A stretch of 64,000 nucleotides of DNA from Janthinobacterium sp. PAMC25594 (lineage in GTDB: Bacteria; Pseudomonadota; Gammaproteobacteria; Burkholderiales; Burkholderiaceae_D): NCBI RefSeq assembly GCF_019443505.1, contig NZ_CP080377.1:3534001-3598000 (forward strand), written 5' to 3'. The position numbers were made by a program, and so were the translations under genes. Positions 1-64,000 of this stretch are shown here, piece after piece (within the stretch, counting starts at the first letter, position 1; every line of letters starts with the position of its first letter). The notes beneath the pieces are model-generated. The model saw only the letters and a list, made by a program, of their open reading frames with translations. It was not told the origin of the DNA and did no database searches.

Positions 1-711
1 TTTGCGCTGACCGCGTTCGACGAATACGACGAAGTACGTTACCAGTGCTACCAGAATCACGATGAAAATCGCGCTGAAGCTGCCGATCGAACCATTCGAC
101 ACCTGAGTGAACAAGCCACCCAACGCCGACGGCAGACCTGCTGCAATCCCGGCAAAAATGATGATCGAGATGCCATTCCCCAAGCCACGCTCGGTAATTT
201 GCTCACCCAACCACATCAAAAACATTGTTCCGGTCAACAAAGTGACGACCGTCACGAAGCGGAATGCAAGACCAGGTTCCAACACCAGACCAGCTTGCGA
301 CTCCAGTGCGACTGCAATGCCTAACGCTTGGAACAGTGCCAGGGCAACCGTGAAATACCGGGTGTACTGGGTGATCTTGCGACGACCTGCTTCGCCTTCT
401 TTTTTCAACGCTTCCATCTGCGGTGACACGATCGACAGCAATTGCATGATGATCGAGGCCGAGATATAAGGCATGATACCCAGCGCAAACACTGTAAAAC
501 GAGACAAGGCACCGCCCGAGAACATGTTGAACATGCCCAGGACGCCGCCTTCGTGCTCCTTGAACAGCGAGGCTAATTGTGTCGGGTCAATCCCGGGAAC
601 CGGGACGTGAGCACCGATACGATAAACCACCAATGCGCCAAGCAAAAACCAGAGCCGTCCCCAAGGGAAACCGGCCGCTGCACTTTTAGCAAGTTGTGGA
701 TTAGTCGCCAA
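1..711 (-). CDS. secY: SecY, preprotein translocase channel (partial)
   Basis: N-terminal 237 codons of SecY, the ten-helix channel of the SecYEG translocon in the inner membrane; the 3' end lies beyond the left edge. The reverse strand reads [20 protein letters not shown] at the start, then [19 protein letters not shown] and, at the edge, [10 protein letters not shown], all typical of SecY. The start is TTG at 711, preceded by GGAG at a suitable spacing. No ATG fits this N-terminus. It follows rplO by 32 nt at the end of the spc operon, as in other proteobacteria. Identity is certain; the TTG start is very likely. Confidence 0.95.
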
Positions 712-743
712 TTTTCGCTCCGATCAAGCTGTTAGCGGTCAAC

Positions 744-1175
744 TCAGGCTACCGAGCCGCCGGCTGCTTCGATGGCGGCTTTCGCGCCAGCGGACACTTT
801 CAAGCCCTTCAAATTCACCGCTTTGGTGATTTCGCCGGACAAGATCACGCGCACGTCACGGGCCAACACGCCCAGAACGCCAGCTTGCTTCAAGACCAGA
901 ATGTCGACATCGCCAACAGCCAGGTTGTTCAGATCGGACAGGCGCACTTCAGCTTTGAAGGTTGCGTGCATCGATTTGAAACCGCGCTTAGGCAGACGGC
1001 GTTGCAGAGGCATCTGACCGCCTTCGAAACCGACTTTATGAAAGCCGCCCGAACGCGATTTCTGACCTTTGTGACCACGACCCGAGGTTTTACCCAGGCC
1101 GGAGCCGATACCGCGACCGACGCGACGCTTGTAGTGCTTAGCGCCTTCGGCTGGTGCAATAGTATTCAATTCCAT
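744..1175 (-). CDS. rplO: 50S ribosomal protein L15
   Basis: 143 aa, normal length for L15. The start [20 protein letters not shown] and the Gly/Arg/Lys-rich segment [20 protein letters not shown] are diagnostic; this extended N-terminus threads into 23S rRNA in the large subunit. It lies between rpmD (30 nt upstream) and secY (32 nt downstream) in the spc operon and is co-transcribed with them. Nothing unusual is seen. Confidence 0.98.
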
Positions 1176-1205
1176 GATTTGCTCCGTTCGTGTAAGCCCG
1201 AAGGC

Positions 1206-1385
1206 TTACCCGACAACTTTAACGAGATACGATACTTTATTGATCATGCCGCGTACGGATGGGGTGTCTTGCAATTCGGAAACCGAATTTACACGACGCA
1301 GACCCAGACCGCGCACGGTAGCGCGATGCGATTCGCGCGTACCGATCAAGCCCTTGACCAATTGCACTTTGACTGTGTTTGTCAT
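1206..1385 (-). CDS. rpmD: 50S ribosomal protein L30
   Basis: 59 aa L30, starting [20 protein letters not shown]. An in-frame codon 10 residues upstream would make a longer product, but it overlaps the end of rpsE. The ATG at 1385 has AAGGTGG just upstream and gives the usual 59-60 aa, so it is preferred. It follows rpsE by 10 nt. This is a small large-subunit protein of the spc operon. Confidence 0.97.
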
Positions 1386-1395
1386 TTTGTCCACC

Positions 1396-1914
1396 TTAAG
1401 CCAGAATGTCTTCAACCGACTTGCCGCGTTTGGCAGCGATATCGGAAGCAGTGCTCATTTTCGACAGGCCGTCCAGCGTAGCGCGTACCAGGTTGTATGG
1501 GTTGTTCGAACCGGTGGATTTCGCCACCACGTCCGTCACGCCCATCACTTCGAAGATAGCGCGCATGGCGCCACCAGCGATCACGCCGGTACCAGGCTTA
1601 GCTGGGTTCATCAGGACCTTGGAGGCGCCGTGACGACCAACAACCGTGTGATGCAAGGTACCGTTTTTGAGCGGTACTTTGATCAGGTTGCGACGGGCTT
1701 CTTCCATTGCCTTCTGCACGCCAACTGGCACTTCTTTCGATTTGCCCTTGCCCATGCCGACGCGGCCATCGCCATCACCAACTACGGTCAGCGCGGCGAA
1801 ACCCATGATACGACCACCCTTGACCACTTTGGTCACGCGGTTGATCGCGATCATTTTTTCGCGCATGCCATCATCCGGCTTGTCGCTTTGCATTTTTGCT
1901 TGCATTTTTGCCAT
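1396..1914 (-). CDS. rpsE: 30S ribosomal protein S5
   Basis: 172 aa S5, a component of the decoding-site and mRNA-entry region of the small subunit. The dsRBD-like N-terminal half contains [17 protein letters not shown] and the loop [18 protein letters not shown], the region where spectinomycin-resistance changes fall in other species. The C-terminal half has [17 protein letters not shown]. It sits between rplR and rpmD in the spc operon. No anomaly is seen. Confidence 0.98.
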
Positions 1915-1923
1915 GATTGATCC

Positions 1924-2286
1924 TTAGAACTTCAGACCGGCTTCGCGTGCGGCTTCTGCCAACGCTTTCACACGGCCGTGGTAACGGAAACCGGAGCGGT
2001 CAAACGCAACTTCGGTAATCCCTGCTTTCAACGCTTTTTCAGCGACGCGCTTGCCGATCAAGGCTGCAGCAGCGGCATTGCCGCCTTTGCCGGATTGGCC
2101 TGCCAGTTCAGCGCGAACTTCCGCTTCAGCCGTCGAGGCCGAAACCAGGATTTTTGCATCCGGGCTGATCAGGTTGGCGTAAATATGCAGGTTGGTGCGG
2201 TGCACCGACAAGCGATTTACTTTCAATTCCGCAATCTTGATGCGGGTTTGGCGTCCGCGGCGAAGCCGTGATTCTTTCTTATCCAT
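1924..2286 (-). CDS. rplR: 50S ribosomal protein L18
   Basis: 120 aa L18, the 5S rRNA-binding protein of the central protuberance. It starts [20 protein letters not shown] and ends with the conserved [20 protein letters not shown] motif. Standard spc position between rplF and rpsE, 9 nt before rpsE. Confidence 0.98.
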
Positions 2287-2299
2287 CGTCAGCCCCTAA

Positions 2300-2833
2300 T
2301 TACTTCTTCTTGGTTTCTTTAAGCTTAACCACTTCGTCCGCATAGCGAACGCCCTTGCCTTTATAAGGCTCAGGAGCGCGGTAAGCACGAACTTCAGCGG
2401 CTACCTGGCCAACCTGTTGACGGTCGATACCTTTAATCAGGATCTCGGTCGGGGTTGGTGTTGCGCAGGTAACGCCAGCTGGCATGTCATGCACTACAGG
2501 GTGCGAGAAACCCAGGGACAGATTCAACTTGTCGCCTTGAGCTTGCGCCTTGTAACCCACGCCTACCAGGTTCAGCTTTTTCTCGAAACCCTTGGTGACG
2601 CCAACAACCATGTTGTTGACCAGTGCGCGCAGCGTGCCGGACATGGCATTGGCTTCGCGGCTGTCGTTCGCCACGTCGAAACTCAGGGTTCCTGCATTGT
2701 TTTCCACTTTGACCTGGCCGGTGAGGGCCTGGGAAAGTACGCCCAGCGGGCCTTTTACGGTGATCGCTTGTGCGGAGATGGCGACTTCGGCGCCAGCTGG
2801 CACTACGATAGGCATTTTAGCTACTCGAGACAT
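2300..2833 (-). CDS. rplF: 50S ribosomal protein L6
   Basis: 177 aa L6, starting [20 protein letters not shown]. The frame stays open 15 codons further upstream into rpsH, but AAGGAG sits just before the ATG at 2833 and this start gives the normal length. It ends with the conserved [21 protein letters not shown]6 lies near the sarcin-ricin loop in the large subunit. Co-transcribed in spc. Confidence 0.97.
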
Positions 2834-2843
2834 GTGTAACTCC

Positions 2844-3239
2844 TTAAGCCACGTAGCAAATAACTTCGCCGCCGACACCGGTAGCGCGTGCTTTGCGGTC
2901 AGTCATGACGCCTTGCGGAGTCGACACGATCGCCACACCCAAGCCATTCATCACAACAGGGATCTCGTCTTTACCCTTGTAGACGCGCAGACCCGGACGG
3001 GACACGCGCTCCAAGCGCTCAATGACGGGACGGCCAACATAATACTTCAAACCGATTTTCAGTTCCGCTTTGCCACCAGCTTCGGTAACAGCGAAATCTT
3101 CAATGTAACCCTCGTCCTTCAGGACGCTGGCAATCGCAATTTTGACTTTCGACGATGGCATGGCCACGGTCGTCTTTTGCACGCCTTGTGCATTGCGAAT
3201 GCGGGTCAGCATATCGGCGATAGGATCGCTCATACTCAT
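2844..3239 (-). CDS. rpsH: 30S ribosomal protein S8
   Basis: 131 aa S8, starting [18 protein letters not shown] and ending [20 protein letters not shown], both hallmark stretches. S8 nucleates central-domain folding of 16S rRNA. In E. coli it represses the spc operon by binding its own mRNA near rplX/rplE. A comparable site here was not established. Located between rpsN and rplF. Confidence 0.98.
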
Positions 3240-3253
3240 TGCATATTCTCCTA

Positions 3254-3559
3254 TTACCAGCTTGCTTTTGTCATACCCGGAATTTCACCACGCATGGCGA
3301 ATTCACGGAGCTTGATACGACCCAGACCGAATTTACGGAATGTGCCGCGCGGACGACCAGTGATGGCGCAACGGTTACGTTGACGCGTCGGGTTCGAGTT
3401 ACGTGGCAGCGCCTGCAATTTCAGGCGAGCTTCGTAGCGCTCTTCTTCCGATTTCGATTGATCATCGACGATGGCCTTGAGAGCTTCGCGCTTAGGGGCG
3501 AATTTCGCCACCAGGTCAGCACGCTTGATCTCACGATTAATCAGTGACAGTTTGGCCAT
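3254..3559 (-). CDS. rpsN: 30S ribosomal protein S14
   Basis: 101 aa S14 of the long, zinc-free type: no CxxC zinc ribbon is present, and the C-terminal half reads [20 protein letters not shown]. It starts [20 protein letters not shown]. It follows rplE with only 2 nt between stop and start, so translation is probably coupled. Confidence 0.98.
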
Positions 3560-3561
3560 GA

Positions 3562-4101
3562 TCAGTTCCTGAAAGGGAATTTAAAGGCGGCGAGCAAAGC
3601 TTTGGCTTCGTCATCGGTCTTAGCGGTTGTCGTGATGCTGATATTCATACCGCGCAACGCGTCAATCTTGTCGTATTCGATTTCAGGGAAAATGATCTGT
3701 TCCTTGACACCGATGTTGTAGTTACCACGACCATCAAATGCACGGCCGTTCACACCACGGAAATCGCGTACGCGCGGCAGAGCCACGGTAATGAAGCGAT
3801 CCAGGAACTCGTACATGCGAGCGCCGCGCAGGGTGACCATCGTACCGATCGGATAACCTTCACGGATTTTGAAGCCTGCGATCGCTTTGCGGGACTTGGT
3901 GGTCACTGGCTTCTGGCCGGCGATCTTGGTCAAGTCAGCAACTGCGTGCTCGAGAACTTTTTTATCCGCGATTGCCTCACCAACACCCATGTTCAGGGTG
4001 ATTTTGGTCAGGCGTGGAACTTCCATTACCGACTTGTAACCAAACTTGCTGGTCAGGTCGGCAACGACTTTTTCTTTATAGAATTCTTGGAGACGTGCCA
4101 T
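3562..4101 (-). CDS. rplE: 50S ribosomal protein L5
   Basis: 179 aa L5, the 5S rRNA-binding protein that contacts the P-site tRNA. Conserved stretches include [40 protein letters not shown] and [16 protein letters not shown]. It lies 6 nt after rplX in the spc operon and directly before rpsN. Confidence 0.98.
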
Positions 4102-4107
4102 GATTTC

Positions 4108-4422
4108 TTAAGCCTTCACTACTTCGCCGGAGGATTTAAAGATGCGAACTTTCTTGCCGTCCACTTCTTTGAAACCCACGCGATCTGCCTTGCCAGTCGC
4201 TGCATTAAACAATGCAACGTTGGACACGTGAATTGGCATGGTCTTATCGACGATACCACCAGTTACGCCAGTCATCGGGTTTGGCTTAGTCGCTTTTTTA
4301 GCGATGTTAATGCCGTCAACCACGATATGTTCAGCATCGATACGCTGCTGTACCACACCACGTTTGCCCTTGTCTTTCCCGGTCAGAACGATGACTTCGT
4401 CGTTTTTACGAATCTTATCCAT
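4108..4422 (-). CDS. rplX: 50S ribosomal protein L24
   Basis: 104 aa L24, an early-assembly 23S-binding protein with a KOW motif: [19 protein letters not shown] near the N-terminus. It starts [12 protein letters not shown] and lies 9 nt after rplN. Second gene of the spc operon. Confidence 0.98.
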
Positions 4423-4431
4423 TACGACTCC

Positions 4432-4800
4432 TTACAGGACTTCCGGTGCCAGGGACACGATTTTCATGAACTTCTCAGTACGCAGTTCGCGTGTGACAGG
4501 TCCAAAAATACGGGTACCGATCGGTTCCAGCTTGGCGTTCAACAGAACGGCGGCATTGCCGTCGAACTTCACCAGGGAACCGTCTTGGCGGCGAACACCT
4601 TTAGCGGTGCGCACAACCACGGCGTTATAAATTTCACCTTTTTTGACACGGCCACGTGGCGCAGCAACCTTGACGGTTACCTTGATCACATCGCCAATGC
4701 CAGCATAACGGCGCTTGGAGCCGCCCAATACCTTGATGCACATTACTTCTTTGGCACCGGTATTGTCAGCCACTTCGAGCCGGCTTTCAGTTTGAATCAT
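4432..4800 (-). CDS. rplN: 50S ribosomal protein L14
   Basis: 122 aa L14, starting [20 protein letters not shown], with [20 protein letters not shown] and a C-terminus ending [11 protein letters not shown]14 contacts 16S rRNA at bridge B8. It is the first gene of the spc operon: the 253 nt upstream hold the rpsQ terminator and a promoter, giving an untranslated leader of roughly 180 nt. Confidence 0.98.
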
Positions 4801-4986
4801 AGTATTCTCTTTCCCAACTTAAGCCGAAGAATCCACACAATGTAGACCCACGGTCAGTCTTGGTCCCGCCAGAGCCGCCCTGCTGGGCTTCACTGTTTGG
4901 GTGCATGACCTTCATACATCAACTGACCGCGAATGCTACTGTCTGTGGCCAGACACTTTGCGGCGTTACATGAACGAAGCCCGCAA

Positions 4987-5014
4987 GTATTACATACAAT
5001 TTGCGGGCCTGCAA
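4987..5014 (-). promoter_or_regulatory. Candidate sigma70 promoter of the spc operon
   Basis: On the minus strand TTGCAG (5014-5009) is followed after 16 nt by TAATAC (4992-4987). It lies just downstream of the rpsQ terminator and about 190 nt before rplN. Perfect 7-bp inverted arms (CCCGCAA at 4980-4986, TTGCGGG at 5001-5007) bracket the -10 element, which could make the start region a protein or RNA control site. The promoter call is by consensus only. Confidence 0.6.
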
Positions 5015-5024
5015 GTACTAATTA

Positions 5025-5046
5025 AAAGCCACCGCCGAAACGGTGG
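5025..5046 (-). terminator. Intrinsic terminator after rpsQ (end of S10 operon)
   Basis: Directly after the rpsQ stop the minus strand has CCACCG-TTTCGG-CGGTGG followed by CTTTTAATT. This is a 6-bp GC stem with a U-rich tail. It separates the rplC-rpsQ transcript from the spc transcript, matching the S10/spc boundary known in E. coli. Confidence 0.7.
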
Positions 5047-5053
5047 TTTTTAT

Positions 5054-5326
5054 TTAAACGGTTGGTGCGGCTTGAACCACACGTGTTACCGTCCATGCCT
5101 TCGTTTTGGAGATCGGGCGACCTTCCTGGATCTCGACCGTATCACCGGCCTTGACTTGGTTGGTCTCGTCATGCGCGTGATACTTGTTCGAGCGCATGAT
5201 GATCTTGCCATACAAAGGATGTTTTACGTGGCGCTCGATCAGAACGGTAACGGTCTTGTCCATCTTGTCCGAAACCACTTTACCGATCAGCGTGCGCTTG
5301 AGCGACTGTTTCACTGGTTCGTTCAT
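5054..5326 (-). CDS. rpsQ: 30S ribosomal protein S17
   Basis: 90 aa S17, with [20 protein letters not shown] and [20 protein letters not shown] typical of this primary 16S-binding OB-fold protein. Its start overlaps the rpmC stop by 4 nt (ATGA), so translation is coupled. It is the last gene of the S10 operon and is followed by a terminator hairpin. Confidence 0.98.
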
Positions 5327-5514
5327 TTGGCTTCCTTCAGATTCATTACCGTCTTCACACGCGCGATATCGCGGCGTACCTTCTTGAGCTGCGAAGTGTT
5401 GCTCAGCTGCTGCGTAGCGATTTGCATACGCAGGCCGAACTGTGCCTTCAACAAGTCATTCAGCTCTTTTTGCAGAGCTGGCTGGTCTTTGCCGCGGAGT
5501 TCAGATGCTTTCAT
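5323..5514 (-). CDS. rpmC: 50S ribosomal protein L29
   Basis: 63 aa L29, starting [21 protein letters not shown] start four codons upstream is possible in frame, but GGAG six bases before the ATG at 5514 and the family length favour this one. L29 lies at the peptide-exit side of the large subunit and helps form the trigger-factor/SRP docking site with L23. Confidence 0.97.
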
Positions 5515-5526
5515 ATACAACTCCAA

Positions 5527-5946
5527 TTATTGGCCGACTTGGCGGATGACAAACGTCGTCGCCAGTGGCAGTTTAGAGGCGGCAAGACGGAAAGCTTCCC
5601 GTGCCAGCGCTTCATCAACGCCATCCATTTCGTACAGTACTTTACCTGGCTGAATTTCAGCGACGTAGTACTCAGGATTACCCTTACCGTTACCCATACG
5701 GACTTCAGCCGGTTTGTTCGAAATCGGTTTGTCCGGGAAAATACGGATCCAGATACGGCCACCGCGCTTGATGTGACGCGTCATTGCACGACGCGCCGCT
5801 TCAATTTGACGCGCAGTGATACGACCGCGCGCAACTGCCTTCAGACCGAATTCGCCAAACGACACGGCGGTGCCGCGGCTGTGCGAAATACCGGTATTAC
5901 GGCCTTTCTGCTCTTTACGATACTTTCTGCGTGCTGGTTGCAGCAT
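5527..5946 (-). CDS. rplP: 50S ribosomal protein L16
   Basis: 139 aa L16, starting [20 protein letters not shown], with [20 protein letters not shown] and [20 protein letters not shown]. It positions the A-site tRNA near the peptidyl-transferase centre. Only 2 nt separate it from the end of rpsC. Confidence 0.98.
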
Positions 5947-5948
5947 GA

Positions 5949-6773
5949 TTATTCTCCTGCTTTCTCAGCTGGTGCTGCTGCGGCGGCCGGTTTAGCGGCG
6001 GTACGCACACGTGCACCTGGTGCTGTGGATGGTTTCGCACCGGCACCGGCTGGACGTGGACGGCCAGCTGGCTTGCCATCGTCACGGCGTGGGCCGCGGC
6101 TTTTCTTCTCGTCAGCTGGGGTATCGATGACTGGTGCATCGCCGTTAGGCGCGCGGTCACCTTTGTATACCCACACCTTGACACCGATGATGCCGTAGGT
6201 GGTCGACGCTTCGCTGGTACCGTAGTCGATATCGGCGCGCAGGGTATGCAGAGGCACGCGGCCTTCGCGGTACCACTCTTTACGCGCGATTTCGATACCG
6301 TTCAGACGGCCGGACGACATGATCTTGATACCGAGAGCACCCAGGCGCATTGCATTTTGCATTGCACGCTTCATGGCGCGGCGGAACATGATCCGTTTTT
6401 CCAGCTGCTGAGCGATCGAATCGGCGATCAGTTGCGAGTCGATTTCTGGCTTGCGAATTTCTTCGATGTTCACGTGAACAGGTACGCCCATGATCTTGGT
6501 CAGCGCCGACTTCAGTACTTCGATGTCTTCGCCTTTTTTACCAATGACCACGCCTGGACGCGAGCTGTAGATCGTGAAGCGCGCGTTCTTGGCTGGGCGC
6601 TCGATAACGATGCGACCAACGGATGCGTTCTTCAGTTTCTTTTTCAGGTAAGCACGTGCTTTCAAGTCTTCGTTCAGCATGGCAGCGAAATTACCGTTGC
6701 CTGCATACCAGCGCGAAGCCCAGTTACGGGTGACCGCCAGACGGAAACCGGTTGGATGAATTTTCTGACCCAT
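5949..6773 (-). CDS. rpsC: 30S ribosomal protein S3
   Basis: 274 aa S3, starting [20 protein letters not shown] after a strong AAGGAG site. The KH domain carries [18 protein letters not shown] (the GxxG loop), and the C-terminal domain [21 protein letters not shown]3 forms part of the mRNA entry tunnel. The protein is about 40 residues longer than E. coli S3 because of an Ala/Pro/Lys-rich low-complexity tail after residue 225. Such tails occur in other betaproteobacteria, so it is probably unstructured rather than a new domain. Confidence 0.97.
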
Positions 6774-6782
6774 CGTGGCTCC

Positions 6783-7112
6783 TTAGTTACCGACAGTCAC
6801 GTAAACGTGACAGGATTGTTTCGAAATACGGTCGCCACGGCCTTTTGCACGCGCGGTGAAGCGCTTCAGGACCGGGCCCTTTTCGACGTAGATCGTTTTC
6901 ACGAACAATTCGTCGATGTCCGCGCCATCATTGTGCTCGGCATTCGCAATAGCGGATTCCAGAACACGTTTGATGATCGCAGCACCTTTTTTCGGGCTGA
7001 ATTGCAAGATGTTGAGTGCAGCGTCAACTTTCTTGCCACGGATCAGGTCAGCAACCAGGCGGCCCTTTTGGTCCGACAGGCGCACACCTTTGAGGATAGC
7101 TTTAGTTTCCAT
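6783..7112 (-). CDS. rplV: 50S ribosomal protein L22
   Basis: 109 aa L22, whose beta-hairpin lines the peptide exit tunnel. It starts [20 protein letters not shown] and contains [20 protein letters not shown] in the hairpin region. Its start overlaps the rpsS stop by one base (TAATG). Ninth position of the S10 cluster. Confidence 0.98.
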
Positions 7113-7387
7113 TATTTCTTAGCCTTTTTGTCAGCTGCATGGCCCTTGAACGTACGGGTCAGTGCGAATTCGCCGAGCTTGTGACCAACCATGTTTTCGG
7201 AAACATAAACCGGCACGTGCAGCTTGCCGTTATGAACCGCGATCGTCAGGCCGATAAAGTCAGGCATGATTGTCGAACGACGCGACCAGGTTTTGATTGG
7301 CTTTTTGTCTTTGGCTGCTTGCGCGGCTTCAACTTTTTTCACCAGGTGGGCGTCACAGAACGGCCCTTTTTTCAATGAACGTGTCAT
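7112..7387 (-). CDS. rpsS: 30S ribosomal protein S19
   Basis: 91 aa S19 of the 30S head, starting [20 protein letters not shown], with [20 protein letters not shown] and [20 protein letters not shown]. Located between rplB and rplV and translationally coupled to rplV. Confidence 0.98.
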
Positions 7388-7397
7388 GTGCTACCCC

Positions 7398-8225
7398 TTA
7401 TTTCTTGCCGCGGCGCGAGACGATCATGGAAGTCGTACGCTTGTTGCTGCGTGTTTTCTTACCCTTGGTCTGTTGGCCCCATGGCGAAACTGGATGACGA
7501 CCAGCTGCTGTTTTACCTTCACCACCACCGTGCGGGTGATCGACCGGGTTCATGACCACACCGCGAACGGTAGGACGAACACCGCGCCAGCGCATCGCGC
7601 CAGCTTTACCGATTTTACGCAGGCTGTGCTCGGCATTGCCGACTTCACCAACCGTTGCACGGCACTCGATGTGCACGCGACGTACTTCACCCGAGCGCAG
7701 ACGCACTTGAGCATAGGTACCTTCACGTGCCATCAGCACAACGCCAGCGCCAGCGGTACGTGCCATTTGGGCACCTTTACCTGGCAGCATTTCGACGCAA
7801 TGCATCACGGTACCGACCGGGATGTTACGGATTGGCAAGCAGTTACCCGATTTGATCGGTGCTTCCGAACCGTTCATCACGCTGTCGCCAACGGCCATGC
7901 CTTTGGTTGCGATGATGTAGTGACGTTCGCCGTCGGCGTAGCACAACAGAGCGATATTCGCGGTGCGGTTTGGATCGTATTCGATACGTTCCACTTTCGC
8001 TGGAATACCATCTTTGGTGCGCTTGAAGTCGATCAAGCGATAGTGTTGCTTATGACCACCACCGATATGACGGGTGGTGATGTGACCGTTGTTGTTACGA
8101 CCAGCGGTCTTGGATTTCTTTTCAACCAGGGCAGCGAACGGACGACCTTTGTACAGGTCTGGGTTCACCACCTTTACCATGCCGCGACGGCCTGGCGAGG
8201 TTGGTTTCATCTTAACGAGTGCCAT
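7398..8225 (-). CDS. rplB: 50S ribosomal protein L2
   Basis: 275 aa L2, needed for subunit association and peptidyl-transferase activity. It starts [20 protein letters not shown]; an upstream in-frame extension of 16 codons is rejected because the ATG at 8225 overlaps the rplW stop as TAATG and gives the family length. The conserved peptidyl-transferase-side histidine region reads [18 protein letters not shown]. Confidence 0.97.
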
Positions 8226-8542
8226 TATGCAGCCTCCTCGGAGAAGTTGATTTCCTGGCCAGGCTTCAGGCACACGAAAGCACGCTTGGTATGGTTACGA
8301 CGACCGTTGAATTTGCCGGTGCGTTTCTGCTTACCTTCGCGGTTTGCAGTTTGCACGGACAGAACTTCAACCTTGAACAGCAGTTCGACCGCTGCCTTGA
8401 TTTCAGGCTTGGTTGCATCCGGCAGTACGCGGAATACAATTTGCTCGTTCTTTTCCGCGACCATGGTGGCCTTCTCGGAAATCACGGGCGCCAACAGCAC
8501 CTTCATCAAGCGTTCTTCGCTATGTTTCAAAATCGCGCTCAT
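8225..8542 (-). CDS. rplW: 50S ribosomal protein L23
   Basis: 105 aa L23, the trigger factor/SRP docking protein at the tunnel exit. It contains [20 protein letters not shown] and the Arg/Lys-rich loop [20 protein letters not shown]. Its start overlaps the rplD stop by 4 nt (ATGA) and its stop overlaps the rplB start. Confidence 0.98.
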
Positions 8543-9159
8543 GCCAGCATCTCCTCAATCTTGGCCAATGCAGCTTTGGTGACCAGGATCTTCTTGTAGA
8601 ACACCAGGGACATCGGGTCTGCGTGACGTGGCTCAACGACGAGTACGTTAGGCAGGTTGCGCGATGCCAGTTCCAGGTTTTCGTTCAGAACGTCGGTGAT
8701 GATCAGAACCGAATCAAAGCCCAGGCCGTTCAATTTTTGCGACAACAGCTTGGTCTTTGGCGCGTCGATCGTCAGATCGTCGATGACGATCAGGCGCTCT
8801 TCGCGAGCCAGCTGCGACAGGATCGAGCAGATACCTGCGCGATACATCTTTTTGTTCACTTTGTGGGTGAAGTTTTCGTCAGGCGAGTTCGGGAAAATCC
8901 GACCACCGCCGCGCCACAGTGGCGAGGACGACATACCAGCACGAGCGCGGCCGGTACCTTTTTGGCGCCATGGCTTTTTCGTCGTGTGGTGAACTTCTTC
9001 ACGGTCTTTTTGCTTGCGGTTACCACTACGTGCATTCGCTTGATACGCGATGACGACTTGGTGGATCAGCGCTTCATTGTAGTCACGGCCGAAAATCGTA
9101 TCGGCTGCAGCAACGTTCGAGGCGGCTTGACCTTGCGCATTCAGAAGCTTGAGTTCCAT
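8539..9159 (-). CDS. rplD: 50S ribosomal protein L4
   Basis: 206 aa L4, with the tunnel loop containing [21 protein letters not shown]4 represses the S10 operon in E. coli through a leader upstream of rpsJ. Here rpsJ is not at the head of this operon, so such control, if any, would have to act on the rplC leader. It follows rplC by 3 nt. Confidence 0.98.
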
Positions 9160-9162
9160 CGT

Positions 9163-9819
9163 TTAAGCTCCCTTCTTGGCTTTGGTTTTGATGGCTGGCG
9201 AGACAACTACCTGGCCATTTTTCGCACCTGGAATCGCGCCTTTGACCAGCAACAGCTGACGGTCGGCATCGATACGGGCGATCACGAGGTTCTGGATCGT
9301 ACGGTTAACGTCACCCAGATGACCGGTCATGCGCTTACCAGGGAAAACGCGACCTGGATCTTGTGCCATACCGATGGAACCTGGAACGTTGTGCGAACGC
9401 GAGTTACCGTGCGTTGCACGGCCAGAAGAGAAGTGATAACGTTTGATAACGCCTGCATAGCCTTTACCAATGGTAACGCCTTGCACGTCGATCTTTTGAC
9501 CGACTTCGAACAGGGAAGCAGCGACAACATCGCCAGCTTTCAGTTCAGCGGCTTTAGCAGCATCGACACGGAACTCTTTCAACAGAGTACCTGCTTCAAC
9601 GCCAGCTTTAGCGTGATGACCAGCAACAGCTTTGGTCACGCGGGAAGCGCGACGTTGACCGAATGCGACCTGAACAGCGGAGTAGCCATCTGTTTCAGGG
9701 GTTTTGATTTGCGCAACACGGTTGTTCGATACGTCCAACACGGTGACCGGGATCGAATCCCCTTCATCCGTGAAAATGCGCATCATACCAACCTTGCGAC
9801 CGAGAAGGCCTAGGCTCAT
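9163..9819 (-). CDS. rplC: 50S ribosomal protein L3
   Basis: 218 aa L3, starting [20 protein letters not shown], with the conserved [20 protein letters not shown] and [17 protein letters not shown] stretches near the peptidyl-transferase centre. AATGGAGAAAAA precedes the ATG. It is the first gene of its transcript here; in most relatives rpsJ lies directly upstream, whereas here rpsJ is about 7.8 kb away at 17661-17978. Confidence 0.97.
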
Positions 9820-9912
9820 TTTTTCTCCATTCCCACCTGCGATTGGGCGGGGCTTGTTTAACTACAAAGTAACGTAGGATCCAAAAAAGACGAATCCATA
9901 CCGAAGCCGGCT

Positions 9913-9941
9913 AGTATATAGCACAAAAACCCTTGACGCAA
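9913..9941 (-). promoter_or_regulatory. sigma70 promoter for the rplC-rpsQ operon
   Basis: On the minus strand TTGCGT (9941-9936) is followed after exactly 17 nt by TATACT (9918-9913). A start near 9906 would give a leader of about 87 nt before rplC. The 215-nt gap between creD and rplC otherwise holds only a weak GC hairpin near 9977-10002. This promoter explains how the S10 genes are expressed although rpsJ is elsewhere. Confidence 0.7.
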
Positions 9942-10034
9942 CAAGTTAACACGGGGTATGTCAAAGTGTTGCGCGACGCCCCTGCGACAGTTGCCTGGGG
10001 CGCTGCAAAGGTCGGCTAATGTAGCATACATCGC

Positions 10035-11444
10035 CTATTCATGCGGCTCTGCAGCGGGTGCCGCTACGCCCTTGCCCACTTGATACCAGTCAACTTTACG
10101 CGTCGCCACCATGATGGCGGCCAGCACGGCGAACAACAGGATGCTGCCCATCACCAGCGCATTGTTTTCCGAGCTCAGCAAGCCATACAGGGCGCCATAC
10201 AGCGCCGTCAACGCCATGCCGAAGCCGATGCCGCGCCAGCCGTTGTGCAGCACGTGCGCCAGATAAAAGCTGGTCAGCGCGATACAGGCGGCGCTGGCGA
10301 TCAGATAGGCGGCGAGGAAGGCGATGTGCTCGGCCAGGCCCACCAGCAGCAGGAAGAAGATCACCAGCGACAGGCCTACCAGCAAGTACTGCACCGGGTG
10401 GATCGGCAGACTCTTCAGGATTTCAAAGATGAAGAAGGCGGCAAAGGTCAGCGCCACGAACAGCAAGCCATATTTGGTGGCGCGGTCCGATTGCGAATAC
10501 ACATTCACCGGCTCGATGAAGCCCACACTGAAGCGGTCCACCTGGCCCAGCGGCGCACTGTCGGGCACCTTGAATTCCCCCTCGATGGTGCTCAGCTGCG
10601 TTTGCGCATTGGTGGCCAGCGAGGAGATGCTCCACTCAACCTGAAAGCCATCGGCGTTGATCTGGCGGAGTTTCGGCGACGGCAGGAAGCGCCCGCCAAA
10701 CTGCGGATGGGGCCAGTTCGACTTGATGCGGATCTGGCTGTTTTTCGCCACCGGCACGAAATGCTGGCGTTCGATGCCGTCCAACCCCAGGTCAAAGCTG
10801 AATTTCACCTGTTGCGCTTGCGCCAGCGGCATGGCGCCCAGCGGCGCATGCAGGCCGCTGCGGAAGGCAAACAAGTCGGTGCCCTGCTCGAACTCGATCT
10901 TCTGCCCGCCCCAGTCGATTTTCGGGATATTACGGATGCCGCGCACGTCCTCGATGGACAGAGCGACGAAAGGCGCGCCCAGGGTCATGCGCGAGTCCGG
11001 CGACTTGCGCGGCAACTGCGTGCTGGCCGGCAACGTAAAATCTCCCTTGAAGGCATGCTGGCCGCTGTAGACCAGCACCTGGTGGATGCCGCGGTAACGG
11101 CGGTCCGTGTCGATATTGCCATTGATCTGCAAGTCGTTCGGATACACGAGCAAGCGGCGCTGCACCGTGCGGTGCAGCAACTCCGTGCGCACAGGCGCTT
11201 TCGCATCCCTGTCATCGCCTTTGGCCACCTCCACGCGCTCTTCATATTGCTCCGTGTAGGGAATCACCAGGATGGGACCGATGATGGTTTGTTCGCGCAC
11301 CGAATCGGCGGCGATGCTGTTGACGGCTTCCTGGCGGAATTCCATCCGCTCCTTGATCGTTTCCTGAATCATCAGCAGAGGCAGGCCGATCAGCAACATC
11401 AGGCCGAACACGATCAACGCTTTGACGAATAGAGTTTTTTGCAT
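10035..11444 (-). CDS. creD: CreD-like inner-membrane protein
   Basis: 469 aa, recognised as the CreD family of inner-membrane proteins that are targets of CreBC and influence envelope or beta-lactam phenotypes in gammaproteobacteria; the molecular function is unknown. The first 25 residues are a membrane anchor (MQKTLFVKALIVFGLMLLIG). A long periplasmic domain follows, and the C-terminal third has five to six hydrophobic segments, including LPIHPVQYLLVGLSLVIFFL. The ATG at 11444 has AAGGA upstream; longer in-frame extensions run through the repeat element and are rejected. It lies downstream of creC with 248 nt between, so it may share the creB promoter. No obvious TTCACN6TTCAC CreB box was seen. 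Confidence 0.88.
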   Translation of the reverse strand: MQKTLFVKALIVFGLMLLIGLPLLMIQETIKERMEFRQEAVNSIAADSVREQTIIGPILVIPYTEQYEERVEVAKGDDRDAKAPVRTELLHRTVQRRLLVYPNDLQINGNIDTDRRYRGIHQVLVYSGQHAFKGDFTLPASTQLPRKSPDSRMTLGAPFVALSIEDVRGIRNIPKIDWGGQKIEFEQGTDLFAFRSGLHAPLGAMPLAQAQQVKFSFDLGLDGIERQHFVPVAKNSQIRIKSNWPHPQFGGRFLPSPKLRQINADGFQVEWSISSLATNAQTQLSTIEGEFKVPDSAPLGQVDRFSVGFIEPVNVYSQSDRATKYGLLFVALTFAAFFIFEILKSLPIHPVQYLLVGLSLVIFFLLLVGLAEHIAFLAAYLIASAACIALTSFYLAHVLHNGWRGIGFGMALTALYGALYGLLSSENNALVMGSILLFAVLAAIMVATRKVDWYQVGKGVAAPAAEPHE

Positions 11445-11535
11445 GGCGCATCCTTGAAGTAAGGCGGCCAGTGTAGAAAAATCATGTGCGCTGATGATGC
11501 GCTGCGTGTGAAGTCTGCAGATAAATGCACGCCAA

Positions 11536-11693
11536 GAGCCTATCCCAGCAGATGAATACATCCCCTGCTGGCGCCCCTCAGAAGCGGGGACTGCGTTGAT
11601 CGTCGTCGCGTGGCTCGCCACGCGTCCTCCTCACGCCTTGTCCGCGCTCCTGATGAACTACCAGCAGATGACGCTCCCTACTGGGATAGCCTC
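11536..11693. repeat. 158-bp inverted-repeat-bounded element between creC and creD
   Basis: Terminal arms GAGCCTATCCCAGCAG (11536-11551) and CTACTGGGATAGCCTC (11678-11693) are inverted repeats with two mismatches in 16. The centre holds a perfect hairpin, CGCGTGGC-TC-GCCACGCG (11607-11624), and CATCTGCTGG recurs near both ends on the minus strand. The right arm touches the creC stop codon. There is no coding potential of its own. It resembles a small non-autonomous mobile element or dispersed structured repeat; no target-site duplication could be confirmed by eye. Confidence 0.6.
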
Positions 11694-13114
11694 TAAGCCA
11701 GCGGCAGGCACAGGCGCGCGCAGGCACCGCCTTCCGCATGATTGAGCACTTCGACCGTGCCGCCATGCAGCGAGGCCACCTCGCGCACGAAGGGCAGGCC
11801 CAGGCCCGTGCTCTTGCCAGCACTCGGGCGCGGCAGCGAGTAAAAGCGCTCGAAGACGCGCTCCAGCGCATACGCGGGGATGCCCTCACCGCGGTCGCGC
11901 ACGGCAATTTCCACCTGGCTGCCGTGGCGCCGCGCCGTCAGGTCGATGCCGCTACCCGGTGGCGCGAAGCCAGCCGCGTTGTCGAGCAAGTTGCCCAGCG
12001 CCTGGCGCAGCAGCAGGGCGTCGCCCGCCACGCTCCCCTCTTCCGCCTGCACCTGCAGGCGCACGCCGCGCGCCGCCAGGGTGGCGGCCGCGTCCTGCGC
12101 CACTTGCGCCAGCAGCGGCCCCAGCGCGATGCGCTCGGGCTTATCCAGGCGCTGCTGCTTTTCCACGCGCACCAGGGCCAGCAGCTTGTCGATCAGTTGC
12201 CGCTGGCGCGCATTCTGTTCCAGGATACTGGCCAGGAACTGGCGCCGCTCGGCCGGCGGCATGTCTTCCTGCAGCAGCTCGGCCGATGCCTGGATGGCGG
12301 CGATCGGGCTTTTCAATTCATGCGCCAGGGCGTGCATCAGCTGCTCCACGTATTCCTTGCCTTCCAGGCGCGTGCGCATCGCCTCCAGCGCCCGCCCCAG
12401 GGTGCCGATTTCATTATTGCCCAACGCCGGCAGCGCCACCTTGCGCCCTGCTTCCACGTCGCCGATGTAATGCATCAGCTTGCCCAGCGCATGGTGCAGC
12501 CACCAGGCGAATGCCAGGCCGATCAGCAACGACAGCAGCAACAGGATGGCGCCGCGCTGCAATATCTTGCGCTGGCTGCGTTCGACAAAGGCTTGCACGC
12601 TGGCATTCGGTTTGGCCACCGTCAGCACGCCGATCACTGCATTGCCGTCGCGGATCGGTGCGGCCACATGCATCACCGTCGACATCTCGTCGTCGGGCCG
12701 GCTGCGCGTGCTGCGCGCGCCATACTTGCCCTGCAAGGTCAGATACACGTCATTCCAGCGCGAATAGTCGCGCCCCACGTCGCGGCCGCTGGAGTCGAAC
12801 AGCACGATGCCGTGCCGGTCCGTGATGGTGATACGGTAATCGAGCGTGCGCTTGCGCACGCCATTGATATTGACGTCCACGCCATGGCGCGCATAGTCCT
12901 GCATGCGCTCGGCCACGGGCGACTGCGCCAGCGTGCCCGCCTTCAAGTCGGGCGCCACCAGGCTGGCCAGCAGTTGCGAGGTATCGACCAGGGTGTCTTC
13001 CAGGGTCGAGCGCACACCCGGCTTGACCTGCTCCACGAAGACGTTCAGCAAGAACCACGCGGCCAGGCCGACGATCAGGAAGTAGCCGAGCAGGATACGC
13101 AGGCCGATCTTCAT
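11693..13114 (-). CDS. creC: CreC-like sensor histidine kinase
   Basis: 473 aa membrane histidine kinase. TM1 is at about residues 7-27, a periplasmic sensor domain at about 28-185, TM2 at about 188-206 (AILLLLSLLIGLAFAWWLHH), then a HAMP linker. The HisKA box is ALAHELKSP with His265. A HATPase domain carries the N-box LRQALGNLLDNAAGF, DRGEGIP and STGLGLPFVREVA. The start at 13114 overlaps the creB stop as ATGA, indicating coupled translation. It should phosphorylate the CreB product; the signal is unknown. Its stop codon abuts the 158-bp inverted-repeat element, which may be a late insertion in the operon. Confidence 0.9.
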   Translation of the reverse strand: MKIGLRILLGYFLIVGLAAWFLLNVFVEQVKPGVRSTLEDTLVDTSQLLASLVAPDLKAGTLAQSPVAERMQDYARHGVDVNINGVRKRTLDYRITITDRHGIVLFDSSGRDVGRDYSRWNDVYLTLQGKYGARSTRSRPDDEMSTVMHVAAPIRDGNAVIGVLTVAKPNASVQAFVERSQRKILQRGAILLLLSLLIGLAFAWWLHHALGKLMHYIGDVEAGRKVALPALGNNEIGTLGRALEAMRTRLEGKEYVEQLMHALAHELKSPIAAIQASAELLQEDMPPAERRQFLASILEQNARQRQLIDKLLALVRVEKQQRLDKPERIALGPLLAQVAQDAAATLAARGVRLQVQAEEGSVAGDALLLRQALGNLLDNAAGFAPPGSGIDLTARRHGSQVEIAVRDRGEGIPAYALERVFERFYSLPRPSAGKSTGLGLPFVREVASLHGGTVEVLNHAEGGACARLCLPLA

Positions 13115-13785
13115 GCGCCGGCCAGGCTGTAGCCGAGGCCACGGTGGGTGTGGATGGGGTCGGCCTGCGCATCGATGGCGCGCAGCTTGGCACGCAGCGA
13201 TTTGACATGCGCATCGACGGTACGATCGAGCGTGTCGGGCGCTGCGCTCCACACGCGCTCCATCAGCTGCGCGCGCGACAGCACGTGGCCCGGGTGCTCC
13301 AGCAAGGTTTTCAGCAGCAGGTACTCGTAACGGGTCAGGTCCAGCGGCTGGCCGTGAAACAGTACCCTCGCCTCCAGCGCGCGCAACTCGAAACGCGCCG
13401 GCGCCGGCGCGACGCCCGCGCCAGCGCGGCGCAGGATGACGCGGATGCGCGCCACCAGTTCGCGCGGCGAGAACGGCTTGGTGACGTAATCATCGGCGCC
13501 GATTTCCAGGCCGACGATACGGTCGATTTCATCGCTGCGGGCCGTCAGGAAGATCACCGGCACGTCGGAAAACTGGCGCAGCCGGCGACACACTTCCAGC
13601 CCGCTCATGTCGGGCAAGCCGATATCGAGCACCACCAGTTGCGGTGCGGCCTCACTGCGCAGCACGGCAAGCGCCTGCTCACCCAAGGTCACATGGCGCG
13701 GCGTAAAGCCGTCCGTGCGCAAGGCATAGGCGATGCTGTCGGCTATCGCCTGTTCATCTTCCACGATCAGGACAGTCTTGGACAT
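13111..13785 (-). CDS. creB: CreB-like OmpR-family response regulator
   Basis: 224 aa. The receiver domain (1-120) has the acidic pair ED at 9-10, phosphoacceptor Asp54 (VVLDIGLPDMSG), TAR and Lys in DDYVTKPFSPREL. The C-terminal winged helix (about 135-224) has TRYEYLLLKTLLEHPGHVLS and RTVDAHVKSLRAKL. The start MSKTVLIVED at 13785 is preferred; ATG at 13800 is also downstream of the promoter and possible, while starts further upstream precede the promoter. First gene of creB-creC-creD. Confidence 0.9.
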   Translation of the reverse strand: MSKTVLIVEDEQAIADSIAYALRTDGFTPRHVTLGEQALAVLRSEAAPQLVVLDIGLPDMSGLEVCRRLRQFSDVPVIFLTARSDEIDRIVGLEIGADDYVTKPFSPRELVARIRVILRRAGAGVAPAPARFELRALEARVLFHGQPLDLTRYEYLLLKTLLEHPGHVLSRAQLMERVWSAAPDTLDRTVDAHVKSLRAKLRAIDAQADPIHTHRGLGYSLAGA

Positions 13786-13816
13786 GGCGGCGGCACGCAT
13801 TAATGGACAAGTCCGG

Positions 13817-13846
13817 AGTATCCCTGAAGCGGGCAAGCGGCGTCAA
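13817..13846 (-). promoter_or_regulatory. sigma70 promoter of creBCD
   Basis: On the minus strand TTGACG (13846-13841), an 18-nt spacer, then GATACT (13822-13817), with a predicted start near 13810 about 25 nt before the creB ATG. The -35 matches five of six consensus bases. Confidence 0.6.
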
Positions 13847-13870
13847 TCGCGCGCCTTGCCGTGCGCTGGC

Positions 13871-13898
13871 AAAAAGCCGCCCGACCTAAGGCCGGGCG
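13871..13898 (-). terminator. Intrinsic terminator after DUF817 remnant
   Basis: Minus strand CGCCCGGC-CTTAG-GTCGGGCG followed by GCTTTTT: an 8-bp GC stem with one G-U pair and a U tract. It overlaps the end of the decayed DUF817 frame and would also insulate creB. Confidence 0.75.
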
Positions 13899-14311
13899 AC
13901 GTGGATGCTGGCCTTGATGTGCTTGAGGTGGGCCACGATGGTGAACGTCATCACCACCAGCAGCGACCATGCACTCCATTAGGTGCTGATGTTTTCGGCC
14001 AGCCAGATAAAGAAGCCGACCAGCACGAAACCGAGCAGCAAGGGCATGCCGCGGTCGCGGTCGAGCGGACGGAACACCACGGTGGTGCGCGCGTACAAGC
14101 CCAGCGCGCAGGCGGCCAGATACCAGCGGTAGTCGCCGATGCAGTGATGGGTGAAGAAGTTGGCGTAGATGAGCAGCGCGATCAGCACCGCCATCCAGTA
14201 CGGCGGATGGTGGCGGATCCGCATGTCGAGCAGGCGCCAGGTCTGGATGATGTAGCTGCCGACGGCCGCATACATGAAGCCGGAAAACAGGGGGACGCCG
14301 AACACCTTGCC
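13886..14311 (-). pseudogene. Decayed DUF817 membrane protein gene
   Basis: The minus frame from 14311 reads GKVFGVPLFSGFMYAAVGSY, then PPYWMAVLIALLIYANFFTH and LGFVLVGFFIWLAENIST, all typical of DUF817 integral membrane proteins of unknown function. It meets a TAA at 13979. After that stop the same frame continues with WSLLVVMTFTIVAHLKHIKA to TAG at 13886, which resembles the family C-terminus. From memory the family is about 270 residues, so roughly the first 100 residues are gone and a short segment around the TAA appears deleted. Upstream the frame runs into the terminator of the neighbouring receptor gene, so no native start remains. Most likely non-functional. Confidence 0.7.
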
Positions 14312-14324
14312 TCGATGGCAGGGC

Positions 14325-14354
14325 AAAAAAAACCAGGCACGAGGCCTGGTTTTT
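14325..14354 (-). terminator. Intrinsic terminator of the TonB-dependent receptor gene
   Basis: Minus strand AACCAGGC-CTCGT-GCCTGGTT followed by six T residues, a textbook rho-independent terminator about 50 nt after the receptor stop codon. A second GC hairpin without a T tract (CGCCCGG...CCGGGCG, 14359-14380) lies between. Confidence 0.9.
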
Positions 14355-14402
14355 GACACGCCCGGCATCGGCACCGGGCGGTGGGGTATCAACTGACGAC
14401 GA

Positions 14403-17225
14403 TCAGAGGAAGGTGTAGCTGGCCGTTACACCGATACGACGCATCTGGAACGATTCAGCGTAGCCTCTGCGCCACTGCACTGGTGCAGCCTTGTCGAACA
14501 GATTGTCAATGAACAGGCTCAGACGCGTGTTCTTGATGCCGCCGTACGACAGGTTGTAGTCGACCGTGGTGTTGCTGCCTACGCGCGAGCAAACACCCAT
14601 GTTCTCAGCCGAAACCTTGTTGGTGACGCAGTAGGTTGGCGAAGTCTGGCTGTCGTTGCTAAAACCGCTGGCGTAGTTCAGGGTCATGCCGTGGTCAAAC
14701 GAGCCGGTCTTCAAGCTGGCGCGCAACTTGGTTTTCAGGCGCGAACCCAGGTCATAGTTACCTGCCAGGTTAGTGTCATAGGCATTGTCGGTCACGCTGA
14801 ACTCCTGGTACTTCCACAGGTAGCTACCTTCCAGTTTCAGGCGAACCTGGCCGATACTGGTGTTGAAACGGCCACCCGCGTCAAAGTCGAAGCCCGAAGC
14901 ACGGGTCTTGCCGCTGTTGACGTATGGGTTGTACAGCAGGCCGATCGAGCCAACGCCGCCGAAGTTGGTGGTATTGCCTGGTGCGTATTTGTTCACCAGC
15001 GCCAGGAATTGCGCATCGGAAGCAGAGTTATCGACACGCACCAACTGTCCGGCTGGCAGACCAGCTTCGCCGCGCAGGATGTCAGCCACGCCACGGGTAC
15101 CGATTTCGTCCTTGCGTTCGATATGGTAGTAGTCCAGTGCCACAGTCCAGTTCTTGACCGGTTCGAAAACGAAACCGGCGGTGATCGAACGCGAGGTTTC
15201 CGGTTTCAGGTCCTTGTTCGCCGACACGAAGCTAGGCACGCCGCCTTTGCAATCACTGTTCTGGAAGGTGTTGCCCTGAGCCTTGTCGACGCTGGTGGCT
15301 GCTGGATTGTTCTGCACCAGCTTGTTCAAGGTACTGGCGGTTGCGCAACGGCGTGGATCGCTGACATCGGTGGCAAACGAGCTGCGGCCCAGGCCATTAC
15401 CGGTTTCCACGATGTTAGGCGCACGGAAGCCGCCAGCGGCCGTGGCCCGCAACAACAGGGTATCGGTGGCGTTGACGCGCAGGCCCAGCTTCGGCGAGAA
15501 GTGCACGTCGCTGTTGGTGGACTTGTCGGCACGTACCGCGGCGCTCACTTCCACACGCTTGACCACCGGAATGGTCGCTTCCGCGAACAGCGCGTAGTGA
15601 TCCATGGTGTCCTTGACCTGCAGGCCGGCGATGCCGACCAGGTCACCACGCAGCACGTTGTCCGAGCTGGCCATCTCATACTTTTCGCGGCGGATGTCGG
15701 TACCGAACGCCACGTTCAAAGGACCGGCTGGCAATTGCGCCACTTCACCGGACACGGTTGCGTCGATGAAGGTGATCTTCGACTCGCCCTTGGTGGTACG
15801 CACCGGGAACATCGACTCCAGCAGCGCGGTATCGTTTTGCTGGCCGAACTTGTAGGTGCCGTTGACGATGGCATTGTTGTAACCGGTAGCGCTCACGGCA
15901 CGGGTGGCCTTGTTGGCTTTCGAGTTCATGTAGCCGACTGCGGATTTCCAGTCGAAATTGCCGATGTCGCCGTTCAGGCTCAGCATGACGCGCGTCTGGT
16001 CGGATTCGGTGCGGTTGAAGTTGAAGCCGTTGCCGGTATCCATCATGCGGGCACGGTATTCCACCGGTACGCCGTAAGGGTTGTTGGCGTGGCCAACTGG
16101 CAATTTTGGATAGAAGTATGGACCGACCATCTTGCCGTTTATCGCGTCGTACCAGGTGCTCGGCGACGTGGTGGCGCTACCGTTGCTGACGTTGAACGGG
16201 GGGACGATGTAATCGTTGCTGGCGCCGGCATTGGTGATCTCGAAGTTGGCGTCGATGTTCTTGCCAATGCGGAAGTGCGTGTTGCTGGCCAGCGCATAGC
16301 GCTTGGCATTGGTGGTCAGGCCGCTGTACGGCAAGATATCCATCTTGCACAGCTTGTCTTTCGGGTCGATCTTGTCGGCCGGGCAGCCGGGCGCGGCGAC
16401 GATGTTCGTGCTGTTCAGGAAGTAGTTGCCGGTTGGCGAGAACGCACTCGGGGCGTCCCAGGTCGAACGGCCCGGGGTCTGGCGGTGCCATTCAGGGTAG
16501 TGGCTGCGCAGGTCGCCAGCGGTGTAACCGTCGTTCTTGTAGGATTCGTACGTCAGGTAGGTGTTGAAACCATCCTTGTCGATATCGCCGTAACCGACGA
16601 TGCCGGAAACATTGCGGCTGCGCTGGTCTTTGAAACCGTCGGTTTCCTTGTAGTTGCCGGTGATCTTGGCGCCTTCAAAGTTTTTCAGCAGGATGATGTT
16701 GATGACGCCAGCGATGGCGTCGGAACCGTAGATTGCCGAAGCGCCGTCTTTCAGGATCTCGATGCGCTCGATGGCGGCAGCCGGGATCGCATCCAGGTTG
16801 GTGAAGTTCTGTTGTGCGCCATCGGCGAGGCCGTATTGTGCAATGCGGCGGCCATTGACCAGCACCAGGGTAGCGACCTTGCCCAGGCCACGCATGCCCA
16901 CGCCCGAGGAGCCCGTAGCAAAGCTGCCGGAGCTGGAGCTTGCCGAGTCGATCGAGGTGCTGATGGCGGCGGAGGAATTCAGGATGCCCAGCGCCGTGGT
17001 CTGGCCGGTGCGCTCGATGTCGTCGCGGGTCAGAACCTGCAGCGAGCCAGCTGTTTCAGCTTCGGTACGCTTGATACTACTACCGGTGACTTCGACGCGC
17101 TGCAGTTTTTCTACAGGCTCGGCAGTTGTTTGTGCTGTGGCGTATTGAGAGAAGGCTAATGTCAATGCAATTGCAAGCGTGCTTTTCTTCAACCGTGGTG
17201 TATTGTTATTTACCGTACTTTTCAA
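14403..17225 (-). CDS. TonB-dependent outer-membrane receptor
   Basis: 940 aa with a Sec signal peptide (about residues 14-31, LKKSTLAIALTLAFSQYATA, cleavage near ATA-Q). The plug domain at about 45-180 starts with VEVTGSSIKRTEAETAGSLQ and includes RIEILKDGASAIYGSDAIAG; a 22-strand barrel follows and ends RRIGVTASYTFL with a terminal aromatic/Leu. The start is TTG with GAGGAG at ideal spacing. The long plug resembles receptors of oligosaccharide/peptide type rather than classic siderophore receptors, but the substrate cannot be read from sequence. No partner transport genes adjoin it. Its own terminator follows. Confidence 0.92.
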   Translation of the reverse strand: MKSTVNNNTPRLKKSTLAIALTLAFSQYATAQTTAEPVEKLQRVEVTGSSIKRTEAETAGSLQVLTRDDIERTGQTTALGILNSSAAISTSIDSASSSSGSFATGSSGVGMRGLGKVATLVLVNGRRIAQYGLADGAQQNFTNLDAIPAAAIERIEILKDGASAIYGSDAIAGVINIILLKNFEGAKITGNYKETDGFKDQRSRNVSGIVGYGDIDKDGFNTYLTYESYKNDGYTAGDLRSHYPEWHRQTPGRSTWDAPSAFSPTGNYFLNSTNIVAAPGCPADKIDPKDKLCKMDILPYSGLTTNAKRYALASNTHFRIGKNIDANFEITNAGASNDYIVPPFNVSNGSATTSPSTWYDAINGKMVGPYFYPKLPVGHANNPYGVPVEYRARMMDTGNGFNFNRTESDQTRVMLSLNGDIGNFDWKSAVGYMNSKANKATRAVSATGYNNAIVNGTYKFGQQNDTALLESMFPVRTTKGESKITFIDATVSGEVAQLPAGPLNVAFGTDIRREKYEMASSDNVLRGDLVGIAGLQVKDTMDHYALFAEATIPVVKRVEVSAAVRADKSTNSDVHFSPKLGLRVNATDTLLLRATAAGGFRAPNIVETGNGLGRSSFATDVSDPRRCATASTLNKLVQNNPAATSVDKAQGNTFQNSDCKGGVPSFVSANKDLKPETSRSITAGFVFEPVKNWTVALDYYHIERKDEIGTRGVADILRGEAGLPAGQLVRVDNSASDAQFLALVNKYAPGNTTNFGGVGSIGLLYNPYVNSGKTRASGFDFDAGGRFNTSIGQVRLKLEGSYLWKYQEFSVTDNAYDTNLAGNYDLGSRLKTKLRASLKTGSFDHGMTLNYASGFSNDSQTSPTYCVTNKVSAENMGVCSRVGSNTTVDYNLSYGGIKNTRLSLFIDNLFDKAAPVQWRRGYAESFQMRRIGVTASYTFL

Positions 17226-17660
17226 GACTACTCCTCAAATATTATTTTCGTTTTGTAAATCGATACGTCTCGTTGACCGTTTTTGTAAAAAAGTCATACA
17301 TTCTCGCCGTATATTACAAATTTCTCACATTGAGGCCACGCAAGGAAGGGGGAAATTAACAATTGTTGTTTTAATCCGACTTTATCCGCCAACTTGTTGT
17401 TTTCCGGGATCAATTTGGCCTGTGCCGGCCTGGTCCGCCAGTTTGGATAACGATAGAAAAAGAAAGTAAAGCGGAGAAAGAGAACGGGGAGTGAAAGATG
17501 TACGGCGTAAACGCAATACTGCGGGCCAATAGCAATGGGGCCGGGCGCACTCACGCTTGTGAGCAGGCCCGGCCCCATCATCAGGCAGCGGGACACCCCG
17601 CCAGCCTGGAACAGCTGTCAACACCTGATGCTACGGTATTGTCAGCCGCCCTTGAAACTC
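17226..17660. other. 435-nt intergenic region between rpsJ and the receptor gene
   Basis: No gene is seen. Near the receptor end the sequence is AT-rich (17230-17330) and should hold the receptor promoter, but no clear -35/-10 pair was found. AAAACAACAA occurs twice on the minus strand near 17363-17402. A strong 44-nt hairpin lies at 17535-17578, listed separately. Confidence 0.6.
17535..17578. terminator. Long GC-rich hairpin downstream of rpsJ
   Basis: Perfect 12-bp arms ATGGGGCCGGGC (17535-17546) and GCCCGGCCCCAT (17567-17578) enclose a 3x3 internal loop and a second 5-bp stem CTCAC-GCTT-GTGAG. It lies about 80 nt after the rpsJ stop. It lacks a U tract on either strand, so it may be an RNA-stabilising 3' end or a weak bidirectional terminator rather than a classical intrinsic one. 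Confidence 0.5.
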
Positions 17661-17978
17661 TTATTGCAGTTTGATTTCAACATCAACACCAGCTGGCAGG
17701 TCCAGCTTCATCAGCGCGTCAACGGTTTTGTCCGTTGGGTCAACGATGTCCATCAGGCGTTGGTGCGTACGGATCTCGAACTGATCGCGCGAAGTTTTGT
17801 TGACGTGCGGGGAACGCAGCACATCGAAACGTTGAATACGGGTAGGCAGTGGTACTGGGCCTTTGACGACAGCGCCGGTGCGCTTCGCGGTTTCAACGAT
17901 TTCCAGAGCGGACTGGTCGATCAGTTTGTAATCGAAAGCCTTCAGGCGGATACGGATTTTTTGGTTTGGTGCCGACAT
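17661..17978 (-). CDS. rpsJ: 30S ribosomal protein S10
   Basis: 105 aa S10, also the antitermination factor NusE. It has [20 protein letters not shown] and the loop [25 protein letters not shown] precedes the ATG. It lies 179 nt after tuf; an extended -10 element (TGCTATCAT on the minus strand, about 18065-18073) in that gap could serve it. Unusually, rplC does not follow: a receptor gene, a decayed gene and creBCD intervene. Confidence 0.98.
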
Positions 17979-18106
17979 GATATTTCCTTAAAAGAACGAA
18001 CCGCGCAGTCTGCACGGCAATGAGGTCATACGGGAATTTCTGACGCAACAACCGTCAGGGTCGACATGATAGCACCAAAATGCTTGCCAACCCCGGCAGT
18101 TGAATA

Positions 18107-18142
18107 AAAAGAAGGGCGCCGGGCGACGACGCGTCTTCTTTT
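18107..18142 (-). terminator. Candidate terminator between tuf and rpsJ
   Basis: Arms AAAAGAAG and CTTCTTTT (8 bp) enclose a 20-nt GC-rich loop that can pair further; on the minus strand the right arm runs into TTATT. It lies 16-51 nt after the tuf stop. The outer stem is AT-rich, so it may only attenuate readthrough into rpsJ. Confidence 0.45.
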
Positions 18143-18157
18143 ATGCAGGCTTAAGAA

Positions 18158-19348
18158 TTAAGCCAGGATTTTTGCAACAACACCGGCGCCGACGGTACGA
18201 CCGCCTTCACGGATAGCGAAACGCAGGCCTTCTTCCATCGCGATCGGGTTGATCAGCTTGACGGTGATCGACACGTTATCGCCTGGCATGACCATTTCTT
18301 TGTCTGCTGGCAACTCGATCGAACCAGTCACGTCCGTTGTGCGGAAGTAGAACTGTGGACGATAGTTGTTGAAGAATGGCGTATGACGGCCGCCTTCGTC
18401 TTTCGACAGAACATAGATCTCGCCGGTGAAGTGCGCATGCGGCTTGATCGAGCCTGGCTTGGCCAGAACTTGACCACGTTGCACGTCTTCACGCTTGGTG
18501 CCGCGCAGCAGCAGACCAACGTTGTCGCCTGCTTGACCTTGGTCCAGCAGTTTGCGGAACATTTCCACGCCGGTGCAAGTCGTTTTGACGGTATCGATAA
18601 TACCAACGATTTCGATCTCTTCGCCGACTTTGACAATGCCGCGCTCGATACGACCGGTGACCACGGTACCGCGACCCGAGATCGAGAACACGTCTTCCAC
18701 TGGCATCAGGAACGCACCGTCAACAGCGCGCTCTGGCGTTGGGATGTACGAATCGAGGGCATCGGCCAGACGCAACACTGCATCCACGCCCATTTCGCCT
18801 TCTTTGCCTTCCAGCGCCATACGTGCCGAACCTTTGATGATAGGCACGTCGTCGCCAGGGAACTCATACTTCGACAACAGCTCGCGCACTTCCATTTCAA
18901 CCAGTTCCAGCAGCTCTGCGTCGTCGACCAGGTCGCACTTGTTCAGGAACACGATGATGTATGGAACGCCAACTTGGCGGGCCAGCAGGATGTGTTCGCG
19001 GGTCTGTGGCATTGGGCCGTCAGCTGCGGAGCATACCAGGATCGCGCCGTCCATCTGCGCAGCACCGGTAATCATGTTTTTGATGTAATCGGCGTGGCCT
19101 GGGCAGTCAACGTGCGCGTAGTGACGCGCTGCCGTTTCGTACTCGACGTGAGCGGTGTTGATCGTGATACCGCGCGCTTTTTCTTCTGGTGCCGCATCGA
19201 TCTGGTCGTATGCTTTGGCTTCGCCGCCGAATTTCTTCGACAGAACCGTTGCGATTGCAGCGGTCAGCGTGGTTTTACCGTGGTCGACGTGGCCGATGGT
19301 GCCGACGTTGACGTGCGGCTTGGTCCGTTCGAATTTACCTTTTGCCAT
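18158..19348 (-). CDS. tuf: Elongation factor Tu
   Basis: 396 aa EF-Tu, starting [20 protein letters not shown], with G1 GHVDHGKT, G2 [16 protein letters not shown]3 [12 protein letters not shown] and G4 NKCDLVDD. The domain II/III segments and C-terminus [10 protein letters not shown] are normal. It delivers aminoacyl-tRNA to the ribosome. Third gene after fusA in the str operon. A second tuf copy, common in betaproteobacteria, is not in this window. Confidence 0.98.
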
Positions 19349-19420
19349 TTTATTCTTCCTTAGAACAATGATTTAAATGTAGGGACCGGCATTCTCGTGA
19401 AAGCCGGCCCGGAACTTCTA

Positions 19421-21526
19421 TTACTTAGCTTTCGAGCTTACGATCGCTTCAGTCACATGCTTAGGTGCTTCAGCATAGTGCTTGAATTCCATCGTGTAAG
19501 TCGCACGACCTTGGGTCGACGAACGCAACGATGTGGCGTAACCGAACATTTCCGACAGAGGCACTTCGGCCTTGATGATCTTGCCGCCACCACCAGCAAT
19601 TTCATCCATGCCTTGTACCATACCGCGACGCGACGACAGATCGCCCATCACGGTACCGGCGTAGTCTTCCGGTGTTTCCACTTCCACGGCCATCATCGGC
19701 TCCAGGATGACTGGCGATGCTTTGCGGCAGCCATCTTTGAATGCCATCGAAGCGGCCATGCGGAATGCATTTTCGTTCGAGTCAACATCATGGTACGAAC
19801 CGAAGAACAGCGTGACTTTCACGTCAACGACTGGGTAACCAGCCATCACGCCCGAAGTCAGCGTGTCGCGCACACCTTTTTCAACTGCAGGGATGTATTC
19901 GCGAGGAACGGTACCGCCCTTGATCGCGTCAACGAATTCGAAACCCTTGCCCGGTTCTTGCGGTTCGATCTTCAGAACCACGTGACCGTATTGACCACGA
20001 CCACCCGATTGCTTGACGAATTTGCCTTCCGACTCTTCGCACACTTTACGGATCGTTTCGCGGTAAGCCACTTGTGGCTTGCCGACGGTCGCTTCAACGT
20101 TGAATTCGCGCTTCATGCGGTCAACGATGATGTCCAGATGCAACTCGCCCATACCGGCGATGATGGTCTGGCCCGATTCTTCATCGGTACGCACGCGGAA
20201 CGATGGATCTTCTGCCGCCAGGCGGTTCAGCGCCAGGCCCATTTTTTCCTGGTCGGCCTTGGTTTTTGGCTCGACTGCCTGCGAAATCACCGGCTCAGGG
20301 AAGACCATGCGCTCCAGAACGACGCTTGCCTTCTCGTCGCAAAGCGTATCGCCCGTGGTGGTGTCTTTCAGACCCACGACGGCGGCGATGTCGCCAGCGC
20401 GCATTTCCTTGATTTCTTCGCGCTCATTGGCTTGCATCTGCACGATACGGCCAATACGCTCACGCTTCTGCTTCACGGAGTTCAGGACCGAATCGCCCGA
20501 ATTCAACGTGCCCGAATAGCAGCGGATGAAGCACAACTGACCGACGAACGGATCGGTTGCGATCTTGAACGCCAATGCCGAGAATTTCTCATTGTCGTCG
20601 GCTGCGCGCTCGACTGGCTGCTCGTCCTCGTCCAGACCTGGGACAGGTGGAATGTCGATTGGCGATGGCAGGTACTCGATGACCGCGTCCAACATGGCTT
20701 GCACGCCCTTGTTTTTAAAGGCGGTACCGCACAGCATTGGAACGATTTCGCTGGCGATGGTACGCTGACGCAAAGCAGCCTTGATCTCGGCTTCCGTCAG
20801 GTCGCCTTCTTCCAGGTACTTGTTCATCAGTTCTTCGGACGCTTCAGCAGCGGCCTCAACCATGTTTTCGCGCCACTTGGCAGCTTCAGCAGCCAGGTTG
20901 GCAGGAATTTCGCCGTATTCAAACTTCATGCCTTGCGAAGCGTCATCCCAGATGACCGCTTTCATCTTGACCAGATCGATAACACCGGTAAAGAGGTCTT
21001 CAGCGCCGATAGGCATCTGGATAGGCACTGGGTTGGCCTTCAGGCGCGAACGCATCTGATCGTAGACCTTGAAGAAGTTGGCGCCGGTACGGTCCATCTT
21101 GTTCACGAAGGCCAGACGTGGCACTTTGTACTTGTTAGCCTGACGCCAAACCGTTTCCGATTGTGGCTGCACGCCGCCGACTGCACAGTAAACCATGCAG
21201 GCGCCATCCAACACGCGCATCGAACGTTCTACTTCAATGGTGAAGTCAACGTGGCCTGGGGTGTCGATGATGTTGATGTGATGCGGAGGGAAGTTGTTTG
21301 CCATGCCCTTCCAGAAGCACGTAACAGCAGCCGAGGTAATCGTGATGCCGCGCTCTTGCTCTTGCGCCATCCAGTCGGTGGTAGCAGCGCCATCATGGAC
21401 TTCGCCCAGCTTGTGGTTCACGCCCGTGTAGAACAGAACGCGCTCGGTGGTGGTCGTCTTACCTGCATCGATGTGAGCGGAGATACCGATATTGCGGTAG
21501 CGCTCAATGGGGGTCTTGCGGGCCAT
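19421..21526 (-). CDS. fusA: Elongation factor G
   Basis: 701 aa EF-G, starting [20 protein letters not shown] with G1 [16 protein letters not shown]2 [15 protein letters not shown]3 DTPGHVDFT and G4 VNKMDR. The remaining domains are complete through [20 protein letters not shown]. An in-frame extension of 23 codons upstream is rejected because AGGA precedes the ATG at 21526. It catalyses translocation and, with RRF, ribosome recycling. Str operon between rpsG and tuf. Confidence 0.98.
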
Positions 21527-21634
21527 AATTAATCCTAAATGAATGGACAAAACCGAGCAGCATTTTTTTGCAAAAATGAGCCCGGCCTCGAACAACAGAT
21601 GCTTGACAGCCGCCTTGCGGTAGCTGGCTTTATA

Positions 21635-22105
21635 TTAGAAGCGGAAATGCGAGAACGCTTTGTTCGCTTCAGCCATACGATGGACTTCGTCGCGTTTTTT
21701 CATCGCGCCGCCACGGCTTTCAGCCGCTTCCATCAGCTCACCGCCGAGGCGTTGTGGCATCGATTTTTCGCTGCGCTTGTTAGCAGCTTCACGCAACCAA
21801 CGCATGGACAGAGCCATACGACGGACTGGGCGAACTTCGACCGGCACCTGGTAGTTTGCACCACCGACGCGACGGGATTTCACCTCAACCAGCGGCTTGG
21901 CGTTGTTGATTGCGGTAGCAAAAACTTCGAGCGGATCTTTGCCCGATTTTGCTGCGATGTGCTCGAAAGCACCGTAGATGATGTTTTCTGCAACCGATTT
22001 CTTACCGGACAGCATCAGCACGTTTACAAATTTAGCGACATCAGTGTTGCCGAATTTTGGATCTGGCAAAATTTCGCGCTTGGGTACTTCACGACGACGT
22101 GGCAT
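21635..22105 (-). CDS. rpsG: 30S ribosomal protein S7
   Basis: 156 aa S7, starting [20 protein letters not shown] after GAAAGGAA; five extra in-frame codons upstream are rejected on length. It nucleates 30S head assembly and in E. coli represses the str operon by binding the rpsL-rpsG intercistronic mRNA. Here that gap is 152 nt (22106-22257), large enough for a structured site, which was not modelled. Confidence 0.98.
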
Positions 22106-22257
22106 ATCAATTCCTTTCAATCTTCAGTTGAGCGCGCGTTCTTCGCACACTCGCGGACGACCATCATAGTCTTCCACTTACTCGACCAGATGCGGTCGAC
22201 TACATTCACTTAGCTAGTTGCCACTGAGCGAAACTTGGGTTTGCTGCGTACAACTTA

Positions 22258-22641
22258 TTACTTCTTGCCAGCTTTAGCGCGCTTGGTACCGTACTTCGAA
22301 CGCGATTGCTTACGGTCTTTGACGCCTTGGGTATCCAGAGCACCGCGAACCATGTGGTAACGCACACCCGGCAAATCCTTGACGCGACCGCCGCGCAACA
22401 GCACAACACTATGCTCTTGCAGGTTATGGCCTTCACCGCCAATGTACGAAATGACTTCGAAACCATTGGTCAGGCGAACTTTAGCGACTTTACGCAGAGC
22501 CGAGTTAGGCTTCTTTGGAGTCGTGGTGTAAACACGTGTGCAAACGCCACGTTTTTGCGGGCTGTTTTCCAGCGCCGGCGATTTGCTCTTCACGGTCAAA
22601 GCGACGCGTGGATTGCGAATCAATTGATTGATGGTTGGCAT
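22258..22641 (-). CDS. rpsL: 30S ribosomal protein S12
   Basis: 127 aa S12, starting [20 protein letters not shown]. The decoding-centre loops read [19 protein letters not shown] (Lys43) and [19 protein letters not shown] (Lys88, Pro91). These are the residues of streptomycin-sensitive strains, so no target resistance is encoded here. First gene of the str operon; rpoBC is not upstream within the window, and a divergent gene follows. Confidence 0.98.
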
Positions 22642-22819
22642 CGTTATAAATCCAACAAAAAACTACGATTAATAACCCGGACAAGATGCCCGGCGACTAA
22701 AACCTCGTCCCGCTTCCATCAACTGCGCACCGGAGGCGCCCGCAGCCACTCGATAAGGAGCGGCCATGAAATGCCAGGTAATGCGTAAACGATGAGCAGA
22801 ATAAAATCGAGAACTCGCT

Positions 22820-22848
22820 AGTTTAGACCTTGTGTTACAGGGGGTCAA
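22820..22848 (-). promoter_or_regulatory. sigma70 promoter of the str operon
   Basis: Minus strand TTGACC (22848-22843), a 17-nt spacer, then TAAACT (22825-22820). The predicted start near 22813 gives a leader of about 170 nt before rpsL. It is the best-scoring promoter by eye in the gap 22642-23074. The rest of that gap holds only a short hairpin GCACC-TCGC-GGTGC near 22940 and AT-rich runs around 22861-22890. Confidence 0.75.
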
Positions 22849-23074
22849 TCAGTTTACCGCTTTTTGCTATAAAAAAAGGCAAAAAAGAGGCACTTTTGTG
22901 GCATTTTGACTAATCTTTGGCTGCGGCGCGCAGACGCCCGCACCTCGCGGTGCTTGATGATTTGACACTCTTTCTCTACGGCCAAGCATCGGACGCGCGC
23001 ATTCTTGTACGACCGCAAGACAACAAAAGGATTGATAATAGCGGACATTTTTCGCTGCCCTCCCGCCCACCCTT

Positions 23075-25000
23075 ATGCGCTCCTTGCTTCGCCCTGCCAA
23101 TCTGTTCCTGCTCCTGACGTATGCCTTGCTGACGGCCGTGCCCTTCGTCCCCGCGCTGCTGGGGCGTGCGCTCGAGCATCCCTGGCAGATGCTCACCTTC
23201 GAGCTGCTGGCCTGGCTGGCTGTCTGGAGCGTATTCAAGCGTCCCGCGTACTTCCACTGGCTGCTGGTGCCCGCCTTCCTGGCCCTGCCGACGGAAATCT
23301 ACCTGTTCATCTTCTACGGCCAGGGCATTTCCACGCACCACCTGGGCATCATCTTCGAAACCAGCCCCAAGGAAGCGATGGAATTCCTCGGACAAAAAGT
23401 GTGGCTGATGGGCGCCGTCATGCTGGGCGTGATCGCCTGGTGCCTGCTCGGCTGGTTTGCGGCCACGCGCACGCGCGACCTGGACTGGCGCGGCAAGACG
23501 CGCCCGGCCGCCTTCGTGCTGCTGATCCTGCTGGGCGGCTTCTGGTGGTATGGCTACGAATTCGGTTTCGAGGCCAAGGTTCTGCATAGCGCGCCCGCGT
23601 CCGCCAAGGCCGGCGGGCCGGCGGCCAGCGGCAAGGCGGGCGCCTCCGGCTTCGGCGACGCCAGCTCGACCGAAGACGAAACGGCCGAAGAAGACGAGGA
23701 AAGCAGCAAGCCGGAGAACGCCAGCATCGCCGGCGCCGACGAAACGGGCCTGGGCTGGCCCAGCCTGCCCCACTGGGCGCGCCTGCCCTACGCCTTCGAC
23801 ACCGTCAGCAATTCCTGGCCATTCGGCCTGGCCGCGCGCGGCTTCGATTTCTACAAGGAACGCAAGTACCTGGCCGAACTGGGACAGAAAAGCAGCAGCT
23901 TCCGTTTCGGCGCGCACCAGCAACAGCCCGATGCCCATCCGGAAGTGGTGGTCATGGTGATCGGCGAATCGTCGCGCTACGACCGCTGGAGTTTGAACGG
24001 CTACGAACGCGACACCAATCCCCTGCTGAAACAGGAAAGCAACCTGGTGCCGCTGGCCGATGTCATCACGGCCGTTTCCGCCACGCGCCTGTCCGTGCCC
24101 GTCATCATCTCGCGCAAGCCGGCCACGCAAAGCCTCAAGGATGGCTTCTCGGAAAAATCCTTCCTCACCGCCTACAAGGAAGCGGGCTTCAAGACTTACT
24201 GGCTGTCGAACCAGATCTCGTTCGGCCAGTTCGACACGCCCGTGTCCGTGTTTGCCAAGGAAGCGGACGTGGTGCAATTCCTGAACCTGGGCGGCTTTAC
24301 CAACAGTTCGAACTTCGACCAGATCCTGTTCGACCCGTTCAAGAATGCGCTGGCCGACCCGGCGCCGAAAAAACTCATCGTGCTGCACACACTGGGCAGC
24401 CACTGGAACTACAGCCAGCGCTATCCGAAGTCCTTCGACAAGTGGCAGCCGTCGCTGTTTGGCGTCGACAAGCCCGTCTACACGGACACGGCCATCAAGC
24501 CGCAGCTGAACAACAGCTACGACAGCTCCATCCTGTACACGGACTGGTTCCTGTCGAACGTGATCGGCATGCTGAAGGACGATGGCCAGCGCACCGCCCT
24601 GCGCAGCTCGCTCGTCTACGTGGCCGATCATGGCCAGACCCTGTACGACGGCACCTGCCGCCTGGCCTTCCATGGCCACAACACGCAATTCGAATTCCAC
24701 GTGCCCGCCTTCGTCTGGTATTCGCCGCAATTCCAGCAGCACTATCCGGACAAGGTGACGCAGCTGCGGCGCCATCAGAAGGCGCGCCTGTCGACGGAAA
24801 ACATGTTCCACACGCTGCTCGACCTGGGCGACATCCGCTTTGCCGGCGAACAGCCCGAATGGAGCATCGCCAGCCCCCGCTTCAAGCAGCACAAGCGCTA
24901 CGTCGACAGCTACGGCTGGACCAATTACGACAACGCCATCATCCGTGGCGATTGCCGCGAAGTGATCGACAAGAGCACGCCGGAAAAGCAGGACAAGTAA
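23075..25000 (+). CDS. EptA-like phosphoethanolamine transferase (sulfatase fold)
   Basis: 641 aa inner-membrane protein. Five hydrophobic segments lie in residues 7-160, followed by a periplasmic alkaline-phosphatase/sulfatase-fold domain. Metal and nucleophile motifs are visible: VVMVIGESSRYDRWSLNGY (Ser299 where EptA/MCR enzymes usually carry a Thr nucleophile), VYVADHGQTLYD and HGHNTQFEFHVP. This family moves phosphoethanolamine from phosphatidylethanolamine to lipid A, core or glucans. An unusual acidic linker (residues 197-225, rich in Glu/Asp/Ser) separates membrane and catalytic parts. No good SD precedes the ATG. The gene is divergent from rpsL and convergent with the MutS-like gene. 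The acceptor is unknown. Confidence 0.82.
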   Translation: MRSLLRPANLFLLLTYALLTAVPFVPALLGRALEHPWQMLTFELLAWLAVWSVFKRPAYFHWLLVPAFLALPTEIYLFIFYGQGISTHHLGIIFETSPKEAMEFLGQKVWLMGAVMLGVIAWCLLGWFAATRTRDLDWRGKTRPAAFVLLILLGGFWWYGYEFGFEAKVLHSAPASAKAGGPAASGKAGASGFGDASSTEDETAEEDEESSKPENASIAGADETGLGWPSLPHWARLPYAFDTVSNSWPFGLAARGFDFYKERKYLAELGQKSSSFRFGAHQQQPDAHPEVVVMVIGESSRYDRWSLNGYERDTNPLLKQESNLVPLADVITAVSATRLSVPVIISRKPATQSLKDGFSEKSFLTAYKEAGFKTYWLSNQISFGQFDTPVSVFAKEADVVQFLNLGGFTNSSNFDQILFDPFKNALADPAPKKLIVLHTLGSHWNYSQRYPKSFDKWQPSLFGVDKPVYTDTAIKPQLNNSYDSSILYTDWFLSNVIGMLKDDGQRTALRSSLVYVADHGQTLYDGTCRLAFHGHNTQFEFHVPAFVWYSPQFQQHYPDKVTQLRRHQKARLSTENMFHTLLDLGDIRFAGEQPEWSIASPRFKQHKRYVDSYGWTNYDNAIIRGDCREVIDKSTPEKQDK

Positions 25001-25009
25001 GGGCGGCCA

Positions 25010-26575
25010 TCACCCCCGTTCCAGCACGCCGCCGCAATCGGCCGGTTGCGCCATGTGCGTGCTGAGCCAGTCGAAGACGCGCCCGGCCTTGTCAGCGATG
25101 CCGGCGTCAAAACCACGCTGCGCCAGCAGGGCGATGCCGTTGGTGGCCTGCAGCACGCCGGGCGCCAGCCGCAGCGCGCCCCCGTCATCGCGGCGCACGC
25201 ACCACGGCGCCAGGCAGTCTTCCAGCAGCGGCCCCAGCACCAGGTTGTGCGACGAGACGATCACCAGGTGGCGCGCGGCCAGGGAGTGCAGCACGGCGGC
25301 CGCGGCCGCCACCGATTCGAGGTGGTTGGTGCCGCGAAAAATCTCGTCGATCAGGAACAGCGCTGGCGCCCCCGCTTCGGCCAGCGCCAGCAACTCGCGC
25401 GCGCGCCGCAATTCGGCGATATAGAGACTTTCGCCGCCATCGAGCGAGTCCTCGTTCTGCATGCTCGAATACACGGCCAGGCGCGGCACATCGGCGCTGT
25501 GGGCATGACAAAAGCCAAAGGCCCGCGCGCAGACCAGGTTCAAGCCTATGCAACGCAGCAGGGTACTCTTGCCGATACCGTTCTGGCCGGAGATGAAGCC
25601 TCCCTTGCCCTTCACGGAGAACGACAGGGGCGCGGCGTCCTCCAGCAAGGGATGCAGCATGCCCTGCAAGGCCAGCGCGCGCGGCGCTGCGGCGCCCGCC
25701 CAGCAAAATACGGGCGCCGCACGCAGGTGCCGCGCCAGCGCCAGGTCCGCCTCCAGCCGGGCCACCTGGACAAAGCTATCGCGCAGGAAGGGCAGCTGCT
25801 GCGCCACCAGCTGGCGCGTGCGGAAATAGCGCTTGACGTTTTTCAGCAAGAGCCAGTCGCCATATTCAACCAGTACCGTATCGATGAAAGGCACGTAATG
25901 CAGCAGCGAGCGCTCGATGGCGCGCGTCAGCTTTGCCGTCTGCGCGCCGCCGGCAGCCAATGGCACGGCCGCCGGTACATCGAGCCGTGCCAGCGCGGCA
26001 CGGGTTTGCAGCAGATGGCGCAGAGTATCGAGCGTGCGTTCCCATACCTTGGCGCTTTCGTAAAAACGCACCTGTATGCTCATTAGCGCGACACAGGCGG
26101 CCAGCACGCCAAACAGCGCAGGCCAACCCACCAGCCAGGTGGCGGCGATGGATAGCAACAAGGCCAGCGGCACCAGCCATAGCCAGGCGCGCCACCATGG
26201 CGCCGGCGCCAGCGCCGCACCGAACAGGGTCTCGCTCACTTCCGTATCGGCCCGGCGCAAGGGCAGGCAGGCGCGCTGCACGCTGGCCGCCTGGGCCGGT
26301 TCCTCCAGCAATCGCCGGACGCGCGCGATGGAGGCAGGATCGGCATGACCACCGCTCAGGCGCCGGTGTAGCTCCTGCTGGCCAAAGATGCTGGTCTCGC
26401 GCGCCAGCTGCGCCGCATACTGATCCAGCAGCAGCTCGTCCCAGGTCTGGCCATCGAGCGCTGGCGCCTCGCCCGTCAGCAGCTGCAACATCGCCACGTC
26501 GCTGCGCGCGAAAGGATAATCAAGCGCCGGCGCGAAGGGGCTGACATGAAAAAATTGCTGGAGGAATGGATGCAT
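25010..26575 (-). CDS. Membrane-anchored MutS-like ATPase
   Basis: 521 aa. Two adjacent hydrophobic segments (residues 131-167) anchor it. The C-terminal part is a MutS-type ABC ATPase: Walker A SGQNGIGKSTLL (329-340), a signature-like region SMQNEDSLDGGESLYIAEL, Walker B ALFLIDEIFRGTNHLES, and a D/H-loop VIVSSHNLV. The mismatch-recognition domain of true MutS is absent, so a role in mismatch repair is unlikely. Proteins of this architecture are known mainly as uncharacterised MutS-related proteins. The start MHPFLQQFFHV is chosen by family appearance; the SD is weak. It stands divergently from the sigma54 operon with about 160 nt between that include the GGACA array. Confidence 0.75.
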   Translation of the reverse strand: MHPFLQQFFHVSPFAPALDYPFARSDVAMLQLLTGEAPALDGQTWDELLLDQYAAQLARETSIFGQQELHRRLSGGHADPASIARVRRLLEEPAQAASVQRACLPLRRADTEVSETLFGAALAPAPWWRAWLWLVPLALLLSIAATWLVGWPALFGVLAACVALMSIQVRFYESAKVWERTLDTLRHLLQTRAALARLDVPAAVPLAAGGAQTAKLTRAIERSLLHYVPFIDTVLVEYGDWLLLKNVKRYFRTRQLVAQQLPFLRDSFVQVARLEADLALARHLRAAPVFCWAGAAAPRALALQGMLHPLLEDAAPLSFSVKGKGGFISGQNGIGKSTLLRCIGLNLVCARAFGFCHAHSADVPRLAVYSSMQNEDSLDGGESLYIAELRRARELLALAEAGAPALFLIDEIFRGTNHLESVAAAAAVLHSLAARHLVIVSSHNLVLGPLLEDCLAPWCVRRDDGGALRLAPGVLQATNGIALLAQRGFDAGIADKAGRVFDWLSTHMAQPADCGGVLERG

Positions 26576-26657
26576 GGCGCCGGTAGAGGAGTCAATGAAG
26601 GGAACGCTACAGCAGATGCAGACGATTGCCAATTTATCAAGCGCCGCCTGCGCGAAC

Positions 26658-26697
26658 GGACATGCTGGACAGCGCGGACACGGCGGACAGCCGGACA
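26658..26697 (+). repeat. Phased GGACA repeat array (candidate enhancer)
   Basis: GGACA occurs five times, starting at 26658, 26667, 26676, 26685 and 26693: a 9-bp period, with 8 bp for the last step. The array ends about 40 bp before the -24 element of the sigma54 promoter, a position typical of enhancer sites bound by NtrC-family activators. It could bind the regulator encoded at 31425-32777. Inference from position and periodicity. Confidence 0.55.
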
Positions 26698-26735
26698 CCA
26701 AAAAAAATCTCCATTCAAATCAACGACTTAATAAC

Positions 26736-26751
26736 TGGCACGGATCGTGCA
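26736..26751 (+). promoter_or_regulatory. sigma54 (-24/-12) promoter of the HlyD-ABC operon
   Basis: TGGCAC-GGATC-GTGCA matches the RpoN consensus TGGCAC-N5-TTGCW with one mismatch in the fixed bases. GG (26737-26738) and GC (26749-26750) are separated by exactly 10 nt. The predicted start is near 26762, 21 nt before the adaptor ATG. The same operon encodes an NtrC-family activator, which supports the call. Confidence 0.8.
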
Positions 26752-26782
26752 TTGGGAAAGGCATTCTCCACGAGACCCGACC

Positions 26783-28051
26783 ATGATCCGCGATACCTCT
26801 TCCCAAGACGCCGTGTTGTCCGCCCCACCGGGCCAGCGCCACAAGCAACGTGCCCTGCTGCTGGCCGGCGTCGTCATCGTCATCGGCGCCGCCATCGCTG
26901 CCGTTGCCGGCTGGCGCAACAGCGAGCATTCCGTCAACAGCAGCCGCCTGCGCATCGCCGACGTCACGCGCGGCACCCTGATCCGCGACGCGGCCGTGAA
27001 TGGCCGGGTGGTGGCCGCCATCAGTCCCACCCTGTATTCGACAACGGTAGCGACCGTGACATTGAAGGCCAAGGCCGGTGACACGGTAAAAAAAGGCGAC
27101 ATCCTGGCCGTGTTGGAATCGCCGGACCTCTCCGACGCGCTGAAACGGGAGCAGTCGAGCGTGCAGCAACTGGAAGCGGAAGTGGCGCGCCAGCAGATCC
27201 TGGCCAAGAAACAGAAACTGCTGGCGCGCCGTGAAGCCGATACGGCCGAAATCGAACGCCTGTCCGCACAGCGTACCCTGGAACGCTACGAAAGCGTGGC
27301 GCAAGTGGGCATCATCGCCAAGATCGATTACCAGAAGGCCAAGGATGCCTTGAATTCTGCCGACATCCGCAGCAAGCACGCTTCGCAGGCAGCAGGCCTG
27401 GAAAGCGAGGACGTGACCCTGGCCTTGAAAACCAAGGCGAATGAGCTGGAACGCCAGCGCCTGAGCCGTGACAACGCCCAGCGCCGCGTCGACGAACTGA
27501 CCGTGCGCGCACCGGTGAATGGCTTCATCGGCACCCTGTCGGTGGCCAACCGCAGCGTGGTGCAAGCCAATACGGCGCTGATGACCCTGGTCGACCTGTC
27601 GCAGCTGGAAGTCGAGCTGGAAGTGCCGGAAACCTATGTGGCCGATATCGGCCTGGGCATGCGCGCGGAAATCGAAACGGGTGCCATCAAGGCGACAGGG
27701 AAACTGTCGGCGCTGTCGCCGGAAGTAGTGAAAAACCAGGTGCTGGCACGCGTGCGCTTCAATGGTGAACAACCGGCAGGGCTACGACAAAACCAGCGCA
27801 TCACGGCGCGCCTGCTGATCGACGAAAAGCCGAATGTGCTGATGCTGGCGCGCGGCCCCTTCGTCGAGGCAGAAGGCGGCCGTTTCGCCTATGTGGTGCG
27901 CGACGGCGTGGCCATCCGCACCCCCATCAAGATGGGCGCTACCAGTGTCTCGGCCGTGGAAATTCTCGATGGCCTGAAGCTGGGCGACAAGGTCGTCGTC
28001 GCCGGCACGGAATCGTTTGAAAACGCTGCCCGCATCTCCATCAATCAATAA
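26783..28051 (+). CDS. HlyD/RND-type periplasmic adaptor subunit
   Basis: 422 aa membrane-fusion protein. Cytoplasmic N-terminus, one TM at about residues 25-44 (ALLLAGVVIVIGAAIAAVAG), a split lipoyl domain (VATVTLKAKAGDTVKKGDIL ... VRAPVNGFIGTLSVANRSVV) around a coiled-coil hairpin (about 115-225), then beta-barrel and membrane-proximal domains. It should link the inner-membrane ABC pump to the periplasm or an outer-membrane channel. The ATG at 26783 is preferred because it lies downstream of the sigma54 start. First gene of a six-gene operon. The substrate is unknown. Confidence 0.88.
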   Translation: MIRDTSSQDAVLSAPPGQRHKQRALLLAGVVIVIGAAIAAVAGWRNSEHSVNSSRLRIADVTRGTLIRDAAVNGRVVAAISPTLYSTTVATVTLKAKAGDTVKKGDILAVLESPDLSDALKREQSSVQQLEAEVARQQILAKKQKLLARREADTAEIERLSAQRTLERYESVAQVGIIAKIDYQKAKDALNSADIRSKHASQAAGLESEDVTLALKTKANELERQRLSRDNAQRRVDELTVRAPVNGFIGTLSVANRSVVQANTALMTLVDLSQLEVELEVPETYVADIGLGMRAEIETGAIKATGKLSALSPEVVKNQVLARVRFNGEQPAGLRQNQRITARLLIDEKPNVLMLARGPFVEAEGGRFAYVVRDGVAIRTPIKMGATSVSAVEILDGLKLGDKVVVAGTESFENAARISINQ

Positions 28052-28081
28052 GCTGCATCCCATCCTAGAAAGAGGCACGCC

Positions 28082-28810
28082 ATGCTGCGCATGCAAAATC
28101 TGAACAAAGTCTATCGCACCCACATGATCGAAACGCACGCGCTGCGCGGCTTCGACATCCACGTCAAGCAAGGTGAATTCGTCACCGTCACAGGCCCTTC
28201 CGGCTCCGGCAAGACGAGCTTTCTGAACATCGCTGGTCTGCTGGAAGAATTCACCGACGGCGAATACATCCTCGACGGCGTTAACGTGAAGGGCATGAAC
28301 GACAATGCCCGCTCGCGCCTGCGCAACGAAAAACTGGGCTTCATCTTCCAGGGCTTCAACCTGATTCCCGACCTGTCGCTGTTCGACAATGTCGACGTGC
28401 CGCTGCGCTATCGTGGCTTCAACAGTGCCGAGCGGCGCGAACGCATCGAGGATGCCTTGGCCAAGGTGGGCCTGGCGTCGCGCATGAAACACTATCCGGC
28501 CGAACTGTCGGGCGGCCAGCAGCAGCGCGTGGCGATCGCGCGCGCGCTGGCCGGCTCGCCCAAACTGTTGCTGGCCGATGAACCGACCGGCAACCTGGAC
28601 ACGCAGATGGCGCGCGGCGTGATGGAACTGCTGGAAGACATCAACGCGCAAGGCACCACCATCCTGATGGTCACGCACGATCCCGAACTGGCGCTGCGCA
28701 GCCAGCGCAATGTGCACATCATCGACGGCCAGGTGTCGGACCTGGCGCACAAGGGGCCATCGCTGGCCAGCCGCCAGGCCAAGGCCGGCAGCAACGCCGC
28801 CACTGTCTGA
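28082..28810 (+). CDS. ABC transporter ATP-binding protein (MacB/LolD type)
   Basis: 242 aa ATPase: Walker A GPSGSGKTS (near residue 40), Q-loop FIFQGFNLIPDLSLFDNVDV, signature LSGGQQQRVAIARALAGSP, Walker B LLLADEPTGNLD and H-loop MVTHD. The sequence belongs to the LolD/MacB/FtsE branch that works with FtsX-like permeases, two of which follow directly. An A/G-rich SD (GAAAGAGG) precedes the ATG. Confidence 0.92.
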   Translation: MLRMQNLNKVYRTHMIETHALRGFDIHVKQGEFVTVTGPSGSGKTSFLNIAGLLEEFTDGEYILDGVNVKGMNDNARSRLRNEKLGFIFQGFNLIPDLSLFDNVDVPLRYRGFNSAERRERIEDALAKVGLASRMKHYPAELSGGQQQRVAIARALAGSPKLLLADEPTGNLDTQMARGVMELLEDINAQGTTILMVTHDPELALRSQRNVHIIDGQVSDLAHKGPSLASRQAKAGSNAATV

Positions 28811-28819
28811 GGATCGCCC

Positions 28820-30130
28820 ATGTTCCAGTACTACTTTCTGCTCGGCCTGCGCAGCCTGCGCCGCAACCCAGCCCTGACGGCACTGATGGTGCTGACCCTG
28901 GCCATCGGCGTGGCCGCCAGCATCTCTACCCTGACCATCCTGCATGTCATGTCGGGCAATCCCCTGCCGCACAAGAATGGCCGCATGTTCGTGCCGCTGG
29001 TCGACAATGGCTCCCTCTCCGGCTATACGCCGGGAAATGCATCGGGCGACAAGCAGCTCAGCTACCGCGACGCCGTCAATTTCCAGAACAGCAAAATGGG
29101 TGAGCGGCGCAGCGTCATGTTCGGCGTGGGCGGTGCCATCGAGCCGCAGCGCAAGGACATCGGCGCCTTCACGTCGCAAGGTCTGGCCGCCTACCGCGAT
29201 TTCTTTCCCATGTTCGAGACGCCCTTTCTGCATGGCCAGCCATGGAGCGAGGCCGACGATGCCGCCGGTGCCGACGTCATCGTCCTGTCGCGCAAGCTGG
29301 CGGAAAAGCTGTACGGCGACAGCAATCCTGTGGGCCAGCGCATGACGCTCATGGGCTTCCAATACCAGATCACGGGCGTGCTCGACAAATGGGAGCCGGT
29401 GCCGCGCATCCATCGCATCATCGGCAGCGGCGCCTTCGGCAGCGAGGACAGTTACTTCATCCCGTTTACCAGTGCGATCCGCCACCAGACCAGCCATAAC
29501 GGCAGCATGAACTGCAGCGGCAACCGGGAGCCGGGCTACCAGGGCACGCTCGATTCGGAATGCACGTGGATGCAGTTCTGGTTCGAGATGGCCAACGACG
29601 GCCAGCGCGGCGAACTGCAAAATTACCTCGACAGCTATGCGCAGGAGCAGCGCAAGCTGGGCCGCCTGAAACGCGCTGCGCCCAACCGCTTGTTCAGCAT
29701 CGATGAATGGCTGGTGCACCTGCGCGTGGTGGGTAATGACAACAAGCTGTCGGCCTGGCTGGCCTTCGGTTTTCTGGCCCTGTGCCTGGTCAACACCATC
29801 GGCCTGCTGCTGGCCAAGTTCTCGGTACGCGCCGCCGAGGTGGGCATCCGCCGCGCACTGGGTGCCTCGCGCAGCGATATCTTCCGCCAGTTCCTCGTCG
29901 AGACCACCGTCATCGGCCTGGCCGGCGGCATGTTGGGACTGTTGCTGTCCTTCGGTGCGCTGGCACTGATCGGCATGCAGTCGAAGCAGCTGACCGTCGC
30001 CGCGCACATGGACTGGGTGATGCTGGCCATGACCTTCGTCATCTCGGTGGCCGCGGCGATCCTGGCGGGCCTGCTGCCGACCTGGCGCGCCTGCCAGGTG
30101 ACGCCGGCCATCCAGCTCAAATCCCAATGA
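28820..30130 (+). CDS. MacB/FtsX-type ABC permease, first copy
   Basis: 436 aa. TM1 is at about residues 21-42 (ALMVLTLAIGVAASISTLTI), then a periplasmic MacB_PCD domain with VIVLSRKLAEKLYGDSNPVG, then three C-terminal TMs typical of FtsX, including GVRRALG-like GIRRALGASRSDIFRQFLVE. It starts 9 nt after the ATPase gene. MacB-type systems are mechanotransmitters that expel peptides, toxins or lipids rather than flippases. Confidence 0.9.
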   Translation: MFQYYFLLGLRSLRRNPALTALMVLTLAIGVAASISTLTILHVMSGNPLPHKNGRMFVPLVDNGSLSGYTPGNASGDKQLSYRDAVNFQNSKMGERRSVMFGVGGAIEPQRKDIGAFTSQGLAAYRDFFPMFETPFLHGQPWSEADDAAGADVIVLSRKLAEKLYGDSNPVGQRMTLMGFQYQITGVLDKWEPVPRIHRIIGSGAFGSEDSYFIPFTSAIRHQTSHNGSMNCSGNREPGYQGTLDSECTWMQFWFEMANDGQRGELQNYLDSYAQEQRKLGRLKRAAPNRLFSIDEWLVHLRVVGNDNKLSAWLAFGFLALCLVNTIGLLLAKFSVRAAEVGIRRALGASRSDIFRQFLVETTVIGLAGGMLGLLLSFGALALIGMQSKQLTVAAHMDWVMLAMTFVISVAAAILAGLLPTWRACQVTPAIQLKSQ

Positions 30131-30160
30131 CAGAATCGACCGCACACGAATAGGAACACC

Positions 30161-31396
30161 ATGGAAATTCGACCCATCCTGTCTGCGCTGATGCGCAGCA
30201 AAACCGGCGCCATCCTGGTCGCCGTGCAAGTAGCCCTGAGCCTGGCCATCCTGGCCAATGCCCTGCATATCGTCAACGTGCGCCAGGAAGTGGCGGCGCG
30301 ACCCAGCGGCGTGGCGGCGGAGGGCGACGTCTTCCACCTGCTGGCGCGCAACCTGCGCCCGCTGGGTCACAACGAAGAACTCGCGCTGCAAAAGCGCCTG
30401 GCCGCGGCCGCGCGCGCCGTGCCGGGCGTCGTCTCGGTAGCGCAGGTGAGCCAGGTGCCGTTGTCGCGCAGCGGCAGCAACAGCGGCTTCGCCGCCAGCC
30501 GCAAGCAGGAAAATAGTTCCGCCATTGCCGCCGTGTATATCACGCCCGATTCGCTGATCAAGACCTGGGGGCTGAAGCTGGTGGAAGGACGTGACTTCAC
30601 GCCAGCCGAGATCGTCGAAATCGACCAGAACGTGACGGAAGAATTCCCCCCGCAAGTCATCGTCACGCGGGCAATGGCCGAGAAAATCCACCCTGGTGGC
30701 GGCAGTGCGCTGGGCATGCCCCTCTTCCTGGGCACCGGCGAAGGAGCGCAGCAATTGCAAGTCGTCGGCGTCGTCGAGCGGCTGCAGAGCCAGGGTGCGG
30801 AAGTGGGTGACAAGGGAGAGTATTCGGTGCTGTTTCCCGTACGCCTGACGGGAGACGGCGATACTCTGCTGACCATCCGTGCCGAAGCGGGCCAGCGCGA
30901 CCGCGTGATGAAGGAAGCCGAGCAGGCCATCCGCGCAGCCACGCCGGACAAGCTGATCCTGCGCCTGCGCACGCTCGATGAAGACCGCGACACGCGCTAC
31001 CGCGCCGACCACGCGATGTCGTGGATGCTGATCACGGTCTCTGCCCTGCTGCTGCTGGTGACGGCCAGCGGCATCGTCGGCATCGCCAGCCTGTGGGTGA
31101 CGCAGCGCAGGAAGCAGATCGGCGTGCGGCGCGCACTGGGCGCGCGCCGCGTCGACATCCTGCGCTATTTTTTAACGGAGAATTTCATGATCACCAGCGT
31201 GGGCGTGGCTGCCGGCGTGCTGCTGGCCCTGGCGCTGAACCAGCTGCTGGTAAGCCAGCTGGAAATGGCGCGCCTGCCCCTGCCCTACCTGCTGGGTGGC
31301 GCGGCCGTCTTCTGGCTGCTGGGCCTGGGCGCCGTGTACGGCCCGGCATGGCGCGCGGCCAGTATTTCGCCGGCCACTGCCACCCGCAGTACCTGA
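30161..31396 (+). CDS. MacB/FtsX-type ABC permease, second copy
   Basis: 411 aa with the same layout: TM1 at about 14-32 (AILVAVQVALSLAILANALH), a periplasmic domain with EEFPPQVIVTRAMAEKIHPG, and three C-terminal TMs following GVRRALGARRVDILRYFLTE. AGGAAC lies before the ATG. Distinct from its neighbour in the periplasmic part, so the pump is probably a heterodimer driven by the preceding ATPase. Confidence 0.9.
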   Translation: MEIRPILSALMRSKTGAILVAVQVALSLAILANALHIVNVRQEVAARPSGVAAEGDVFHLLARNLRPLGHNEELALQKRLAAAARAVPGVVSVAQVSQVPLSRSGSNSGFAASRKQENSSAIAAVYITPDSLIKTWGLKLVEGRDFTPAEIVEIDQNVTEEFPPQVIVTRAMAEKIHPGGGSALGMPLFLGTGEGAQQLQVVGVVERLQSQGAEVGDKGEYSVLFPVRLTGDGDTLLTIRAEAGQRDRVMKEAEQAIRAATPDKLILRLRTLDEDRDTRYRADHAMSWMLITVSALLLLVTASGIVGIASLWVTQRRKQIGVRRALGARRVDILRYFLTENFMITSVGVAAGVLLALALNQLLVSQLEMARLPLPYLLGGAAVFWLLGLGAVYGPAWRAASISPATATRST

Positions 31397-31424
31397 GCCG
31401 GCACCTGAGTGATATGCTGCGCGC

Positions 31425-32776
<1,352 letters not shown>

Positions 32777-32777
<1 letters not shown>

Positions 32778-34096
32778 TGGCCTACCGTCCCATGCGCCTC
32801 TCCCTGCTGACGCGCTGGACGGCGCTGATCGTCACCTTGCTGGTGCTGGGCATCGTCATCGCTCTGCTGCTCGCGCATTTTTTGCCAGGCCAGCCGCTGC
32901 TGGTACTGGCGGGCACCCTGCTGTGCGTGCTGCCGGTGGCCGTCATTACCATCCGCGCGCAGCTGCAATCGATGCTGTCGCTGTTTCGCGCCTTGAGCGG
33001 CACGGTCGCCAGCTACCAGGACGGCGACTTCGGCTTCAGCTTGCGCTGGCCGCAGAACGATGAACTGGCCGACCTGGTGGCGGCCCACAATGCGCTCGGC
33101 GACGTGCTGCGCAAGCAGCGCCTGGACCTGGTGCAGCGCGAACTGCTGCTCGACACCATGGTGCAAAACACGCCGGTGGCCATGCTGCTGGTGGCCGAGG
33201 GCAGCGCCATCGTCTACGCCAACCTGGCCGCGCGCCAGTTGCTGCACCACGGCCGCCGGCTCGAAGGACGCCACCTGGCCGACATCGTGCGCGAGGCGGC
33301 GCCGGCCCTGGCCGAGGCGCTGGCGCGCCGCAACGACGGCTTGTTTACCAGCGGCGAAGGGGAACAGGAAGAGGTGTATCACCTGGCGCGGCGCAGCTTC
33401 AGCCTGAACGGGCGCAAGCATGAACTGCTGCTGCTGCGCCAACTGACCCTGGAACTGCGGCGCCAGGAAGTGCAGACCTGGAAAAAGGTGATCCGCGTCA
33501 TCAGCCATGAGCTCAACAACTCGCTGGCGCCACTGGCCTCGCTGGCCCATTCCGGCGCCGAGCTGGTACGCCGCGGCCAGACGGAGCGCCTGCCGCAAAT
33601 CCTCGCCACCATCGAAGAGCGCACGCGCCACCTGGAAACCTTCATCCTCGGCTATGCGCGCTTTGCCAAGCTGCCCGCGCCGCGCCTGGCGCCATGCGAG
33701 TGGCAACCCTTCCTCGACAGCCTGGCTTCGCAAGCGGCCTTCACGCTCGACGGCCCGCCGCCCGCGCAGGCCGCCGTGTTCGATGCGGCGCAAATGCAGC
33801 AGGCACTGCTGAACCTGCTCAAGAATGCGCTGGAGTCCGGCTCCAAGCTCCAGCATATCGGCCTGCACGTCAGCCAGGCGCAAGGCCAGCTGCGCATCGA
33901 AGTGCGCGACCGGGGGCCGGGCATGAGCGGCGCCGTGCTGGAAAACGCGCTGGTGCCGTTTTATTCCACCAAACGCAGCGGAACGGGACTGGGCCTGGCC
34001 CTGACGCGCGAAATCGCCGAAGCGCATGGCGGACGCATCACCCTGGCCAACCGCGAAGGCGGTGGACTGGCGGTGACATTGATTCTTCCCTGCTGA
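32777..34096 (+). CDS. Sensor histidine kinase of the sigma54 module (NtrY/NtrB-like)
   Basis: 439 aa. Two TMs (about 14-34 and 38-58) with a very short periplasmic loop, so sensing is likely in the membrane or cytoplasm. A HAMP-like stretch follows, then a PAS-like segment (about 125-220, TPVAMLLVAEGSAIVYANLA). The phosphoacceptor is His244 in VISHELNNSLAPLASLAH, the HPK4 type. HATPase: N-box MQQALLNLLKNALESG, DRGPGMS and GTGLGLALTREIAEAHGG. The ATG shares one base with the regulator stop (TGATG). It should control the NtrC-family regulator. The short extracytoplasmic part suggests the transporter itself could feed the signal; that is inference. Confidence 0.9.
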
Positions 34097-34104
34097 ACCT
34101 GATC

Positions 34105-34192
34105 CCGGTTGCCGAACCGAAAAACGTATGCCATGCTGCTGGCCGGCCTGGGCCTGCTGGGCTTCCTGGCGCGGCGCCGCAAGCAATCTTGC
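34105..34192 (+). pseudogene. Remnant of a PEP-CTERM protein C-terminus
   Basis: Just after the kinase stop the sequence encodes PVAEPKN in one frame (34105-34125), then after a +1 shift at 34126 YAMLLAGLGLLGFLARRRK in another (34127-34183). Together these make the exosortase sorting signal: VPEP-like motif, hydrophobic helix, Arg-rich tail. No start or upstream body remains. It is the relic of a cell-surface or secreted protein gene whose 5' part was lost when the operon and this locus were joined. Confidence 0.65.
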
Positions 34193-34203
34193 GCTCCCCT
34201 CCC

Positions 34204-34227
34204 AAAGGACGCTGCGGCGTCTTTTTT
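34204..34227 (+). terminator. Intrinsic terminator of the ABC/two-component operon
   Basis: AAAG-GACGC-TGCG-GCGTC-TTTTTT: a 5-bp GC stem extended by A-U pairs with a clean T tract. It lies about 110 nt after the kinase stop and only 24 nt before the next start codon. Confidence 0.88.
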
Positions 34228-34238
34228 CATGTGGCTGC

Positions 34239-34251
34239 TACACTGACGCCA
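34239..34251 (+). promoter_or_regulatory. Extended -10 element with possible leaderless start
   Basis: TGCTACACT (34236-34244) carries TG-N-TACACT, an extended -10, and sits six bases before the ATG at 34251. There is no SD, and the upstream terminator blocks readthrough. This suggests a leaderless mRNA for the following gene. No convincing -35 is present. Confidence 0.4.
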
Positions 34252-35030
34252 TGACGACCGACTTTATCTCCACCAGCCATACCGCTTTCAGCCACCCGGG
34301 CCACCCGCCCGCCACCACCACCGAACACCGCGGCATCCGCTACCTGCACCTGGGTACCAAGTGGGTGCAGGGCGCCATGCGCCTGGACAAACCCGATGCC
34401 ATCGAGCTCGAATACGTGCAGATGATGATGATGTGGATGCTGTTCAAGACGCAGCCAAAACGCATCGTGCAGCTGGGACTGGGCAGCGCCGCGCTGACCA
34501 AATTCAGCTACCGCCGCTTCCCCGACGCCACGGTCACGGCCATCGAACTCAATCCGAACGTGATCGCCATCTGCGGCGCCCAGTTTGCGCTGCCGCCGAA
34601 CGACGCGCGTCTCGACGTGCGTGAAATGAATGCACTCGATTTCGTGCTCGACCCGGCCAACCATGGCACGGTCGACGCGCTGCAAGTGGACCTGTACGAC
34701 GAAGAGGCGCGCGGCCCCGTGCTCGACACGCCCGAGTTCTACCAGGCCTGCTTCGACTGCCTGACGGACGACGGCATCATGTGCACGAATGTCTTCGGCG
34801 ACTTCCCCAACTACGACAAGAACTTGCAGGCGATGGAACTGGTCTTCGACGCCGTCGTCTGGGTGCCGGAAACGGAAGATGAAAACATCGTCGTGCTGGC
34901 CTTCAAAAAATCGCCATCGCTCGATTTCAGCGACTTGTACGAACGCGCCGCCACCATCAAGAAGCAATTCAACCTGCCTGCCAAGAACTGGGTCAACGGC
35001 TTGAAGCAGTGGATGCAGGACCAGCAGTAA
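34251..35030 (+). CDS. Spermidine-synthase-like methyltransferase-fold protein
   Basis: 259 aa Rossmann-fold protein of the polyamine synthase superfamily. It has RIVQLGLGSAALTKFSYRRF (cofactor loop), VTAIELNPNVIAICGAQF and a VDALQVDLYDEEARGPVLD segment in place of the usual catalytic GD(A)/DxxDP region. It is shorter than SpeE and lacks its N-terminal beta domain. Cytosolic proteins like this are often annotated as spermidine synthase without proof. Stands alone between a terminator and the convergent MocR pseudogene. Confidence 0.75.
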   Translation: MTTDFISTSHTAFSHPGHPPATTTEHRGIRYLHLGTKWVQGAMRLDKPDAIELEYVQMMMMWMLFKTQPKRIVQLGLGSAALTKFSYRRFPDATVTAIELNPNVIAICGAQFALPPNDARLDVREMNALDFVLDPANHGTVDALQVDLYDEEARGPVLDTPEFYQACFDCLTDDGIMCTNVFGDFPNYDKNLQAMELVFDAVVWVPETEDENIVVLAFKKSPSLDFSDLYERAATIKKQFNLPAKNWVNGLKQWMQDQQ

Positions 35031-35045
35031 GGCAGTAGCGCCGCC

Positions 35046-36544
35046 TCACACCGGCAGCAGCGCGCCCAGGCGGCGCGCCAGGCCGTCCATGTTTTCGGCC
35101 GGCACCTGCGCATAACCGAGCAGGAAACCGTTCCAGCCCGCACCTTCCCCCATCCTGTCGCCGGTGCCATGCGCGGACAACGCCAGCGCCACGATGCCGT
35201 CCTGCGCGGCGCGGCGGCTCAACGCCAGGTCATCCCATTGCACGTCTTGAAAACGCAGCGCCAGGTGCATGCCGGCCGTGCCGCCATGGATGACCGCGCC
35301 CGCACACGCATGGCGCTGCAATGCCTCGCTCAAGGCGTCGCGTCGCTGGCAATACAGGCGGCGCATGCGACGCACATGGCGCGCAAACAGGCCGCTGCGC
35401 AGGAACTCGGCCAGCGCCAGCTGTTCGGCCACGCGCCCCCTTGTGGCGCCCTGCGCCTGCATCTGCGCGAAGGCCCCGGCCAGCCCTGCCGGCACGACGA
35501 TAAATGCCAGCCGCAAGGCCGGAAACATGGTCTTGCTGAACGTGCCCAGATACACGACGGGCGCATCGGCCACCAGTCCCTGCATGGCCGCCAGGGGCGG
35601 GCCGCCAGGGGCGGGCCGCCATGGCGAAATTCGCTGTCGTAATCGTCTTCGATGATCAGGGCGCCGGCGGCGCGGGCACGTTCGAGCAGCGCCATGCGGC
35701 GCGCGGGACTGAGCACGCTGCCAGTCGGATACTGGTGCGACGGCGTGGTGTAGATCAGGCGCGGCGGCGCCGCGTTCCAGTCGTCGTCCGTCGGCGCGAT
35801 GCCATCCATGTCGACCGCGATGCCCGTCACCTGCAGGCCGGCGCCACGCCCCGCCGCCAGCGCGCCGCCATAGCCGGGGTGCTCGATCCACAACGTGTCG
35901 CCCTGGTCGGCAAAGGCGCGCAGGCACACATCGAGGCTGCTCTGCGTGCCGTCCGTGATGAACACCTGGCCCGCATCGCAGACGACGCCGCGCGCGGCGC
36001 GCAAATGGTCGGCGATGGCCATGCGCAGCTGCGGCTCACCGGCAGGGTCGCCGTAATTGAGCTGGCGCGGCGTCAGCGTGCGCCACGCGCGGTCCAGCAT
36101 GCGCCGCCACTGCGCCAGCGGGAATTCGTCCAGCGCCGGCACGCCAGGCGCGAACGCCCCCATCGCGTCGGCGGGAAACACCACCGTCGCATTCCTGTCC
36201 TGTCCCGCTACGCCGCGCAAATGTTGTGCGCGGCGCGACAAGCCATCGTTGCTGCCGGCCGGTGGCGCCACCACCGGCTGGCCAACGTTGCCGGCGACCA
36301 CGGTGCCGCGCCGGTCCGGCAAGACAAAACCTTCGCTGGCCAGCTGCTCGTAGGCGTACAGCACGGTATTGCGCGCCAGCCCCAGTTCGGCCGCCAGCAC
36401 GCGCGTGGCGGCCAGCCGCGTACCTGGAGCCAGCTGGCCACCGCGGATCGCCGCGCGCAGGCATTCATGCAGCAGGCGCTGGCGCGGCCAGCCCCGCTCG
36501 CGGTGCGTGCGTTCGAAAGCGTTCAGCAGCAATGCATAATCCAT
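35046..36544 (-). pseudogene. MocR/PdxR-type regulator interrupted by a 14-bp duplication
   Basis: The minus strand encodes an N-terminal GntR HTH (QRLLHECLRAAIRGGQLAPG ... LGLARNTVLYAYEQLASEGF) fused to an aminotransferase-I-like domain with VFITDGTQSSLDVCLRAFAD and LIIEDDYDSEFRHGGPPLAA. The reading frame then shifts. The rest (MQGLVADAPVVYLGTFSKTM, the PLP-lysine motif, to GALLPV) is in another frame. The break is a perfect tandem copy of GCCAGGGGCGGGCC at 35590-35617. Removing one copy restores GGPPLAAMQGLVADAPVVYL exactly. Full length would be about 494 aa, normal for MocR. It stands divergently from a PNPOx-fold gene, a likely target. It is either a recent pseudogene or a phase-variable allele. 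Confidence 0.88.
35590..35617. repeat. 14-bp tandem duplication causing a frameshift
   Basis: Two perfect adjacent copies of GCCAGGGGCGGGCC (35590-35603, 35604-35617), followed by GCCATGG, which begins like a third copy. 14 bp is not a multiple of three and destroys the MocR frame; loss of one unit by slippage would repair it. Confidence 0.95.
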
Positions 36545-36650
36545 GCGACTCCCGTTATGGCTCCAAATTATTTCTAACTTCTGGATCTTTTTTCAGGGCC
36601 AGATGCCGATTATAGTGCGGCCTGTTTCCTCAACCAACCGGATTCCCGCC

Positions 36651-37310
36651 ATGACCGCTGTCGCCCTTCCTCCCAGCCCCCGTACCCGCGTGCGCCGCGT
36701 CGCCGAACTGGCCAGCTACGAGCAAGCCACCGTGTACGCCATCGTCGACGCCGCCTTCCTGTGCCATATCGCCTTCCGCGACGACAAGGGCAGCCATTGC
36801 ATCCCGACCGCCTGCTGGCGCATCGATGGCCACCTGTACATCCATGGCTCGAACGGCAGCCGCATGCTCAAGCAACTCGTCAACGACACCGACGTGTGCG
36901 TGACCATCACCCATCTCGACGGCCTGGTGCTGGCGCGCTCGGCCTTCAATCACACCATGAACTACCGCTCGGCGATGGTCTACGGGCGGTTTGACAAGGT
37001 GAGCGACATCGGCCCGCAGCATGCGGCCATGGATGCGCTGATGGAAAAGCTGGCGCCGGGACGCCTGGCGCACGTGCGCGGCGGCAGCGCCAAGGAATAC
37101 GCGGCCACCACCGTGCTGCGCATCGCGCTCGACGAATGCGCCGTCAAGCAGCGCAAGGGTGGCCCGCTCGACGACGCGGGCGACATGGCGCACGTCGTCT
37201 GGACGGGCGAACTGCCTTTTACGCACGGCCGTGGCGCGGCCATCGCCGATGCGCTCAATACCAGCGGCATGCCCGCGTATGCCGCCGCATGGAGTACGGA
37301 ATCCGCTTGA
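36651..37310 (+). CDS. Pyridoxamine 5'-phosphate oxidase-fold flavin-binding protein
   Basis: 219 aa split-barrel protein of the PNPOx-related family (FMN or flavin nucleotide binding). It has VYAIVDAAFLCHIAFRDDKG, HCIPTACWRIDGHLYIHGSN and SRMLKQLVNDTDVCVTITHL. ATG at 36651 is preferred; ATG at 36603 is in frame but would add a sequence unlike the family. A -10 like TATAGT near 36611 and an imperfect inverted pair TCTGG/CCAGA (36580-36584, 36599-36603) lie in the shared promoter region with the divergent MocR gene. Cytosolic; the reaction is unknown. Confidence 0.82.
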   Translation: MTAVALPPSPRTRVRRVAELASYEQATVYAIVDAAFLCHIAFRDDKGSHCIPTACWRIDGHLYIHGSNGSRMLKQLVNDTDVCVTITHLDGLVLARSAFNHTMNYRSAMVYGRFDKVSDIGPQHAAMDALMEKLAPGRLAHVRGGSAKEYAATTVLRIALDECAVKQRKGGPLDDAGDMAHVVWTGELPFTHGRGAAIADALNTSGMPAYAAAWSTESA

Positions 37311-37387
37311 CCGGCCAGCGTGCTTGCCCGATGATCGGCGTTGATGGCGATCGCCACCAATCGACCCACTCATGAATGGAGCAGATG

Positions 37388-38215
37388 ATGATGAAGCGAG
37401 TATCCCTGGCCGCGGCCCTGACGGTCATGCTGGCCTGCGGCGGCAGCGGCGCGGCGCTGGCGGCCGACAGCAGCGACGCGGCCTTGAAGGCGGCCATTGC
37501 CGGCAACGCCCGCACGCCTGCCAACGCGCTACGCGACAGCGCCCGCCACCCGTATGAAACGCTGACGTTCTTCGGCATCAAGCCGGGCATGACGGTGGTG
37601 GAGCTGGCGCCCGGCGGCGGCTGGTACACGGAAATCCTGGCGCCCTACCTGCGCGACAACGGCAAGCTGATCGCCGCCGGCAACGATCCTCAATCCGCCA
37701 GCGAAGGCGCACGCCGTGGCGCGGCGCGCTTCCAGCAAAAACTCGATGCCAATCCCGCCGCTTTCGGCAAGGTGGAAATCGGCGCCTTCGCGCCGCCCAC
37801 CACCTACCGCATCGCGCCCAAGGGCACGGCCGACATGGTGCTCACCTTCCGTAATATCCACAACTGGATACCCATCGGCGAAGCAGGCATGCAGACCTTG
37901 TTCAAGGAAGTGTATGACAGCCTGAAACCGGGCGGCGTATTCGGCGTCGTCGAGCACCGCCTGCCGGCGGGCAAGGCACAAGATGCCACGGCCAGCAGCG
38001 GCTACATGCACGAAGCGTATGTGATCAAGCTGGCGGAAAACGCGGGCTTCAAGCTGGCGGCCAAGTCGGACATCAACGCCAATCCGAAAGACCATGCCGA
38101 CCATCAGGGCGGCGTCTGGGCACTGCCGCCCACGTATGCCAACAAGGATGTGGATCGGGCCAAATACACGGCCATCGGCGAGAGCGACCGCATGACCTTG
38201 AAGTTCGTCAAGTAG
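37388..38215 (+). CDS. Exported class I methyltransferase-fold protein (COG4798-like)
   Basis: 275 aa from the ATG at 37388. Three ATGs occur in a row, and GGAG at 37378-37381 best fits 37388. An N-terminal signal peptide (about 1-26, ending GAALA-ADSS) precedes a SAM-methyltransferase-like fold: TFFGIKPGMTVVELAPGGGW (motif I), GKLIAAGNDP, ADMVLTFRNIHNW and LKPGGVFGVVEH. Related proteins with signal peptides are annotated as predicted methyltransferases. Because SAM is not known in the periplasm, the activity is doubtful. The gene is followed by a REP-like repeat, convergent with a serine hydrolase gene. Confidence 0.78.
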   Translation: MMKRVSLAAALTVMLACGGSGAALAADSSDAALKAAIAGNARTPANALRDSARHPYETLTFFGIKPGMTVVELAPGGGWYTEILAPYLRDNGKLIAAGNDPQSASEGARRGAARFQQKLDANPAAFGKVEIGAFAPPTTYRIAPKGTADMVLTFRNIHNWIPIGEAGMQTLFKEVYDSLKPGGVFGVVEHRLPAGKAQDATASSGYMHEAYVIKLAENAGFKLAAKSDINANPKDHADHQGGVWALPPTYANKDVDRAKYTAIGESDRMTLKFVK

Positions 38216-38323
38216 GTCGGCTTAGCGCGGCAACGCCGCGCGTAATCCGACAACATCGTTGGCGCCGGTGATGGCATCGGCGGTGATGGCGTCGGGTTAC
38301 GCGCTGCGCGCTAACCCGACCTA
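38213..38323. repeat. REP/BIME-like inverted repeat pair
   Basis: Unit 1 (38216-38251) has palindromic ends GTCGGCTTAGCGCGG and CGCGTAATCCGAC. Unit 2 (38291-38320) has GTCGGGTTACGCGC and GCTAACCCGAC. The outer arm TAGGTCGGCTTAGCGCG (38213-38229) pairs with 38307-38323 with one mismatch, so the whole can fold as one large stem. It includes the stop codon of the upstream gene and fills the gap between convergent genes, suiting a bidirectional terminator or mRNA stabiliser. Confidence 0.7.
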
Positions 38324-38328
38324 CCGCT

Positions 38329-39966
38329 TTATTTCTTTGTTTCCTTCGGTTTCACCGGCGCCAGGCTCAGGTCCTGGAAGTCGTAGCTGAAATCCGTCTC
38401 GGCCGACACGGGCGCCATTTTTACCCGGTCGATGCTGCCATCGGGATTGAGCGAGAACGTCACGTAGGCATCAGCGTTGAAATTGCGCTCCTTCCAGCGC
38501 ACGATGAAGGTGTCGTGCTGCCAGTGTTCCAGCTCGCCCGTCAGGTCCGGCGTGCGCGTGAAGCTGAGGATATGTTTTTTCCCTTCCGGCTTGATCACGA
38601 CCTTGCCATACCAGGCGTCCTCATACTCGCCGTCATACGCCGCCAGCGGCAGCGATGGCTGCGATTTGGCCGCGCGCGCGCTCGATGCCTTGCCCTGCTT
38701 CTTGACTTCTTCGGCATGCTGGTCCTGCTCCACCTTGGCCACCAGCGCCAGCCAGTCCGACGCCGGCGCCTGCAGGTAATGGTCGAGGATGCGCCATTGC
38801 AGTGCCGTCATGGAGCCGCCATTTTCCGCATTGGTGAGGATGGCCACGCCCAGTTTCGCTTCCGGCACCATCACCACGCGCGAATAAAAGCCCTGCAGCG
38901 CGCCGCCGTGCATGGCCACTTTCATGCCCTTGTAGTCGCGCAGCTGGAAGCCAAGACCATACGCGCTGAAGTTCGGTTTTGTGGCGGCCAGCTCTGGCTT
39001 CGGCTCGGCAATCTTGATCGGCGTTTGCGCCGTCCACATTTCGCGGCCCTGCTTTTCGCTGAACAGGCGCGCGTCCTTGCCATCCTTGTCCTTCACGCCG
39101 GCGATCTTGCCTTCGTCGAGCAGCACCATCATCCACTTGGCGATATCTTCCGCATTCGTGTTGATGCCAACGGCGCCCACGGCGTTCGGCACCGGCATCG
39201 ACTTGACGGCGGCGATCTTGCCGTCGATCTTGCTGTGCGCATTGGCGACGTCGGGATTACCCACGTTTTCCGCCAGACTGGTGGTGGTACCCGTCATGCC
39301 CAGCGGCGCCAGGATGCGCTCATGCATCGCCTCGCCCCAGCTCTTGCCCGCCTTGTCGGCGATGATCTTGCCGGCCACGATGTACAGCAGATTATCGTAG
39401 GCATAGCTGTTGCGAAAACTCGTGGCCGGACGGATGTAGCGCAGCTTCTCGATGATCTCGTCCGTGCTGAACGTGGTGGTGGGCCACCACAGCAAGTCGC
39501 CCGCACCCAGGCCCAGGCCACTGCGGTGCGTCAGCAAGTCGCGGATGGTCATGGCGCCCGTGACGTAGGAATCGTGCATCTGGAAGCCGGGCAAATGTTT
39601 GGTGACGGGATCGTCCCAGGCCAGCTTGCCTTCGTCCACCAGCATGGCCAGCGCGGCGGCCGTGAAACCCTTCGAGTTCGATGCCACTTCGAACAGCGTC
39701 TTGGCGTCGACGGCGGCCGGTTCGCCCAGCTTGCGCACGCCAAAGCCCCTGGCGGTGACGACTTTACCATCCTTGACGATGGCGATCGCCATGCCGGGCA
39801 CGTCGAAAATCTTCAAGGCGCTGTTCACGTCCCGGTCCAGGTCAAAGGCAGGCGCGGGGGCCAAAGCAGCGGCAACGACGGGAGCGGCGTCAAATGCCAG
39901 CGCCGGCACGGTGACGCTGGAAAACGCCAGCACGATGGCGGCGGCGAGGCGGTTCATGGTATGCAT
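38329..39966 (-). CDS. Periplasmic serine hydrolase (class C beta-lactamase-like) with C-terminal DUF3471-like domain
   Basis: 545 aa. The signal peptide (about 5-24) ends PALAFDA. The catalytic domain has the SxxK motif SNSK (Ser96-Lys99) in FEVASNSKGFTAAALAMLVD, a Tyr in SFRNSYAYDNLLYIVAGKII, and a KTG-like HGG in MKVAMHGGALQGFYSRVVMV. The C-terminal 110 residues form a separate beta-rich domain. The family covers penicillin-binding-protein-like peptidases and esterases; the substrate is unknown. The start is uncertain among ATG 39966, ATG 39957 and TTG 39981. It lies 22 nt after the M1 peptidase on the same strand, so they are probably co-transcribed. Confidence 0.82.
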   Translation of the reverse strand: MHTMNRLAAAIVLAFSSVTVPALAFDAAPVVAAALAPAPAFDLDRDVNSALKIFDVPGMAIAIVKDGKVVTARGFGVRKLGEPAAVDAKTLFEVASNSKGFTAAALAMLVDEGKLAWDDPVTKHLPGFQMHDSYVTGAMTIRDLLTHRSGLGLGAGDLLWWPTTTFSTDEIIEKLRYIRPATSFRNSYAYDNLLYIVAGKIIADKAGKSWGEAMHERILAPLGMTGTTTSLAENVGNPDVANAHSKIDGKIAAVKSMPVPNAVGAVGINTNAEDIAKWMMVLLDEGKIAGVKDKDGKDARLFSEKQGREMWTAQTPIKIAEPKPELAATKPNFSAYGLGFQLRDYKGMKVAMHGGALQGFYSRVVMVPEAKLGVAILTNAENGGSMTALQWRILDHYLQAPASDWLALVAKVEQDQHAEEVKKQGKASSARAAKSQPSLPLAAYDGEYEDAWYGKVVIKPEGKKHILSFTRTPDLTGELEHWQHDTFIVRWKERNFNADAYVTFSLNPDGSIDRVKMAPVSAETDFSYDFQDLSLAPVKPKETKK

Positions 39967-39988
39967 GTTCAGGATGTCCAAGAAAGGT

Positions 39989-41848
39989 TCAATGCGCTTG
40001 CGCGGCCATCAATTTATCGACGCTTTCCTGCGTCACCGGGTGGTAGCGTTCACGCGCCTGTGCATATACGTCCTTCGCCCAGGCGTGGCCCTGCGGCGTC
40101 TTCATCAAGGCGCCGTACAGGGGCACGACGAACTTCTGGCGGCCCACGCTCATCAGGAATGCCTGCAAGGGCTGGTGCACGTCGTAGCCGGCATTCACGG
40201 ATGCCAGGTAGAAGCGGTAAGCCACTTCATTATTGCCGCTCTTGCCCACGCCGTAGACCTGGTCCAGCTCGCGCAATTGCGCCGCGCTGGCCTTGTTGTT
40301 GATGTCGTTCAGGAAGTGCATCGATTCGATGGCGATCCACTTGTCCATGCCCAGGTCCTTGGTGGACAGCTCGCCCTTGAGCCAGGCGTCGCGGTGCTGG
40401 TCCAGCAGCGCCAGGCGCGGCGAGACGACGCGCTGCGCGCTGGCCGGCACGCCCGTGCCATACAGCCATTCATCGAGTTCCGCTGGCGGCATCACGTCCG
40501 GATGCTGTGCCAGCAGGTTCTTGCGCAGGTAGGCGATGAACTGCTCCGTCGTCACGCTCTGGAACGCATGCTGGTCGAACCAGCCACGCAGGAAAGGATC
40601 GAACACGGCACGGCCGGCGCGGCGCTCCATGGTGGCCAGGAACCAGGCGCCCTTCGGGTAGATGATGCCGTCGTCCGTATACGTTTCCGCCGGGTTGGCA
40701 TCCGCATCGCGCGTGATCAGCGCCGTTTTCGCGGCCGGCAATTCGCGGATCGAGGCGGCCAGTTCTTCCTGGTCGACCTGCACGCCCATCTGCGCCACTT
40801 CGCTGCCATACAGCTGCTCGACGATGCGCGTGGTGACGTAGGTGGTGAAACCTTCGTTGAGCCACATGTGCTTCCACGACGCGTTGGTGACCAGATTGCC
40901 CGACCACGAGTGGGCCAGTTCATGCGCGATCAGGTCGACCAGGCTGCGGTCGCCCGCGATCATGGTCGGCGTGAGGAAGGTCAGGCGCGGGTTTTCCATG
41001 CCGCCGTAGGGGAACGATGGCGGCAGCACGATCATGTCGTAGCGTCCCCATCCATACGGGCCGTACAGCGCCTCGGCTGCCTGGATCATCTTTTCCGTGT
41101 CGGCCAGCTCGTATTCGGCCGCCTTGATGCGCGGCGGTTCCGCATACACGGCGGAACGGGGGCCGAGCTTGCGCACCTCCAGTTCGCCGATGGCGATCGC
41201 CAGCAGGTATGATGGAATCGGCTGCGGCATCCTGAATTTCCAGCCGCCCTTGCCCGTCGCCTTGTCGTCATTCTCGGCGCTCATCACGACGCGCATGCCC
41301 GCTGGCGCATCGATGCGCGCGCTGTAGGTAAAACGCACGGCCGGCGTATCCTGCGATGGCACCCACGAGCGGGCGTTGATGCTTTGCGACTGGCTGAACA
41401 TGAAAGGCAGCTTGCCCGACATCGTTTGCTGCGGCGTGAGCCACTGCAGCGCGATGGCGTTTGGCGCCGTGTGATAGTAGACGCGCACTTTGCCCGGCTG
41501 GCCCGTGGTGGTGATGCGCAGCGCCTGGCCCTTTTCCGGGTCGGCCTTGTCCAGCTGATACGACGCCATCTGCCATGTGCCGCGCTTGTCCTGCACCTGC
41601 ACTTTCGCGATCGACAGATCGCGCGTATCGAGCACCAGGGTGCGTGCCGCCGGGTCGATCCAGTTCAAGGACAGCTCGGCATAGCCGCTCAAGGTCTTTT
41701 GCTTGAAATCGGCTTTCAGGTCCAGCTGCAGGTCGCGCGTGCGCACCTGGTCGTAACGCGCGTAGCTGAGGGGATCGGCGTGCGCTGCCAGGGTCACCTG
41801 GCAAAGTAGCGCACAGCCCAGCGCGCGCAGGAAGGTCAAAGTTTGCAT
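39989..41848 (-). CDS. M1 family aminopeptidase, LTA4-hydrolase-like
   Basis: 619 aa with signal peptide (1-24, LAAHA-DP). The zinc site HELAH (His309, Glu310, His313) with Glu332 in NEGFTTY fits the HExxH-18-E rule. The exopeptidase loop FPYGGMENPRLTF is present. A helical C-terminal domain (about 470-619) resembles leukotriene A4 hydrolase. It should trim N-terminal residues of peptides in the periplasm. Likely co-transcribed with the downstream serine hydrolase. The upstream gap (41849-41966) carries the terminator of the next M1 gene. Confidence 0.92.
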   Translation of the reverse strand: MQTLTFLRALGCALLCQVTLAAHADPLSYARYDQVRTRDLQLDLKADFKQKTLSGYAELSLNWIDPAARTLVLDTRDLSIAKVQVQDKRGTWQMASYQLDKADPEKGQALRITTTGQPGKVRVYYHTAPNAIALQWLTPQQTMSGKLPFMFSQSQSINARSWVPSQDTPAVRFTYSARIDAPAGMRVVMSAENDDKATGKGGWKFRMPQPIPSYLLAIAIGELEVRKLGPRSAVYAEPPRIKAAEYELADTEKMIQAAEALYGPYGWGRYDMIVLPPSFPYGGMENPRLTFLTPTMIAGDRSLVDLIAHELAHSWSGNLVTNASWKHMWLNEGFTTYVTTRIVEQLYGSEVAQMGVQVDQEELAASIRELPAAKTALITRDADANPAETYTDDGIIYPKGAWFLATMERRAGRAVFDPFLRGWFDQHAFQSVTTEQFIAYLRKNLLAQHPDVMPPAELDEWLYGTGVPASAQRVVSPRLALLDQHRDAWLKGELSTKDLGMDKWIAIESMHFLNDINNKASAAQLRELDQVYGVGKSGNNEVAYRFYLASVNAGYDVHQPLQAFLMSVGRQKFVVPLYGALMKTPQGHAWAKDVYAQARERYHPVTQESVDKLMAAQAH

Positions 41849-41934
41849 GGTCGTCTTTTGAATGATTTGCGAAAGCCCCGGTCCGTGTGCGCCGGGGCGT
41901 CGCGCAGAATAGCACTTCCGGCGCAGGCCGGCAG

Positions 41935-41960
41935 AAAAAAGCGCCGGACTGGCCGGCGCT
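41935..41960 (-). terminator. Intrinsic terminator of the second M1 peptidase gene
   Basis: Minus strand AGCGCCGG-CCAGT-CCGGCGCT followed by TTTTTT, directly after the stop codon at 41967. The stem is perfect. A further hairpin GCCCCGG...CCGGGGC lies near 41875-41898. Confidence 0.92.
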
Positions 41961-41966
41961 GTTTTC

Positions 41967-44348
41967 CTATTTTGCTTCTGCCTTGGCCTCGGGTGCCTTC
42001 AGCGGCGTATTAAAATCCTTCATCAGGTTATTCTTGTCCCGGTCCTGCTTGAACAGTTCCAGGCGCGACGGCGTAATTTTTCTCGGCCAGCTATTGTTGC
42101 TGGTGTCGATGTCGGCCGTTTCCCAGTACGGGTCTTGCACCAGCCCCACCATCGGTTCGTCGGTGACGATGACCTTGCTGATCTTGTGCGGCGCATAGCG
42201 CCACACTTCGGCCGGCACGCGTTCGATGATCTTCTTGCCGCTTTTCAGTTCGATTTCCAGGATCAGCGGCATCACCAGGCCGCCGAGATTCGAAAAATCG
42301 ACCAGGTACAGATGCTTGCCCATGTTGCGCTGTTCCAGCAGCTTCCTCTCCCACGGCTCCAGCGCTTCCTGCTCTTCCGCATAGCTGTTGCGGTCCTTGT
42401 TGGTGACCGTGAATTCATCGTGCCGGTTATAGAAATCCTGCAACGCCGGATCGGTATCCACCTTCTTCGGCAGCGCCTTGTTGCGCTGGTCCGAGATCGA
42501 GATGGGCTGCGCCGCCTTCTGCGCCCTCTTCCACGCCTTCTCAATCTCGGGATTTTTCGTGCTCACGCCATATTCGCTGATGCCGTCGATGCTGATGTCG
42601 ACCGCGTCGGTGGTATAGAACCAGCCGCGCCAGAACCAGTCCAGGTCGGTGCCGGAAGCGTCTTCCATGGTGCGAAAAAAGTCGGCCGGCGTCGGGCGCT
42701 TGAACTTCCAGCGCAAGGCGTACTGCTTGAAGGCGAAGTCGAACAGTTCGCGCCCGAGGATGGTCTCGCGCAGGATGTTGAGCGCCGTGGCCGGCTTGTC
42801 GTAGGCGTTCGCCGTGAACTGCAGCAAGGACTCGGAATTGGTCATGATGGGCACCTGGTTCTGGCTGCGCATGTAGTCGACGATCTTGCGCGGCTCGCCA
42901 TTCCAGGAGGGGAAATGCTCTTCCCACGCCTGCTCGGCCAGGTACTGCAGGAAGGAATTGAGGCCCTCGTCCATCCACGTCCACTGGCGCTCGTCCGAGT
43001 TGACGATCATGGGAAAATAATTGTGGCCCACTTCATGGATGATCACGCCGATCAGGTCATATTTTGCCGTCTTCGAATAGGTCAGCGCTCCCGTCTTCTT
43101 GTCCTTCACGGGACGCCCGCCATTGAACGCGATCATCGGATACTCCATGCCGCCCACGGCGCCATTGACGGAAATCGCGTTCGGATACGGATAGTCGAAA
43201 CTGTACTTGTTGTACTGTTCGATCGCGTGCACGACGGCGCGCGTGCTGTACTGCTGCCACAGCGGGTTGCCCTCGTTCGGATAATACGACATGGCCATCA
43301 CGCGCTTGCCGCCGCTATCCAGCCCCTGTGCATCCCAGATAAACTTGCGGCTCGACGCCCACGCCACGTCGCGCACATTGACCGCCTTGAAGTGCCAGGT
43401 TTTCATCCCCGCTGGCTTGCCCTTTTCCGCCGCCAGCGCTTCGGCGGGCGTAATCACCAGCAGCGGCGTATTGCTGTTTTTCGCCCGCGCCAGGCGCTCG
43501 CGCTGCGCCGCGCTCAACACGCTGGCAGGATTTTGCAGTTCGCCCGTGGCGGCCACCACATGGTCGCCCGGCACCGTCAGATACAGTTCGTAGTCGCCAA
43601 ATTCCAGCGTGAATTCACCGGAGCCGAGGAATTGCTTGTGTTGCCAGCCAACGGCGTCGTAATACGCGGCCATGCGCGGAAACCACTGTGCGATCTGGAA
43701 GATCGTGTTCTTGTCGTCTTCAAAATATTCATAGCCGGAGCGCTCGACCAGCACCTTCTGGTCATTGATTTGATAGGACCAGTCGATGCCAAAGCTGATG
43801 CTCTGGCCGGGCGCCAGCGCCACCGGCAAATCGATGCGCAGCATGGTCTGGTTGACGACATACGGCAGCGGCTTGCCGCTGGCCGCTTTCACGGCGGTGA
43901 GCTTGAAGCCGCCGTCGAATTCGCGCCCCGCATGGAGGGCGCGCAAGTCTTCGAATTTCAGCGCTTCCTCTTCAGTGCCGCTGAGCCAGGCCTGGCGCGA
44001 CGGCGCGCTCAGGACGCGGCGCTGGTCGGCATCCTGGCGCAAGCCATTCTGGTCCAGCTGCAGCCACAGATACGCGAGGCTGTCCGGCGAGCGGTTGTGA
44101 TAGGTGATCTGCTCGCTGGCCGTGATTTCGCGGCGCGCTTCATCGAGCGTGGCGCGGATCACGTAATCGGCGCGCTGCTGCCAGTAGGCGTGGCCGGGCG
44201 CGCCGGACGCCGTGCGGTAGCTGTTCGGCGTGGGCAGCAATTCTTCCAGCTGGCGGAACTTGTCGTCGAAGGGCGCGGCGGCGCACAGGCCGGGCAAGGG
44301 AGCAAACAAGGTCAAACACAGGGCAAGCAAGCGGGCAAGGACCGGCAT
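41967..44348 (-). CDS. M1 family metallopeptidase, long form
   Basis: 793 aa. The signal peptide (about 1-23, RLLALCLTLFAPLPGLCAAA) contains Cys21 in LPGLCAA, but cleavage type is unclear. The zinc site HEVGH (His438, Glu439, His442) with Glu461 in WMDEGLNSF is complete. The gating motif reads VGGMEYPMIAFNGG. About 200 residues follow the catalytic domain with no recognised motif. It resembles bacterial M1 proteins of about 800 aa in proteobacterial periplasm. ATG 44348 is preferred over an extension of 12 codons. The gene is divergent from the riboswitch-controlled transporter. Confidence 0.9.
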   Translation of the reverse strand: MPVLARLLALCLTLFAPLPGLCAAAPFDDKFRQLEELLPTPNSYRTASGAPGHAYWQQRADYVIRATLDEARREITASEQITYHNRSPDSLAYLWLQLDQNGLRQDADQRRVLSAPSRQAWLSGTEEEALKFEDLRALHAGREFDGGFKLTAVKAASGKPLPYVVNQTMLRIDLPVALAPGQSISFGIDWSYQINDQKVLVERSGYEYFEDDKNTIFQIAQWFPRMAAYYDAVGWQHKQFLGSGEFTLEFGDYELYLTVPGDHVVAATGELQNPASVLSAAQRERLARAKNSNTPLLVITPAEALAAEKGKPAGMKTWHFKAVNVRDVAWASSRKFIWDAQGLDSGGKRVMAMSYYPNEGNPLWQQYSTRAVVHAIEQYNKYSFDYPYPNAISVNGAVGGMEYPMIAFNGGRPVKDKKTGALTYSKTAKYDLIGVIIHEVGHNYFPMIVNSDERQWTWMDEGLNSFLQYLAEQAWEEHFPSWNGEPRKIVDYMRSQNQVPIMTNSESLLQFTANAYDKPATALNILRETILGRELFDFAFKQYALRWKFKRPTPADFFRTMEDASGTDLDWFWRGWFYTTDAVDISIDGISEYGVSTKNPEIEKAWKRAQKAAQPISISDQRNKALPKKVDTDPALQDFYNRHDEFTVTNKDRNSYAEEQEALEPWERKLLEQRNMGKHLYLVDFSNLGGLVMPLILEIELKSGKKIIERVPAEVWRYAPHKISKVIVTDEPMVGLVQDPYWETADIDTSNNSWPRKITPSRLELFKQDRDKNNLMKDFNTPLKAPEAKAEAK

Positions 44349-44485
44349 GGCGCATTCCATCTGGAAGTGGTGGACAGACTGCATTCTAAGTCGAGTCTGT
44401 TTGCAAATCGCTCATTGTTGTGGAAGTCCCACACACCAGCCAGTGCCATGCCCCGGCGGCACTGGCGCCGGCACGGGCATTGGCG

Positions 44486-44491
44486 TATGAT
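44486..44491 (+). promoter_or_regulatory. Putative -10 element upstream of the riboswitch
   Basis: TATGAT at 44486-44491 would place a start near 44498, directly ahead of the yybP-ykoY aptamer core. The -35 (CTGGCG, 18 nt upstream) is poor. Confidence 0.4.
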
Positions 44492-44499
44492 GCGCCTCG

Positions 44500-44650
44500 A
44501 ACATTGGGGAGTAGTCGTCCCGCGGTCCTGCCGCGGGAACCTGTATCAACATAATTGGCCCGCAGGCCATGGTGCAGGTGGTTGCAGAACTTGACGAGAC
44601 CATTGATCCAGGGCGGCCGCATGGGCCGGAGTCGCCCGTGGATCATTGGT
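44500..44650 (+). ncRNA. yybP-ykoY manganese riboswitch
   Basis: The hallmark strings of the yybP-ykoY aptamer are present in order: TTGGGGAGTAG (44504-44514), a strong hairpin CCCGCGG-TCCTG-CCGCGGG (44519-44537), TATCAACATAATTGG, then GACGAGACC near 44594. A likely expression-platform stem follows: CCATTGATCCA (44600-44610) pairs with TGGATCATTGG (44639-44649), one mismatch. The next gene is a TMEM165/GDT1-family protein, a standard partner of this Mn2+-sensing class. No SD is evident at the downstream ATG, so the mode of control (translation versus termination) is open. Confidence 0.88.
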
Positions 44651-44684
44651 TAATTCGTCCGGCCCGCGTACCTCTTGCAATCTC

Positions 44685-45260
44685 ATGGAAGCATTCCTCA
44701 TCTCCACCGGCATCGTCGGTCTCGCTGAAATCGGCGACAAAACCCAACTCCTGGCCTTTTTGCTGGCCGCCAAATTCCGCAAGCCTTTGCCCATCGTGCT
44801 GGCGATTTTCGTCGCCACCATCGCCAACCACGCGTTCGCCGCCGCCGTCGGCGCCTGGATCACCAGCATGCTGGGGCCCGACGTGCTGCGCTGGGTACTC
44901 GGCGTGTCCTTCCTGGCGATGGCGGCCTGGACCCTGATCCCCGACAAGCTCGACGAAGACGAAACGAAGTTGGCCAAGTATGGCGTCTTCCTGACCACCC
45001 TGATCGCCTTCTTCATGGCGGAAATGGGAGATAAAACGCAGGTGGCGACCGTGGCGCTGGCGGCGCGCTACCACGACATTGTCTCTGTTGTGCTGGGCAC
45101 CACCTTCGGCATGATGCTGGCCAACGTGCCGGCCGTGTACCTGGGCGACAAGATCGCCAACCGCGTGTCGCTGCGCCTGGTACACGGCGTCGCGGCACTG
45201 GTGTTTGCCGTGCTGGGCGTGGCAACCCTGCTGGGCGCGGGCGCGGCTCTGGGCTTCTGA
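44685..45260 (+). CDS. TMEM165/GDT1-family cation transporter
   Basis: 191 aa membrane protein with six hydrophobic segments in two homologous halves, each with the family motif E-x-G-D-K-T: GLAEIGDKTQLL (near residue 15) and FFMAEMGDKTQVA (near 105). Family members move Mn2+ or Ca2+ against H+; with the upstream Mn riboswitch a role in manganese export is likely. ATG 44685 is used; TTG 44646 in frame would overlap the riboswitch stem and is rejected. The gene is convergent with the cyclic glucan synthase gene. Confidence 0.9.
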   Translation: MEAFLISTGIVGLAEIGDKTQLLAFLLAAKFRKPLPIVLAIFVATIANHAFAAAVGAWITSMLGPDVLRWVLGVSFLAMAAWTLIPDKLDEDETKLAKYGVFLTTLIAFFMAEMGDKTQVATVALAARYHDIVSVVLGTTFGMMLANVPAVYLGDKIANRVSLRLVHGVAALVFAVLGVATLLGAGAALGF

Positions 45261-45333
45261 CCAATGTCGGCAACATGCATACCGGCGCGCCGATCCTGAA
45301 CGGTCAGCGCGCTTTCTTGAGTCGTGGGCAAGA

Positions 45334-48300
45334 CTACACCAGCAATAGCACCGCATACTCGCGGCCCTCGTCGCGCAGGGCGATGCTGTTGCCCTCCTGC
45401 GCCACGCCATCGAGCGACAGTCCTGCAGGCCGCCCCTGTGCCTTTTCCACCGTGATGGCATAGCTGCTGGCGCCGAAGCGGTAATGCAGCTTGAAGCTGT
45501 CCCATTCGGCCGGCATGGTCGGCAGCACGCGCAGCACGTTCGCCTCGCGCGTCAAGCCCAGCAGCGATTCGACGATCAGCCGGTACAGCCAGCCCGACGA
45601 TCCCGTGTACCAGCTCCAGCCGCCGCGCCCCACATGCGGCGCCACGGCATACACGTCGGCCGTCACCACATACGGCTCGACCTTGTAGCGTTGCACCGCC
45701 TGCGCATCCACGCCATGGCGTACGGGATTGATCATGCGCAGCAGTTCCCACGCCTTTTCGCCATCGCCCAGGCGGGCAAACGCCATCGCCGTCCAGATGG
45801 CCGCATGCGTATACTGACCGCCGTTCTCGCGCACGCCCGGCACATAACCGCGGATATAGCCGGGATTGAGGTCGGATTTGTCGAACGGCGGATCGAGCAG
45901 CTGGATCACCCCCGAGTCACGGCGCACCAGGCGCGCATCGACCTGGCGCATGGCGCCGGCCACGCGCTCCTTGTTGGCCGCGCCCGACAGCACGCCCCAG
46001 CTTTGCGAAATCGAATCGATCTGGCATTCCTCGTTGGTGTGCGATCCCAATGGCGTGCCGTCGTCGAAATACGCACGCCGGTACCACTCGCCATCCCACG
46101 CATGTTCCTCGACATTGGCCGCCAGTTTCACGGCTTCGTCGCGGCAGAACCGGGCGAACGCCGCATCGCCGCGCAGCACGGCCACCTCGGCGAAGCGCTG
46201 CAGCACTTCGTACAGGAAGAAGGCCAGCCACACGCTCTCGCCCTTGCCGTGTTCGCCCACCTTGTCCATGCCGTCATTCCAGTCGCAGGAACCCATCAGG
46301 GGCAAGCCGTGCACGCCCAGGCGCAAGCCGTGGCGGATGGCGCGCACGCAGTGCTCGTACAGGTCGGCCGACTCGCCCGAACGCACGGGTAAATCGTAAT
46401 AGGAATCCTCTTCCGGCTTGACGGCGCGCCCCTCGATGAAGGGGGCCACTTCGGACAGCACGTTGACGTCGCCCGTGGCAATCACATAGCGGCAGGCGGC
46501 CAGCGGCAGCCACAGGTAATCGTCGGAACAATGCGTGCGCACGCCCCGGTCCGATGGCGGATGCCACCAGTGCTGCACGTCGCCTTCCACAAACTGGTGC
46601 GCCGCGCACAGCAGCAAATGGCCGCGCAGCAGTTGCGGCGCCGTGTGGATCATGGCCATCGCATCTTGCAGCTGGTCGCGGAAACCGTAGGCGCCACCCG
46701 ACTGGTAATAGCCGCTGCGCGCCCACAGGCGGCAGGCGATGGTCTGGTACATCAGCCAGCCATTGGCGATCACGTCCAGCGACGGATCGGGCGTTTCGAT
46801 GCGCACGGCGCCCAGGGTGCTTTCCCAGTGCGCGCGCACGGCGTCGAGCGCCATGCGGGCCGCATCCTTGCCCGCATGGCGCTGCACCATGGTGCTGGCG
46901 TCGGCATTGCGGCGCCCGCCCACGCCGAGGATGAAGACGATTTCGCGCTCCTGCCCCGGCTGCAGTTCAAACGGCACCTGGATCGCTGCGCACGGGTCCA
47001 GTCCCGTGCCCGCCTTGCCGGACAGGCGCACGCGCCGCAGCGCCGCCGGCTGCGCCAGACTGCCGTTGCGGCCGATGAATTCATTGCGGTCGCAGGTAAT
47101 CGAACGGATGCTGGCGTCCGTATTGAAAAAGCCGACACGTCCTGAAAACTCCGTGTTGTAGTTATTGCGCGCAAACAGCGCACCGCTGATGGTGTCGACT
47201 TCGGTCGCCACGTGCATGCAGGACTTGGCGCGCAGGTCACCCATCACCCATTCCACGTAGCCTGTGACGGACAGGCGGCGCGGCACGCCGCTGTCGTTGC
47301 GCACCTTGATGACGGAGTATTTGACGGCCGCGTCGAGCGCCACATAGGTGCACAGTTCAGTGGCGATACCGCCCTCGCTGTGTTCAAAAATGCTGTAGCC
47401 AAAACCGTGGCGCGTCACGTAGTCGCCGCTGCCGCGCGCAGGCAGGGCCGACGGCGACCAGAACTGGCCGGTTTGCTCGTCTCGCACGTAAAACGCTTCG
47501 CCGGACAGGTCGGAGACGGGGTCGTTCTGCCATGGCGTGAGGCGGAATTCATGCGCATTCTCGCTCCACGTATACGCCTGGCCGCCTTCCGACACCACCG
47601 TGCCGAATTGCGCGTTGGCCAGCACGTTCGACCAGGGCGCCGGCGTCTGCGTGCCTTCTGCCGTGGTGATCACATATTCGCGGCCATCGGGCGTGAAACC
47701 ACCGAGGCCATTTTCCAAAATCAGGTCACGCTTTGGCGCCCGGTGCGGCACGCCGCCCTGTTCGCGGGACGGATCCTGCAGCAGCGGCGGCATGCGCAGT
47801 ACGGGGCTGGGCGGACGCTTGACCTGCTCGGCCAGGGTGCCGCGCAAGTCGCTGATGATGGCGCGCGCCACCGATTGCAGCAAGATGCGGTCTTCGTTGG
47901 CGATTTGCTCGGCCAGGCGCACGAAGATGCCGCCCGGGCGGTCGATCGCCTGCGCATCGATGCCCGAGGCGATCAGGCCCATGATCTGCTCGTGCAGCAG
48001 CTGGCGGTAGCCCGACTGTTCCTCGTACCAGATCACCAGGTCGACTATCAATCCTTTCAGGCGCCAGTACGCATGCGCCTGCACCATCTGGCGCGCCAGT
48101 TCAATATTGGCCGCATCGCGTATCTGCAGCAGCACGATGGGCAAGTCGCCGGAAATCGCATACGCCCACAGGCCGGACTGGCCGCGCTGGTTCTTGATCA
48201 GGATGCCGGCCTCGGCGCGCAGGGCCGCATTCGGGTAGATCACGGCATTGGCCAGGCGCGCATACAACTGCGCGTCCGCTTCGCTGGCATTCAACTGGCG

Positions 48301-51300
48301 CAGCACCACCTGGCTGTGCGTCCAGGCCAGTTCGAACACGCGGTCGGCCAGATGGCGGTCCTGGTATTTGTCGATCAGGTGCAGCGCCGCCTCGCGCTGC
48401 TCCGCCATGCCGGTCACGCTATCGACCGTGACCGCCTGGTCCGGTTCGAGCGTGATGACGTAGCGGATGGCCACGATGGGGTCGAGCACGGAACCGTGGC
48501 CGCCACTGAGCGGCCCGCTGTCCTGCAGCGCCTGCGGCAGCTGCGCCGTGTTGCCGCGGCCGATGAAGCGCGCGCGGTCCGTCTCGAACGACACGGCATA
48601 CTGGTCGATATCATGCACGGTCATCACATGCAGCAGCCACGGCATCTGCTCGTCTTTCGAGCGGGGCCGGCGCGTGCATAAAATCGCATTTTCATGCGCG
48701 AGGATTTCCGTCTGCACGAACAGCTTGCTGAACGCGGGATGCGCCGCGTCGGCCGCCGATGGCGCCATCACCACTTCGGCAAAGCTGGTGATCTCGATGC
48801 GCCGCTGGCGGTTCGAATTATTGCTGATGCGCGTGCGCCGGATTTCGATGTCGTCCTCGGGCGAGACGACGATTTCCGTGTACAGGTCGAGGCCATGGTC
48901 GGCGCGGCGAAATTCCGCCCGTCCTTCCGAAAAAATCACTTCGTACTTCTTCGGTTCAGCCAGCGTGGGCTGGTACGTGGTGGACCAGACGGCACCGTCG
49001 TCGAGGTCGCGCAGGTAGCAGAAATTGCCCCAGTTATCGCGCGTGCTGTCTTCACGCCAGCGCGTCACGGACAAGTCTTTCCAGCGGCTGTAGCTGCCGC
49101 CCGCATTGCTCACCATGATATGGTAGCGGCCATTCGACAGCAGCTGCGTTTCGGGCACGGCGCTGTTGGCCTGGGTGAGGATGCGCATCGGCATGGCCTG
49201 CTCGGGCGCGCCGCTGCGCAGCACCGCCAGTTCGGCCGTGTTCGAATAAAACGCGCCTGCCTGCGGCGTGCGTTCCTGCAGCACCAGCAAGGCCGATTGC
49301 AGCAGCGGGTCGGACTCGAAACGGCGCTGCATGGGGCGGTCGTGCAGCAGGTAGCTGAGGGCCAAAAAGCCCATGCCCTGGTGATGCACCATGAACGAGC
49401 GGATGACGGCGCTGACCTGCCCGCGCGGCAGGCGCGCGGTGGTAAAGTCGATGGCTTCAAAAAAACCGTAGCGGCCCATGTAGCCGGCCGCCTGCATGCG
49501 CTGCAGGTTCTGGCACGACGCTTCCGGCTGCACCATCAGGCCCATCATGCTGGCGTACGGCGCCACCACCAGGTCGTCGGCCAGGCCACGCTTCAGGCCC
49601 AGCCCCGGCACGCCAAAGGCGCGGTACTGGTAATTCAGGCTGGCATCGACCGTGTTGTAGCCGGACTCGGAAATCCCCCACGGCACGTCGCGCTGGCGGC
49701 CATAGTCGATCTGCGCCTCGATGACGGAGTGGTAGGTCTGGTCGAGCAGGGTGTTCGGATAGTTCGGCATCACCAGCAGCGGCATCAGATACTCGAACAT
49801 CGAGCCGCTCCACGACAGCAGCACGGGCTGCCCCGCCACCATGCACAGCTGGCGGCCCAGCGCAAACCAGTGCTCCTGCGGCAGCTGGCCCTGGGCGATG
49901 GCAATGAAGCTGGCCAGGCGCACTTCGGAAGCCAATAAATCGTAGTAGCTGGGGTCGAGGCGCCGTTCGCTGACGTTGTAGCCGATGGCCAGCAGTTTGG
50001 TCGATGGGTTGTACAGAAACGCGTATTCGATCTGCGCGAAATCGCGCGCCTGGCCCGCCGCATGGGCGATGTCGCGCATGTGGCGGCCCGCCTGTTCGCG
50101 GCCTTGCGCCAGCCATGCGGCCAGCTCGGAAGGCAGGCCTTCCGGCGCCTCCAGATTGGCCAGTTCGCGCAGGGTCGGCACGCGCAGCCACGCCGCATCG
50201 AGGCCTGCCTGCGCCGCCCATGGCGCCAGTTGCAGCAACTCGGCCAGCGCCGCGCGGCACTGGCGCGCCAGCGCGCCGCACCACATGGCCAGCTCGCCAT
50301 CCTCGCTTTGCAAGGTCAACGACAGCAGCGCGTCGGCCGCGCCATTCGCGGCACTCAGGTAGGCATGCCATTCGGGCAGGCTGGCTGGCACGGCAGGCAT
50401 CTGCAGCAGCGCCAGCGATGCGCGCACCGTCTTGCCTTCGCCTTCCGCGGCGATAAACTCCTGCAGTACCTGCGCCGTCGTGCGGATGCCGTCCACGATC
50501 TGCGGCCCCATGATCGGGGCGTCATACAGTTCCACCAGGCCGGGCTGCAAGGTCAGCAGATGGCCCGCCAGGTTGCCGCTGTCGACCGTCGAGATGTACA
50601 TCGGCTGCAGCGCCTTGAGCGTTTGCGTGTCGTACCAGTTGTAGAAATGGCCCTGGAAGCGCTCCAGTTCCCCCATGCTGTGCAAGGTGGCGCGGCTGCG
50701 CTCGATCAACTGGCCCATGGTGAGATAGCCGAAATCGTAGGCCGTCAGGTTGGCCAGCAGGGCCAGGCCGATATTCGTCGGCGAGGTGCGGTGCGCCACC
50801 ACCAGGTTCGGATGCTCCTGCATGTTATCGGGCGGCAGCCAGTGATCGTCCGGTCCGACGAAGGTATCGAAATAGGCCCAGGTCTTGCGCGCCACGCCAT
50901 GCAGGAAACGCCCCTGCTCGGCCGACAGGCGCGCCACGGCCCGCTCGATGGGGCGGCTGATCCACCAGGCGATGGCGGGCGCGGCCAGCCACAGCAGCAG
51001 CACCACAGCGGCGGCCGGCAACGCTTCCGGGCGCCAGTGCAGCAAGGCGGCAAAGGTGACCAGCGCCAGCGCTGGCGAGCACCACATGGCGCGCCAGCTG
51101 TCTGCCTGCGAGCCGGAAGACGTATGCAGGTTCGAGGCACGCCAGTCGAGCAAATGCTTGTGCGAGACGCCAAGGCGCCACAGGGTGCGCGCGATGGCAT
51201 CGAGGCTGATCCAGGCCTCATAGGGCAGGAAGACGAGGGTCAGCATGGCATGCGAAAACTGCACGCCGCAGCGCCGCTCGAACGCGGCCAGATGCTGGCG

Positions 51301-54102
51301 CCACAGGGTGTCGCGCGGTTTGCGCAGCAGATCGTACAGGGCCGAAAAAACGGGCGGCAGGAAGATGATGGCCAGCACGGCCACGCTCCAGAAAACCACG
51401 TGCGGCAAGAAGCCCCACACCAGCAGCAGCGACAGGGTGGTGGCCGGCGCCACGATGCTGCGGCGCAGGTTGTCGAACAGCTTCCAGCGCGACAGCATCG
51501 ACAAAGGATTGCGTTCGCGCTTGCCGGCGCGGCCCGGCACGCGGCCCAGCAACCAGCCAATCAGTTGCCAGTCGCCGCGTATCCAGCGTTGGCGGCGGCT
51601 GACATCGGCGTCGTAACGGGCCGGGTATTCTTCATACAGTTGCGAGTCGCTGAGCAAGCCGGCGCGTAAATAACAGCCTTCCAATAAGTCATGGCTGAGG
51701 ATTTTATTGTCGGGCAGGCGCTGGCCCAGCACGCGCTCGAACATGTCGAGGTCATAGATGCCCTTGCCGATGAAGGAGCCCTCGTAAAATACGTCCTGGT
51801 ACAGGTCGGAGACGGTGCGCGTGTACGGGTCGATACCCGGTTCGCCGCCGCACAGCAGCTCGTAGCGCGAGGCGTTCGCGCTAGGCAGCGCCACGGCCAC
51901 GCGCGGCTGCAAGATGCCGTAGCCGGCCACCACGCGCGTGCCGGCCGCGTCCAGCACGGGACGGTTCAGCGGGTGCATCATGGTGGCGATGAATTCGCGC
52001 GCCGCGTCGCGCGGCAGCTGCGTATCGGTGTCGAGCGTGATCACGTATTTGATCGTGCGCAGGCCGCGCAACTCGCCTTCCACCAGCGAGAATCTGTCGC
52101 GCGCGCCGCCGCGCAAAAACGCGTGCAGATCGGACAATTTGCCGCGCTTGCGCTCCTGCCCCATCCACGCATTCTGCTGCGAATTCCACAGGCGCGGACG
52201 ATGCAGCAGCAGGAACGGCCCCGCATGGCCCAGCTCTTCCGGGTCGGCTGGGTCGCCGTTGTCCTTGAACTCGGCGCCTTCCACGCGGTATTTATCGTTC
52301 AAGCCACGGATGGTCTCCTGCGCCTGGCGCAGCAAGGCTTCGTCGCCCGGCATCGTTTGCGCGGACGCATCGACAAAATCCGTCAGCAGGCAGAAACGCA
52401 GGTTCGGGTCGCGGTTGGCGAGATAACGCACTTCCAGCGCCTCGCACAGGGCGGCCACGTTGTCCGCGCTGTAGATCAGGGTCGGCACCACGACGATGCC
52501 GCGCGCATCTGACGGAATGCCGGCCTGGTAATCCATGCGCGGCAGCGGATGGGGCGACGTCATCAGGGTCGCCAGCCAGTTCACCACGGCCACGGCCAGC
52601 TGGCTGCTGCCCAGCAGCGCCAGCACGCCCAGCGCCGCCAAAGGCCAGCCCTGCACGCCATGGCGCACGGCGCGCTCGAGCAGCAAGGCGCTCGTCGCCA
52701 GGGTCAGGAACGAGATGGCCCCCAGGTAGACGGCCAGCGGCGCGGCGCGCGCCGTATGCTGCAGCGCCTCGATGAACGGCAGCTTCGCGCCGGCCTGCTT
52801 TTCCAGCACCAGCACGCCGCGCCCGACCAGGTAAAAGCCGATGTGGCCGCGGCGCGCGTCATTGCCGTTGCCGTGCGTATGCGCCAGCTGCACCACCATC
52901 TCGGCCACGTCCACTTCGCTGCGCGCGCTGCGCCTGGCGATGCGTTCGATGGCGTGCCGGTAGCTGTCGCGCGTGGCGAAATCCATCAAGCCATACGTGC
53001 CGGCCGGGTCCAGGCGCAAGGTCTGCTCGACCACGCTCATGGTCTCGACGAATTCCTGCCAGTCCATGGTGCCGAGAAAACGCAGGCTGCCGATGCTGTT
53101 GGCGATCGACACCTGATCGGCCGCCTGCTGCCCGATCTCGGACTGGATCTGCTGCTCGATGGTGAGGCCCGACTCGGCCAGCTTGTGCGTCAGCCACGAC
53201 AGCGCCAGGGTCAGCGAGGAACTCTGTCCCTGCAGGCGACGCGACAATTCGGCCACGAAGGCGCTGGTCAACGGCGGATTCGAACGGGCCATGTCGGCTA
53301 CCAGCAGGATCAAGCCGCTGGGATTGCGCTCGGCGATGTCCGTCATCTGGTCGGCCCAGGTATTGGCCAGGTCGCGCTGCATGCGGTCGTCGGCCACGCG
53401 CGCGGCGACGCGGCGCAGGTTTTCGATCAGGGCCAGGCGCAGCATGATGGGTACGGCCCACAGTTCACCCAGCGTCAAGGTGGCCACGTCCTGGTAAGCC
53501 TCGATGAAATGGCACAGGTTTTCCAGGTCGACGCGGCCGTCGCCATGCGAGATGATTTCCAGCGCAATTTTATACACGCGCGGACAGCCCGCATCCACGC
53601 CGGAACTCAGCCGTGGCAGCTCCTTGCTGTAGTTCTTCGGCAAGTGGCGCCGCGTGGTGCGGATCTGCTCTTCGATCAGGTAAAAATTATCCAGCAGCCA
53701 TTCCGAAGCGGGCGTGACCTGACGTCCGCTTTTGACGGTCGCCGTCAGCTCGTTGACGGTGGCCGTGATCAGGGCCGCATTGTCGGCCAGGCGCGCCAGC
53801 AGGCGGTCGCGGCCATGGTGTCGCCCTACCGCATGGCCGGCGGCCAGATGCTTGCCGTGGGCGGCCATCTGCATGGCGCTGAATAACTCCGAACGCAGGG
53901 GCAAGGCATCGTCGCGCGCGGCGTCGAAACTGTCCGGTACATGGGAATGGTCGCGGAAGATTTCCTTGAATTTGGAAAGCTGTTCCTTGATCTGCTGCGT
54001 GACGACTGCGGTGTACTCTTTCAACTTGGCCTCGCTAGGTGCGCGCAAGCAGCCAGCGGCCACCGTTACGCAGGCCCAGTCTGGAAGAACACGATCGGAC
54101 AC
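45334..54102 (-). CDS. Cyclic beta-1,2-glucan synthase (NdvB/Cgs type)
   Basis: 2922 aa, the largest gene here. After an N-terminal region (1-430) come TM pairs (about 440-510) and the glucosyltransferase domain with TLDTDTQLPRDAAREFI and SRRQRWIRGDWQLIGW. Further TMs follow, including LVWGFLPHVVFWSVAVLAII, then a glycoamylase-like middle region. A C-terminal GH94 phosphorylase-like module has SCDWNDGMDKVGEHGKGE and GYVPGVRENGGQYTHAAIW. In rhizobia and Brucella such proteins initiate, extend and cyclise periplasmic glucans for osmoadaptation and host interaction. The start is uncertain: GTG at 54102 has no SD, whereas TTG at 54024 has GAGG five bases upstream. No glucan exporter gene (NdvA type) adjoins. 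Confidence 0.9.
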   Translation of the reverse strand: MSDRVLPDWACVTVAAGCLRAPSEAKLKEYTAVVTQQIKEQLSKFKEIFRDHSHVPDSFDAARDDALPLRSELFSAMQMAAHGKHLAAGHAVGRHHGRDRLLARLADNAALITATVNELTATVKSGRQVTPASEWLLDNFYLIEEQIRTTRRHLPKNYSKELPRLSSGVDAGCPRVYKIALEIISHGDGRVDLENLCHFIEAYQDVATLTLGELWAVPIMLRLALIENLRRVAARVADDRMQRDLANTWADQMTDIAERNPSGLILLVADMARSNPPLTSAFVAELSRRLQGQSSSLTLALSWLTHKLAESGLTIEQQIQSEIGQQAADQVSIANSIGSLRFLGTMDWQEFVETMSVVEQTLRLDPAGTYGLMDFATRDSYRHAIERIARRSARSEVDVAEMVVQLAHTHGNGNDARRGHIGFYLVGRGVLVLEKQAGAKLPFIEALQHTARAAPLAVYLGAISFLTLATSALLLERAVRHGVQGWPLAALGVLALLGSSQLAVAVVNWLATLMTSPHPLPRMDYQAGIPSDARGIVVVPTLIYSADNVAALCEALEVRYLANRDPNLRFCLLTDFVDASAQTMPGDEALLRQAQETIRGLNDKYRVEGAEFKDNGDPADPEELGHAGPFLLLHRPRLWNSQQNAWMGQERKRGKLSDLHAFLRGGARDRFSLVEGELRGLRTIKYVITLDTDTQLPRDAAREFIATMMHPLNRPVLDAAGTRVVAGYGILQPRVAVALPSANASRYELLCGGEPGIDPYTRTVSDLYQDVFYEGSFIGKGIYDLDMFERVLGQRLPDNKILSHDLLEGCYLRAGLLSDSQLYEEYPARYDADVSRRQRWIRGDWQLIGWLLGRVPGRAGKRERNPLSMLSRWKLFDNLRRSIVAPATTLSLLLVWGFLPHVVFWSVAVLAIIFLPPVFSALYDLLRKPRDTLWRQHLAAFERRCGVQFSHAMLTLVFLPYEAWISLDAIARTLWRLGVSHKHLLDWRASNLHTSSGSQADSWRAMWCSPALALVTFAALLHWRPEALPAAAVVLLLWLAAPAIAWWISRPIERAVARLSAEQGRFLHGVARKTWAYFDTFVGPDDHWLPPDNMQEHPNLVVAHRTSPTNIGLALLANLTAYDFGYLTMGQLIERSRATLHSMGELERFQGHFYNWYDTQTLKALQPMYISTVDSGNLAGHLLTLQPGLVELYDAPIMGPQIVDGIRTTAQVLQEFIAAEGEGKTVRASLALLQMPAVPASLPEWHAYLSAANGAADALLSLTLQSEDGELAMWCGALARQCRAALAELLQLAPWAAQAGLDAAWLRVPTLRELANLEAPEGLPSELAAWLAQGREQAGRHMRDIAHAAGQARDFAQIEYAFLYNPSTKLLAIGYNVSERRLDPSYYDLLASEVRLASFIAIAQGQLPQEHWFALGRQLCMVAGQPVLLSWSGSMFEYLMPLLVMPNYPNTLLDQTYHSVIEAQIDYGRQRDVPWGISESGYNTVDASLNYQYRAFGVPGLGLKRGLADDLVVAPYASMMGLMVQPEASCQNLQRMQAAGYMGRYGFFEAIDFTTARLPRGQVSAVIRSFMVHHQGMGFLALSYLLHDRPMQRRFESDPLLQSALLVLQERTPQAGAFYSNTAELAVLRSGAPEQAMPMRILTQANSAVPETQLLSNGRYHIMVSNAGGSYSRWKDLSVTRWREDSTRDNWGNFCYLRDLDDGAVWSTTYQPTLAEPKKYEVIFSEGRAEFRRADHGLDLYTEIVVSPEDDIEIRRTRISNNSNRQRRIEITSFAEVVMAPSAADAAHPAFSKLFVQTEILAHENAILCTRRPRSKDEQMPWLLHVMTVHDIDQYAVSFETDRARFIGRGNTAQLPQALQDSGPLSGGHGSVLDPIVAIRYVITLEPDQAVTVDSVTGMAEQREAALHLIDKYQDRHLADRVFELAWTHSQVVLRQLNASEADAQLYARLANAVIYPNAALRAEAGILIKNQRGQSGLWAYAISGDLPIVLLQIRDAANIELARQMVQAHAYWRLKGLIVDLVIWYEEQSGYRQLLHEQIMGLIASGIDAQAIDRPGGIFVRLAEQIANEDRILLQSVARAIISDLRGTLAEQVKRPPSPVLRMPPLLQDPSREQGGVPHRAPKRDLILENGLGGFTPDGREYVITTAEGTQTPAPWSNVLANAQFGTVVSEGGQAYTWSENAHEFRLTPWQNDPVSDLSGEAFYVRDEQTGQFWSPSALPARGSGDYVTRHGFGYSIFEHSEGGIATELCTYVALDAAVKYSVIKVRNDSGVPRRLSVTGYVEWVMGDLRAKSCMHVATEVDTISGALFARNNYNTEFSGRVGFFNTDASIRSITCDRNEFIGRNGSLAQPAALRRVRLSGKAGTGLDPCAAIQVPFELQPGQEREIVFILGVGGRRNADASTMVQRHAGKDAARMALDAVRAHWESTLGAVRIETPDPSLDVIANGWLMYQTIACRLWARSGYYQSGGAYGFRDQLQDAMAMIHTAPQLLRGHLLLCAAHQFVEGDVQHWWHPPSDRGVRTHCSDDYLWLPLAACRYVIATGDVNVLSEVAPFIEGRAVKPEEDSYYDLPVRSGESADLYEHCVRAIRHGLRLGVHGLPLMGSCDWNDGMDKVGEHGKGESVWLAFFLYEVLQRFAEVAVLRGDAAFARFCRDEAVKLAANVEEHAWDGEWYRRAYFDDGTPLGSHTNEECQIDSISQSWGVLSGAANKERVAGAMRQVDARLVRRDSGVIQLLDPPFDKSDLNPGYIRGYVPGVRENGGQYTHAAIWTAMAFARLGDGEKAWELLRMINPVRHGVDAQAVQRYKVEPYVVTADVYAVAPHVGRGGWSWYTGSSGWLYRLIVESLLGLTREANVLRVLPTMPAEWDSFKLHYRFGASSYAITVEKAQGRPAGLSLDGVAQEGNSIALRDEGREYAVLLLV

Positions 54103-54311
54103 TGGCGAAGACGGAAAGCGAAGCGCCGGAGCGTTGCGACGAATCTCAGGGTATAGGGAGATTTTCTGAACTTCATCGTAGGTGCGCCCTGTGTGCAGGA
54201 CCGTGCGCTAGCGTACATACACAGTGTTTTAGGGACGTTTCAGCAAAGAATCAGCACGTTGAATGGCAGAAAAATGCTGGCAGGAAATGAATGGGAGACA
54301 CTACGTGACGG

Positions 54312-54337
54312 GCACCGTGCCGATGATGGCACGGTGC
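54312..54337. terminator. Perfect 10-bp hairpin after the desulfurase gene
   Basis: GCACCGTGCC (54312-54321), loop GATGAT, GGCACGGTGC (54328-54337), about 20 nt beyond the desulfurase stop at 54358. There is no U tract on the minus strand, so termination is likely but not of textbook type. The rest of the gap 54103-54357 shows no gene and no clear promoter. Confidence 0.5.
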
Positions 54338-54357
54338 AATATTTCAAGGAAGAAAGT

Positions 54358-56406
54358 TCAAGCCGCGCAAGCAGCGAGGGCCAGCGGGTGGCGCGTCGCT
54401 TCCGCCATCGCCATGCCGCCGTTGAGCTGCCATGCCGCGGCATGGCCCAGGCGGCGCAGACAGGCGGCGGCGCGCGCGCTGCGGTTGCCGCTGCGGCAGA
54501 AAAAGACCAGCGGGAATTGAGGCTGCGGCAGCCATGCGGCCACCTGCCCCGCCAGGCGACTCAGCGGTACGCTGTGCACGGCGCAGCCCTCGAACACGGT
54601 GCCGGCGCAAGCCGCGTGTTCATACGCTTCGCGCACGTCGACGAGGATGGCGTCGGGATGCTGGCGCAGGAAGGCGGGCAAGCCGGCCGCATCGAGCTGC
54701 AGTTCGCGCGTGGGGGCTGCGCCTTCGCGTGCGGCGCGCACGGTGGAGCAGATGCCGCCATCGTCGCGCGCGCCGCACAGCACGGTGTCTTGCGTCAGCA
54801 GCGCCACATCCAGCAAGGGTGTCAGCGCCTCGGGCGCCAGGGTGCCGATGAAGGCGAAGCGCTGCTCCAGCAAATACACATGGTTTTCGCCACACTCGAT
54901 GCGGCGCAAACGCTGCTGGCCCAGTGCCAGCTCACCGTCGATATCGATGCGGCCCACCTGTTCGATAGCAAGTTCCTGCAGCAAGGCCAGGCGCGCCACG
55001 CCATGGTCGGAGGGAGCCGTCGTGTGCACGATGGCGCGCAAGGCCAGGTGCTGGCAGCGGATGAAGGCGGCCAGGCGCGGCACGAGCGCGGCGACGGGAT
55101 CGATGACGACGCAACTGGCGCTGGCGGCGTCGCTGAGCAGCCAGGTGCATTGGCCATCGACGCTCAGCTGGATTACGCCGTCCTGCGCGCCGTCCTGCTG
55201 CGATGGCGCCAGCGCCGACGGCAGCAAACAGCTGCTGCGCAGCGCTTCGCCGCAGCGCTCGATGCGCGCGCAGGCGGCCGCTATCGTCGCCGCATCGATC
55301 TGCGGGCCGAACGACAAACGGATGGCCGAACTGGCGCGCCATTGCGGCACATGCATCGCTTCGAGCACATAACTGGGCAGGGCCTTGGCGGCGGAACAGG
55401 CGCTGCCCGAGCTGACGCGCACGCGCGCCGCGTCGAACAGGTCCAGCAGCTCTTTCGAGGACAAGCCCGGCACGGAAAAATTGAGCGTGGTCGGCAGCGA
55501 CAACTCGAACGGCATATTGAAAACGATGCCGGGGAAAGCCTGTTCCAGGCTGGTCACCAGCTGCGCGCGGAAAGCCGCCAGTTCCGCATCGCTGCGGAAG
55601 GTCTTGCCATCGCCCAGCGCGGCCAGCACGGCGCCCAGGGCGGCGATGCCGGCCATGTTCTCCGTGCCCGAGCGCAGGCCCGCTTCCTGGCCGCCGCCCA
55701 TCATCAACGGTGTAAAAGGCGCGCCGGCGCGCACATACAGCATGCCGATGCCCTTCGGCGCATACAGCTTGTGGCCGGAGAATGGCGCGTAATCGATGCG
55801 CGTGGCGGCCAGGTTCAGTTTCAGCTTGCCCAGCGCCTGCACGCAATCGACCATCCAGTAGGCGTCCGCGCCGCGCTCCTGCAGCAGTTGCGCGATGGCG
55901 GACAAATCGCTGATGACGCCCGTTTCATTATTCGCCGCCATCGTGCACAGCATGGCTGTGTCGCCGATCAGCGCATCGAGCGCCGGCAGATCGTGGCGCC
56001 CGTGTGCATCGACGGGCAGCTTACGCACTTCCAGGTTCAGGCCCAATAGCCGGTTCCAGTGCGCCAGGCTTTCCGGCACGGCCTTGTGCTCGGTCGCGCC
56101 ATACAGCAGCAGGCTGCCGATGCGCTTGCCCGCATCGCGCCGTTCGCGCAGCGCGCACAGGGCCGACAGCACGGCCGTCTGGATGCCTTCCGTGGCGCCG
56201 CTATTGAACATCAAGCGGCCGTCACCCACGCCCAGCAAGCCGCTGGCGCGCTGACGCACGCCATCCATCATGGCCTTGGCCCGCAATCCCGTGGCATGGG
56301 TGCTGCTGGGATTGCCATAGCCCTGCTCCATCGCTTGTCTGGCGGCGGCAACGGCGGCGGGCAGCACGCAAGTGGTGGCATTGCTGTCGAGGTAGATTTC
56401 TTTCAT
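54358..56406 (-). CDS. Cysteine desulfurase-MBL-like-rhodanese fusion
   Basis: 682 aa. Residues 1-390 form a class V aminotransferase/NifS-like desulfurase: IYLDSNATTCVLPAAV, the PLP lysine Lys213 in FSGHKLYAPKGIGMLY, and active-site Cys337 in VSSGSACSAAKALPSYV. Residues about 415-545 resemble a metallo-beta-lactamase/persulfide-dioxygenase-like domain, but the metal motif is degenerate (HTTAPSDH). Residues about 565-670 form a rhodanese with ILVDVREAYEHA and catalytic Cys637 in VFFCRSGNRSARAA. Sulfur could pass from Cys337 to Cys637 within one chain. ATG 56406 is chosen by homology; no clear SD. Divergent from an Lrp-type regulator. Confidence 0.85.
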   Translation of the reverse strand: MKEIYLDSNATTCVLPAAVAAARQAMEQGYGNPSSTHATGLRAKAMMDGVRQRASGLLGVGDGRLMFNSGATEGIQTAVLSALCALRERRDAGKRIGSLLLYGATEHKAVPESLAHWNRLLGLNLEVRKLPVDAHGRHDLPALDALIGDTAMLCTMAANNETGVISDLSAIAQLLQERGADAYWMVDCVQALGKLKLNLAATRIDYAPFSGHKLYAPKGIGMLYVRAGAPFTPLMMGGGQEAGLRSGTENMAGIAALGAVLAALGDGKTFRSDAELAAFRAQLVTSLEQAFPGIVFNMPFELSLPTTLNFSVPGLSSKELLDLFDAARVRVSSGSACSAAKALPSYVLEAMHVPQWRASSAIRLSFGPQIDAATIAAACARIERCGEALRSSCLLPSALAPSQQDGAQDGVIQLSVDGQCTWLLSDAASASCVVIDPVAALVPRLAAFIRCQHLALRAIVHTTAPSDHGVARLALLQELAIEQVGRIDIDGELALGQQRLRRIECGENHVYLLEQRFAFIGTLAPEALTPLLDVALLTQDTVLCGARDDGGICSTVRAAREGAAPTRELQLDAAGLPAFLRQHPDAILVDVREAYEHAACAGTVFEGCAVHSVPLSRLAGQVAAWLPQPQFPLVFFCRSGNRSARAAACLRRLGHAAAWQLNGGMAMAEATRHPLALAACAA

Positions 56407-56525
56407 GATGGCAGTCTGAGTATTCTCTAAAAAGGGGGCAGCGCAAGTGGCTGGAACGTATGGATAGTTTACCGGCACGCTGCCGTGAAGATATGCCAAA
56501 GGACACTGCAACTACGGTACTATGC

Positions 56526-56539
56526 AGCATGTTCATGCT
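56526..56539. promoter_or_regulatory. Palindromic operator between desulfurase and Lrp-type gene
   Basis: AGCATG-TT-CATGCT is a perfect palindrome that overlaps the T of TATAAA (56539-56544), a -10 candidate for the Lrp-type gene 20 nt further on. Placement suits autoregulation by the encoded Lrp/AsnC protein and control of the divergent desulfurase. Confidence 0.5.
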
Positions 56540-56559
56540 ATAAAAATCGGAATAGTAAA

Positions 56560-57057
56560 ATGAATTCACCAAACACCACGCTCGACAAATTCGACTGTGC
56601 CATCCTGGCCGCCCTGCAGCAGGACGGCACCCTGTCGATCGCCGCCCTCAGCGAGAAGATCGGCCTGTCCAGCACGCCGTGCTGGAAGCGCGTCAAGCGC
56701 CTGGAGGAAGAGGGCTATATCGAGAGCCGCGTGGCCATCGTCAACCGGCAAAAAGTGGGGCTGCCCGTGACCGTCTTCGTCAGCGTGCGCACGGGGCAGC
56801 ACGATGAAAAATGGCTGCGCCGCTTTGCCGCCGCCGTCATTGTCTTGCCCGAGGTACAGGAATTTCACCGCATGAGCGGCGACATCGACTACCTGTTGAA
56901 AGTCGTCACCACCGACATCAAGGGCTACGATACCTTCTATAAAAAGCTCATCAAGGCCGTGCAGCTGACCGGCGTGTCGTCCGCTTTTTCCATGGAGCAA
57001 ATCAAGTGCAGCACGGAATTGCCACTGGAATTGATCGCCCACGGCTTGCCTGCCTGA
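56560..57057 (+). CDS. Lrp/AsnC-family transcriptional regulator
   Basis: 165 aa. The N-terminal HTH reads LDKFDCAILAALQQDGTLSI and LSEKIGLSSTPCWKRVKRLE; a C-terminal RAM effector domain has LPEVQEFHRMSGDIDYLLKV. ATG 56560 gives the family length; longer in-frame starts cross the palindrome and are rejected. It stands divergently from the desulfurase-rhodanese gene, so it may respond to cysteine or another amino acid; the ligand is inference. A 9-bp hairpin follows the stop. Confidence 0.92.
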   Translation: MNSPNTTLDKFDCAILAALQQDGTLSIAALSEKIGLSSTPCWKRVKRLEEEGYIESRVAIVNRQKVGLPVTVFVSVRTGQHDEKWLRRFAAAVIVLPEVQEFHRMSGDIDYLLKVVTTDIKGYDTFYKKLIKAVQLTGVSSAFSMEQIKCSTELPLELIAHGLPA

Positions 57058-57088
57058 ATGTTTTCCAACGGCAGCAGATTCACTTGAG

Positions 57089-57110
57089 TAAAGTGCACAA
57101 TTGCACTTTA
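57089..57110. terminator. A/T-rich hairpin after the Lrp-type gene
   Basis: TAAAGTGCA-CAAT-TGCACTTTA, perfect 9-bp arms, followed by TTTACG, 32 nt after the Lrp-type stop. It could be a weak intrinsic terminator on the plus strand or an operator for the chemoreceptor gene. The gap 57058-57255 shows no other clear signal; TATACT near 57181 has no good -35. Confidence 0.45.
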
Positions 57111-57255
57111 TTTACGTTGCCGCATTGCAACATGCCTCAACTAAATGCAGCCGCGCCAAGGCTTCCTGCGGCAACGGGTCGTATACTTGAAGCTTGCCTG
57201 CCTGCGTCTTTCCGGCAACTTCTGCCCGTCGCGCAGGCCCATTCCAGGGTCTTCC

Positions 57256-59163
57256 ATGCATCTGCTCCGCCGCCTCTCCATCCAGAAAAAATTGATGTTC
57301 AGCATGGGCTTGTGCCTGCTGCTATTCATGGCGATCTCGTCCGTCCTCAGCGTGCGCATGAGCAGCGAGTATGTGCGCGAGCGCGTCGTCAACCAGGAAC
57401 TGCCGGCGCAAGTGGGTGAAATCCGCAACGATGTGTTGCGCCAGATCAGCCAACCCCTGTCCGTGGCCATGACCATGGCCAACGATGTCTTCCTGCAAGA
57501 CTGGGAAGACGCCGGCCTGCCCGAGAGCGGCATCGCCACCTTCCAGCGCTATGCCACCGCCCTGAAGGAAAAGAACAAGGCGGCGTCGGTCAGCTGGGCC
57601 TCCGGCAGCACCGGCAAGTATTTCACCACGGGCGGCCTGATGCGCACACTGGACAAGAACCAGGCGTCGGACAAATGGTTTTATGGCTTGCTGGCCAGCG
57701 ACAAGGGCTACACCATGGATATCGACAAGGATGTCGGCTCGACCAGCTTCATGCTGTTCCTGAATGCCCGGGGCCAGACAGCGGGCGGCAAGCAGGTCGT
57801 CACGGGCCTGGGCTTGAGCATCGATGCCCTGGCCGAGACCATCCGCCGCTACACGATCGGCCAGACCGGCTATGTCTACCTGGTGCGCGCCGACGGCAGC
57901 CTGTTGATCCACCGCGACCCTGCCCTGGCCGACGGCAAGCATCAGTTGAAGGACTTGCCCGGCTTTAGCGAAGAACTGAGCAAGAGCCTGCTGACCGGTA
58001 ACAAGTACGCGCATGCCAGCTACGCGGCGCCCACCGGCAAACAACTGGTGGCCGCTTCCTTCGTGCCAGAACTGAATCTGTACGTGGTGGCCGAAGTGCC
58101 GGAAGCGGAAGTGCTGGGCAATGTCACGCGTTCGGCCCTGATCGCCGCGCTGATCGCCGGGCTGGTCGGTGGCGGCATCGCCCTGTGCATCATTTATGTC
58201 ATCAGCCGCGCCATCGCCGCCCCTGTGGCGCGGGCGGCGGACATGCTCAGCGAAATCGCCAGCGGGAACGGCGACCTGAGCCGCCGCATGCCCGTCGAAT
58301 CGGAAGACGAGGTCGGCGCGCTGGCTGCCGCCTTCAACCGTTTCGTCGCATCGCTGAACGTGACAATACGCGAAGTACGCGACAGTACCGGGGCCATTGC
58401 CAGCGCATCGAGCCAGATCGCGTCGGGCAACCTGGACCTGTCGGCGCGCACGGAAACCCAGGCATCGAGCCTGGAAGAGACGGCGGCGGCCATGGAAGAA
58501 CTGACGTCGACCGTGAAACAGAATGCGGACAACGCGCGCCAGGCAAACCAGTTGGTGGTGTCGGCGTCAAGCCATGCCGTCAAGGGTGGCGAAGTGGTCG
58601 GACAAGTCGTACAGACGATGGGCGCGATTACGGAAAGTTCGCGCAAGATCGCGGACATTATCGGCGTGATCGACGGCATTGCCTTTCAAACCAATATCCT
58701 CGCCCTGAACGCGGCGGTCGAGGCGGCACGCGCGGGCGAACAGGGCCGCGGCTTTGCCGTGGTGGCGACAGAAGTGCGCAACCTGGCGCAACGCTCGGCA
58801 GCGGCGGCGAAGGAAATCAAGGACTTGATCGTCGACTCGGGCAGCAAGGTGGAAGCGGGCAGCAAGCTGGTCGACTCGGCCGGCGCCACCATGCAGGACA
58901 TCGTCGTCTCCGTCCAGAGGGTCGCCGACCTGATGGGAGAAATCGCTTCGGCCAGCCAGGAACAAAGCCAGGGCATCGCGCAAGTCAATGCCACGGTGAC
59001 GCAGATGGATGATGCGACCCAGCAAAATGCGGCCCTGGTGGAGGAAGCGGCGGCGGCAGCCCAATCCCTGCAGGATCAGGCGGGCCGGCTGGCGCAGGTG
59101 GTCAGCGTCTTCAAGCTGGAAGAGATCAAATCGCCGGTGCTTTCACGCTCGCCGCTTGCTTGA
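57256..59163 (+). CDS. Methyl-accepting chemotaxis protein with Cache-type sensor
   Basis: 635 aa. TM1 at about 13-33 ([20 protein letters not shown]), then a periplasmic dCache-like domain (about 36-290) with [22 protein letters not shown]2 at about 297-322, and HAMP ([20 protein letters not shown]). The long methyl-accepting coiled coil contains the hairpin tip [20 protein letters not shown] and [20 protein letters not shown]. The ATG is preceded by AGGG. There is no C-terminal CheR/CheB tether pentapeptide. Ligand unknown; no che genes nearby. Its 3' end overlaps the next, opposite gene by 38 bp. Confidence 0.94.
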
Positions 59164-59626
59164 AGAAATCATAAATGCCGCTTTCACTCATGCGGCGGGC
59201 GTTCGCCAGTTCGCCGCCCTTGGTGGCGTACAGCACCTGGTTGTTGTCGCTCGATACGAGCACGGCAGCCGGGATGCCTTTCTTGAGCGGATTGCCATAG
59301 GCGTGCGCCACGTCCAGGTTATGGTCGAAGTTGCCCACATCGACCTTGACGACCTTGAACTGCTGTTGCATCAACTCGGCGTTCTTGCCTTCCTTCAAGG
59401 CCTTGTCGAGCGCACGGCAATCCTCGCACCAGTTGGCGCCAAAGATCAGCAAGACAGGCACGTGCGCCGCCTTGGCGTCGGCCAGCGCGCGGGCCACGTC
59501 GGCCTTGGCGTCGGCCGCCGCGTTGTACGGCAAGTGCGGCGTGGCGACCGGGTTGCTTGGCGTTGGCGCAGCGGCAACGGCGGTGCCGGCAAGCAGCAGG
59601 CTGGCAAAGAAAAGGGAAAGGCGCAT
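59126..59626 (-). CDS. Exported thioredoxin-fold protein
   Basis: 166 aa. The signal peptide (1-19, [18 protein letters not shown]) precedes a thioredoxin fold with the redox motif WCEDC in [20 protein letters not shown], and a cis-Pro region [19 protein letters not shown] lies six bases before the ATG; earlier in-frame starts lack one. A periplasmic disulfide or reductant role is likely. The last 38 bp overlap the end of the chemoreceptor gene on the opposite strand. Confidence 0.88.
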
Positions 59627-59785
59627 GCAGGGCTCCTGAGAGAAATCGTGAGGCCAGCTGAACAGCTGCCAGCGGGCGTGATTGTCTAGAATATGCCTGC
59701 TTGTAGGAAATATCCACCATTTAATTGCACTGTGCTTATGCGCAAAACGCATAAGCGCGTATCAGCGCCACCAAGGAGTCGCCGC

Positions 59786-60082
59786 TTGAGCATGCCAGAT
59801 ACCCTGCCCCCGACACTGTCCGGCGCCGCGCACATGCTGCGCAGCGCCTACCCCGGTGGCATGCCAGAGACGGCGTATGTCGCCGTGCTGGCCCTGCTGT
59901 ATGAACACTTTTCCGACCGCAACCTGGCCGAGCTGATGGCCGCCGTCACGGGCAAAGATGCGGCGACGATTCTCAATGACGTCTATGCCTGCGCCAGCAG
60001 CAGGCCGGAGGCGGCCGCCATCGCAGCCGCCAGGCGCCTGCTGGAGCGGCACGGCCTGCAGGCGGTCTGCGCCGAGGATTAA
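59786..60082 (+). CDS. Small conserved protein, resembles DUF3349
   Basis: 98 aa from TTG 59786, which has AAGGAG at a 7-nt spacing; the ATG at 59792 is 13 nt from the same site and less likely. The helical sequence LSGAAHMLRSAYPGGMPETA and YVAVLALLYEHFSDRNLAEL reminds of DUF3349 proteins, a tentative match from memory. No signal peptide or TM. It stands alone between a divergent thioredoxin gene and the HPP gene. Function unknown. Confidence 0.65.
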   Translation: MSMPDTLPPTLSGAAHMLRSAYPGGMPETAYVAVLALLYEHFSDRNLAELMAAVTGKDAATILNDVYACASSRPEAAAIAAARRLLERHGLQAVCAED

Positions 60083-60161
60083 TGCCCACCGGCAGCGAAA
60101 TGCAACGCATGGGATAATCTCGGGCTCACACTGAGCAACGCGGCCCGAACGCGCCCTCCCC

Positions 60162-61328
60162 ATGACGACTTCTTTCCTGGCACGCTGGCTGCCGCAACCG
60201 AACAACGGCAGCCGCCGCGAACAATTGCGCGCCTGCGCGGGCGCCATCTGCGGCCTGCTGCTCACTGGTCTCGTCTGCCATTTCCTGCTGGCCCCCGACA
60301 GCGCCAGCGTCTACCTGATCGCGCCCATGGGCGCCTCGGCCGTGCTGCTGTTCTGCCTGCCAGCGAGCCCGCTGGCGCAACCGTGGTCGGTGGTGGGCGG
60401 CAATGTCGTCTCCGGCCTGGTCGGCATGGCCTGCGTCAAATGGCTGGGATCTGGCGTGGGCGTGGCGGCGCTGGCGGCCTGCCTGGCCATCAGCGCCATG
60501 TTTGCCCTGCGCTGTTTGCATCCGCCGGGCGGCGCCGTGGCGCTCACCACCGTCGTCGGTGGCGCCAGCGTGCATGCGGCCGGCTTTGAATTCGTCTTCA
60601 TCACCGTGCTGTTCAATTCCGCCGTGCTGGTCGCCTGCGCCGTGCTGTACAACAACCTGACGGGACGTCGCTACCCGCACATCCAGCAACTGGTCGCGCC
60701 ACATCCGCACGCCACCAGCGATGACGTACCCAGCAACCGCCTGGGCTTTTCGCCGGACGACCTCGATGCCGTCTTGCGCCAGCACAGCGAAGTGCTCGAC
60801 ATCAGCCGCGACGATTTGCAAGCGATCTTCCTGCAAACGGAAATGCGCGCCTACCAGCGCCGCTTCGGCGTCGTCACCTGCGCCGACATCATGTCGAAAG
60901 ACGTGCTCAGCGTGGAATTCGGCACGCCGCTCGATGTTGCCTGGCGCACCATGCGCGAGCACGACGTGGGCGCCTTGCCCGTCATCAACCGGGCGCGCCG
61001 CGTGATCGGCATCATCACGCAGACGGATTTTCTGCGCCATGGAGGCCTCGACGATTATCAGGGCATGCGCCAGCGCCTGCGCGGCTTGCTGCAGCGCAGC
61101 GGGCTGTCCCACGGCGACAAGCCCGAGGTGGTGGGCCAGCTGATGACGCCATCGCCGCACACGGCCCGCCTGGGCACGCCCATCATCGACCTGGTGCCGC
61201 TGATGGCCGACGCCGGCTATCACCATATTCCCATCCTCGACGCTGAAGAGCGCCTGGCCGGCATCATCAGCCAGTCCGATCTGATGGCGGCCTTATATGA
61301 AAGCCGCTTTGCCGAGGCGGCCGCATGA
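60162..61328 (+). CDS. HPP-family membrane protein with two CBS domains
   Basis: 388 aa. Four TMs in residues 25-165 with the family signature ALRCLHPPGGAVALTTVVGG; the cytosolic C-terminal half has a CBS pair (about 243-300 ADIMSKDVLSVEFGTPLDVA, and about 325-382 QLMTPSPHTARLGTPIIDLV). HPP proteins are linked to nitrite or anion handling in plants and cyanobacteria; the bacterial substrate is unknown, and CBS pairs usually sense adenosyl nucleotides. An extended -10 TGGGATAAT lies at 60110-60118; no SD is seen. It overlaps the peptidase gene by 4 nt. Confidence 0.87.
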   Translation: MTTSFLARWLPQPNNGSRREQLRACAGAICGLLLTGLVCHFLLAPDSASVYLIAPMGASAVLLFCLPASPLAQPWSVVGGNVVSGLVGMACVKWLGSGVGVAALAACLAISAMFALRCLHPPGGAVALTTVVGGASVHAAGFEFVFITVLFNSAVLVACAVLYNNLTGRRYPHIQQLVAPHPHATSDDVPSNRLGFSPDDLDAVLRQHSEVLDISRDDLQAIFLQTEMRAYQRRFGVVTCADIMSKDVLSVEFGTPLDVAWRTMREHDVGALPVINRARRVIGIITQTDFLRHGGLDDYQGMRQRLRGLLQRSGLSHGDKPEVVGQLMTPSPHTARLGTPIIDLVPLMADAGYHHIPILDAEERLAGIISQSDLMAALYESRFAEAAA

Positions 61329-62422
61329 CGCCATTCCAGGCACTGCTGACCGGCCCCGATGGCGGCGCCGCCGGCACACCCGTCAGCGCGCATTTTTTCG
61401 GCAGGCAGCTGGCCATCGACGCGCCCGGCCATGACGTGGATGTGGCGCAGCTGGTCGTCAGCGTGGGCGGTGTCGACGGACCGGAACTGTTCCTGAACTG
61501 GCTCGACGAACAAGGACGGCAAGCCTCGCTCAAGCCGCTGACAGCGGGCGACATCGCCATCGTGTTAAAAGAAGCGCCACCCGCGCTGCAGCCGCAACTG
61601 CAGCGCCTGTGGGGCGAGCGCCAGCGCAACCGGCGGCAAGTATCGGGCTGGCTGGCCGGCTTGACGGGCGCGACCGTCGTCGCTGCCGCCCTGCTGTGGT
61701 GGCAAGGGGGCAACGCCATCGGCGCGCTGACGGGATGGATCCCCTTGTCGACGGAAAAACAGCTGGGCGAACTGGCCCTGTCGCAAGTGCGCGCGCAGGG
61801 CGGCATCATTGAGAACGGCGTGGCGCAGCAGACGGTGCAGGAGATCGGCCGCAAGCTGACAACGGGGTCGCGCTACCAGTACCGCTGGCTGGTCAAGCAG
61901 GATGACACGGTCAACGCGTTTGCCATACCGGGCGGCATCATCGTCGTGCATACGGGCTTGCTGCGCCAGGCGGGCGATCCGGGCGAGCTGGCCGGCGTGC
62001 TCGCGCATGAAGTGCAGCACGTGGAGCGACGCCATTCGCTGCGGCAGATGATCAGCAGCCTGGGCTGGGGCGCCCTGGTGGGCGTGACCATCGGCGACAT
62101 CAGCGCCGTGGCCGCCATGCTGGCGCACCAGGCGGGCACCCTGTATTTCAGCCGCGATATGGAAGAGGAAGCGGACCGCCTGGGTTTGCTCGCCTTGCAG
62201 CGCGCACAGATCCGTCCCGACGGCATGCTGCGCTTTTTTCAGAAGCGCGATGACAAGGACAAGGCCAAGGTGCCGGGCTGGATTTCCTCGCACCCGCAGA
62301 CGGCGGCGCGCGCACAGCAGATCGAGAGCCTGATCGCCGCCACGCCCTGCCCCGCCTGCGTGCCATTGCACAGCAGCGGCTGGCAGCAGATGAAAGCGGC
62401 CTTGCCGCCTACAGCGAAATAG
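61325..62422 (+). CDS. M48-family membrane metallopeptidase
   Basis: 365 aa. A cytosolic N-terminal 100 residues, one TM at about 108-126, then an M48 peptidase domain with HEVQH (His228, Glu229, His232) in LAGVLAHEVQHVERRHSLRQ and the third-ligand region DMEEEADRLGLLAL. The helix WGALVGVTIGDISAVAAML may touch the membrane. Related peptidases (BepA/LoiP/HtpX relatives) act in envelope quality control. ATGA overlap with the HPP-CBS gene indicates translational coupling and suggests a joint role. Confidence 0.88.
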   Translation: MTPFQALLTGPDGGAAGTPVSAHFFGRQLAIDAPGHDVDVAQLVVSVGGVDGPELFLNWLDEQGRQASLKPLTAGDIAIVLKEAPPALQPQLQRLWGERQRNRRQVSGWLAGLTGATVVAAALLWWQGGNAIGALTGWIPLSTEKQLGELALSQVRAQGGIIENGVAQQTVQEIGRKLTTGSRYQYRWLVKQDDTVNAFAIPGGIIVVHTGLLRQAGDPGELAGVLAHEVQHVERRHSLRQMISSLGWGALVGVTIGDISAVAAMLAHQAGTLYFSRDMEEEADRLGLLALQRAQIRPDGMLRFFQKRDDKDKAKVPGWISSHPQTAARAQQIESLIAATPCPACVPLHSSGWQQMKAALPPTAK

Positions 62423-62550
62423 CAACATTCCCCTCATACAATTTATCCAACCGCACTGGGCAATGGCGTATGCTTACGCCCCGGCGGCCCCCGGCCACCC
62501 CGACCTCGCTACGCCTCCGTTCATTCCCCTCCTTACAAAGGACATCGCGC

Positions 62551-64000
62551 ATGAAGCATCGTTTTGCCGCCGGCACCCTCGGCACCCTGGCCATCTCCCT
62601 GTTGTTCGCCTACGCGCCCATGGCGCAAGCGGTCCAGCCCATTGCCAAAGGCGTGGCCGTCAGTACGCCGCAAGCCAAGCAACGATTGCAGGTCGTGGCC
62701 GATCAGTACTACGATGCACAGGCCCGTTTCGAGCCGATCAATGCGACCGAAAGCGGCGACAACCGTTTTGACGACCAGCTCGGTTCAGCCATCGTGCCCG
62801 CCGCGCGCGCGAAACAATTTGCCCTGTACCGCCAGTACCAGAAGACCCTGCGCAGCATCGGCCGCGCGCAGCTGTCGCACCAGGACCAGATCAACTACGA
62901 TATCCTCGACTATGAACTGGCGACGGCGCTGAGCTTCGAGCGCTTCCCCGAATACCTGTTGCCACTGAACCAGATGGACAGCATGCCCGTCACCCTGGCC
63001 AATTATGCGGGCGGCGAGGCATCGCAGCCGTTGACCACGGTCAAGCAGTACGACGCTTACCTGAGCCGTATTGGCCAGTTGCCCGGCTGGATAGACCAGG
63101 CCATCGCCAATATGCAAGTCGGCATACAAAAGGGCATCGTGCTGCCGAAGGCGCTGACGGAATCTGCCCTGCCGCAATTCAAAAAGCTCGTCAGCGCCAC
63201 GCCGCAGGACAGCGTCTATTACACGCCCATCAAGAACTTGCCGGCCAGCTTTTCCGAGGCCGACAAGGCGCGCCTGACGCAAACGTACACCGTCATCATC
63301 GCGGCCAAGCTGATGCCCGCGCTGCAGCGCCTGTCCACCTTCATGGAACGCGATTACCTGCCGGCCAGCCGCACGAGCAGCGGCTGGAGCGCCCTGCCCG
63401 ATGGCGCTGCCTGGTACCAGGCGCGCGTGGCCAGCAGCACCACCACGGACTTGAAACCGGAGCAGATCCACGCCATCGGCTTGAAGGAAGTGGCGCGCAT
63501 CCAGGAACAATACGCGATCGTGGGCCCGAAGATGGGCTACACCGGCCCGGCCGCCGGCTTGCCCGTGTGGGTCTCGGAACAGGCGAAATACCGCCCGTTC
63601 AAGACGGAGCAGGAAGTGCTCGACGTCTACCGCAAGCTGAACGTGCTGCTCGACAGCAAATTGCCTGCCCTGTTCACCCTGGTACCGAAAGCGCCGCTGG
63701 ACTTGCGCCTGGAGCCTGAACTGAGCCGCGACACGGCCGCCGACCACTACACGGCGCCCGCGGCCGACGGCTCGCGCCCCGGCGTGTTCTGGTCCGTCGT
63801 CACCGATCCGAAACAGTATGGCGACACGGGCATGACCACCTTGTTCCTGCACGAAGGCAAGCCTGGCCACCATTTCCACCTGGCGCTGGTGCAAGAGATG
63901 GACTTGCCGAACTTCCGCCGTTTCGGCGGCAACAATGCCTTCACGGAAGGCTGGGCCCTGTACGCGGAAACCCTGGGCAAGGAAATGGGCCTGTTCGACG
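62551..64000 (+). CDS. DUF885 family peptidase (partial)
   Basis: First 483 codons; the 3' end lies beyond the right edge. The signal peptide (about 1-27, ending APMAQA-VQ) targets the periplasm. The zinc motif HEGKPGHHFH and the following NAFTEGWALYAETLGKEM are signatures of DUF885 proteins, a thermolysin-like carboxypeptidase or dipeptidase group. AAGGA precedes the ATG at good spacing. The 128-nt gap upstream shows no clear promoter. Confidence 0.9.
   Translation, partial: MKHRFAAGTLGTLAISLLFAYAPMAQAVQPIAKGVAVSTPQAKQRLQVVADQYYDAQARFEPINATESGDNRFDDQLGSAIVPAARAKQFALYRQYQKTLRSIGRAQLSHQDQINYDILDYELATALSFERFPEYLLPLNQMDSMPVTLANYAGGEASQPLTTVKQYDAYLSRIGQLPGWIDQAIANMQVGIQKGIVLPKALTESALPQFKKLVSATPQDSVYYTPIKNLPASFSEADKARLTQTYTVIIAAKLMPALQRLSTFMERDYLPASRTSSGWSALPDGAAWYQARVASSTTTDLKPEQIHAIGLKEVARIQEQYAIVGPKMGYTGPAAGLPVWVSEQAKYRPFKTEQEVLDVYRKLNVLLDSKLPALFTLVPKAPLDLRLEPELSRDTAADHYTAPAADGSRPGVFWSVVTDPKQYGDTGMTTLFLHEGKPGHHFHLALVQEMDLPNFRRFGGNNAFTEGWALYAETLGKEMGLFD

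Follow-up and report, generated by a model that had tools for sequence, protein, structure and literature searches.

A probable self-activating sigma54 operon for a split MacB-like exporter with an exchangeable permease pair

Results and Discussion

A 64,000-nucleotide stretch of the Janthinobacterium sp. PAMC25594 chromosome (NZ_CP080377.1, positions 3,534,001 to 3,598,000), referred to here as the window, was analyzed around a six-gene exporter operon. We found that the operon is very probably a self-contained, sigma54-dependent sense-and-respond unit, which would activate its own transcription and combine a split MacB-like pump, a kinase that is most likely coupled to the transporter and an exchangeable permease pair. 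Judged from sequence, comparison of related loci showed the promoter, an IHF-type site, a half-site cluster, the conservation of the operon and the exchange of its permeases. An earlier note on this DNA did not include the enhancer cluster, IHF-type site, kinase design or exchangeable permease cassette. The features are as follows.

26658..26697, + strand: candidate enhancer (UAS) with five GGACA half-sites, read from the sequence and putatively bound by the operon's regulator
26718..26730, + strand: IHF-consensus site AATCAACGACTTA, matching WATCAANNNNTTR, which we take to be the IHF consensus
26736..26751, + strand: sigma54 -24/-12 promoter TGGCACGGATCGTGCA, from sequence reading and family conservation
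26783..28051, + strand: periplasmic adaptor of the HlyD/RND_mfp type (Pfam HlyD_D23, HlyD_3)
28082..28810, + strand: ABC ATPase (PF00005, 8e-29)
28820..30130, + strand: permease 1 (MacB_PCD and FtsX, Pfam), with two alleles swapped in the genus
30161..31396, + strand: permease 2 (MacB_PCD and FtsX, Pfam), with a variable periplasmic domain at residues 57-279
31425..32777, + strand: NtrC-type response regulator with receiver, AAA+ and Fis-type HTH domains (Pfam, 14-row alignment)
32777..34096, + strand: histidine kinase with a two-helix membrane anchor, a short loop, PAS and HATPase (Pfam, 14-row alignment, model)

Organization of the operon

Pfam and NCBIfam matches identified the genes at 26783-34096 as adaptor, ATPase, permease, permease, NtrC-type regulator and kinase, and thus bore out the gene order given in the earlier note downstream of a promoter ending at 26751. 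No outer-membrane gene was found among the six. The adaptor scored 120.5 bits with NCBIfam TIGR01730 (cut-off 94.9), and the top NCBIfam model for the ATPase was DarD (261.1 bits, under the cut-off of 375). The sequence of permease 2 resembled MacB (5lil, 1.7e-14) and its fold resembled MacB/LolCDE-type permeases; the mean pLDDT of its AlphaFold2 model was 85.

The regulator matched PF00158 (4.8e-62), PF00072 (1.4e-19) and PF02954 (3.3e-10), and its residues D52, T85 and K107 were invariant in 14 aligned rows. The GAFTGA loop, which we take to be meaningful for NtrC-type enhancer-binding proteins, read GAYTGI in the window. Among 59 family rows including the window, 46 carried GAYTGA, 10 GAYTGI, and one each GAYTGV, GAYTGS and GAFTGA; all 10 GAYTGI rows belonged to the window's genus, and two more rows of that genus had V or S. 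The departure of the 10 GAYTGI rows from the prevailing GAYTGA counts against the self-activating reading.

On either side of the operon, we observed a divergent neighbour (25010-26581, - strand) with a match to MutS domain V (3e-12), which could be recognised upstream of the operon in some of the family loci, and a degenerate PEP-CTERM-like tail after the kinase gene (34098-34190; TYAMLLAGLGLLGFLARRRKQ in one frame and PVAEPK in another). The tail pattern was present in one of the 59 family operons examined, namely the window.

The sigma54 promoter and its upstream sites

The -24 box TGGCAC (26736-26741) is followed by the spacer GGATC and by GTGCA (26747-26751), so that GG (26737-26738) and GC (26749-26750) are separated by exactly 10 nucleotides. 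This reading of the sequence confirmed the TGGCAC-N5-GTGCA promoter with exact GG-N10-GC spacing of the earlier note. The adaptor ATG lies at 26783, 47 nt from the promoter. The string TGGCACGGATCGTGCA has one mismatch to TGGCACNNNNNTTGCW, where the sigma54 consensus is assumed to be GG-N10-GC with TGGCAC and TTGCW-like boxes. Transcription would be expected to start near 26761-26762, with a presumed distance of about 12 nt from the -12 box to the transcript start.

The promoter string by itself was not significant, because sigma54-type strings with at most two mismatches occurred 53 times in the window against an expected 50.4 (sd 6.8), which is not above chance; the bare string was consequently dropped as evidence. 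A weighted score of at least 18.8, with weights that we set from the assumed consensus, was reached by six strings in the window, including the promoter at 26736, and only 26736-26751 fell outside ATG-started reading frames of at least 150 aa. The case for a real sigma54 site at this position, which we regard as confirmed at the sequence level, rests on comparison.

Upstream, GGACA half-sites start at 26658, 26667, 26676, 26685 and 26693, in one orientation throughout. GGACA/TGTCC half-sites averaged 4.1 per 250 nt over 60 family loci, as opposed to 0.49 in shuffles, and they are likely to form the enhancer; it counts against the self-activating reading that many relatives have inverted half-site pairs while those of the window all point the same way. 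The exact IHF-type sequence WATCAANNNNTTR was found in 45 of the 60 family loci and in 13 of 3000 shuffles, starting 17-19 nt before TGGCAC in 42 loci and 29-30 nt before it in three.

Conservation of the promoter in family loci

A search of 195 family genomes detected the adaptor in 63, among them its own, with 64 occurrences in total. Of the 63 occurrences outside the window, 61 were taken (60 plus L136), and two were cut at contig starts. All six genes occurred in order in 58 of 60 family loci, the exceptions being L069, at a contig end, and L114, a paralogue lacking regulator and kinase. For the promoter set, L114 was left out and the window was added, giving 59 relatives plus the window. 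The search for the same promoter ahead of orthologous operons, a check put forward in the earlier note, revealed a sigma54 site just before the adaptor in 57 of these 60 loci, compared with 27 of 3000 dinucleotide shuffles. The three misses were L111, L112 and L113. Loss of the promoter in L111 was rejected, as inspection by eye located the site about 500 nt upstream, with an extra reading frame between it and the adaptor. In the sister genomes L112 and L113, half-sites were kept and a canonical sigma54 site was not found.

Co-occurrence of the promoter with the regulator

At 1e-40, the adaptor was found in 10 of 369 genomes of the class, its own included. The best 80 of at least 564 confirmed relatives from a scan of named genomes were used, and hosts among these 80 included Lysobacter, Rhodanobacter, Dyella, Frateuria, Microbulbifer, Pseudoalteromonas, Alteromonas and Duganella. 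We sorted 152 loci of the gammaproteobacterial type (151 distinct, L126 and L164 being the same stretch) by one rule: TGGCAY at most 600 nt from the adaptor, and at least one half-site 25-150 nt before TGGCAY. Loci that also had the -12 GC in place were called strict.

When the regulator was in reach (n = 112), 94 loci were strict, 15 had the -24 box only and three had neither; all 20 arrays with a regulator beyond the stretch were strict. The 13 loci with neither a regulator in reach nor an array comprised eight with no site and five strict ones, and the seven on contigs that were too short comprised three strict, two with the -24 box only and two with neither. The difference between 94/18 and 5/8 gave a raw Fisher p of 0.0008, which is optimistic since the genomes are related. 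The eight regulator-less negatives had at most one half-site within 250 nt, and the five strict loci without a regulator were mostly misassigned: the regulator of L127 lay 13.4 kb and that of L136 8.9 kb away from the adaptor, it was present by tblastn in L165, and L182 stopped at a contig end. In the fifth, L215 (Rudaea sp.), promoter and half-sites were found at the transporter and the regulator elsewhere in the genome. Three loci (L112, L113 and L186) had no site by the sorting rule, which counts against the self-activating reading. Absence of the regulator from Rhodanobacteraceae was considered and rejected, as it was present in all 24 genomes examined (10 + 14).

It likewise counts against this reading that L133, L134 and 13 loci of the Pseudoalteromonas/Alteromonas sort, 15 in all, lacked the -12 GC. 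The Pseudoalteromonas/Alteromonas loci (L161-L214) showed a highly regular inverted enhancer, GTGTCCGC-N-GCGGACAC, followed by TGTCCGCGGACA; TGGCAY was present in them and the -12 GC was replaced.

Evidence for a dedicated regulator

The regulator gene occurs together with promoter, IHF-type site and half-site cluster, so the comparison supported sigma54 control with an activator acting on its own operon, as the earlier note had proposed. We regard a dedicated, self-activating sigma54 operon as well supported by these sequence patterns; RpoN would drive its transcription, and the operon's own regulator would bind the half-sites. It is very improbable that the operon is transcribed by sigma70 and that the promoter-like string matches by chance. 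That reading draws on the frequency of the string in the window, which by itself is no higher than chance, and it conflicts with the conservation of position and sequence in the family (57/60 against 27/3000 in shuffles) and with the retention of the site in distant loci.

A real promoter could also be served mainly by another NtrC-type protein that binds the GGACA cluster, with the operon's pair controlling something else. The genome contains one rpoN and 17 matches to the sigma54-activator domain, 14 of them strong, so another activator could bind and exclusive binding by the operon's regulator is a supposition; the arrangement in L215, where the regulator is separated from the promoter and half-sites, points the same way. 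Half-sites and TGGCAY, however, were found together in 109 of the 112 loci with an NtrC-type regulator in reach and were missing in eight of the 13 short loci without one. In addition, the combined IHF and sigma54 pattern ATCAANNNNTT-N4-12-TGGCAY-N6-TGC occurred once in the 6.5-Mb genome (reversed control, 0). We therefore consider control by another activator improbable, though less so than a chance match. A looser half-site and sigma54 pattern matched the operon locus (four overlapping matches) and L217 and L218, which have a single half-site each, with one match in the reversed control; a regulon beyond the operon was rejected on this basis.

In the preferred reading, the phosphorylated NtrC-type regulator would bind the GGACA/TGTCC cluster, IHF would bend the DNA between this cluster and the promoter, and the AAA+ domain of the regulator would open the complex of RpoN and polymerase at 26736-26751. 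Transcription would then cover the entire operon with its regulator and kinase genes, resulting in positive feedback. A source of basal regulator would be needed in case the operon's sole promoter depends on the activator encoded behind it; none was found. The arrangement offers a testable enhancer motif, GGACA/TGTCC, and a regulator apparently dedicated to one promoter.

Kinase and sensing

The kinase model placed helices at residues 10-35 and 40-73 with a 4-residue linker (36-39); its pLDDT was about 80 at the helices and 66 on average, which is weak overall. Two hydrophobic helices a few residues apart were seen by eye in the 14-row alignment and in 55 N-termini (of 59), and a crude hydropathy count over the 55 kinases was not clean (two segments in 21, three in 31 and four in three). 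The kinase thus appears to have no periplasmic sensor domain and to be Bce-like, and because of this it most likely responds to the functional state of the transporter, by analogy with Bce modules. Alternatively, the PAS domain or the helices may sense a cytoplasmic or membrane signal, with no part for transporter cycling. A PAS_8 match in the cytoplasmic part (3.7e-05) is in keeping with such sensing, and we give it a substantial chance, somewhat short of even; the Bce design, in which a sensor-less kinase is encoded with an FtsX-type exporter, and the long-range gene linkage would by analogy favour coupling to the transporter.

Comparison with known systems

The pump would be a split MacB-like exporter composed of an adaptor, a separate ATPase and two different 4-helix permeases. 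It shares with MacAB-TolC a MacB-like periplasmic domain, an FtsX-type membrane part and a MacA-like adaptor. Whereas the ATPase is fused to one permease in MacAB-TolC, it has its own gene here (28082-28810) beside two different permeases; the operon also differs in lacking an outer-membrane gene and in including a regulator and a kinase. Permeases 1 and 2 matched the first and second half of the ADOP model (TIGR03434) with 169 and 204.7 bits; unlike fused ADOP, they are two genes beside an ATPase and scored far under the cut-off of 622.3. ATPase and adaptor matched DarD and DarC of the darobactin exporter DarBCDE type, both under the cut-offs (261.1 of 375 and 57 of 450).

According to the available part of PMC10314905, Bce modules (BceAB-RS) likewise encode an exporter-type ABC transporter together with a sensor-less kinase, and the transporter is expressed under its own two-component system. 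As far as that part goes, the present operon differs in its NtrC-type regulator (OmpR-type in Bce), its sigma54 output, its adaptor and its two 4-helix permeases instead of BceB. If our reading is true, the operon is a Gram-negative, sigma54-driven counterpart of the Firmicutes Bce resistance modules, with a recognition part that is both expandable and exchangeable. It is likely to sense toxic compounds that act on the envelope, through coupling to the transporter, and to remove them; these substrates are probably peptides.

The earlier note had also described RpoN control of MacB-like pumps as non-standard. This needs trimming, as a general link was already predicted in print: the available text of PMC12316311 (PLoS One, August 2025) reports, as a prediction, an enrichment of sigma54 at the COG0577 permease genes of gamma-Proteobacteria, Opitutia and Bacteroidia. 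As in the present operon, predicted sigma54 promoters lie there at genes for ABC-type antimicrobial-peptide (FtsX/COG0577) permeases; unlike here, that portion of the paper mentions neither an enhancer motif nor an IHF site, and it describes no regulator-kinase pair within the operon, no exchange of cassettes and no array of permeases. Searches of the open-licence literature gave no account of the layout of enhancer and IHF site, of the sensor-less kinase or of a permease set that can be exchanged and expanded, which is weak evidence of absence. What is new here is the kinase apparently lacking a periplasmic sensor domain and the permeases as an exchangeable cassette.

Permease exchange in the genus

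Two allele classes were distinguished in the window's genus: class 1 (the window, L055 and L056) and class 2 (L057-L066). Mean protein identity between them was 94% for the adaptor, 92% for the ATPase and 95% each for regulator and kinase, as against 71% for permease 1 and 69% for permease 2. DNA identity dropped near the end of the ATPase gene and recovered inside permease 2. With boundaries taken from the AlphaFold2 model, permease 2 was 51% identical between alleles in its periplasmic part and 90% in its membrane part; for permease 1, with boundaries set by analogy, the values were 65% and 80%. The last 17-20 codons of the ATPase were its least conserved stretch (site identity 0.30 versus a mean of 0.88) and adjoin the exchange breakpoint.

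The locus L083, from another genus, was 88 and 84% identical to class 2 in its permeases and 75 and 78% in adaptor and regulator. The permease tree (31 rows) placed L083 inside class 2 and rejected the genus as one clade (p-AU 3e-41). In the adaptor, regulator and kinase tree, L083 paired with L082, class 1 was nested within class 2, and a group of class 2 with L083 was rejected (p-AU 4e-43); both trees came from fast searches with no bootstrap, and the groups to be tested were defined once the identities had been seen. L083 thus has a class 2 permease pair of the window's genus in an otherwise L082-like operon. Faster evolution of the permeases as the sole cause would not move L083. By these sequence comparisons, the permease cassette has been swapped in the genus and the flanking genes have not. 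The permease pair, and its periplasmic domain in particular, would be the specificity part that is exchanged between strains.

Permease arrays

Twenty array loci, mostly from Rhodanobacteraceae, were chosen for a regulator beyond the stretch or in the array and are biased to large arrays. Their order was adaptor, ATPase, (permease 1, permease 2)n and regulator, with n = 3-11; the largest, with 11 pairs, was that of Rhodanobacter glycinis, and the window has one pair. The kinase followed the regulator in 19 of 20 arrays and lay beyond the fetched end in L163. One unpaired permease 2 in L189 was left out of the pair counts. Each of the 20 stretches had one strict promoter with at least two half-sites on the + strand, at its head. 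Pairs were closely spaced, with some gaps of 0.5-1.4 kb. Among smaller arrays, L216 had two pairs and L150 three.

Over 111 pairs, permease 1 identity within an array was 47% on average and 70% at most, and the nearest permease 1 was in another genome for 110 pairs. The nearest permease 1 and the nearest permease 2 came from the same pair in 66 of 111 cases, to which shared descent of neighbouring species contributes, compared with 6.4 (largest 17) when partners were redealt within arrays. The ordinal position was the same in 49. The low identity within arrays, the nearest relatives in other genomes and the 66 against 6.4 same-pair matches indicate, on sequence evidence, that the arrays are not fresh tandem copies and that permease pairs travel as units.

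We tentatively propose, at somewhat less than even probability, that one ATPase, adaptor, sensor-less kinase and sigma54 activator serve interchangeable permease pairs, each of which would act as the receptor for a different toxic compound and also as its pump. A ligand-engaged pair would trip the shared kinase and raise the whole repertoire through one promoter; pairs would be gained, lost and exchanged as units, with motor, sensor and switch fixed. If this is true, recognition evolves by cassette shuffling. The natural series of repertoires, from 1 to 11 pairs, bears on the way in which a single ATPase and a single kinase work with many permeases.

The Dyella jiangningensis array contained eight permeases, all with both domains, and a DUF885 protein between array and regulator. 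A Rhodanobacteraceae-like array was also observed in L160, a record titled Candidatus Eremiobacteraeota that is probably a mis-binned contig.
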